Below are positions 1 to 33,837 of a stretch of DNA of 33,837 bases, one piece after another (position 1 is the first letter of the stretch; each line of letters opens with the position of its first letter). Both the position numbers and the translations under genes were made by a program. The stretch comes from Planctomycetales bacterium (GTDB lineage Bacteria > Planctomycetota > Planctomycetia > Isosphaerales > Isosphaeraceae): positions 1-33,837 of the forward strand of contig DAIDHX010000305.1 in assembly GCA_027451885.1 (NCBI GenBank), given 5' to 3'. The notes below the pieces were generated by a model. That model had not been told where the DNA came from. It searched no databases and was given only the letters and a program-made list of their open reading frames with translations.

Positions 1-209
1 TTGCCGCTGGGCGGCACCAGAAGTGCGCCCACCATCACGTCCGAGCCGCGGGGCTCGTTGACCACCGCGGATCGAAAGCGGTCGTGCGCGTCGCGAAATC
101 GCGCGAGCTGATCGGCAACCGGGCCAGGGCCCAGGTCGGGCCCGCCTTCGATGACCACGCGTGTCGGTTCGCCGCCGGTATGGGTATCGATGACCCGGAT
201 GCGTTCCAT
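1..209 (-). CDS. 4-hydroxyproline 2-epimerase / proline racemase family, N-terminal fragment
   Basis: Only the first 69 or so codons lie in the window; the gene runs off the left edge. The reading starts MERIRVIDTHTGGEP and continues with NEPRGSDVMVGALL. The HTGGEPTRVV and NEPRG blocks are typical of the proline racemase/4-hydroxyproline epimerase family, PLP-independent cytoplasmic enzymes that use two cysteines as acid and base. Both catalytic cysteines would lie beyond the window, so activity cannot be judged. The gene starts 33 bp after the stop of the dihydrodipicolinate-synthase-family gene on the same strand, which fits a hydroxyproline degradation operon (epimerisation of trans-4-hydroxy-L-proline to the cis-D form). 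Proline racemase or trans-3-hydroxyproline dehydratase remain possible without the active-site region. Confidence 0.8.
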   Translation of the reverse strand, partial: MERIRVIDTHTGGEPTRVVIEGGPDLGPGPVADQLARFRDAHDRFRSAVVNEPRGSDVMVGALLVPPSG

Positions 210-242
210 GGGATGGGCCTCGTGGGGAACGATCGCGCGGAT

Positions 243-1160
243 CTAGACCGCTGTGAAGTAGGTCTCGCGCTTCGGCCGGCCGGCGATGGCCTTGCGAATA
301 ACACCCAGGACCTGCTCGCGTTCCTCACCCTCAATCGCCAGCCGGGGCGCGCGGGTGCGCTCGGAGCCCAGGCTGCATTCCTGCTGGGCGAGCTTGATGT
401 ACTGCACGAGCTTCACGTGTGTATCCAGATGGAGCAGCGGCGTGTACCAGCGATAGACCTCAAGCGCATCGCCCCAGCGCCCGGCAGTGGCGAGATCCCA
501 GAGCAGGCGATTCTCGGCCGGGAAGGCGTTCACCAGGCCGGAGACCCAGCCGGTTGCGCCCAGCAGAAGGCTTTCGAGCACCAGGTCGTCAACGCCGCAG
601 AGGAGCGAATAGCGCCCGCTGCAACGATTGATGATGTCGGTGATGCGGCGGACGTTTTCCGAGGATTCCTTGACGGCGACGAGGGTCGGCTCGTCCGCCA
701 GTTCGTCGAGCATCTCGGGGGTGATGTCGACGTGGTACGAGATGGGGTTGTTGTAGATCATGATGGGGGCGTCGGAGGCGTGGGCGACGGCCCGGAAATG
801 GGCGATGGTCTCGCGTGGGTCTGACTTGTAAACCATCGCGGGGAGGACCATGAGGCCGTCGACGCCGATGGCGCGGGCGTCGGCGGCGAACTTGCAGGCC
901 GCGGCGGTGGTGCATTCCGCCACGCCTGAAAGCACGGGCACGCGCCCGCGGAGGTGTTCCACCGCCGCGCGGAGGACGTCACGCTTCTCGGCCGGGTCGA
1001 GCGAGCAATTCTCGCCGACGGTGCCCAGCATGATCATGCCGTGCACGCCCGCCGCGACCATGGCGTCGAGATGCCTGAGCGTGGCGCGCAGGTCAAGCGA
1101 GTCGTCCGCCCTGAATTGCGTGGTTGCCGCAGGAAATACGCCGCTCCAGTTGGTTGCCAT
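243..1160 (-). CDS. Dihydrodipicolinate synthase family protein, probable hydroxyproline-pathway lyase/deaminase
   Basis: A TIM-barrel enzyme of 305 residues, the usual family length. The substrate loop GTVGEN is at about residues 46-51, the catalytic tyrosine is Y136 in IYNNP, and the Schiff-base lysine is K164 in VAVKESS. Class I members of this family act on pyruvate or 2-oxo acids; next to a hydroxyproline epimerase the likely reaction is deamination of 1-pyrroline-4-hydroxy-2-carboxylate to 2-oxoglutarate semialdehyde. That specific role is inference from context; a 2-keto-sugar-acid or hydroxy-oxoglutarate aldolase is the alternative. The frame is open to 1247, but the start at 1160 (MATNWSGVFP) gives the normal family N-terminus; upstream residues do not resemble the fold. 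No strong Shine-Dalgarno sequence is seen for either start. Confidence 0.85.
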   Translation of the reverse strand: MATNWSGVFPAATTQFRADDSLDLRATLRHLDAMVAAGVHGMIMLGTVGENCSLDPAEKRDVLRAAVEHLRGRVPVLSGVAECTTAAACKFAADARAIGVDGLMVLPAMVYKSDPRETIAHFRAVAHASDAPIMIYNNPISYHVDITPEMLDELADEPTLVAVKESSENVRRITDIINRCSGRYSLLCGVDDLVLESLLLGATGWVSGLVNAFPAENRLLWDLATAGRWGDALEVYRWYTPLLHLDTHVKLVQYIKLAQQECSLGSERTRAPRLAIEGEEREQVLGVIRKAIAGRPKRETYFTAV

Positions 1161-1277
1161 GGTCGCCCGATCTCGTGCTGGTGCCATCAGTGGAAATGCT
1201 CGTTCTCCCGAGAGAAAACGATAGTCATCGGGGGCACCCGCGGTCAATCGCGTCGATTTTAGCGCTCTCCCGCTGAT

Positions 1278-1970
1278 CTACTTGCGCCCCTGGAAGCCAA
1301 GCGCGTCGAGCACGATTCGCCAGACCGAGACATAGGCGTTCGTGAAGCTCCCCTCACGGAAGAATTGCACGGGGATGTCCGGGTCGCCCACGAAGGGGCG
1401 CATGATCCAGCCCATCTGGATGCCCACGAAAACATAGATGCACAGCCAGATCCTGAGCATCGACGCATGCCGCGGGTTCTGGAGAATCAACGGTGTGTAC
1501 TCGCGTCTAAGCAGGATCTGCGCGCTTGCGCTCGCGGCGGCGAACATGAGCCCGTTGAAGACGATCGCCGCGCTGTAGCCCACGCCGGAAATGTAGACGA
1601 AAAGCGTGAGCGGGGCCAGCGAGGCGAGCACGACCGTCAGCCCAGCCTGAGCCGCCAGCAACGCCTGAATGACGCGCGGAAACTCGCTCCGCAACCCGAA
1701 CAGCGTGTTGATCACGAAGAAGCTCGGAAGCGCGATCCCGAACGTCGCGCCCAGCATGAACGGCAGCTTGATCGCGGAATAGAGCACCTGGAGCCCGCGA
1801 TCGCCCCCGAGTCCGCCATGACAGCCCATCACGCTGCCGTAAAGCATGCCGAAGACGAGCAGCACGCGTGCAAGCTCAGCCTGCGTCCAGCCGTCTCGCG
1901 GACGCAGCCGCGCAGGCTCGCCGCGCAAGACGCCGTCCGCCAATCGCAAGAGTCCCACGACCGCGCTCAC
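1278..1970 (-). CDS. Multi-pass membrane protein of unknown function, paralogue of the upstream gene
   Basis: A 230-residue integral membrane protein with about five hydrophobic segments (roughly residues 35-52, 66-90, 103-125, 130-150 and 172-194). I chose a GTG start at 1970 because GAGG lies about 8 nt upstream; a longer frame to 2090 would overlap the preceding gene. It is clearly related to the protein encoded just upstream: both have a LPSFFVIN/FPSLYVFN-like segment followed by L(F/V)G, and both end with a MGW-(I/V)-(M/L)-RPFVG-(D/N)-P block followed by a short hydrophilic tail ending near a LDALG/LEALG helix. The two genes are separated by 19 bp and are probably co-transcribed. I do not recognise a function. 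I recall some planctomycete homologues carrying the automated label 'actin-binding WH2', but I see no WH2 motif. Confidence 0.8.
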   Translation of the reverse strand: MSAVVGLLRLADGVLRGEPARLRPRDGWTQAELARVLLVFGMLYGSVMGCHGGLGGDRGLQVLYSAIKLPFMLGATFGIALPSFFVINTLFGLRSEFPRVIQALLAAQAGLTVVLASLAPLTLFVYISGVGYSAAIVFNGLMFAAASASAQILLRREYTPLILQNPRHASMLRIWLCIYVFVGIQMGWIMRPFVGDPDIPVQFFREGSFTNAYVSVWRIVLDALGFQGRK

Positions 1971-1989
1971 CGGCCTATCCTCGCGGATT

Positions 1990-2850
1990 CTAGTTCGACA
2001 GCAGGCGGCCCAGGGCTTCGAGAACGCCCACGAAGAAGTTGTGCTGCCGCTCCCGGAACCAGCTAAAAGGCAAGTTCGGATTACCCACAAAAGGCCGGAG
2101 CACCCAGCCCATCTGCGCGCCGACGAGCGAAAAGACGACCATCCAGATGCGAAACACCGTTTGGACGCGGGGCGTGATCGGGCGCGCGCCGAACCGATCG
2201 AGCGGGCCCAGCAAGGGCTCAGAGAGCGGGTCGGCCAAGGGCTCAGAGAGCGGGTCGATCAAGGGCTCGGGGGGCGGGTCGGGCGCGACCGGCCTCGGTG
2301 GGGGCGCAGGCGGCTGGGCATCAAGCCGATGCAGAGTCTGAAGCAGGAACGACAGGCCAAGGAATCCCGACACCGCGAAGACCGCCACGTTCAGGAGCAG
2401 CATGAACGGATAGCTGGTCGTGGAGAGTGAAAAGAACGCCGTGATCGGCCCCAGCGAGGCCTGCACGGCCGTCATCACCCCGAGCGCGGCGATCAACAAC
2501 CGGCCCACCGCGCCCGGCTCGAGCCGCGACCCCACGAGCGCATTGAACACATAAAGCGATGGGAAGGTCACAAGCAGCGTCAGAAAGAAGAGCAGGGGAA
2601 CCTTCACCGTGCTCGCCACCACCTGCATGAGCGCCGTCGATCGCCCCTGAAACGCCGCGAACGTGCCCATGCACAGGCCGTAACTGGCCGACAGCGCCAA
2701 AATCAATACAGCCATGCGCCAGGGTGTAATCCCCAGCCCGCCGCCGCGCAGTGATTCAGACCGGGTGAGCTCACCGCGCAGGAGGCGGTCAAGCTCGCCA
2801 AACCAGGCCGCGACGCCCGACCTCGATTTCGGTGTCTCCGCACTCGCCAT
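1990..2850 (-). CDS. Multi-pass membrane protein of unknown function with a Pro/Leu/Glu repeat loop
   Basis: A 286-residue membrane protein, paralogous to the next gene downstream. The start at 2850 (MASAETPKS) is preceded by GGAGG at 8 nt; an upstream in-frame start at 2922 lacks this. Hydrophobic segments lie at about residues 45-65, 80-105, 118-140, 148-170 and 230-250. Between the fourth and last segments is a loop (about 178-222) rich in proline with repeats of the type DPLSEPLA, encoded by a 24-bp tandem DNA repeat that the paralogue lacks. The C-terminus has MGWVLRPFVGNP, matching the paralogue. The pair may form a hetero-oligomer, but this is inference. Function unknown; the same caution about the 'WH2' label applies. 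Confidence 0.82.
   Translation of the reverse strand: MASAETPKSRSGVAAWFGELDRLLRGELTRSESLRGGGLGITPWRMAVLILALSASYGLCMGTFAAFQGRSTALMQVVASTVKVPLLFFLTLLVTFPSLYVFNALVGSRLEPGAVGRLLIAALGVMTAVQASLGPITAFFSLSTTSYPFMLLLNVAVFAVSGFLGLSFLLQTLHRLDAQPPAPPPRPVAPDPPPEPLIDPLSEPLADPLSEPLLGPLDRFGARPITPRVQTVFRIWMVVFSLVGAQMGWVLRPFVGNPNLPFSWFRERQHNFFVGVLEALGRLLSN
2213..2284 (-). repeat. 24-bp tandem repeat, three units, inside a membrane-protein gene
   Basis: Three consecutive 24-bp units begin at 2213, 2237 and 2261. The first two differ only at positions near the end of the unit; the third has diverged. Because 24 is a multiple of three, each unit encodes eight residues of the EPLADPLS type and copy number could change without a frameshift. 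Confidence 0.8.
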
Positions 2851-2958
2851 GGACGTTCCTCCGCGCTGTAAGAACTCGACCTCCAGCTCCAACAGCTTTG
2901 CAGTGCAAAGCCGGCAAGTCAAGGGCGCGGGGAGGAAAATGTCAGCGGGGGGATGCGA

Positions 2959-4200
2959 TCAGTCGCCGAACTTCGGGTGTGTGGGGGGGGTATAGGCGAT
3001 GGCGAGGTCGGGGGTTTCGAGCCGCTTTCCCCCCTGGGCGCGGGAGTCGAGGAGGCGGTCGAGCATGGCCGAGGCGATCTGGGTTCGCTCCACGGGGTAG
3101 GGTGCTTTTCCGGTAAGAATCATCTCCTCGATGGCGGCGACGAGGCACGCGGAGTAGCCGACGTTGGGGTTGGGGGGTAAGAAGAACTGATTCGAGAGGA
3201 TGCGTCCTCCCTTGAGCCGCGCGGCGAAGGTGTAATCCTGGGTGGCGCCGTTGAGCATGAGGAGCGTGGTTTTGAGGCCGTCGTTGCGTTCGATGCGGTA
3301 AGCGGCGGGCTTCTGCACCAATCGCGGCAGTGCGCCATTGCGCGTGAGATCCTGGGGACGTGAATCGAGCTCGGAATCCCCCATGAGCGAGTCGCTGCGC
3401 GCGAGCGCGGCCTCGAGCAGTCTGCGCGACCATGCGCCTTCCTCGGCCGCCTTCCAGACGGCCTTGCCGTCGAGAAGCTGCACCGACTTGATCCCGGTTT
3501 CGCCCCCCTGCCTGCGTTCGACCATGCACTGCATGGCCTCGAGGGCGTGGTAGTCCATGGGGTCGGAGCCGCCGACGCCGACCATGAGCGCCTCTTCGAT
3601 TTGTGCGCCGAAGGGGATCTCCACCGGCGGCAACCGCCAGGTGACCGGCAGCGAGGAACCCGCGAGGAACGGGAACCCGAGCCGCTTGGACGCCGCGACC
3701 ATCGCCGCGGCCTTTTCCGTGCTATACGAGAGGTGCTTGTCGTTATAAACAGGAACTGAGCGGCCGTCCGCCTCGAAGACGCGCATGACCTGTTCGAAGA
3801 ATTCGTAACGCGGGTAGAGGATTTGCCCCTTGGTGTTGCGGGGATAATCGCCGTGCTCGGCGATGATGACCACGGCGTCGACGGCGAGCCTGTCGCCGCC
3901 CCGGCGGAGCGCCTCGGCGATCGTCTGATAGACCGTGAAGCCGTGTTCGCGCGCTCGCTTTTCGCTCAGGTCGCCGCCTGGGCGCTGATCGACGTGGAGC
4001 GACACGACCTCGATCGGCGGGAGATGCCAGCGCCCGGCCCAGGGATAGCCCACCAGGAACCGGTCACCCATGTGCTGGGCGTGAGAAAGATACGTCCAAA
4101 CGGTGGCGATGATGGCGATCTTCTTCCGTGCGGCGGGCCTGGGCTCGGGTATGCCTGGAAACGAGTGCGCCGCCGCGGGCTGGGTTGCAGGGGATCGCAT
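2959..4200 (-). CDS. Conserved protein of unknown family, cytoplasmic-looking paralogue without Tat signal
   Basis: A 413-residue protein closely related to the gene immediately upstream. Shared blocks include EHG-x-YPRN-x-KGQ (about residue 114), LYPRYE(F/Y)F, (N/S)DKHLS, AGSSLPV-x-WR, ERR-x-GGETG-(I/V)-KSVQ and, near the end, PY-P-(V/I)-ERT. The start at 4200 follows the previous stop by 3 bp, with GGAGG about 10 nt upstream inside the end of that gene, so the two are translationally close and co-transcribed. Unlike its neighbour it has no twin-arginine motif; its N-terminus is Ala/Pro-rich followed by RKKIAIIATVWTYL, a likely first strand of a Rossmann-like fold. Related proteins occur, to my knowledge, in Planctomycetota and Acidobacteriota without known function. 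I would not assign an enzyme activity. Confidence 0.85.
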   Translation of the reverse strand: MRSPATQPAAAHSFPGIPEPRPAARKKIAIIATVWTYLSHAQHMGDRFLVGYPWAGRWHLPPIEVVSLHVDQRPGGDLSEKRAREHGFTVYQTIAEALRRGGDRLAVDAVVIIAEHGDYPRNTKGQILYPRYEFFEQVMRVFEADGRSVPVYNDKHLSYSTEKAAAMVAASKRLGFPFLAGSSLPVTWRLPPVEIPFGAQIEEALMVGVGGSDPMDYHALEAMQCMVERRQGGETGIKSVQLLDGKAVWKAAEEGAWSRRLLEAALARSDSLMGDSELDSRPQDLTRNGALPRLVQKPAAYRIERNDGLKTTLLMLNGATQDYTFAARLKGGRILSNQFFLPPNPNVGYSACLVAAIEEMILTGKAPYPVERTQIASAMLDRLLDSRAQGGKRLETPDLAIAYTPPTHPKFGD

Positions 4201-4203
4201 TCT

Positions 4204-5487
4204 TCAGAACCTCCAGAATGTGGATTCGGCCGGCGGCTGGTAGGCGACGCCCAGATGGGGCGTCTCGATTCGCTTTTGCTTCTGATAGAGGGATTCCACA
4301 CCCGCCGCGGTCATCCCGGTGGTAAGCAGGGTGCGCTCGATCGGGTAGGGGGGCTTGCCGGTCTCGAAGAAGGTTTCGATGTGGTGGACGAACGGGCTGA
4401 AAAAGTTGCGCAGGGTGTAATAAGGCAGATAGAACAGCAGGGAAAGATACTCGCCCCCCTTGAGCCTTGCCGCGGCTGTGCAGTCGCCGACGACTCCCTT
4501 GCCGCCGCGCCCGGAGTCAAACTGCAGGATCGAGACCTTGAGGCCGTCGCGATATTCGAAGCGGTAGGCATAGGCCCCGGGCGCCATGCGCTTGAGATCG
4601 CCCGGCGTGGGGAGCACGTGGCCGTAGGTCTCGCGCGCGGGGCGAAGCTGATGGCTGCGGCAGAAACAGCCCTCGAGCAGCCGCGGATCCCAGCCCCCTT
4701 TCTCCCACGAGCCCGCCTCAAGCGCCTGGAAAAACGCATCTCCCTTCAGCGCCTGCACGCTCTTGACGCCGGTCTCGCCCCCGTTGCGCCTTTCCATCAA
4801 GGATTGCACAGCCTCGATAACGTGGATATCACCGCCATCGACTCCGCCGGTGTAAACCCCCATCGCTTCCTCGACGTGGGCGCCTGGGGGCAGGTCGATC
4901 GAGGGCTGCCGCCAGCCCACGGGCAGCGACGAACCAGCCATGAGGCCAAACCCCATGCGTTTGGACGTATCGACCATTTCGCGCGCGTGGTCCCAGCTCC
5001 AGGAGAGATGCTTGTCGCTAAAGAGGGGCGCGGCGGCGTTGCTCGCGCGATAAACGTCGACGACCTGTGAAAAATATTCGTAGCGGGGGTAGAGCGTTTG
5101 CCCTTTTTCGTTGCGGGGATAGCGCCCGTGCTCGCCGACGAGCAGGACGGCGTCGACCGCCAGCTTCGACCCGCCGCGCGTCAGTGCATCGGCGATCGTG
5201 GGGTAGATCTTCATTTCGGGATGGCGTTTGGCCCGTTCGCGGCTCAGGTCGTTCTTGCCGACCTGCTCGACGTAAAGCGACACGACCTCGAACGGCGGGT
5301 GATGATGCGCGCCTTCCCAGCCGTAACCTTCGAGAAAGCGATCGATGATGTGTTCGGAGTGGGAGTACTTGAAGTACGTTGTGGTGAGCGCAGCGACCCT
5401 GGGCCGGGGTTGCTCGGCGCGCGCGGCCTGTGCGGCGAGCACGGTCGACGCGGCAGCGCCCAGGAATTCTCGACGCGAGCTAGACAT
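4204..5487 (-). CDS. Conserved protein of unknown family with Tat signal
   Basis: A 427-residue protein that begins MSSSRREFLGAAAS, a textbook twin-arginine signal (SRREFLG) followed by a hydrophobic stretch and an AxA-type site near residue 23, so it is predicted to be exported folded. The mature part starts with PRVAALTTTYFKYSHSEHI. It shares the EHG-x-YPRN, DKHLS, AGSSLP and GGETG blocks with the downstream paralogue, but also carries a C-terminal insertion around YTLRNFFSPFVHHIETFF. The conserved His, Asp and Glu residues in these blocks could bind a metal or substrate, but that is inference. Tat export often goes with a cofactor; none is recognisable here. The upstream gap of 136 bp to the haem c protein gene leaves open whether all three form one operon. 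Confidence 0.86.
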   Translation of the reverse strand: MSSSRREFLGAAASTVLAAQAARAEQPRPRVAALTTTYFKYSHSEHIIDRFLEGYGWEGAHHHPPFEVVSLYVEQVGKNDLSRERAKRHPEMKIYPTIADALTRGGSKLAVDAVLLVGEHGRYPRNEKGQTLYPRYEYFSQVVDVYRASNAAAPLFSDKHLSWSWDHAREMVDTSKRMGFGLMAGSSLPVGWRQPSIDLPPGAHVEEAMGVYTGGVDGGDIHVIEAVQSLMERRNGGETGVKSVQALKGDAFFQALEAGSWEKGGWDPRLLEGCFCRSHQLRPARETYGHVLPTPGDLKRMAPGAYAYRFEYRDGLKVSILQFDSGRGGKGVVGDCTAAARLKGGEYLSLLFYLPYYTLRNFFSPFVHHIETFFETGKPPYPIERTLLTTGMTAAGVESLYQKQKRIETPHLGVAYQPPAESTFWRF

Positions 5488-5623
5488 CGGCGATTCCCTC
5501 TGGCGGGTGTGTGCGTGGCGGGTTCAAAAGGCGAGGTCGAAACGTAGCAGTGCCGTGATTGTAGCCGATGCCGGAAGCGTGCACATCACCCCGCCCCTTG
5601 AGCGCGAGACGACAGGGGATGAG

Positions 5624-8600
5624 TCAATCGCGCGTGGCGTCCCTGGGGGGTTCAAGGGAGCTGATCCACTCGAGAATGGCCCTGTAGGCGGGATGATGAT
5701 CAGCGTCCCAGCGCATGCCGCCGGCGTGGGTCATTCCGGTGGGGCTCCTGGCGTCTTGCTCCCCCTGGCCGGAGGGGCTGCGCGGCTTGCGCAGGAGCAG
5801 GCTTGAGCGCGGGTCGCCGCGGTCGATCGTCTTGTACACACTGGCGAGATTTTGGCGGATGGAGGCGTCGTCGAGCGGCTTCGCCCTTTCCGCGGGCACG
5901 ACGCGCAGAATCGCGTGATTGCCGTGGCAATCGGCGCACGAGTAACCGTCCTCGCCGCGTGCGTAGAGGAGCGGGTTGACCACGCGTTTGAATCGGGCGA
6001 ACGAGGTCTCACCCGGCCTCGCGGCGGTGTCCGCCAGGGGCGCAGCGGGCGCAGGCGCGGACTCCGACTCATCGTCGGCCAGTGGAGCGTCCAGGAACCG
6101 TGCCAGGGCCAGCGCACGCTTCCGGTCGACGGGATCCCTGAGCTCCGGGAGTGCCCGGCCGATTGCACCCTGGACCTGGTTGGGATTGAGCCTGGCGAGG
6201 AAGCTGAATTCGCGGTCATTGCCGACGTCGATCATGCTCTCCGGCTTGCGCGCGTAGGCGCGGCCCTCAAGAAACGCGCCATCGAAGGCGGCAAGCGCGC
6301 CCGAGCGTGCCAGCGCATTTCCCTGTGCGATTGTTTCGAGCAAGGGTTCGAGCAGAATCACGCGCTCGACCTGTTCACGCGCGGCCAGCGCGCTTGAACG
6401 CGTGGCGGGGGGCAGATAGTCGAGGTTCCGGCGCAGGCTCACGCTGCCGCCCAGATTCTCATCGAGCATGATGTAGAGCCCCTGGCTCAGGTTGGCGCGG
6501 ACCACGGGATGCTCCGGGATCGCCAACCGCTGCAAGAATGCGGTGACGATCGCCTTGCGTGCGCTGGGGTCGTTGGTGCGGTAGAACCACTGCGTCAGGC
6601 CGCGGATTGCTTCAAGCCTCGTCCAAAGATCGGGATCGCGCGTGAGCACGACGAGGCGTCTGAGCAGGTCGAGCCGTTCATCGAGCCTGAAGAACTGTGC
6701 CGAGAAGACCCGCGCAGCGCCTCTGCGGACGCGGGGATCGGGGTTTTGCAGCGCCTGGTCGATTGCGATCGCGGCGTGGGGATGAGCGCCCAAGGCTCGC
6801 AGCGCCCGCGCGGCCGAGCGCGCCACGAGCTTGGAATCATCGCCGAGCGCGCGGGCAAGCGCGGGCGCGGAGTCTCCCGCGTCGAGTCGCCCAAGCGCAC
6901 TGGCCGCGGCGGACCGCACGAACGGCTCGGGATGATCGAGCAGCTTCACAATCGCCGGGATCACAGCCGCTCGAGCCGTCTCTGGAACCTCCCACGCCGA
7001 CTCGAGATCCGCGAGCGTCTCCACCATCGACCCCATGCGCGGCGGCCGCGCAAGCGCGCTTCCCCAACCGCGCGCCGACCCCTTCGGCCGCGCCCGGGCA
7101 AGCGCCAGGATCGCGTGCCGGGTCTCGCGCATGGGCGTGCGGAAGGTCTCGCGATCGTCGTCCTGAAACCAGCCCCCAAACGGTTGTTGTTGCGCAAGGA
7201 GATAGCGCACGGCTTGCACGATGGCGGGATGTTCCGGACTGAGCCCCGTTTCGATGAGCGCGCAGACGATCTGGCCCGTCATCGCGATCGAGCTGGGCCC
7301 GGGCTCGGTGTCACGATCGTTCCAGCCGCCGTCGCGATTGGCGAAGCGCAGGATCGCCCCGCGTTCGCGCGCGATCTTGCCCGCGAAGCGTTTGGGATCG
7401 ATAAGCTGCCACATCTGCAAGCGATCGACGCGATCTTGCAGACCTTCAACGCGTTTGTCGGCCGCGATGTCGCCGGCGACAACCGCGATCCGATCGGCCG
7501 CCTTGCGCGCGCGGGCCTCGCCACGCGCGGCAAGCGCCCCGAGCACGCGAGCGCTGCGCCAGGCCTGGCTGAACTTGCCGTCGAGCGGTCGAACGCCGTT
7601 ATCGGCATCGGCGGGCAAGTCGGATCGAGCGAACCACGCCGCCTCGAGAAACGCACCGAAGCGAGCGAGGTAGGGGCTGCTCTTGCCAAGGATCAACCGC
7701 TCATAATCGGCCAGCACACTTCCCTGCGCCCCCTGAGCCTCGAGCGGGATCGCGATGTAACGCTGCCAGTAAAGTCCATCCTCGCCATAGAGCGGCGTGG
7801 GAGAATGGGCGATCCGTTCGGCCAGATAACGCAGGCTTTCGCGGGGCGCGATGGCATACCCCGCGGCTCGCGCGGCGAGCGCAGCCTCGGCCGGGAAGCT
7901 GGTCGCGTGGCAGGCGGTACAGCGCTGCGCAGTCTCGTGCAGCATCATGGCGCGGGTCGATCGGCTGCCCCCGCGCGGGATCTGCGCCAGCCAGGCGTCG
8001 CCAGCAGCCAGGATGTAATGCACGCCCGCCTCGACTGACTGCTCCACCTGGTCATATGGCGGTTCGGCCAAAACGCGCGTGCGCAGCACATATTCCGGAT
8101 CACGCGCGTCGACCTCCAGGTAATAACGCCCAGGCACCAGCGTGCGTGTCATGAACTTCGACATCCGCACTCGCTGGCGATCGTGCGGAACTTCCATCGG
8201 ATCCTTGCCGGAAGCGTAGGGCGCTGCTTTCCCGGTCGCGCTGTCGACCGTGTAAAGCGCAAGGTTTGCCGGCACGTCGCGATCGCTCAGCTCAAGCTCG
8301 AAGAACACGAGGGCGGGCCGGCCGCCCTGATAATCGAAGCGGAACCAGTCACGCCCCGGTCGATCCTCGGTCGGCCCGTAAAGAAAATCGACATCGTCCG
8401 CTGAGCCGTGAATCGCCTGGCCCAGCACGAGTGGATTCGCGGCGTCCCAGGCGTCGTTGGGCTCGGCCTCGAGCGCGGATGCCTCGCCCTGCCCAAGCGT
8501 GATCGCGCGCCAGGCGATCGTGATTCGCAAGGCGCCCTTGCCGGCCTTTGCGCGCTTAAGCGTGAGCCGCGTCTTGCCGCCGCGCTCGGGGCGGTAGATC

Positions 8601-8950
8601 AGCGTGAAGTCGGGATCGCCGGCGTGGAGCGTCCGGATGATGTGATCGCGCGCGTGCGCGTGGCCCGCGAGCGTGACCGCGACGCGATCCTCAGCCGCCA
8701 GCACGTCGCGTGTGGATACAACGAGAGAGTACACACCCGAAGGCGCCAGGGCGCCAAGCTCGACCGTCCTCGAGTCCCCTGGCGCAAGATCCAGGCGCGC
8801 GGATGGCGGCGAACCGCTGCCGGCGCCCGGCGAATCCGCTCTCACGCCGGTGGCGACGCTTCCGCCAAGCCACGCCAAAAACACGGCGGCTCGACACAAC
8901 CGCCGGCATCGAGGCCAGAATTGCTCGCGTTGGACCCACGCCCGCCTCAT
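5624..8950 (-). CDS. Large secreted multidomain protein: toroid repeats, HEAT repeats and two haem c motifs
   Basis: A 1108-residue protein. A long Arg-rich n-region and hydrophobic core with an AxA-like site near residue 39 give a signal peptide. Residues about 50-300 look like beta-rich domains of the bacterial pre-peptidase type. A first CxxCH lies at C344-H348 (CTACH). Residues about 360-620 hold alpha/alpha-toroid repeats with GGWNDRD and QQQPFGGWF, as in squalene-cyclase-like proteins. HEAT repeats follow at about 650-800 (for example DPRVRRGAARVF). A second CxxCH is at C1005-H1009 (CADCH), in a C-terminal cytochrome-like segment. The design suggests a periplasmic redox or binding protein needing haem c maturation; the substrate is unknown. 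The start codon has only a weak ribosome site, GGAG very close to the ATG. Homologues of this kind are, as far as I know, typical of planctomycetes. Confidence 0.85.
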   Translation of the reverse strand: MRRAWVQREQFWPRCRRLCRAAVFLAWLGGSVATGVRADSPGAGSGSPPSARLDLAPGDSRTVELGALAPSGVYSLVVSTRDVLAAEDRVAVTLAGHAHARDHIIRTLHAGDPDFTLIYRPERGGKTRLTLKRAKAGKGALRITIAWRAITLGQGEASALEAEPNDAWDAANPLVLGQAIHGSADDVDFLYGPTEDRPGRDWFRFDYQGGRPALVFFELELSDRDVPANLALYTVDSATGKAAPYASGKDPMEVPHDRQRVRMSKFMTRTLVPGRYYLEVDARDPEYVLRTRVLAEPPYDQVEQSVEAGVHYILAAGDAWLAQIPRGGSRSTRAMMLHETAQRCTACHATSFPAEAALAARAAGYAIAPRESLRYLAERIAHSPTPLYGEDGLYWQRYIAIPLEAQGAQGSVLADYERLILGKSSPYLARFGAFLEAAWFARSDLPADADNGVRPLDGKFSQAWRSARVLGALAARGEARARKAADRIAVVAGDIAADKRVEGLQDRVDRLQMWQLIDPKRFAGKIARERGAILRFANRDGGWNDRDTEPGPSSIAMTGQIVCALIETGLSPEHPAIVQAVRYLLAQQQPFGGWFQDDDRETFRTPMRETRHAILALARARPKGSARGWGSALARPPRMGSMVETLADLESAWEVPETARAAVIPAIVKLLDHPEPFVRSAAASALGRLDAGDSAPALARALGDDSKLVARSAARALRALGAHPHAAIAIDQALQNPDPRVRRGAARVFSAQFFRLDERLDLLRRLVVLTRDPDLWTRLEAIRGLTQWFYRTNDPSARKAIVTAFLQRLAIPEHPVVRANLSQGLYIMLDENLGGSVSLRRNLDYLPPATRSSALAAREQVERVILLEPLLETIAQGNALARSGALAAFDGAFLEGRAYARKPESMIDVGNDREFSFLARLNPNQVQGAIGRALPELRDPVDRKRALALARFLDAPLADDESESAPAPAAPLADTAARPGETSFARFKRVVNPLLYARGEDGYSCADCHGNHAILRVVPAERAKPLDDASIRQNLASVYKTIDRGDPRSSLLLRKPRSPSGQGEQDARSPTGMTHAGGMRWDADHHPAYRAILEWISSLEPPRDATRD

Positions 8951-9095
8951 GTCTCCATTGTGGGCCTGGACGCAGCCCGGAGCAAGGCAACCCCGCGCCT
9001 CGAGACCAGAACCCGGCGGCCAGAGCCCCCAACCGGATCACCCGCAGGGCGAATCACACAGGCGAAACAGCGACCACCCGCCGCCGCGTCCTGGC

Positions 9096-9569
9096 TCAGA
9101 CCGCGTGCGCAGGCCGGCTGAAGCTCGCCGACAACGGCGCCTCGAGGGTGACGAAATCACGAAATTGCATTCGCACGTCTTCATGCCTCATGTTGCCGCC
9201 GAAGGCGATCGTCGGCGAGCCGGCGAGCTCGGAATCGACCACGGTGGGCAGGTCGTAGAGCCGGCCGAAGGGGGGCACAACGCCGGCCTCGCAATCCTTG
9301 AAGACGGCCCGCGCTTCCGCCTCGCTGGCGATCCGCACGTCGGTGGGCTGAACCCGCAGGATGGCGCTTAGGCGTTCCAGGTCGATCGCGCATGTTGCGG
9401 GCAGAACCGCCACAAGACGCTGGTCCCGCGCCTGCACGAGCACCGCCTTGGCAACGCTACGGCCCGGCACGTGCATGCACCCCGCTCGCCGTGCCGACGT
9501 GGACGCCGGCTGGTGCAGGAGCGTTTCAAATTCGACGCCGCGCTTGCGCAGGTACTCGACAATAGACAT
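9096..9569 (-). CDS. YbaK/EbsC-type aminoacyl-tRNA-deacylase-like protein
   Basis: A 157-residue single-domain protein of the YbaK/ProX family, which hydrolyses wrongly charged tRNA in trans (for example Cys- or Ala-tRNA-Pro). The family features are K41 in SVAKAVLV, the glycine-rich GVVPPFG at about residues 96-102, and the length. The start at 9569 is fixed by GGAGG about 8 nt upstream; an open frame continues to 9653 but has no family similarity. The gene stands alone on the minus strand, divergent from the GTPase gene. Which mischarged tRNA it edits cannot be read from the sequence. Confidence 0.88.
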   Translation of the reverse strand: MSIVEYLRKRGVEFETLLHQPASTSARRAGCMHVPGRSVAKAVLVQARDQRLVAVLPATCAIDLERLSAILRVQPTDVRIASEAEARAVFKDCEAGVVPPFGRLYDLPTVVDSELAGSPTIAFGGNMRHEDVRMQFRDFVTLEAPLSASFSRPAHAV

Positions 9570-9799
9570 GATCCACCCTCCTCGTTGCGAGCATGCGATT
9601 CCTCTACAGATAATATAGGGTTTCTGGGCAGTTTTAGCCGCTTGCCTGGACAAATCCGGGCGCGCTTGAAGCCGACAATCGTTACAATCGCGACGACAGG
9701 AATTCCGCCGGGCGGTTTTGGCTTCAGGATGGGCGGGATGCGGCCGAAACGAGCCGTGCGAGGCGAATTTGTGGGACGTCGAGACAGGAGGGCGCGGGC
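9570..9799. other. Divergent intergenic region (YbaK-type gene / GTPase gene)
   Basis: This 230-bp gap holds the promoters of two divergent genes. An AT-rich TATATTAT-like element reading on the minus strand (about 9608-9618) could be a -10 box for the YbaK-type gene, but I see no matching -35 hexamer at 16-18 nt. On the plus strand the GTPase gene has a strong AGGAGGG at about 9786-9792. I see no small gene or RNA. Confidence 0.4.
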
Positions 9800-10798
9800 G
9801 TGCCGGCCAATCTGCCGCCGCAGTATTTGAAGGTTGAGGCCGAGTACAAGGCCGGGCGGACGCCGGCTGAGCGGCTTGAGAAGCTGCGCGAGCTCTACAA
9901 GCTCCTGCCCAAGCACAAGGGGACGGAGAAGCTTCAGTCTGACCTCAAGCGCAAGCTGAGCGAGCTTCGTGACGAGATCGAAGCGCCGCGCTCGGCCGGT
10001 CCCAAAAGCGGAGGCGTGAGCCGCAAGGTACCGCACGAAGGTGCGGGGCAGGTCGTGCTTGTGGGCGCGCCCAACACGGGCAAAAGCACGCTGCTGGCCG
10101 CGCTGACCAACGCTCGGCCTGAAATCGCCGCCTATCCCTTCACCACCCGCAATCCCCAGCCAGGGATCATGATGTATGAGGACGTGCCGGTCCAGCTTGT
10201 CGACCTGCCCGCCTTCGCCCCCGAATTTCTCGAACCCTGGGCGCCTGGGATCATTCGCTCGGCCGACGCCGCGCTCCTGCTCGCCGACCTCGCCGACGAC
10301 GGCTGCGCCGATGCGCTCGAGGCAGTTCTGGACGTGCTCGCCGAACGCAAGGTCATCCTGGTGCGCGACCTCCCCACCGACGACGACGATGAACGCATCA
10401 CCCACGTGAAGACCCTGATCGCCGCCACCAAGGCCGACGCCGAAGGCGCAGCGGACCGGCTGGCGATCCTCCAGGAATGGTATGGTTCGCGGTTCCCGAT
10501 CCTCGCGGTCTCGGCCCAATCGCGAGAAGGTCTGGAAACCCTGCGCCTTGCCACGTACGATCTATTAGGAGTGATTCGGGTTTACACCAAGGTTCCGGGT
10601 AAACCGATCGATCGCAGCCGGCCCTACACTCTGCCCAAAGGCAGCGACGTGCTTGACCTGGCCCGGCTCATCCATCAGGATTTCGAGCACTCGCTCAAAT
10701 TCGCCCGGATCTTTGGGAGCGATTCGACCGAGCCGCGAACCGTCAAGCGCACTTGCGAGCTGCACGACGCTGATATTGTCGAGCTGCACGTCTCGTAA
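9800..10798 (+). CDS. DRG/Obg-like GTPase with C-terminal TGS domain
   Basis: A 332-residue GTPase. Residues 1-65 are charged and helical, like the N-terminus of DRG proteins. The P-loop is GAPNTGKS at 89-96, followed by an [12 protein letters not shown] switch region (111-122) as in Obg/DRG, the G3-like DLPAFAP at 135-141, and a G4-like ATKAD at 209-213. A TGS domain closes the protein (about 258-332: VYTKVPGKP, then [13 protein letters not shown]). TGS domains and Obg-type G domains usually act on ribosomes or RNA, so a role in translation is likely. The G3 motif lacks its usual glycine (DLPA in place of DLPG). Translation starts at a GTG with AGGAGGG about 8 nt upstream. The next gene lies 72 bp downstream. 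Confidence 0.88.
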
Positions 10799-10870
10799 GC
10801 TCGGCACTCAGGGCGCGGTGGATGAGGCAGGCGGGCACGATATGGCGGCGGTCGCAGGGAGTTCCGGCTG

Positions 10871-11758
10871 ATGCAAACGGCTCTGATCGTTGAGGATCAT
10901 CCGGAACAGGCCGAGCTTGTCGCCCGGATTCTACGCCTCAAGGACTACAATCCAATCGTGGCGGGGGATGGCGAAACGGGCCTCCAGCTCGCCCGGGAAC
11001 GCACGCCGAGCGTCGTCCTGCTCGACCTCATGCTGCCGGACATCAATGGCTTCGACGTCTGCCGCCGGCTCCGCACCGATCCCGACACGCGCATGCTCCC
11101 CGTGGTGATGCTCACCGCCCTTAATGACGTGCAACACCGCGTGCATGGCTTCCGCGTGGGGGCAAACGCCTATGTCACGAAGCCGTATGGGGTCGACGAC
11201 CTTTTCGAGGCCATCGAGTCCGCGCTCGCCTGGCGCGTGAGTCTCGAAAAGCGCGATCTCCAGGGAGAAATCCACGTCGAGCTCAATAGTGAAATCAACT
11301 TTCTCAAGGATGTGAATGATTTCTTCATGCACGTGTGCCAGACGACGCCGCTGGGCTCGGACCAGGTGATCCAGCTTCGCCAGGCGGTGATGGAAATGGC
11401 GCAGAATGCGATTGAGTGGGGCAATGAGCACGAATCCGAGCGGCTGGTGAACATCACGTACCGGGTTTACCACGACCGGCTCGAGATCGTGGTCAAGGAT
11501 CAGGGTTCGGGCTTTGATCGTTCGAGCCTGCCGCATGCGGCGGTGGCCGGGGATCCCTTTAGCCATCTCGACGTGCGTGAGAAGCTCGGGCTCCGCGCTG
11601 GGGGCTTCGGCCTCTTGATTTGCCAGGGCATGGTGGACGAGATGCGTTACAACGACGTGGGCAACGAGGTCACGCTCATCAAGCGCTTCGGAAACGCGCC
11701 GGCGGAGCATGAGGACGACGCGCACGATCCTTCGCCCGTGCCGGAGCTGGGGCCGTGA
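10871..11758 (+). CDS. Response regulator fused to an RsbW-like histidine-kinase ATPase domain
   Basis: A 295-residue cytoplasmic signalling protein. Residues 1-120 are a complete receiver: acidic pair E8/D9, phospho-acceptor D52 in LLDLMLPD, T82 and K104 in TKPYG. Residues about 135-275 are a GHKL ATPase without a dimerisation/phospho-histidine domain: N-box MEMAQNAIEWGN (N179), G1 box DQGSGFD (210-216) and GGFGLLICQGM (G2). This lone ATPase resembles anti-sigma factor kinases (RsbW/SpoIIAB type) more than sensor kinases, so phosphorylation of the receiver may control serine-kinase or partner-binding activity; that is inference. No anti-anti-sigma (STAS) gene or sigma factor is adjacent. Its stop overlaps the start of the next gene by 4 bases counted from the GTG. 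Confidence 0.88.
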   Translation: MQTALIVEDHPEQAELVARILRLKDYNPIVAGDGETGLQLARERTPSVVLLDLMLPDINGFDVCRRLRTDPDTRMLPVVMLTALNDVQHRVHGFRVGANAYVTKPYGVDDLFEAIESALAWRVSLEKRDLQGEIHVELNSEINFLKDVNDFFMHVCQTTPLGSDQVIQLRQAVMEMAQNAIEWGNEHESERLVNITYRVYHDRLEIVVKDQGSGFDRSSLPHAAVAGDPFSHLDVREKLGLRAGGFGLLICQGMVDEMRYNDVGNEVTLIKRFGNAPAEHEDDAHDPSPVPELGP

Positions 11759-13071
11759 CCAACGATAACGGGCTCGGCGGGCGGGCGGGTGCCCCGGTTT
11801 CGACCGGGAGATCGCCTGACTTCGGGTTCCTACCCTCCGGCCGGTCACGCAGTTTGCTGGAACGTTCCCCGACGGCTCCGCGCAGGATTCGCCCAGGCGT
11901 TCTCGTGGTCGACGATGAGCCGGATGTGCTCCGCACGGTGCACGACCTTTTGCGCATCGACTACGACGTGGTCACACGCCTGACCGCGGCCGAGGCGATC
12001 GAGCTGCTCCACTCGGATCGCACCTTCCACGTGATCATGTCGGATCAGCGCATGCCGGGGATGACCGGCGTCGAGCTGCTCCGCGAGGCGGAGGCCCTAA
12101 GGCCCGACACCACGCGCTTGCTCTTTACCGCCTATGCCGATATCCGCGCGGTCATCGATGCGATCAACGAGGGCCGCGTCTTCCGCTACATCGCCAAACC
12201 CTGGGACCCGAACGAATTCCAGGCCGTCGTCCGCCAGGCCGTGGAACAACACGACCTGATCACCGAGAAACGGCGATTGCTGGCCGAGCTCCAGGAATCG
12301 AACGCCCGCCTGCTCGAGGCGAACCGGCTCAAGGGGGCGTTTCTTGAAGTGGCCAGCCACGAGCTCAATACACCTGTCGCCGTGGTTCTCGGCCTGCTCG
12401 ATCTCTGGAAGCTATCCATCGGAGCGACGGCCCCGGCCACCGAACGGCAATGGATCGACCGTCTGGGCAATGCGGCGAATCGTCTGGCCGCCACGGTGGA
12501 GCGCATGCTCAAGCTGGTGCGGACCGGGGAATTCGGGCAGCCGCTCGCGCTCGGGCCGGTCGATCTCGAGACGCTTGCCCGCGCGGCCGCCGACCAGATC
12601 TCGGCCTATCTCGAGTCGCGCAAGCAGCGGGTTGAGATCGCTGTTGATTCGAATCTCGGCACGATCGAGGCCGACGCCGCCAAGATACTCGACGTGCTGC
12701 TCAACCTGCTTGTGAACGCGGTGAAATTCACTCCTGATGAGGGCGTGATCCAGCTTTCCGCCCGGCGGGAGGGGGATTCGCACATCCGCGTCTCCGTGAC
12801 GGACCCGGGGCAAGGGGTCGCGCCTGGCGATCAACCGCACGTTTTCGAGCCGTTTTTCACTGGCTTCGACACCCTGCGCCATTCCTCGGGCGAGTTCGAA
12901 TACGGCAAGCGTGGGATCGGGCTTGGGCTCTGGCTTGTGAAGTCGTTTGTGGAGATGCACGGCGGCCGCGTGGAGCTCACGAGCACACCGGGGCAAGGAG
13001 CGACATTTTCGTTCGTGTTGCCGCGTGCGCAGGCCGCTCCAACCGCGGCCGGGGGCAACGCCAAGGCTTGA
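11755..13071 (+). CDS. Receiver–histidine kinase hybrid, translationally coupled to the preceding gene
   Basis: A 438-residue soluble protein. The GTG start at 11755-11757 overlaps the previous TGA (11756-11758), a sign of coupled translation. After a 45-residue disordered leader comes a receiver (D53/D54, phospho-acceptor D97 in MSDQRMPGMTG, K148 in AKPWD) of the type found in HupR/RpfG-like regulators, then a coiled-coil linker (about 165-195), HisKA with H202 in SHELNTP, and HATPase with N317/N321, DPGQG at 350-354, FEPFF and GIGLGL at 387-392. All catalytic residues are present. There is no membrane segment or sensor domain, so the input is probably phosphotransfer to the receiver. The kinase may phosphorylate the receiver of its partner gene. 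Confidence 0.92.
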   Translation: MTNDNGLGGRAGAPVSTGRSPDFGFLPSGRSRSLLERSPTAPRRIRPGVLVVDDEPDVLRTVHDLLRIDYDVVTRLTAAEAIELLHSDRTFHVIMSDQRMPGMTGVELLREAEALRPDTTRLLFTAYADIRAVIDAINEGRVFRYIAKPWDPNEFQAVVRQAVEQHDLITEKRRLLAELQESNARLLEANRLKGAFLEVASHELNTPVAVVLGLLDLWKLSIGATAPATERQWIDRLGNAANRLAATVERMLKLVRTGEFGQPLALGPVDLETLARAAADQISAYLESRKQRVEIAVDSNLGTIEADAAKILDVLLNLLVNAVKFTPDEGVIQLSARREGDSHIRVSVTDPGQGVAPGDQPHVFEPFFTGFDTLRHSSGEFEYGKRGIGLGLWLVKSFVEMHGGRVELTSTPGQGATFSFVLPRAQAAPTAAGGNAKA

Positions 13072-13195
13072 CCCGGCGCAGAGGCGCAGGCACGCTATCG
13101 CGAACAGGGGGGCGGAGCAAGACCGCAGGGGCTCGCCAAGATCGCTCGGTCGCTTGCGCCGGGGTTGTTCGACGGTCTACTGTTCGAGGTACGCC

Positions 13196-14884
13196 ATGGA
13201 CGGGTTAATGATGCGGGATGGCCTTCTGATCGGGAGCATTCTCCGCCGCGCGGAGACGCTCTTCGGCTCCAAGGAAGTTGTTTCCCGCAGGGGGGACGGC
13301 TCCATTGTGCGCACCACCTGGGGCGAGGTCGGCCGCCGCACCCGCAAGCTCATGACCGCACTTAAGAGCATGGGCGTGCAACCCGGCGACCGCGTGGCGA
13401 CCTTCGCCTGGAACAGCCAGCGCCATCTTGAGCTTTACTTCGCGGTGCCGATGATCGGCGCGGTGCTGCACACCATCAATATCCGCCTGCCTCGCGAGCA
13501 AATTGTCTATATCATCAATCACGCGCAAGATCGAATGCTGTTTGTGGACAAATCGCTCGCGTGCCTGTTCGCTGAGCTCCAGGAAGCTGGCTCGATCCCT
13601 TCGATCGAGCGCTTTGTGATCATCGACGAGCTGGCTCCGCCCGCGCCCGCGCTGCCGCGGCCCGCGCTGCCGCGCTCCGCGCTCGACTATGAGGCCCTCA
13701 TCGAGCCCGCCTCGGTCTTTGAGGGTGAGCCGGTGTTCGACGAGGAGACGGCTTCCGGGCTGTGTTACACCTCGGCCACGACCGGCGATCCCAAGGGGGT
13801 GCTTTACAGCCATCGCTCCACCGTGCTGCACGCCATGGGCAACTGCATGGTCGACGGCGCGGCGATGTGTGAGCGCGAAATTGCGCTCCCGGTCGTGCCC
13901 ATGTTCCATGTCAACGCCTGGGGCATGCCCTATTCGTGCGCGATGGTGGGCGCAAAGCTCGTGCTCCCTGGCTCGGGGTTCGTGGGCCAGCCCCTGGCCG
14001 AGCTGCTCGAAGCCGAGAAGGTCACCTGCACCGCGGGCGTGCCCACCGTCTGGACCCTGCTGTATCAGCACCTTCAGGAAAAGACCTACGACCTCTCGCA
14101 CCTGAAAACGATCCTGGTCGGAGGCGCGGCCGCGTCGCGCACCTTGATCGAAAACTACAAACGCGACTTCGGCATCACCGTCATCCACGCCTGGGGCATG
14201 ACCGAGACCTCGCCCATGGGCACCGTCTCCCGGCTGCGGTCGGAGTCCGAGGGCTGGTCCCAGGAGCGCAAGCTCGAGGCGCTTCTGTGCCAGGGACTGC
14301 CCGTGCCGGGCGTCGAGGTTCGCATCCTCGATGAGCACGATCGCGACTTGCCCTGGGACGGTCAAAGCCCGGGTGAGCTCCTCGTACGCGGGCCCTGGAT
14401 CGCGCGCGAGTATTACAACAATCCCGCCGCAACCGCGGCCTTCCAGCCTGAGGGCTGGTTCCGCACCGGCGACGTCGCGGTGATCGACCCGTTCGGCTAC
14501 GTGCGGCTCACCGATCGCAAGAAGGATCTGATCAAGCGCAAGGGAGAATGGATCTCCTCGGTGGACATGGAAAACGCCGCGGTCGCCCACCCCGGGGTGC
14601 TCGAGGCCGCGGTCGTCGCCCGGCCTGACGCCGTCTGCGACGAGGTCCCCGTTTGCCTCGTGGTCAAGAAGGAGCCGCAAGCAAGCGTAACCGCTGACGA
14701 CATCCTCGCGCTGCTCGCCCAGCGGTTTGCGAAATGGCAGCTCCCCAGGCCGGAGGATATTCTCTTCGTTGAGTCTCTGCCCAAGACGAGCGTGGGCAAG
14801 CTCGACAAGAAGCGGATTCGCTCGACCATGATTCAACCGGGCGCGGCCGCCGTGCCAGGCACGCCTCGCACGCCCAGCGCCTAA
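13196..14884 (+). CDS. Long- or medium-chain fatty-acid–CoA ligase (AMP-forming)
   Basis: A 562-residue acyl-adenylate-forming enzyme that activates fatty acids to acyl-CoA with ATP. The phosphate loop is YTSATTGDPKGV at 191-202, the adenylate motif HAWGMTE at 331-337, the ribose-binding aspartate D426 in GWFRTGD, the hinge DRKKDLIKRKGEW at 440-452, and the catalytic lysine K535 in SVGKLDKKR. All core motifs are present and the length fits. The start at 13196 has GAGGT about 7 nt upstream; a longer open frame to 12947 overlaps the kinase gene and is not coding. Chain-length preference cannot be read off. Its last four bases overlap the end of the convergent transporter gene. Confidence 0.93.
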   Translation: MDGLMMRDGLLIGSILRRAETLFGSKEVVSRRGDGSIVRTTWGEVGRRTRKLMTALKSMGVQPGDRVATFAWNSQRHLELYFAVPMIGAVLHTINIRLPREQIVYIINHAQDRMLFVDKSLACLFAELQEAGSIPSIERFVIIDELAPPAPALPRPALPRSALDYEALIEPASVFEGEPVFDEETASGLCYTSATTGDPKGVLYSHRSTVLHAMGNCMVDGAAMCEREIALPVVPMFHVNAWGMPYSCAMVGAKLVLPGSGFVGQPLAELLEAEKVTCTAGVPTVWTLLYQHLQEKTYDLSHLKTILVGGAAASRTLIENYKRDFGITVIHAWGMTETSPMGTVSRLRSESEGWSQERKLEALLCQGLPVPGVEVRILDEHDRDLPWDGQSPGELLVRGPWIAREYYNNPAATAAFQPEGWFRTGDVAVIDPFGYVRLTDRKKDLIKRKGEWISSVDMENAAVAHPGVLEAAVVARPDAVCDEVPVCLVVKKEPQASVTADDILALLAQRFAKWQLPRPEDILFVESLPKTSVGKLDKKRIRSTMIQPGAAAVPGTPRTPSA

Positions 14885-16320
14885 ACAGGAATCGCTTGCA
14901 TCAAGGCGCGGGCGATCAGGATGTAGATTGGGATCCCGATCGTGACGTTGAATGTGAACGTCACTCCGAGCGACGCAGCCAGCGGCAAGGTGGGGCTTGC
15001 CTCGGGGATCGCCAGCCGCTGCACTGCCGGAAGCGCGATGTACGACGCGGCCGCGCAGAGCACGGAAAACAGCACATATGAGCCCAGCTCGAAGGGCACG
15101 TGCACGAGCGCGGAATAGGCATGAATCACGCAGATGCCCAGCGTTGCAAAACAGGCCGGCGCACCCAGGGCGAACATCAGAAGCCCCGGGCCGCCGCGCC
15201 TGAGATCGCGGAGCTTGCGCGAGGCGGTCATCCCCATCTCGAGCAAAAACAGGCATAGAACTCCCTGAAACAACGCGATGAAAAAGCGGTCGTCCTCACG
15301 GGTCACCGCCTCCCCCTGCAAGCCGCTCACCAGCCCGATGACAATCCCGCCCAGCAAGAGAAAGAGCCCCGGGTTGAGAAACACCTCGTGCAAAAGCTGG
15401 GCGTACGAGCCAGGTCCGCCGGCTGGCTTCGGGTCCACGGCGGGATCGGCATGCTCGCGTTTCTCAAGCGCGATCTCGATCTCCTCCTCAACCTGGCGCG
15501 CGTGCTCTGTTCCAGCAACAGCCCCGGCCTGCGCGTTCACAAACGCGGCGTGGCCTGGCTCGCCCGGCATCGCCCCCGAAGAATCCATGCCCTGCCGCCT
15601 CAGACGCGAGACCAGATAAAGCGCGACAAGACAGCCTGGCACCTCCATCACCGCCAGCATCACCGGCATGTACGCGCCGTAGGCGATCCCGCCCGTCGCC
15701 AGAATCCCCAGGCAGGTCACAAAGGTCCCCGCCGAATCGGAGCCGTAATAGCCCGCGACCGTCGCCTGATCCACGCGCCTCATGCGGGGGCAGAAAAGCC
15801 TGAGCCCAAGATATGCAAGCATGCCAATACAGAGATTGGTCAAAAAGCCCACCAGCATCAGGCCGAAGATCACCCCCAGACTGCCTGACTCCGCCCGCGC
15901 GAGCTCCTCGCCCCCTTTCCAGCCAATGGCGAGCAGCAGGTAGATGGTCAGCCCTTGATAGATCGCATAAGGAAACTCAAATTCGACGCGGAGGATCGGG
16001 ACCAGAAAGCCAAGGAAGAAAAACAGGAGCAGCGGCTTGAAGAGGTTGTGCCGAAAGTTGAACCAGAACTCCGCGAGCAGCGGTCGCGGCGGCGCGGCGG
16101 GCGGAGACGGCGCGGCGTGCGGAGACGGCGAGGCGGCTGGGGTCTTGACCGTGATCCCCGCGCCGGAAGCCCCAGCGCGATCCCGCGCTTCAGGCGACGA
16201 ATCACCGCGGCGATCCTTCGCGGAACCTGCCGCAAGAGCGGCGGATACACCCAGGAGAAAAATGATGCAGCTCGTGGCAAATGCCCGAAATAACGTCTTC
16301 GGCGGGGATTTCGATTCCAT
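14881..16320 (-). CDS. SbtA-type sodium-dependent bicarbonate transporter
   Basis: A 479-residue membrane permease of the SbtA family, which in cyanobacteria imports bicarbonate with sodium. Diagnostic segments are GYYGSDSAGTF at 190-200 and, near the end, ASYIALPAVQRLAIPEASP and GIPIYILIA. About ten hydrophobic segments form two halves joined by a charged cytoplasmic loop (about 240-308) with a Glu/Arg-rich helix, where the PII-like SbtB regulator binds in cyanobacteria. The start at 16320 has GAGG about 8 nt upstream; the frame stays open to 16431. An extra N-terminal hydrophobic segment (about 10-32, signal-like) is followed by a proline-rich linker (58-80) not found in the cyanobacterial protein as I know it. 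No sbtB gene is adjacent. Confidence 0.88.
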   Translation of the reverse strand: MESKSPPKTLFRAFATSCIIFLLGVSAALAAGSAKDRRGDSSPEARDRAGASGAGITVKTPAASPSPHAAPSPPAAPPRPLLAEFWFNFRHNLFKPLLLFFFLGFLVPILRVEFEFPYAIYQGLTIYLLLAIGWKGGEELARAESGSLGVIFGLMLVGFLTNLCIGMLAYLGLRLFCPRMRRVDQATVAGYYGSDSAGTFVTCLGILATGGIAYGAYMPVMLAVMEVPGCLVALYLVSRLRRQGMDSSGAMPGEPGHAAFVNAQAGAVAGTEHARQVEEEIEIALEKREHADPAVDPKPAGGPGSYAQLLHEVFLNPGLFLLLGGIVIGLVSGLQGEAVTREDDRFFIALFQGVLCLFLLEMGMTASRKLRDLRRGGPGLLMFALGAPACFATLGICVIHAYSALVHVPFELGSYVLFSVLCAAASYIALPAVQRLAIPEASPTLPLAASLGVTFTFNVTIGIPIYILIARALMQAIPV

Positions 16321-16770
16321 TCCGGCCTCATGTCTGCCACTCTGTTGCGTGTGAGAAGCTGAGGCTAGCCCTGGTTGCATGGGCGCGTCAACGGACATCA
16401 TTGTCGGGTCTACCAGGCTCACTAAAGTCAATCAGGATCATCCGTAAGCCGCCAGACAGGCACGCATTGCAGGCCGCCGTGCGCCGAAATGCCGCTTATG
16501 AATCGGAGATCAACTGAGATTCAAGGCGTGAAATCCACCCGAATCCTGGATCACGCGATACCAATTTGGTTAAGGCTTGTTAAATCTCTCAGTGGTTGTT
16601 GCGCCTGTAAAATGGGAATTTCGATGTCACAGTGGGAGCGGGACGGCGGAATCCGGGCAGGATGTTCGGATTTCGATTCACTCCTCGCGCTGGCACATCA
16701 CGCGCTTTTGCCGCCGTCCGCGGGTCCTGTGTTCTGGGCATCCGCTACGGATGTCATGGAGGACGATCCG
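16321..16770. other. 450-bp divergent intergenic region
   Basis: No credible gene: the plus-strand frame is open from 16489 but has no ribosome site there and its translation lacks protein character before 16771. The region is less GC-rich than its surroundings around 16555-16620. A TG-TAAAAT extended -10-like element is at 16606-16613 on the plus strand, without a clear -35. A small inverted repeat (AATCCG at 16650-16655 with CGGATT at 16667-16672) follows. These could belong to the promoter and leader of the gene at 16771. Confidence 0.45.
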
Positions 16771-17787
16771 ATGTTAGGGATAAGGGTGAAGCCACTGGCC
16801 CAAACCAGAGCGCGGCAGACGCGTTCAGCGGGTAGACTGGGTGAGTGTGAGCAGCTTGAAGGGCGAGCCTTGCTTTCTGGAATTTGGTCAGCGCCGGGTG
16901 GAGCGGGCCAATGGACGGGGCGAGCGGTGGACGTGGGTGGTCCGATGGCGCCGTTTCCTGGTTTCTTCGGTGTCCGAGGCGGCGATTCAATGCACGCGCT
17001 GGCCCACACATTGGTGACGACGTCAGGCGGGGCAGCGGGGAAACGGGACTTCCTGGCCCACGGCCCGCAGCTTTCCGCCGCGGCGAAGGACGCGATCCAG
17101 AAGCTTCAGACCGACCTCAAGGCCGCCATCCCCGCGGGCGCCAGGCCTGGCCAATCCGCGGTGGATCAGATGCGTGCTGATATGACCGCGATCCATAACG
17201 GCACGATCACAGGGGCGGCGATCCAGACCACGATTTCGAATGATCAGGCGGCAATCCTTGCGAGCATGGGGGCGTCGCCGGGGCAGGTCGCCCAGATTCA
17301 GGCGGACGAGCAGGCGGTGCAGGTGGCGATGCCCGGCGGCCATGGGCAGATTTTTTTGGGAGGCGCGCCGATGGTAGGCAATCCGCCTCTGCATTTGCCC
17401 GTTGATCCTCCCCTCGGTTCACCGGCCGCGGCCTCGGCCTGGCAAACGCTCTCAGGCGTTCTCAAGGCGGATCTGCCCGCGGGCGCAACGCCGAGTCAGG
17501 CGTCGCTGACGATACTCCAGACCGACCTGGCCTCGGTGCGCAGCGGCGCACTTAGCGGTTCATCGGCGACCAGCCAGATCCAGAGCGACGCCGCGGGCGT
17601 GCTCGAGAGCATGGGCGTTACGCCGACACAGGTTTCACAGATTCAGGCGGATGAACAGGCCGTTGTCCAGGCCATGTCCGCGCGGAATTCCTCCACGACC
17701 AGCGCGGCGGCGACTCCGCCCGCCAACGTGGGGATTTATCTGGCAGGGCTGCCCGTTCCGGGCGGCATGATGAGATTCCATCGCTAG
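16771..17787 (+). CDS. LEPR-XLL-like surface protein with an internal duplication
   Basis: A 338-residue protein of unknown function. The N-terminus has basic residues followed by LEGRALLSG (29-37), matching the LEPR-XLL/'ERALLS' motif found at the N-terminus of many large exported planctomycete proteins. The rest is a Gly/Pro-rich stretch, then two related helical modules of about 80 residues (about 104-187 and 222-302). Both contain LQTDL, an IPAGA/LPAGAT-P turn, and end SMG-x-(S/T)-P-x-QV-x-QIQADEQAV. The start at 16771 has GGAGG about 9 nt upstream. A likely cell-surface or secreted role is inferred from the motif. It lies 37 bp before the degenerate OmpR-type regulator, which may be co-transcribed. 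Confidence 0.8.
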   Translation: MLGIRVKPLAQTRARQTRSAGRLGECEQLEGRALLSGIWSAPGGAGQWTGRAVDVGGPMAPFPGFFGVRGGDSMHALAHTLVTTSGGAAGKRDFLAHGPQLSAAAKDAIQKLQTDLKAAIPAGARPGQSAVDQMRADMTAIHNGTITGAAIQTTISNDQAAILASMGASPGQVAQIQADEQAVQVAMPGGHGQIFLGGAPMVGNPPLHLPVDPPLGSPAAASAWQTLSGVLKADLPAGATPSQASLTILQTDLASVRSGALSGSSATSQIQSDAAGVLESMGVTPTQVSQIQADEQAVVQAMSARNSSTTSAAATPPANVGIYLAGLPVPGGMMRFHR

Positions 17788-17824
17788 GACGGGTCGGCCA
17801 TGTGGGCGGCCCAGGGGACTGCGC

Positions 17825-18682
17825 ATGATTGTTTCCGTGAACGACCCCATTTCCTCTGGGCCGCAGGGACTTTCCTTCCCTGGCCGGCTCGAAGCCGCGA
17901 ACGCCTGGGATTCAGGCCCGATGATCGACAACGGCTTCGACTCCAGGCAGCCATTGCCGCGTGAGGCAGACGCAGATGCGCGGGGCTCGGGAGCAAGATA
18001 CTTGCTCATCGCTGATGATTCCTCGCTCGTCGATTCGTTGCTCTCGCCGTTCGAGCAGGCGGGCGCCCGGCTTGAAACGGTCTCGGACGGGCGGCTCGGG
18101 CTTGGCCGCGCGATCGACGAATCGTTCGACCTTGTGCTGCTCGAATTCGAATCACGGGGGCTGGGTGCGATTGAGCTGCTGCGCCAGCTCCGCCGCCGTA
18201 GCCCGGTGCCGGTGATTGTGCTCTCCAGCACCGCTGGCCGCAGCGACCGGATCGCCGCGCTCGACGCCGGCGCGGACGACTTCGTCACCGATCCCCACGC
18301 CGCGGACGAGCTTCTGGCTCGCATCCGCGCGATCCTGCGACGCAACGGCCAGGGCTCACCCAGCCTGAGCGAGATCGTCCAGGTGAACGGTGTGCGGATC
18401 GCCGTCACGGCGCGGCAGGTGTGGATCGATGAGGAGCCGCTCCAGCTCACGACCATTGAATTCGAAGTGCTCGAAATCCTGGTACGTTCGGCGGGGCGCG
18501 TGGTCTCGCGCGGCGAGCTCACCGCGCTGATTCATCAACGTCCCGCTGCGCCTCTGGAGCGCTCGCTGGACGTGCACGTTAGCCACCTGAGGCGCAAGCT
18601 CGGCCCGCGCGGTCCGCTCATCCGCACCATCCGCGGCGTGGGATACATGTTCCAGCCGGAAGTCGGTGGCATGAGCGGGTAA
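17825..18682 (+). CDS. OmpR/PhoB-type DNA-binding regulator with a degenerate receiver domain
   Basis: A 285-residue protein. After a 56-residue leader of low complexity the receiver runs about 57-173. It keeps the acidic pair D64/D65 (LLIADDS), but the phospho-acceptor position holds glutamate (E107 in LVLLEFES) and the usual lysine position holds aspartate (D156 in FVTDPH, normally TKP). The winged-helix DNA-binding domain (about 183-277) is intact, with TTIEFEVLEILVRSAGRVVSR and HVSHLRRKLG, then IRTIRGVGYMF. Canonical Asp phosphorylation therefore looks impossible; the glutamate could mimic a permanently active state or the protein may respond to another signal. No histidine kinase gene adjoins it. 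The start at 17825 has AGGGGA about 8 nt upstream. Confidence 0.88.
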   Translation: MIVSVNDPISSGPQGLSFPGRLEAANAWDSGPMIDNGFDSRQPLPREADADARGSGARYLLIADDSSLVDSLLSPFEQAGARLETVSDGRLGLGRAIDESFDLVLLEFESRGLGAIELLRQLRRRSPVPVIVLSSTAGRSDRIAALDAGADDFVTDPHAADELLARIRAILRRNGQGSPSLSEIVQVNGVRIAVTARQVWIDEEPLQLTTIEFEVLEILVRSAGRVVSRGELTALIHQRPAAPLERSLDVHVSHLRRKLGPRGPLIRTIRGVGYMFQPEVGGMSG

Positions 18683-18696
18683 ATCCGCTCGCGGAA

Positions 18697-19542
18697 CTAG
18701 GGCTGTTTGGGCTCGGCCGTGGATGTCGACGTTCCGCGCAGGGAACGGAGCGACCGGCTGGAGCGGGTGTGCTTGCTCTTCGCGGACTCGGCCGGCGCCG
18801 CGCCCACCAGTCGCTCGAGCTTCTCAAGCCGCTTCACACTGCTTGTGAACGTGTGCGAAGGGCCGAGCTTCGGCTTGATCTTCTGGCCGCGGCCCAGGAC
18901 CTCGAGCGCGGCTTTAACCTCAGAATTCGATTGCAGCGTCTCGTATTTCTCCCGGACCGCGTCCACCGCCCCACGCGCCTCGGTCACGGCTTTTTCCAGG
19001 GCGTCACGCGCGTCACGCGCATCGGCCTCGGCCTGGGCCTTCTGCTGCGGCGAAGGCGGATTCTTCTTGAGCTGCCCCAGAAGCTGATTCATCTGATTCA
19101 TCTCAAGCTGAAGCTCGTTGCGATACATCGTGGCTTCCGCGCGCGACTCGGCCACAAGATTATTCGAATACCCCCTGCGGCCCCGGGGCAGCGAATTGAT
19201 CTGCCGGTTCGTGGCGTTGATCTGGTTCTTGTACTGGTTGATTTGTTGCTGGAGATTGTTGAGCGCAGCCTGATATTGCTGCGGGCTCACGGTGCTCGCC
19301 CGTTGGATTTCGGCCTTACGATAAGCCTGGAACGCCTGGTATGCCTCATCGATCTTGGAACGTGCCTCCGCGTCCGCCTCGAGCAGGTAAAAGTCCCCCG
19401 CGCGGCTGAGGCCAAGCTTCTTGAGTGCGTCTTCCTGGGCGGCTGCGTCTCCGCTCGCCGCGCGCGCCGCCGACGCGAGCCCGAGCGCAAACAGCACACC
19501 CAACAATCCAGCAACCTTTCGCCGAGTCGAACGAGTCAGCAT
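18697..19542 (-). CDS. Exported coiled-coil protein of unknown function
   Basis: A 281-residue protein with a clear signal peptide (basic RSTRRK, hydrophobic core to about residue 24, AARA-A site near 28). The mature part is almost all helix: heptad-like segments rich in Gln and Asn at about 88-118, a second at 132-160, and a long Ala/Glu/Arg segment at 165-215, then a basic Ser-rich tail. I recognise no named family. The chosen start at 19542 directly precedes the signal peptide; the frame is open to 19659 but overlaps the neighbouring gene. It lies 46 bp downstream of the NYN-domain gene on the same strand and convergent to the regulator gene, 14 bp away. A periplasmic structural or scaffold role is a guess. 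Confidence 0.78.
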   Translation of the reverse strand: MLTRSTRRKVAGLLGVLFALGLASAARAASGDAAAQEDALKKLGLSRAGDFYLLEADAEARSKIDEAYQAFQAYRKAEIQRASTVSPQQYQAALNNLQQQINQYKNQINATNRQINSLPRGRRGYSNNLVAESRAEATMYRNELQLEMNQMNQLLGQLKKNPPSPQQKAQAEADARDARDALEKAVTEARGAVDAVREKYETLQSNSEVKAALEVLGRGQKIKPKLGPSHTFTSSVKRLEKLERLVGAAPAESAKSKHTRSSRSLRSLRGTSTSTAEPKQP

Positions 19543-19588
19543 GACGAACCTGGCCTTTCCAGAGCGTGTGCGTGCCTGATCCAGCCTG

Positions 19589-20470
19589 TTAGCGTCGGAT
19601 CGAGCGCAAACGGCGTGCCGTCCGGGGCTGACCAGGCGTTTCCGCGCCCAGACGCTCACCCGCTGGCGCTGCGCTGTTCGGTTGCTCGCCGCAGATCCGC
19701 GTTACCACGTAAGTACCACTTTTCGGATTCCGCTCGATGTCGACAATCGCCAAATTGTCCGCCGCCTCAAGCAAATGCGTGAAGCTCCGATATCCATAAT
19801 AGCTCTCGTCAAACGATGGCTTCTTGCGCTTCATGGTGTCCTTGATCATCGAGGCGTAGAGCACCTCGTGATTCTCCCGCCGAAGCGCATTGCAGGCCTC
19901 AAGCAACAGACTGAAAAGCTCACGCTGCTTCTCCGGCAAATTCGGCGGCAAGTACGCATTCAAATCGGTGACAAGCTGCTGCTCGTTTTGCTCCTGCCGT
20001 TCCAGATCTTCGTAATAGATGAACTCGTCGCAGTTGTCACGCAGCAGGTCCGAGGTCGAACCCTTCATCCCCAGCCCAATCACGTGCTTGCCGTTCTCCT
20101 TGAGCTTGGAGACCAGCGGCGAAAAATCCGAGTCCCCCGAAACGATCACGAAGGTATCCACATGCGGCTTGCTCCACGCCAGGTCGATCGCATCGACCAC
20201 CAGGCGGATATCCGCTGAGTTCTTCCCCGTTTGAGACCGCTTGGGAATCTCAATCAGCTCAATCGCCGACTCGTGAAAAGGCGCAGTGTAGGCAGGGAAC
20301 CGGCTCCAGTCCGCATACGCCTTCTTGACAATGAGCTTGCCCTTTTCCACCAGACGCTCAAGCACCTTCTGAACCTCGAACCGCGATTTCCGCTGGTTCT
20401 GAAAGCCCATCGCCAGATTCTCAAGGTCAATGAAGACCGCCAGGTTGCGCTCGCGTTCCGTTTTCGTCAT
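19589..20470 (-). CDS. NYN-domain (LabA/DUF88-type) putative RNase with OST-HTH/LOTUS domain
   Basis: A 293-residue cytoplasmic protein. The NYN (PIN-like) nuclease domain spans about 8-155 with the expected acidic residues: D15 and N18 in FIDLEN, D87 and D93 in SADIRLVVDAID, and D113/D115 in VSGDSDFSPL. This set binds metal and is found in LabA-type proteins and eukaryotic limkain-like nucleases. The C-terminal segment, about 183-258 (LLLEACNALRRE, then YRSFTHLLEAAD), matches the OST-HTH/LOTUS RNA-binding type. The combination implies RNA cleavage or binding; substrates are unknown. The start at 20470 is an ATG with AGGA about 10 nt upstream; an upstream TTG at 20494 is less likely. Confidence 0.9.
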   Translation of the reverse strand: MTKTERERNLAVFIDLENLAMGFQNQRKSRFEVQKVLERLVEKGKLIVKKAYADWSRFPAYTAPFHESAIELIEIPKRSQTGKNSADIRLVVDAIDLAWSKPHVDTFVIVSGDSDFSPLVSKLKENGKHVIGLGMKGSTSDLLRDNCDEFIYYEDLERQEQNEQQLVTDLNAYLPPNLPEKQRELFSLLLEACNALRRENHEVLYASMIKDTMKRKKPSFDESYYGYRSFTHLLEAADNLAIVDIERNPKSGTYVVTRICGEQPNSAAPAGERLGAETPGQPRTARRLRSIRR

Positions 20471-20820
20471 GGAATTCGACTTCCTACCGCCCAAACCCTG
20501 CGCCCAGGCGGCTCACCGCGATCCGATGTGTATGAGCAACATGCCGACGCCTTCCCTTCACACCAGTCAGTTTAAGCGAAAAAAAACTCTTTCGCGATGC
20601 CATCTCAGAAGCGAGCAATCCTCCTTTTGTTTGAACACCACAACGGCTCACAAGGATCACACGGGGTGTTCGGATTCAACCAGAATAACAGAATGAGCAG
20701 TCTGCACAGTGTACTACGATTGCGTGGACTTGCGAGATTTAGGGGCTTCTCCGGCATTCGCGGATTGAGTAAGCTAAAGCAGCATTCGAGCGACCTCTGG
20801 GAATTTGGAGTTTTGCAACG
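20471..20820. other. 350-bp divergent intergenic region, AT-rich
   Basis: Between the NYN gene and the cysteine-rich gene. It is visibly less GC-rich than its flanks from about 20570 to 20820. It contains a run of eight or more adenines near 20579-20586 flanked by GCGAAA (20576-20581) and TTTCGC (20590-20595), and a longer-range inverted repeat GAACACC (20633-20639) with GGTGTTC (20665-20671). I see no open reading frame with protein character and cannot assign a promoter with confidence. Confidence 0.45.
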
Positions 20821-21825
20821 ATGAACTCGAGACGGCGAGAGCATGGAGCGGGAGTGGGTTGGATCCTGGGAATGGCCGTCATGGCTGGGATGTCGGCCTG
20901 GGTGCCTGCCAGGGCGTATGCAGGGATGCCCGCTTTGGAGACTACGGCCAATGGGATCGATTGTGTCCAGCCTGTGGTGTATCGCACCGAGGTACGCACA
21001 GTGCAGGTGCCGGTCACGCGCATGGTGAGTGAGGTTGTGAACGAGTCACGGAGCGTCACTTGCTGGACGCCCGTGCAAGAGACGGTGCAGCGCCAGGTGA
21101 CGCGCTACGTGTGCGAGCGGAAGCTGGTCACCGAGACGCGGTACCGTCCAATCTGCGAGCAGCAGATGGTGGAAAAGACGGTTTATGAACCGCGCTGTTC
21201 CTGGGAATGGGTGGAAAAGACGGTCACCCGGATGGTTCCCCAGTGCGTCACGGAACCGGTGCCTGTGACGAAAATGGTGGAGGTGATCGAGCAGAAGGTC
21301 GCGTACGTGGCTCGCAAGGTCCCCGTGACCCAGATGGTGCCGGTGACGACCTGCGTGCATTCCTGCGGGCATCGCTGCAAGGCGGGTTGCGGCGTCTGTG
21401 GCGGGGTGACGACCTGCGTGACCTATCGGCCTGTGACGACGTGTGCGATTGAGCATGTTCCGGTCACCCGCCCGGTGCAGAGCTTCCGGCCGCAGACGGA
21501 CATGGTCACGATGACGCATACGAAGTTCGTACCGGTGCAGGAGAAGGTGCAGGTTTGCCAGCGTAAGGTGGAGCAGATTCCGCACAAGGTAACGGTCTGC
21601 GAAACCCGAACTCGGCTTGAGCCTTACCAGGTGCAGGTTTGCCGCCGGGTTTCGACGCCGGTGACCGAGACGGTGCCTGTCACGGTGACGAAGATGGTGC
21701 CGCACACGCAAACCCAGGTTGTACCGACCGTGCGTTGCCGAGCGGTGACCGAGATGGTGACGCAGCAAGTGTCAGTCTGCGTCCCCTGCGAGCCCGCTGC
21801 GCAGGCAACGGGCCAGGGGAGTTAA
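20821..21825 (+). CDS. Exported cysteine-rich YTV-like repeat protein, possible cell-wall component
   Basis: A 334-residue protein with a signal peptide (hydrophobic segment to about residue 30, ARA-Y-AG site). The mature part is a low-complexity beta-type protein made of short repeats such as VPVTRMV, VPVTKMV, VPVTQMV and VPVTRPV, mixed with valine/threonine-rich segments, with about 19 cysteines in 300 residues, including a dense cluster (CVHSCGHRCKAGCGVCGG). It resembles cysteine-rich YTV-domain proteins known from planctomycete cell walls, where disulphide cross-linking is thought to matter. GGAG lies 10 nt before the ATG. Codon use and composition look native. Attribution to the YTV family is by pattern, not by an alignment. 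Confidence 0.82.
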   Translation: MNSRRREHGAGVGWILGMAVMAGMSAWVPARAYAGMPALETTANGIDCVQPVVYRTEVRTVQVPVTRMVSEVVNESRSVTCWTPVQETVQRQVTRYVCERKLVTETRYRPICEQQMVEKTVYEPRCSWEWVEKTVTRMVPQCVTEPVPVTKMVEVIEQKVAYVARKVPVTQMVPVTTCVHSCGHRCKAGCGVCGGVTTCVTYRPVTTCAIEHVPVTRPVQSFRPQTDMVTMTHTKFVPVQEKVQVCQRKVEQIPHKVTVCETRTRLEPYQVQVCRRVSTPVTETVPVTVTKMVPHTQTQVVPTVRCRAVTEMVTQQVSVCVPCEPAAQATGQGS

Positions 21826-21973
21826 CGCTCCGGCCGGCGTCGAGCGACAACCCAGACCGCGGCGCTCTGTTTGAGGGCGTCGCGGTTTTCGTTTGCGCGG
21901 AGCGAAACCTGCGTTCTGAGAGGAACCGGGAGGATCGACTTCGAGGAGATCGACTTGCTGGATCGTGCGCGCA

Positions 21974-22007
21974 TAAAAAACCCCGACTGGTAGGTCCAGC
22001 CGGGGTT
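21974..22007 (-). terminator. Rho-independent terminator for the Ala/Pro/Lys-repeat gene
   Basis: On the minus strand a 12-bp stem (arms 22007-21996 and 21990-21979, one mismatch, 5-nt loop) is GC-rich and is followed directly by a run of six T (21980-21975). It lies about 50 nt after the stop codon at 22060. On the plus strand the hairpin is not followed by T, so it should act only for the minus-strand gene. Confidence 0.85.
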
Positions 22008-22059
22008 GGCATGCGATCGAGGGTTGTGCGCCCTCGGCAGATCGCGAGGGTGAAGCCGC

Positions 22060-22530
22060 TCAGCTCTTCTTGACCGGCGGTGAGACCGGAGGAGGCGGAG
22101 GAACTTCCTTCGCGGGAGACTGGGGTGCGGCCTTGGCCGGAGGAGCCGGGGCCGGCGCAGCCTTGGCCGGAGCCTGAGGCGCGGGAGCAACCTTGGCCGG
22201 AGCCTGAGGCGCAGGAGCAACCTTGGCCGGTGCGTGCGGCGCAGGCATCGCCTTCGCAGGAGCTTGCGGCGCGGGAGCAACCTTGGCCGGCGCGTGCGGC
22301 GCAGGCATCGACTTGGCAGGGGCCTGAGGCGCAGGGGCAACCTTCGACGGAGCATGCGGCGCAGGCATCGTCTTCGCAGGAGCGTGCGGCGCAGGCATCG
22401 TCTTGGCAGGTGCCTGGGCCGCGGGCATCGCCTTGGCAGGGCTCTGCGGCGTCTGGGCCGACGCGCTGCCAGCCAGGCCAAGCCCGGCCAGCGCGACTAC
22501 CGCGCTTCCGAACACGCGAATCTTCGTCAT
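22060..22530 (-). CDS. Secreted Ala/Pro/Lys-rich tandem-repeat protein
   Basis: A 156-residue protein. The first 24 residues form a signal peptide (MTKIRVFGSAVV, then a Leu/Ala/Gly core and SASA-Q). The mature part is almost wholly ten-residue repeats of two kinds, VAPAPQAPAK and (T/S/A)MPAPHAPAK, ending in KEVPPPPPVSPPVKK. It has no cysteine or catalytic motif, and the repeats resemble PAKA-type linkers of wall-spanning proteins or histone-H1-like Ala/Pro/Lys tails, though a signal peptide argues for an envelope role. The start at 22530 has GGAGA about 11 nt upstream; the frame is open to 22887 but upstream residues look non-coding. A strong terminator follows. Confidence 0.8.
   Translation of the reverse strand: MTKIRVFGSAVVALAGLGLAGSASAQTPQSPAKAMPAAQAPAKTMPAPHAPAKTMPAPHAPSKVAPAPQAPAKSMPAPHAPAKVAPAPQAPAKAMPAPHAPAKVAPAPQAPAKVAPAPQAPAKAAPAPAPPAKAAPQSPAKEVPPPPPVSPPVKKS
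22141..22440 (-). repeat. Ten 30-bp tandem repeats of two alternating types
   Basis: Ten consecutive 30-bp units in exact register start at 22141. Type A units (coding VAPAPQAPAK) and type B units (coding MPAPHAPAK) are arranged, on the plus strand, A', A, A, B, A, B, A, B, B, B', where primes mark divergent end units. The B-A alternation suggests a 60-bp duplication on top of the 30-bp repeat. Units are contiguous without spacers, so this is a coding minisatellite and not a CRISPR array. Confidence 0.9.
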
Positions 22531-22970
22531 CGATGCATTCTCCAGGGAGTCTTCGTGTTGCGAACTCGGGTTCTTTCCTCGCCCAATCCGCTCTCGGGCG
22601 GGATCACAGAACGCTCCAGTATACATGATCGGGGTCTGCGTGTTCTGGGAATTCTGCGAATACCGAGTTGTTTGCACTGACTTTTCCTCAAGTCTTAAGG
22701 CTTTTGGCACACGCTCCCACGGATAAAAAAACCGATCATGACGATCGTAGCGATTCCGCAGACCTTGAGCCCCACGTTCCTGTACCGGCAAAACGGCTCG
22801 ACACTCATGCCCCGGATTCGCGGTGATTGGCTGGGCGTGATCTTGCACCCAGGTTCTCGACCCACGGGCCAGACGCATGGAACACAAACGCGCTCCACAC
22901 GGAAGTCTGCCCGATCCTCGGGGAATTCATTATGATGCGGCGGTGTCATCTGATGGAGGGAGCCGCGGTT
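22531..22970. other. 440-bp divergent intergenic region
   Basis: Between the repeat-protein gene (minus) and the TPR gene (plus). On the minus strand a TGTATACT element (22625-22618) could be a -10 box about 80 nt before the repeat-protein start; no good -35 is seen. On the plus strand in-frame ATGs at 22932, 22935 and 22953 precede the chosen TPR start at 22971, so part of this region may be translated. Otherwise I see no gene or RNA. Confidence 0.4.
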
Positions 22971-25900
22971 ATGCCCCATTGGCGACGGTTATCTCCCGGC
23001 TCACGCCCTGCGCAGGCGTGGTCGGCCATTCTCGTCTTCCTGGCCGCGAGCGGGTTCTCGCTGTTGCCAGGGATCGCCGCCAGCGCTCGTACCCAGGTCG
23101 CGAGGGACGATGCCGACGCCCTCCGATTCGCGCGCGGGCTGCTGGATCAGCGCAAGTACGCACTTGCCGCGGAGGAATACACGCGGATCCTCAAACGATC
23201 CCCCGGCGGCACGGTCCAGGCGGATGCACGCTACGGCCTGGCGAACGCGCTTCTTTACCAGGGCAAGTATCGGGAGTCGAAGCCGGAGTTCGAAGCGTTT
23301 CTCACGGACGCTCCGCGAGACCCGAGGGTGCGAACCGCGGAGTACCGGTTGGGCGAGATCTGTTACTTGCTCGGCGACTACCGCGAGGCCCGAAGCCGGC
23401 TCGAAGGGTTTACCGAGGCTGCCGCGGGCCATGCTGGGCTTGAGATGGCGTGGACCTACCTGGGAGATTCGTGTTTCAACCTCGACGACTTACCGGCTGC
23501 GAAGCGGGCCTACGCGCGGGCGATCGCGGATTATCCCAGGGGGAGGCTGGCGGATCGAGCGCGTTACGGCATGGGGCGCACCCTGGCTGGGTTGGGTGAA
23601 ATCGACCAGGCTCTCGAGCTGTTTCGTGGATTGATCGAGGCGGGCAAGGCGGGCTGGGTGGATCGATCGTGGCTTCAGGTCGCGCGGATCGAGCGTGGGA
23701 GTGGGCGGGACCAGAGGGCGATCGACGCCGTGACGGCCCTCGAACGGTCAGCGCCCGATAGTCCGCTGCTTGCCGAGGCGCGGTTTGAGCAGGCGTGCGC
23801 GCTGGGTCGACTGGGGCGAGGTGACGAAGCGTCAGCGCTATTCAAGCGGCTTGCTGGTCCTGGCGTGCCGGCGGCTCTGGCCGCTCAATCCGCGCTCGAG
23901 TGGGCGGCGTTGGAGCTCACCCGCGGCCGCGCGGCTGAGGCCCGGGCGATTCTCGATCCCGCGCTTGAGCGCTTTGGCGAAACGCCGCTCGCCCCCGCGC
24001 TCCGCTATCGCCTGGCGGAAGCGCTCGTGCTCGACAAGAAGCCAGGGGAGGCCGAGGCGCAATTCCGGGCCGTGGCGCGGCTCTCGCCGCCGGACGCCTG
24101 GAGCGACGACGCCGCCTGGCGCGCGGCCCGGCTTGCACTCGAGCGCGGCTCCGGCACGGACGCGCGCAAGATGCTCGAGGATTTCGATCGCCGTTTCCCT
24201 TCCAGCCCGCTCGCGCCTGAGGCGGCGCTGGCACTCGCACGCGCCTTCGTGCTCGAGAAGCAACCGGCCGAGGCCGCGAAACGGCTCGAAGCGCTGCTCG
24301 CAACCGCGCGTGCCCAAACGCCTGAGCGCAGCCCAGCGCCCTGGGTCGCCGCGGCGCTCTACGAGCTGGCGGTGATCGACCGCGGCCTCGGAAAGAAGCA
24401 AGCGGCCGATGCGTTGCTCGAGGAGCTGACGCGGGGAGCCGACAAGGCTGTCGCCGCCGACGCCCATTATCTGCTGGGCGAATCGGCCGTCGACAACAGG
24501 CAATTCGCTGAGGCCGTTCCGCATTTGCAGGCTTACCTGAGCGCCCGGCCTGATGGAGAGGCGGCGGAATTCGCACTCGCCCGGCTCGCGCTCGCCCAGG
24601 CCCAGACCGGGCACGACGCGGAGGCCGCTCGCTCGCTCGCGGAGCTGGGCAAGCGCTTTCCCAGAACCGGCGCCCATGCTTCGGCGTCGCTGGCGCTCGC
24701 CGAACGCGCGCTCGCCGCGAATCATCTCGCCGAGGCCGAGTCGGCGTTCCGCAAGGTGATCGCGGCCGGCGAACAGGCCGGGGTCGATCTGGCCAGGCCC
24801 GCCCAGCCGCAAGCGAAACCAGACCCGCATGCGATCGATCCGGAGGTGGTGCGCAGGGCATGGACTGGCCTGGGCCGTGCGCTTTACCGGCTCAAGAAGC
24901 CGGCCGAGGCCGCTCAGGCGCTTGCCCGCGCGATCCCAGGCGGCAACGCGGGGAGCGAGAATCGGCTCGCGCTCGCCGCCGCGCTTGAGTCGGCCGGCCA
25001 GAACGAGCAGGCGCTCGCCGCCTATGACGCGATTCTCCAGGCGGATCCCCGCGCCCTCGCCGCAGCGCTCGCGAAGGCCCGGCTGCTCGCGCGCGTGGAA
25101 CGCCCCAGCGATGCCGCCAAGGCGTACGAATCAATCGCGGCACGAATCGCGGAAAAGGCTGAGCTCGCCAAACTCAAGCTCGAGCCGGCCGCCTTGCTGG
25201 GCGAATGGGCCTTCGCGCTTCTCGATGCGCAGGACGTGAACGGGGCAGACAGGGTCTTCCAACGAATCCTTGCCGAGTACCCCCAATCCCCGACGGCGGT
25301 CGACGCTCGCTTCAATTTGGCGGAGTCCGCCAACGAGCGCGGCAACCATGCTGAGGTCATACGGCTGCTTGCACCCCTGGCCGAAGGAGAATCCCTGGCT
25401 CCTGCCCAGGGAGACGCCGCGGACGCGGTCAATCGCCGCAACGAGGCGATCCTCTTCCGGCTCGGTCGAGCCCAGGCGGAGCTCAGGGCCTGGCCCTCCG
25501 CCGCGCGGGCGTTCGATCGCCTGCTCGGCGCCTATCCCAGAACGCCGCTGGCTCGGGAGGCGAAGTTCTTTCGCGCCCTCGCTCATGAGGAACAGGGGGA
25601 GTTCGAACCCGCCGCCACACTTTACGCAACCGTTGCCAATGACCCGCCCGGCAAGGGTGATCCACCGCGGCTAGACACCCTGGCGCGAACCCGACGGCTG
25701 GCGTGTCTCGTCGGCATGAAACGCTGGGCGGATGTACTCACCGAGGCCGACTCGCTCAAACCAGCCCTCGGATCCGATCAACGGGCTTGCGCTGAGCTCG
25801 ACTTCGCACGCGGTCAGGCGCTCAAGGGCCAGGGCAGGCTCGCGGATGCGCGCTCCGCGTTCGCCAGCGTTGCCTCGCAGAAGACCGGCGACCTCCCCGC

Positions 25901-26192
25901 GCAGGCCCAGCTCATGGTCGGCGAGACCTACTTTCACGAGGGAAAATTCCACGAGGCCCTGCGCGAATTCCTCAAGGTTGACATTCTCTACAAATCCCCG
26001 CGCTGGCAAGCCGCAGCGCTGCTCGAGGCGGGCAAAGTTCAGGAGCGCATCGACCAGCCGGCCGAGGCTGCCGAAACATATGAAAGGCTCGCTGCGCGAT
26101 TCCCGGACGATCCGGTCGTCAAGGTCGCCCTGGCCCGCAAGGACGCGCTCGCACGCAAGGGGAGCGGCAACGGCAAAAAACGCGGATCATGA
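22971..26192 (+). CDS. Large exported TPR-repeat protein
   Basis: A 1073-residue protein with a signal peptide (WSAILVFLAASGFSLLPG, about residues 19-36) followed by tetratricopeptide repeats along nearly its whole length. Typical TPR signatures include AAEEYTRILKRSP, AKRAYARAIADYP, and AAETYERLAARFPDDP at the C-terminus; many repeats have the YbgF/YfiO-like 'YP-x-(S/T)-P-A' spacing (for example AEYPQSPTAVDARF). TPR proteins of this size act as periplasmic scaffolds. A charged Lys/Gly tail ends the protein. The start at 22971 is preceded by GGAGGG at 10 nt; ATG at 22932 with GGGGA at 8 nt is a fair alternative and would lengthen the n-region by 13 residues. An ExbB/TolQ-like gene follows after 64 bp, suggesting one complex. 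Confidence 0.87.
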   Translation: MPHWRRLSPGSRPAQAWSAILVFLAASGFSLLPGIAASARTQVARDDADALRFARGLLDQRKYALAAEEYTRILKRSPGGTVQADARYGLANALLYQGKYRESKPEFEAFLTDAPRDPRVRTAEYRLGEICYLLGDYREARSRLEGFTEAAAGHAGLEMAWTYLGDSCFNLDDLPAAKRAYARAIADYPRGRLADRARYGMGRTLAGLGEIDQALELFRGLIEAGKAGWVDRSWLQVARIERGSGRDQRAIDAVTALERSAPDSPLLAEARFEQACALGRLGRGDEASALFKRLAGPGVPAALAAQSALEWAALELTRGRAAEARAILDPALERFGETPLAPALRYRLAEALVLDKKPGEAEAQFRAVARLSPPDAWSDDAAWRAARLALERGSGTDARKMLEDFDRRFPSSPLAPEAALALARAFVLEKQPAEAAKRLEALLATARAQTPERSPAPWVAAALYELAVIDRGLGKKQAADALLEELTRGADKAVAADAHYLLGESAVDNRQFAEAVPHLQAYLSARPDGEAAEFALARLALAQAQTGHDAEAARSLAELGKRFPRTGAHASASLALAERALAANHLAEAESAFRKVIAAGEQAGVDLARPAQPQAKPDPHAIDPEVVRRAWTGLGRALYRLKKPAEAAQALARAIPGGNAGSENRLALAAALESAGQNEQALAAYDAILQADPRALAAALAKARLLARVERPSDAAKAYESIAARIAEKAELAKLKLEPAALLGEWAFALLDAQDVNGADRVFQRILAEYPQSPTAVDARFNLAESANERGNHAEVIRLLAPLAEGESLAPAQGDAADAVNRRNEAILFRLGRAQAELRAWPSAARAFDRLLGAYPRTPLAREAKFFRALAHEEQGEFEPAATLYATVANDPPGKGDPPRLDTLARTRRLACLVGMKRWADVLTEADSLKPALGSDQRACAELDFARGQALKGQGRLADARSAFASVASQKTGDLPAQAQLMVGETYFHEGKFHEALREFLKVDILYKSPRWQAAALLEAGKVQERIDQPAEAAETYERLAARFPDDPVVKVALARKDALARKGSGNGKKRGS

Positions 26193-26256
26193 CCGGTCAA
26201 GATCGGCGGTGGACTGATTTCTCAGGCATCCGTCAGAGTAAAACAAGAGGCGTGAG

Positions 26257-27303
26257 ATGGATTTCCGCGCTCGCAGTGCTGCTATCATCGTGCTTGCGAT
26301 TGGCCTCGCGCCGCTTGCCCTGGCACGGGGGGATGGCGTGGGTGAAAATGGTGCGCAGGTTGATCCCGGGGCCGATCGCGCCCGGGCCGCCATGCCCAGC
26401 CTCGCGGAGGACGCCCGCGCGCTGGCACGTCTGGGCTCGGTCGGGCTCAACCGGCTTGGCCACTGGTACCGCACCACGCCGCCGGCGGATCGCATGGTCT
26501 GGGGGGGGCTGGTCGGCGCGGGAGTGCTCGCTCTCGGCGTCTTTTTTGAGCGTTTGTTACGAATCCGGCCGCGGCGGGTGATCCCCCTCGATTTCAGCAC
26601 GCGGTTTCTGGACCTGATCCATGAAGGGCGGCTCGATTGCGGCCAGGCGCTTGACCATTGCGAGCGCCATCCCAGCCCGGCCGCGCGGGTCGCGCTCGCG
26701 GCGGTGAACCGATGGGGTCGGCCGTCGGTCGATCTCGAACGCGCGGTCCTGCTGGCGAAAAACGTGGAAAACGACCGCCTGAAGCGGAACGTTGGGACGT
26801 TGCGTCGCGTGGCCGCGCTCGCCCCCTTGATTGGGTTGCTGGGCACATTACTGGCCTTTAGCCGGGCGCTTGAAGCTGCGCCCGCCGCGCTCGCGGCCAG
26901 GGGAACGGAAACGCTCGCAGCCCAGCTTGCCGAGCATGCCCAGTGGGGACGCGCGCTGGCCCAGGCGCTTTCGCCGCTCACGGTCGGCGTTGTCATCGCC
27001 GCGCTCGCGCTCGTGGCCTACGACGCCCTCATGATCCGGGTAGAACGGCTCGCCGGAACGCTCGAGCGCCTGGGCGCGGAGACCATCGACGCGATCGCAT
27101 CGTCCGCGCCCCTGGTCACACCCATCCTGCGATTCGGCCAGGTTCACGATCAGCCAACACAAACGGTCACGCGCAGCGACTCGCCGCACGACGCGAATCC
27201 CGAGCCCGCGCACGATTCACTCCGCGGGCGCAAGCCTCGCCTGCGCAAGCGCCGCGGGATTGATCTGGCCTCGAAGCCCAGGCGCAACCATACTGACACC
27301 TGA
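26257..27303 (+). CDS. MotA/TolQ/ExbB-family proton channel subunit
   Basis: A 348-residue membrane protein with a signal-like N-terminal hydrophobic segment (about 8-24), then the three transmembrane helices of the family: 79-98, 184-203 (LAPLIGLLGTLLAF) and 238-258 (ALSPLTVGVVIAALALVAYD). The family uses proton motive force to drive TonB/TolA- or motor-like partners. The cytoplasmic loop between helices 1 and 2 is about 85 residues, as expected. The C-terminus (about 295-348) is a basic extension, not usual in ExbB. AGAGG lies 7 nt before the ATG. Its usual partner, an ExbD/TolR protein, is missing from the neighbourhood; the next gene encodes a membrane-anchored toroid protein. The transported or coupled process is unknown. 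Confidence 0.87.
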   Translation: MDFRARSAAIIVLAIGLAPLALARGDGVGENGAQVDPGADRARAAMPSLAEDARALARLGSVGLNRLGHWYRTTPPADRMVWGGLVGAGVLALGVFFERLLRIRPRRVIPLDFSTRFLDLIHEGRLDCGQALDHCERHPSPAARVALAAVNRWGRPSVDLERAVLLAKNVENDRLKRNVGTLRRVAALAPLIGLLGTLLAFSRALEAAPAALAARGTETLAAQLAEHAQWGRALAQALSPLTVGVVIAALALVAYDALMIRVERLAGTLERLGAETIDAIASSAPLVTPILRFGQVHDQPTQTVTRSDSPHDANPEPAHDSLRGRKPRLRKRRGIDLASKPRRNHTDT

Positions 27304-27359
27304 TTTGCCAGCATCTTGCGCATGCTGATCCGTCTGACCGGCCGCGTGGAGCTTCCCCC

Positions 27360-29438
27360 ATGACGGGTCTCGACCTCGAGACCTTTCTGAGCCTCCCCCG
27401 GATCGACCCCACCGCGTGGGTTGTGCTCGGGCTCTCCTGCGCTGGCATCGCCGCGCTTGTCTGGTGGGGCTGGGGCTCGAAACGCGCGATCCGCAAGTGC
27501 CTGGCCCTTTCGCTCGTCGCGCACGCCGGTCTGGCGGCCTACGGCGCAACCTCACCCGTCCTGCGCTGGTCGCTCGGCCTGCCGGTGCGTGACCGCAATC
27601 GCGACCATCTGCGGCAGGTACGCGTGCAACCGGTCGCCGCGGGCTGGCAGGGCGCTCCGCTACAGGCCGATCCGAAAACGAAGAACTTGATCTCCGGAAC
27701 CGCCTCGCGCGTGGAACGCGTCGAGCCCGATCTGGCACTGGCGGACGAGCCCCTCCGCACGCACGAACAACCAACTCAACAGGCTCTGGGAGCAGATCTT
27801 CTGCTCAAGGATTTGGCCGCACCCGCGCCGGACGCGCCCCGCATCGCGCCCCGGAATGAACGGGCAAGCGATCCAGCCGCTGCACCTGAACCACGGAAAC
27901 TGCTGGCAGTGAAGGAGCTCCTGACCGACCGCGCGCCGTCTCCCCTGGATCCCGACCCCACCGAGCGCGAGGCGACCGTGCTCGATGAGCCGAGCACCTC
28001 GAACATTACCGTGAGCGAAAACGGCATTCGCGATCGCTCGATGCTGCCTGGCGATCGCCGGCTGCGTGTCGATCACAAGCGGACGGCGCGCCCGCGCCCC
28101 GGCGCGGCGATGCTCGAGCCCAGCGTGAAGCAGGGCTCAGCCGGAGCAAAGGCTGGCGCCGGCCTGGGAACGGGAGCGGCGGCGGAACCGGTCGAGATCG
28201 CGCGGGTCACGCCACGGGCGAACGATGTGCTCGATCGCCTGGCGGCGGATCGGCTGGAGCGAAGGCCCGCGCCGATGGTGCCGCGCATGTATCAACCGCG
28301 AGTCGAGGCCGATCGATCCGCGCAGGCGGTCCGGCTCGGCGCCAGCGCGGCGAGCGAGCGTGCGGTCGAAGCGGCCCTGGTCTGGCTGGCGCGGCATCAG
28401 GATGGCGACGGCCGCTGGGATGCAGGCACCGCCCGCTTTAGCGACGGCTCAACCGCGGACGGTGAGGACGACTACACCAGCCATTGCCCCGTCGGCGATA
28501 TATGCTCCGGCGAGTGTATCTACTGGGAGGCCGACACCGGTATCACGGGCCTTGCACTCCTGACCTACCTGGGAGCAGGTTACACACATCGCGACGGGCG
28601 ATACGCCGACGCCGTGCGCAGAGGTCTCGAATTCCTGCTTCGTTCCCAGGCGGCGGACGGCGACCTGCGCGGCACCAGCCGCAACGTGGGGATGTACTGC
28701 CACGCCATGGCCACGCTCGCACTCTGCGAGGCTTACGCACTCTCAGGCGATGGCCGATTACGCGTGGCCGCCGAGCGCGCCCTTGGCTTTCTGGTCCGTG
28801 CCCGGGCACGCGATGGCCTCGCCTGGCGTTACGCCCCCGCCGCACCCATCGGCGATACAAGCATTCTGGGCTGGGTTGTGCTCTGCCTCAAGGCCGCCAA
28901 CGAGATCGGTATCCAAATCCCAAACGAAGCCTCAGTGAAGTCAGGCGCCTTGCGCTGGCTCGACCAGGTACGCGGAGGCAAGGCCGGCGGCCTGGGGAGT
29001 TATCAGCCAGGCATGGCGCCGACGCCCACCATGACGGCCGAAGCCTGGGTCTGCCGCCAGTTCCTGGGACAGGTGGATTCCACACAGGCCGCCACCGAGG
29101 CCGCCGCTTACCTCCTTGATCACAAGTCCGACAAGGGTCCCACCAATTTCTACTACTGGTACTACGCCACCCTGGCGCTTTACCAGCACGGCGGCGAGCC
29201 CTGGGAGCGCTGGAACCTCCGCGGACGCGATGCCATCATCGCCCTGCAGCAAACCGCGGGACATCGTGCAGGAAGCTGGGATCCCGATCAGAGCGAGTAT
29301 GGCGACAAGGGAGGGCGAATCTACTGCACTGCGCTCGCCACGCTCACGCTCGAAGTGTATTACCGCTATCAGCGGCTTGAAAAGGACGTGCAGCCAATCG
29401 AACGCGACCCACCGCTCGAGCCCGCGGCCAATCGATAG
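27360..29438 (+). CDS. Membrane-anchored squalene-cyclase-like toroid protein
   Basis: A 692-residue protein. Two N-terminal membrane helices (about 19-38 and 45-62) are joined by a short basic loop. A long disordered, Ala/Pro/Asp-rich periplasmic linker follows (about 70-345). The C-terminal third (about 355-680) is an alpha/alpha toroid of the prenyltransferase/squalene-oxidase repeat type, with HQDGDGRWDAG, SQAADGDLRG, MYCHAMATLALCEAYALSGD, FYYWYYATLALYQHGG and IYCTALATLTLEVYYRY. The Asp-rich catalytic DxDD motif of true squalene-hopene cyclases is not seen, so enzymatic cyclisation is unlikely; a binding or structural role is more probable. The anchor places the toroid in the periplasm, beside the ExbB-like gene 56 bp upstream. 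Similar anchored toroids are, to my knowledge, common in planctomycetes but not understood. Confidence 0.85.
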   Translation: MTGLDLETFLSLPRIDPTAWVVLGLSCAGIAALVWWGWGSKRAIRKCLALSLVAHAGLAAYGATSPVLRWSLGLPVRDRNRDHLRQVRVQPVAAGWQGAPLQADPKTKNLISGTASRVERVEPDLALADEPLRTHEQPTQQALGADLLLKDLAAPAPDAPRIAPRNERASDPAAAPEPRKLLAVKELLTDRAPSPLDPDPTEREATVLDEPSTSNITVSENGIRDRSMLPGDRRLRVDHKRTARPRPGAAMLEPSVKQGSAGAKAGAGLGTGAAAEPVEIARVTPRANDVLDRLAADRLERRPAPMVPRMYQPRVEADRSAQAVRLGASAASERAVEAALVWLARHQDGDGRWDAGTARFSDGSTADGEDDYTSHCPVGDICSGECIYWEADTGITGLALLTYLGAGYTHRDGRYADAVRRGLEFLLRSQAADGDLRGTSRNVGMYCHAMATLALCEAYALSGDGRLRVAAERALGFLVRARARDGLAWRYAPAAPIGDTSILGWVVLCLKAANEIGIQIPNEASVKSGALRWLDQVRGGKAGGLGSYQPGMAPTPTMTAEAWVCRQFLGQVDSTQAATEAAAYLLDHKSDKGPTNFYYWYYATLALYQHGGEPWERWNLRGRDAIIALQQTAGHRAGSWDPDQSEYGDKGGRIYCTALATLTLEVYYRYQRLEKDVQPIERDPPLEPAANR

Positions 29439-29451
29439 GCCAAGCGCTAAT

Positions 29452-29480
29452 CCGAGGCCGCCCTGCACGAGCGGCCCCGG
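29452..29480. terminator. Possible bidirectional hairpin between convergent genes
   Basis: Left arm 29452-29461 and right arm 29471-29480 pair over ten positions with one A/C mismatch and a 9-nt loop. It lies between the convergent ends of the toroid and glutathione peroxidase genes. There is no T-run on either strand, so it may not terminate by itself. Confidence 0.3.
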
Positions 29481-29492
29481 ATCGAAAACCAA

Positions 29493-30077
29493 TCACTTCT
29501 CCGAAATCGCCTTCTCGATGGCGGCAATCACGGCCTCCGTGTTCGGCTTCTCGCGCGGCTGGAACCGGGCGATCACCTCACCCTTGCGATTGACCAGGAA
29601 CTTGGTGAAGTTCCAGGGAATCTCGCCAGCGTACTTCGGGTTCGTTTCCTTGCTCGTCAAGAAATGGTAGAGCGGGTGAATGCCCTCACCCTTGACCACG
29701 ATCTTGGAGAACATCGGGAACGAAACCTTGTACTTCGAGGTGCAGAACTCCTTGATCTCGGCATTCGAGCCCGGCTCCTGGGCGCCGAATTCGTTGGCCG
29801 GGAAGCCCAGAATCTCGAAACCCTCGCCCTTGTACTTCTCGTAAAGGGCTTCAAGATCCTTGTATTGCGGGGTCAGACCGCACTGGCTCGCCACGTTGAC
29901 GACGAGCAGCACCTTCCCCTTGTAGCGGGCCAGGTCGACGTCATGGCCGTCGATATCCTTGACCTTGAAATTGAGCACCGAGGTCTCCTTGCCGGCGGCA
30001 AACACGACCGCGGAGGCCAGGGCGACAAACGAAACGCTGGCCGCAACCAGCTTGAGGAAAGAGGGACGATTGTGCAC
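29493..30077 (-). CDS. Exported glutathione peroxidase family protein (Cys type)
   Basis: A 194-residue protein with a signal peptide (hydrophobic stretch about 9-27, AAG-K site) and a glutathione-peroxidase fold. The catalytic set is C66 in NVASQCGLTPQY, Q100 in GFPANEFGAQEPG, and W155/N156 in PWNFTKF. The catalytic residue is cysteine, not selenocysteine, as in most bacteria; such enzymes often use thioredoxin and reduce hydrogen peroxide or lipid hydroperoxides. I chose the GTG start at 30077 with AAGGAA about 8 nt upstream and directly before the signal peptide; an ATG at 30131 lacks a ribosome site. The gene diverges from the thiamine-synthesis gene. Confidence 0.9.
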   Translation of the reverse strand: MHNRPSFLKLVAASVSFVALASAVVFAAGKETSVLNFKVKDIDGHDVDLARYKGKVLLVVNVASQCGLTPQYKDLEALYEKYKGEGFEILGFPANEFGAQEPGSNAEIKEFCTSKYKVSFPMFSKIVVKGEGIHPLYHFLTSKETNPKYAGEIPWNFTKFLVNRKGEVIARFQPREKPNTEAVIAAIEKAISEK

Positions 30078-30287
30078 GGCTCGGGTTCCTTGTGAAAGTT
30101 TCGAGTAGGAGGGAGATCGCTGGAGACGCATTCGCACGGGGGCCCTTGTAGTTCTCGATCGAGGGTGATCGAACGTGGACCGGGAATCCGCGCAGCTCAC
30201 CGATTATGATGAATAGGGACGGCGTGAAAAACAAGAGAGCCCAGCGCCGGGGTATCATGTCCGTGGCCCAGGGGGATCTGTTTCGCG

Positions 30288-31886
30288 ATGGAAGGTTCGT
30301 ACACGGCGGGCGCGCAGCGAGTGCTTGTGGAGGCGCGGCGGGCAGCGGCTGCGCGGAAGGGGATGGAGGTCGAGCCGCTCGATTTGCTGCTCGCGCTTGT
30401 GCTCGATGCCGAGAACCGGGCGGCCGAGCTACTGCGTGAGATTGGCTTCGACACGGACGAGCTTGCCGGTTGGATCCAGGACCAGTCGAGCCTTCTCGAG
30501 GAGCAAGCGAGCCTGAGCGCGGCGAGCGAGGAACTGCTCCAGGAGCTTTCGCACTCGGTGGAGCTGCGCTCGGTTTTGCTCGAGGCCGCGGTCACAGCGC
30601 GGGGGTTCAACCGGGCCACGGAGATTGGCACCGAGCATCTACTGGCGGGACTGATAACCGCCTCGGAGGAGGCGGCCGCCGCGTTCGAGCAGAAGGGCGA
30701 GCGCTTGCTCGACCAGCTTCGCGACCGGCTCGAATCGCCGGCGGAGGAAGCGCTCGCCGCGCTCCCTCTTGCCGAGGGCGTTGCGCCGCTCGAGCTCGGC
30801 GAGCCCGGCCTGGAAACCGACCTCGGGCGCCTGCTCGACGCCTCGGTCAACCGCGCACGCGAGGGCCTGCGCGTCGTCGAGGATTACGCTCGCTTCGTAC
30901 TCGACGACCCCGCTGTCACCCGCAGGCTCAAAACCATTCGCCACAAGCTCGCCGAAGCCGAACGCGGCCTCGGACGCTTTATCGCCATCGAAACCCGCGA
31001 CACCCCGGGCGACGTCGGCGCCCACATCATGACCCCGTCCGAACAGGTCCGCGAAAACCCCCGCGCCGTGCTCGTGGCCAATTTCAAGCGGATCCAGGAA
31101 TCGCTCCGCTCCCTCGAAGAATACTGCAAGCTGGTCGACGTCTGGCTCGCCGGCCGGTTCGAGGTGGTGCGCTATGACGTCTACACCGTCGAGAAGCTCA
31201 TGCTCACCGCGCTTGTCTCCAGGCGCACGCTTGGCGACGTGCGGCTCATGATCCTCGCCGGCGACCTGCGCACTCCCGGCGACCTGACCTGGGTCGTGGG
31301 CGAAGCGCTCAAGGCCGGGGCCGACGCGATCCAGTTTCGCGACAAGTCCCACGCCGACCGCCAGCGCCTGAGCCTGGCACGCGACCTGCGCATCCTCACC
31401 GCGCAGGCCAGGGCAATCTTGATCGTCAACGATCGACCCGACCTGGCGCTCCTGGCCCGCGCAGACGGCGTTCATGTCGGCCAGGAAGACGTCTCCCCGC
31501 GAGACGCGCGCCGCGTCCTGGGCGCAAGCGCGGTCGTGGGCGTCTCGACCCACAATGCCAACCAGCTCGAATCCGCCCTGCTCGCAGGCGCAAGTTACCT
31601 GGGTGTCGGCCCGGTCTTCCCCACTCCCACCAAGGACTTCGCCGAGACCGAGCTCGCCGGGCTCGCGTTTGTCGAGCACGCCGCCCTCACCACCACACGC
31701 CCCTGGTTCGCCATTGGCGGCATTACTGAAGACAACCTCAAACGCGTGCTGGACGCCGGCGCGGCCCGGATCGCCGTGTCCGCCGCAGTGATTCGCGCGA
31801 GCCGCCCCGGGCGCGCGGTCGAACGGCTCAAGAAGCTCCTCGAAGGTGGAACGCCCGAAGCACCCGACAGCGACGATGAGGAGTGA
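30288..31886 (+). CDS. thiE: Thiamine-phosphate synthase fused to ThiD2-like and Clp-N-like domains
   Basis: A 532-residue, three-part cytoplasmic protein. Residues about 1-145 resemble the N-terminal repeat domain of Clp ATPases (AGAQRVLVEARRAAAARKG, then LHSV-like helices and TEIGTEHLLAGLI). Residues about 178-312 (LLDASVNRAREGLRVVEDYARF, RLKTIRHKL) match the ThiD2 type, an alternative hydroxymethylpyrimidine-phosphate kinase often fused to ThiE. Residues about 317-522 are thiamine-phosphate synthase, with QFRDK at 349-353, IVNDRPDLA at 379-387, DGVHVGQEDV at 393-402, GVSTHN at 418-423 and GVGPVFPTPTK at 439-449. ThiE couples the pyrimidine and thiazole phosphates to thiamine phosphate. ThiD2–ThiE fusion is known; the added Clp-N-like part is unusual. 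No ThiG or ThiC gene is near. The ribosome site is weak (GGGGGA about 12 nt upstream). Confidence 0.88.
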   Translation: MEGSYTAGAQRVLVEARRAAAARKGMEVEPLDLLLALVLDAENRAAELLREIGFDTDELAGWIQDQSSLLEEQASLSAASEELLQELSHSVELRSVLLEAAVTARGFNRATEIGTEHLLAGLITASEEAAAAFEQKGERLLDQLRDRLESPAEEALAALPLAEGVAPLELGEPGLETDLGRLLDASVNRAREGLRVVEDYARFVLDDPAVTRRLKTIRHKLAEAERGLGRFIAIETRDTPGDVGAHIMTPSEQVRENPRAVLVANFKRIQESLRSLEEYCKLVDVWLAGRFEVVRYDVYTVEKLMLTALVSRRTLGDVRLMILAGDLRTPGDLTWVVGEALKAGADAIQFRDKSHADRQRLSLARDLRILTAQARAILIVNDRPDLALLARADGVHVGQEDVSPRDARRVLGASAVVGVSTHNANQLESALLAGASYLGVGPVFPTPTKDFAETELAGLAFVEHAALTTTRPWFAIGGITEDNLKRVLDAGAARIAVSAAVIRASRPGRAVERLKKLLEGGTPEAPDSDDEE

Positions 31887-31914
31887 CGGCCCGCGCGTGC
31901 CGGATACGGCAACT

Positions 31915-33243
31915 TCAACCGCGGGCACACGCCGCAAGCGACTCCCGCGCGGCAGTAATCGTGTATTCGATGTCGTCGTCCGAGTGCGCAGCGGAAACAA
32001 ATGCCGCCTCGAACTGGCTGCACGGCAGGTACACCCCGCGCACGAGCATCTCCCAGAAGAATCGGCTGAAAAGCGCGGTATCCGACCGCAGCGCGGTTTC
32101 GTAGTCGGGCACCGGCCCGCCGTGGAAGAAGAGCGTCAGCATGCTCCCCACGCGCTGAACCACGTGAGGAACGCCCGCACGCGCGGCCGCCTCGTCGAGC
32201 CCGTGCGCCAGCCTGGCTGAGATCGCTTCAAGCCGATCGTACGGCGGCGAATCGCGCAGAATCTCAAGCGTGGTGAGCCCCGCGGCCATCGCGAGCGGAT
32301 TACCGGACAGCGTTCCCGCCTGAAAAATCGGACCCGAGGGAGACACCTGGTCCATGATCGCCGCCTTGCCGCCATAGGCCGCCGCGGGCAAGCCGCCGCC
32401 GATGATCTTGCCAAGCGTCGTCATGTCCGGCGTGACGCCGTAAAGCGCCTGTGCGCCGCCGTACGCCACACGGAATCCGGTCATGACCTCGTCGAAGATG
32501 AGCAGCGTTCCATGGCGGTCGGCGAGTGCACGGAGCTGCTCCAGATACCCCGTGCGCGGCGGCACAAGCCCCATGTTGCCGGCGATGGGCTCGAGCAAAA
32601 TGGCCGCCACCTGGCCCGCGTGCTGCTCGAGCACGCGCTCGACCGCCCGCGCGTCGTTGAACGGGCAAAGCAGCGTATCGACCGCCGCGCCCGCGGTGAC
32701 CCCGGGGCTGTTCGGCGTGCCCAGGGTTGTCGCCGCCGATCCAGCCTGAACCAAAAGCGCATCGACATGACCATGATAGCACCCGGTCATCTTGATGATC
32801 CTGGGGCGGCCGGTCACACCCCGCGCGACCCTGACGGCGGACATCACCGCCTCGGTTCCCGATGAGGTGAAGCGCACCTTCTCAACCGAGGGCACTGCGC
32901 GCGCCGTGGTCTCGGCGATTTCGATCTCGAGCGTCGTGGGCGCGCCGAAGCTCGTGCCGCGGGTGAGCGCATCGGCAACCGCCGCGTTCACGCGCGGGTG
33001 CGCATGCCCCAGGATCATCGGCCCCCAGGAGCCGATGTAGTCGATATAGCGCCTGCCGTCGATGTCGTGCAGATACGCGCCTGCCGCGCGCTCGATGAAG
33101 ATCGGCTCGCCCCCGACCGCGCCAAAGGCCCTGGCCGGGCTGTTCACGCCGCCGGGAATCGCACGGACCGCACGCGCGAAGGCTGCGCGGCTCTGCGGCA
33201 AGGCGAAATCAGGCTGAGACAGGGGCGGACGAGGACGAGTCAT
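31915..33243 (-). CDS. hemL: Glutamate-1-semialdehyde 2,1-aminomutase
   Basis: A 442-residue PLP enzyme converting glutamate-1-semialdehyde to 5-aminolevulinate in the C5 tetrapyrrole pathway. The N-terminus carries the family's IPGGVNSPARAF (29-40), FTSSGTEAVMSA at 125-136 binds the PLP phosphate, DE at 251-252 contacts the pyridine ring (IFDEVMTGFR), and K279 in TTLGKIIGGGLP forms the Schiff base. The sequence is complete and of typical length. It starts 38 bp after the hemB stop on the same strand, so hemB and hemL, consecutive steps, are probably co-transcribed. GGAG lies about 10 nt before the ATG. It ends 28 bp from the convergent thiE end. Confidence 0.95.
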   Translation of the reverse strand: MTRPRPPLSQPDFALPQSRAAFARAVRAIPGGVNSPARAFGAVGGEPIFIERAAGAYLHDIDGRRYIDYIGSWGPMILGHAHPRVNAAVADALTRGTSFGAPTTLEIEIAETTARAVPSVEKVRFTSSGTEAVMSAVRVARGVTGRPRIIKMTGCYHGHVDALLVQAGSAATTLGTPNSPGVTAGAAVDTLLCPFNDARAVERVLEQHAGQVAAILLEPIAGNMGLVPPRTGYLEQLRALADRHGTLLIFDEVMTGFRVAYGGAQALYGVTPDMTTLGKIIGGGLPAAAYGGKAAIMDQVSPSGPIFQAGTLSGNPLAMAAGLTTLEILRDSPPYDRLEAISARLAHGLDEAAARAGVPHVVQRVGSMLTLFFHGGPVPDYETALRSDTALFSRFFWEMLVRGVYLPCSQFEAAFVSAAHSDDDIEYTITAARESLAACARG

Positions 33244-33281
33244 AACGCAGCCGCTCCAGATCCACGAAGTATTTTATGCGC

Positions 33282-33837
<556 letters not shown>

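Follow-up and report, generated by a model that had tools for sequence, protein, structure and literature searches.

A candidate Ton/Tol-like transducer locus with an α/α toroid end domain and an ExbB paralogue lacking motor residues in Isosphaeraceae

The Ton (ExbB–ExbD–TonB) and Tol (TolQ–TolR–TolA–CpoB) systems of Escherichia coli share a motor family, a docking helix with an SxxxH motif, a periplasm-spanning linker and a periplasmic TPR protein with the system analysed here. Ser34 of E. coli ExbB contacts Ser16 and His20 of TonB (PMC12215075). Force transducers with a von Willebrand A (vWA) end domain were described in the PVC group (Mol Biol Evol 2025, PMC12204202) and occur in Planctomycetes too; their loci combine a TPR gene, a tolQ-like gene, two tolR-like genes and a transducer that has an SHLS-type helix, a linker and a non-TonB end domain. 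The same article describes TPH-vWA proteins without tolR, in which a TolQ homologue stands beside the transducer in a locus lacking ExbD/TolR.

Here, we report the analysis of three genes in the window, the whole 33,837-nt stretch of DNA under study, which encode a TPR protein, an ExbB-like protein that we denote ExbB* and a transducer-like protein that we denote the toroid protein. The locus resembles those of the vWA transducers in composition, but the end domain is an α/α toroid rather than vWA, and the four-gene form of the locus has one ExbD in place of two tolR-like genes; in the passages of the article considered here (PMC12204202), no ExbB paralogue without motor residues is seen, in contrast to ExbB* here, and neither a toroid nor a cyclase domain is mentioned in the text. 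The locus shares with the TPH-vWA case the absence of ExbD/TolR, but those transducers lack SHLS and supply the pore Asp, with the Thr ring kept in TolQ, whereas the system studied here retains SxxxH and has lost the Thr ring. Unlike E. coli Ton and Tol, the toroid system lacks a TonB_C/TolA end domain and has an extra helix ahead of the docking helix. A search of open-access papers for a planctomycete ExbB with a squalene-type domain found no literature on this gene group. Its sequence features suggest a force-transducer system of the Ton/Tol kind whose end domain is new, and the toroid would then be a second non-TonB end domain for the class of motor-driven periplasmic transducers published in 2025.

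Gene order at the toroid locus

The three ORFs are consecutive on the plus strand with gaps of 64 and 56 bp, as the sequence-only reading had described:

22971..26192, +, TPR protein, 1073 aa (ORF and translation), first gene of the conserved group
26257..27303, +, ExbB*, 348 aa (ORF), ExbB-like, with a TolQ/ExbB fold and without motor and docking residues
27360..29438, +, toroid protein, 692 aa (ORF), TonB/TolA-like putative transducer with an α/α toroid end domain

The TPR protein gave many TPR matches in a Pfam profile search, TPR_16 (2e-52) among them, as well as YbgF/CpoB-type TPR matches, and its N-terminal hydrophobic segment predicts export; its orthologues are the first operon gene across Planctomycetota. 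The order TPR–ExbB*–toroid was found again in most of the Isosphaeraceae regions examined and is therefore not due to chance, and a comparison of gene neighbourhoods upholds the proposal that the three genes belong together as a conserved unit. ExbD is missing both from the gaps between them and from their flanks. Outside Isosphaeraceae, the usual order has four genes, TPR–ExbB–ExbD–toroid (Pirellulales, Thermoguttaceae, Phycisphaerae and other Planctomycetota). A locus of this ancestral type holds a periplasmic TPR protein, ExbB, ExbD and a transducer made of an SxxxH helix, a long linker and an α/α toroid; the Isosphaeraceae arrangement has TPR–ExbB*–toroid at one place and an ExbB–ExbD pair, which we call stand-alone, at another.

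Structure of the toroid protein

A single-chain AF2 model of the toroid protein, together with sequence conservation and structure comparison, delimits the following parts:

27408..27467, +, membrane helix 1, residues 17–36 (AF2 secondary structure)
27480..27551, +, membrane helix 2, residues 41–64, bearing SxxxH (AF2)
27510..27524, +, Ser51-x3-His55, a docking motif of the TonB/TolA SHLS type (sequence conservation)
27573..28253, +, disordered linker, about residues 72–298 (AF2 pLDDT below 50 for nearly all)
28284..29366, +, α/α toroid domain, residues 309–669, squalene-hopene-cyclase fold (AF2 and PDB comparison)

The model bears out the earlier description of a membrane-anchored protein with a long linker and a toroid; the reach into the periplasm that was claimed with it is probable, the linker being predicted to be periplasmic and to span that compartment. 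The basic loop SKRAIRK just after helix 1 suggests that this helix runs with its N terminus outside. Most Isosphaeraceae toroid proteins have an acidic residue ahead of helix 1 (Asp16, or Glu in one lineage).

Ser51 and His55 are invariant in 22 toroid-protein sequences; in a broader set of 25, His55 remains invariant and Ser51 is kept in at least 90%, and among 97 relatives the motif has Ser in 92 and His in all 97. It is retained wherever the toroid genes lie, split-operon species included. This motif is direct evidence for the TonB-like character proposed by the sequence-only reading, and the SxxxH helix and linker together suggest a transducer of the TonB/TolA type that putatively docks on ExbB/TolQ. 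A profile of the N terminus found no TonB/TolA match in the PDB; the full-length profile gave weak TolA matches (E 0.002–0.003), which run across the compositionally biased linker and are not relied on.

The ring (residues 309–669) is modelled with pLDDT mostly above 90. Its best PDB match is the squalene-hopene cyclase 2sqc_A (Z 26.2, 3.1 Å over 289 residues, 19% identity), and squalene-hopene cyclases and sugar epimerases have the folds nearest to it, whereas a sequence search with the toroid protein returned squalene-cyclase matches below threshold only. Pfam matched neither TonB_C nor a VWA domain in the protein, and the toroid fold stands in place of the TonB/TolA C-terminal domain. The fold is shared with squalene-hopene cyclase, but the translation of the window protein shows no DxDD cyclase motif in the toroid; DxDD strings in some relatives are mostly DPDD, and appear for the most part to be what a conserved GSWDPD segment would produce, rather than a cyclase site. 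That the toroid is an enzyme (a terpene cyclase or a glycan-active one) with an incidental ExbB neighbourhood is suggested by its closest folds, but we give this reading very little credence, as it also explains neither the conservation of the membrane motif nor the linkage to ExbB–ExbD across the phylum.

ExbB* and the stand-alone ExbB–ExbD pair

ExbB* matches PF01618 (3.4e-10, 40.2 bits; curated cut-off 22.9), and its AF2 model (pLDDT 79) is closest to TolQ 9ddn_C (Z 15.7 over 202 residues). In the ExbB tree it forms a single clade of 29 Isosphaeraceae rows. Four positions were mapped onto E. coli ExbB:

26521..26523, +, codon 89 (Gly), Ser34 position (HMMER mapping, weak ungapped TM1 segment)
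26845..26847, +, codon 197 (Thr), Thr148 position (residue table)
26977..26979, +, codon 241 (Leu), Thr181 position, pore threonine lost (residue table)
27004..27006, +, codon 250 (Leu), Pro190 position, lost (residue table)

The Thr181 position holds Thr in none of the 29 ExbB* proteins as against all 74 other ExbBs, and in 28 of the 29 it is directly preceded by Pro240. Pro190 is present in operon (52/52), split (6/6) and other (4/4) ExbBs and absent from both ExbB* (0/29) and the stand-alone Isosphaeraceae ExbB (0/12). At the Ser34 position, mapped by a weak TM1 alignment, Ser occurs in 1 of 29 ExbB*, 52 of 52 operon and 12 of 12 stand-alone ExbBs. The Thr148 position is T in 13, S in 14, A in one and G in one of the ExbB* proteins, and T in all 74 others. 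The losses across the 29 proteins represent one evolutionary event, not 29. In the E. coli homologues, the lost residues serve proton flow and TonB docking (PMC12215075, PMC12965293), and the most plausible reading of ExbB* is a paralogue without motor function. An ExbD-less, energised proton machine, as first proposed, is not supported, given the loss of the pore threonine and docking serine from the local ExbB*. In at least two genomes (G008 and G016), ExbB* is gone and the toroid gene directly follows the TPR gene; these genomes keep SxxxH and the stand-alone pair, so ExbB* cannot be the only docking partner.

The statement that ExbD is missing holds for the locus but fails for the genome (G000), which has seven ExbDs in four ExbB–ExbD loci, all away from the toroid locus. 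In 11 Isosphaeraceae genomes, every ExbD above cut-off adjoins one of four ExbBs; a dedicated orphan ExbD for ExbB* was not found in these genomes. The earlier reading had held that an ExbD elsewhere co-occurring with this ExbB would tell against it; what we observe is a modified form of this, an ExbB–ExbD pair in every Isosphaeraceae genome checked. Its ExbD branches with toroid-locus ExbDs (a tree of few columns, 80% branch), which argues against simple loss of ExbD; the gene has apparently moved away from the toroid locus in Isosphaeraceae. Its ExbB is the sister of ExbB* with moderate support (87/61 in one ExbB tree, 94 in another). We also rejected the idea that the threonine was lost because the locus has no ExbD, as a split-operon family with ExbD elsewhere keeps T181 (6/6).

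Six Isosphaeraceae genomes searched gave no match to a TonB_C protein or, again unlike E. coli, to a TonB-dependent receptor, which leaves no canonical client for the stand-alone motor there. Its clients could also include several other SxxxH proteins of these genomes, and a true vWA transducer case is present on contig C15 of G000.

Powering of the toroid protein

On the gene orders, trees and residue patterns, we think it probable that the three genes are the form taken in Isosphaeraceae by a Ton/Tol-like envelope machine found across Planctomycetota, in which the stand-alone ExbB–ExbD pair is the motor, the toroid protein docks on it and ExbB* has no motor role. The stand-alone pair would be proton-driven and would most likely power the toroid transducer in trans; the toroid protein would dock onto the stand-alone ExbB through Ser51 and His55, and the linker would transmit force across the periplasm to a target that the toroid holds. 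The TPR protein may help in the periplasm, by analogy with CpoB in Tol, and ExbB* may persist in a scaffolding or regulatory role that some species can do without. Against this reading, P190 has been lost from the stand-alone ExbB too; the structure models behind it are all single-chain AF2 models. More tentatively, at a little under even confidence, ExbB* may be a pseudo-stator: a MotA/TolQ/ExbB-family protein without proton-channel and docking function, retained family-wide to serve a toroid-ended transducer as a structural or regulatory subunit, the real motor having been duplicated and moved away. The system would offer a candidate Ton/Tol-equivalent machine for Planctomycetota, at least six Isosphaeraceae genomes being without TonB_C or receptor matches. 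It also provides a natural experiment: one of two sister ExbB copies has lost motor residues that the other mostly retains, and evolutionary comparison as well as mutation can be used to test what T181, P190 and S34 do.

It is unlikely, though the strongest of the alternatives, that the Isosphaeraceae toroid system has come off the proton gradient, with ExbB* and the toroid protein as a passive membrane-anchored scaffold and the stand-alone pair serving other clients. Such a tether would fit an ExbB* that lacks T181, P190 and S34 yet stays in an operon with the TPR and toroid genes in most genera, and other SxxxH proteins are at hand as possible clients; but a passive tether would not need SxxxH, which the toroid protein conserves even where ExbB* is missing, and the grouping of the stand-alone ExbD with toroid-locus ExbDs also speaks against it.

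We regard it as distinctly improbable that ExbB* cooperates with the stand-alone pair, in mixed rings or as an extra subunit, like TtpC (presumably an ExbB-family protein) in Vibrio TonB2 systems. The retained TolQ/ExbB fold and the sister relationship to the stand-alone ExbB are consistent with such cooperation, as is the strict requirement of the Vibrio TonB2 system for additional proteins encoded in its operon (PMC6957404), but the rest of the system persists in G008 and G016 without ExbB*, and the sequences carry no evidence of mixed rings.

The original proposal, in which ExbB* works as a proton channel with the helices of the toroid protein taking the place of ExbD, draws on the adjoining of the two genes without ExbD in most of the family and on the acidic residue before helix 1, but is the least credible of all, because relatives with ExbD in the operon have the same two helices, T181 is lost in 29 of 29 ExbB*, helix 2 is of the TonB type, the positive-inside rule puts Asp16 on the opposite side from ExbD Asp25, and the published TolR-less vWA class (PMC12204202) keeps both the Asp and the Thr ring.

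Gene order and the toroid protein

The sequence-only reading had placed a TPR, an ExbB-like and a toroid ORF in tandem, and all three are present, with intergenic gaps of 64 bp and 56 bp:

22971-26192, plus strand, TPR gene
26257-27303, plus strand, ExbB-like gene (ExbB*)
27360-29438, plus strand, toroid protein gene

The window spans the entire contig (C305) of a 6.18-Mb draft genome that is 98% complete. Pfam returned numerous TPR matches for the first protein and an above-cut-off MotA_ExbB match for the second; cyclase matches of the toroid protein by sequence were all sub-threshold. In its AF2 model, two helices (residues 17-36 and 41-64) are followed by disorder across residues 72-298 and then by a confidently modelled ring (309-669); the top PDB match is squalene-hopene cyclase 2sqc (Z 26.2). 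An Isosphaeraceae-specific HCPxGxxCxGEC insertion with three cysteines (residues about 375-385, window about 28482-28514), missing in outgroup L086, has low pLDDT.

Across 22 orthologues, the membrane region has only five invariant residues, Leu4, Leu10, Trp20, Ser51 and His55. The last two form a Ser51-x3-His55 motif (SxxxH) in helix 2, with the spacing of TonB Ser16/His20 and TolA Ser18/His22, which contact ExbB Ser34/Trp38 and TolQ Ser28/Trp32, respectively (PMC12215075). Among 97 toroid sequences with complete N-termini, a sample leaving out five Phycisphaerae proteins of different architecture, the serine occurs in 92 and the histidine in all 97. From its sequence, the toroid protein is predicted to be a transducer of the TonB/TolA type. 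The earlier interpretation holds in part: the system is Ton-like, but the toroid protein would occupy the place of TonB rather than that of ExbD.

Elsewhere in the window, a 334-aa protein with VPVT/V-rich repeats throughout has no Pfam match (20821-21825, plus strand), an Ala/Pro/Lys-rich repeat protein (APAKTMPAPHAPAK...) carries an apparent signal peptide (22060-22887, minus strand), and ThiD2 and thiamine phosphate synthase (ThiE) domains are fused to a Clp_N-like segment in a single ORF (30288-31886).

Residue loss in ExbB* at motor and docking positions

Compared with known structures, the ExbB-like protein's AF2 model scores Z 13-15.7 against TolQ and ExbB, well above its scores of about 10 against MotA/PomA. 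We numbered positions on E. coli ExbB via HMMER and compared ExbB*, the window protein and its Isosphaeraceae clade (29 sequences), with other ExbBs. T181 is absent from ExbB* (0/29) and universal in the remaining ExbBs (74/74); T148, likewise T in 74/74 of these, is T in 13 and S in 14 of the 29. The TolQ equivalents, T145/T178, are reported to be important to function (PMC12965293). S34 persists in 1/29 ExbB*, as against 52/52 operon ExbBs and 12/12 ExbBs of stand-alone pairs (encoded away from the toroid locus); P190 is found in 52/52 operon ExbBs and in neither ExbB* (0/29) nor stand-alone ExbBs (0/12). The ExbB* counts represent a single loss on a single stem, not 29 independent events. 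The local ExbB, previously read as a proton channel subunit, is probably not an active channel.

Separation from ExbD does not by itself erode the threonines, since they are retained (6/6) in another family, f2, whose operon lies in two parts, TPR-ExbB and ExbD-toroid, far from each other in 7/7 genomes (L173-L177, L180, L181; L200-L206). Because ExbB* is conserved at other positions, including its own near-invariant Pro240 (28/29) and Asp256 (29/29), it is probably under selection for another role.

ExbD and the probable stand-alone motor

A named-genome scan yielded 80 loci. Beyond Isosphaeraceae, most complete loci (Pirellulales, Thermoguttaceae, Phycisphaerae and others) have the order TPR-ExbB-ExbD-toroid, and the ancestral-type locus includes ExbD. 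In one Phycisphaerae form (L148, L152, L153, L160, L169), TPR-ExbB-ExbD precedes an ORF of 1400-1680 aa encoding a toroid protein; those with a read N-terminus also have a single membrane helix and a beta-propeller of PD40 type. SxxxH was not found in these five.

Orthologues of the window ExbB occur in most of 37 Isosphaeraceae genomes searched, accompanied by a second, stand-alone ExbB (about 35% identical) followed by ExbD in 12/12 cases examined. Across 11 genomes, every above-cut-off ExbD adjoins one of four ExbBs (pattern 1+2+2+2), leaving none over. The stand-alone pair's single ExbD (12 rows, support 99) groups with toroid-locus ExbDs, separately from other paralogues. ExbB*, which has no adjacent ExbD, forms one clade (100/100) on a long stem, and is sister to the stand-alone ExbB inside the toroid-locus ExbBs with moderate support. 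The simplest reading is that ExbB duplicated in Isosphaeraceae and that the ExbB-ExbD motor pair relocated outside the operon.

Two genomes (G008 and G016) lack ExbB*, retain the stand-alone pair and encode the toroid protein, SxxxH intact, directly after TPR. Neither TonB_C proteins nor TonB-dependent receptors were found in six Isosphaeraceae genomes, although both searches gave matches in genome G040 and in the E. coli, Caulobacter and Bacteroides controls; the stand-alone motor is therefore left without a canonical client. We infer that the most promising client for this motor is the toroid protein, and the toroid system's motor is most likely encoded away from the locus.

Paralogous and vWA systems

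In a paralogous toroid family (L082; L207-L219; about 490-590 aa), 14/14 sampled proteins have an SxxxH membrane helix. The member in the window's own genome (L082, contig C52, 7715-9373) is flanked by M16 peptidase and PEPCK genes, with no ExbB nearby.

A 2025 study (PMC12204202) describes PVC-group loci with TPR, tolQ-like, two tolR-like and vWA genes, the vWA protein bearing an SHLS motif, and a second class without tolR in which the vWA protein provides the pore Asp and the Thr ring is retained. Compared with the systems described there, the window system has a toroid end domain and an ExbB without its motor residues. The same genome also encodes, on contig C15 (L077, 4373-8192), ExbB-ExbD-ExbD-vWA with SxxxH, adjoining an H+-pyrophosphatase gene; this locus resembles the first vWA class.
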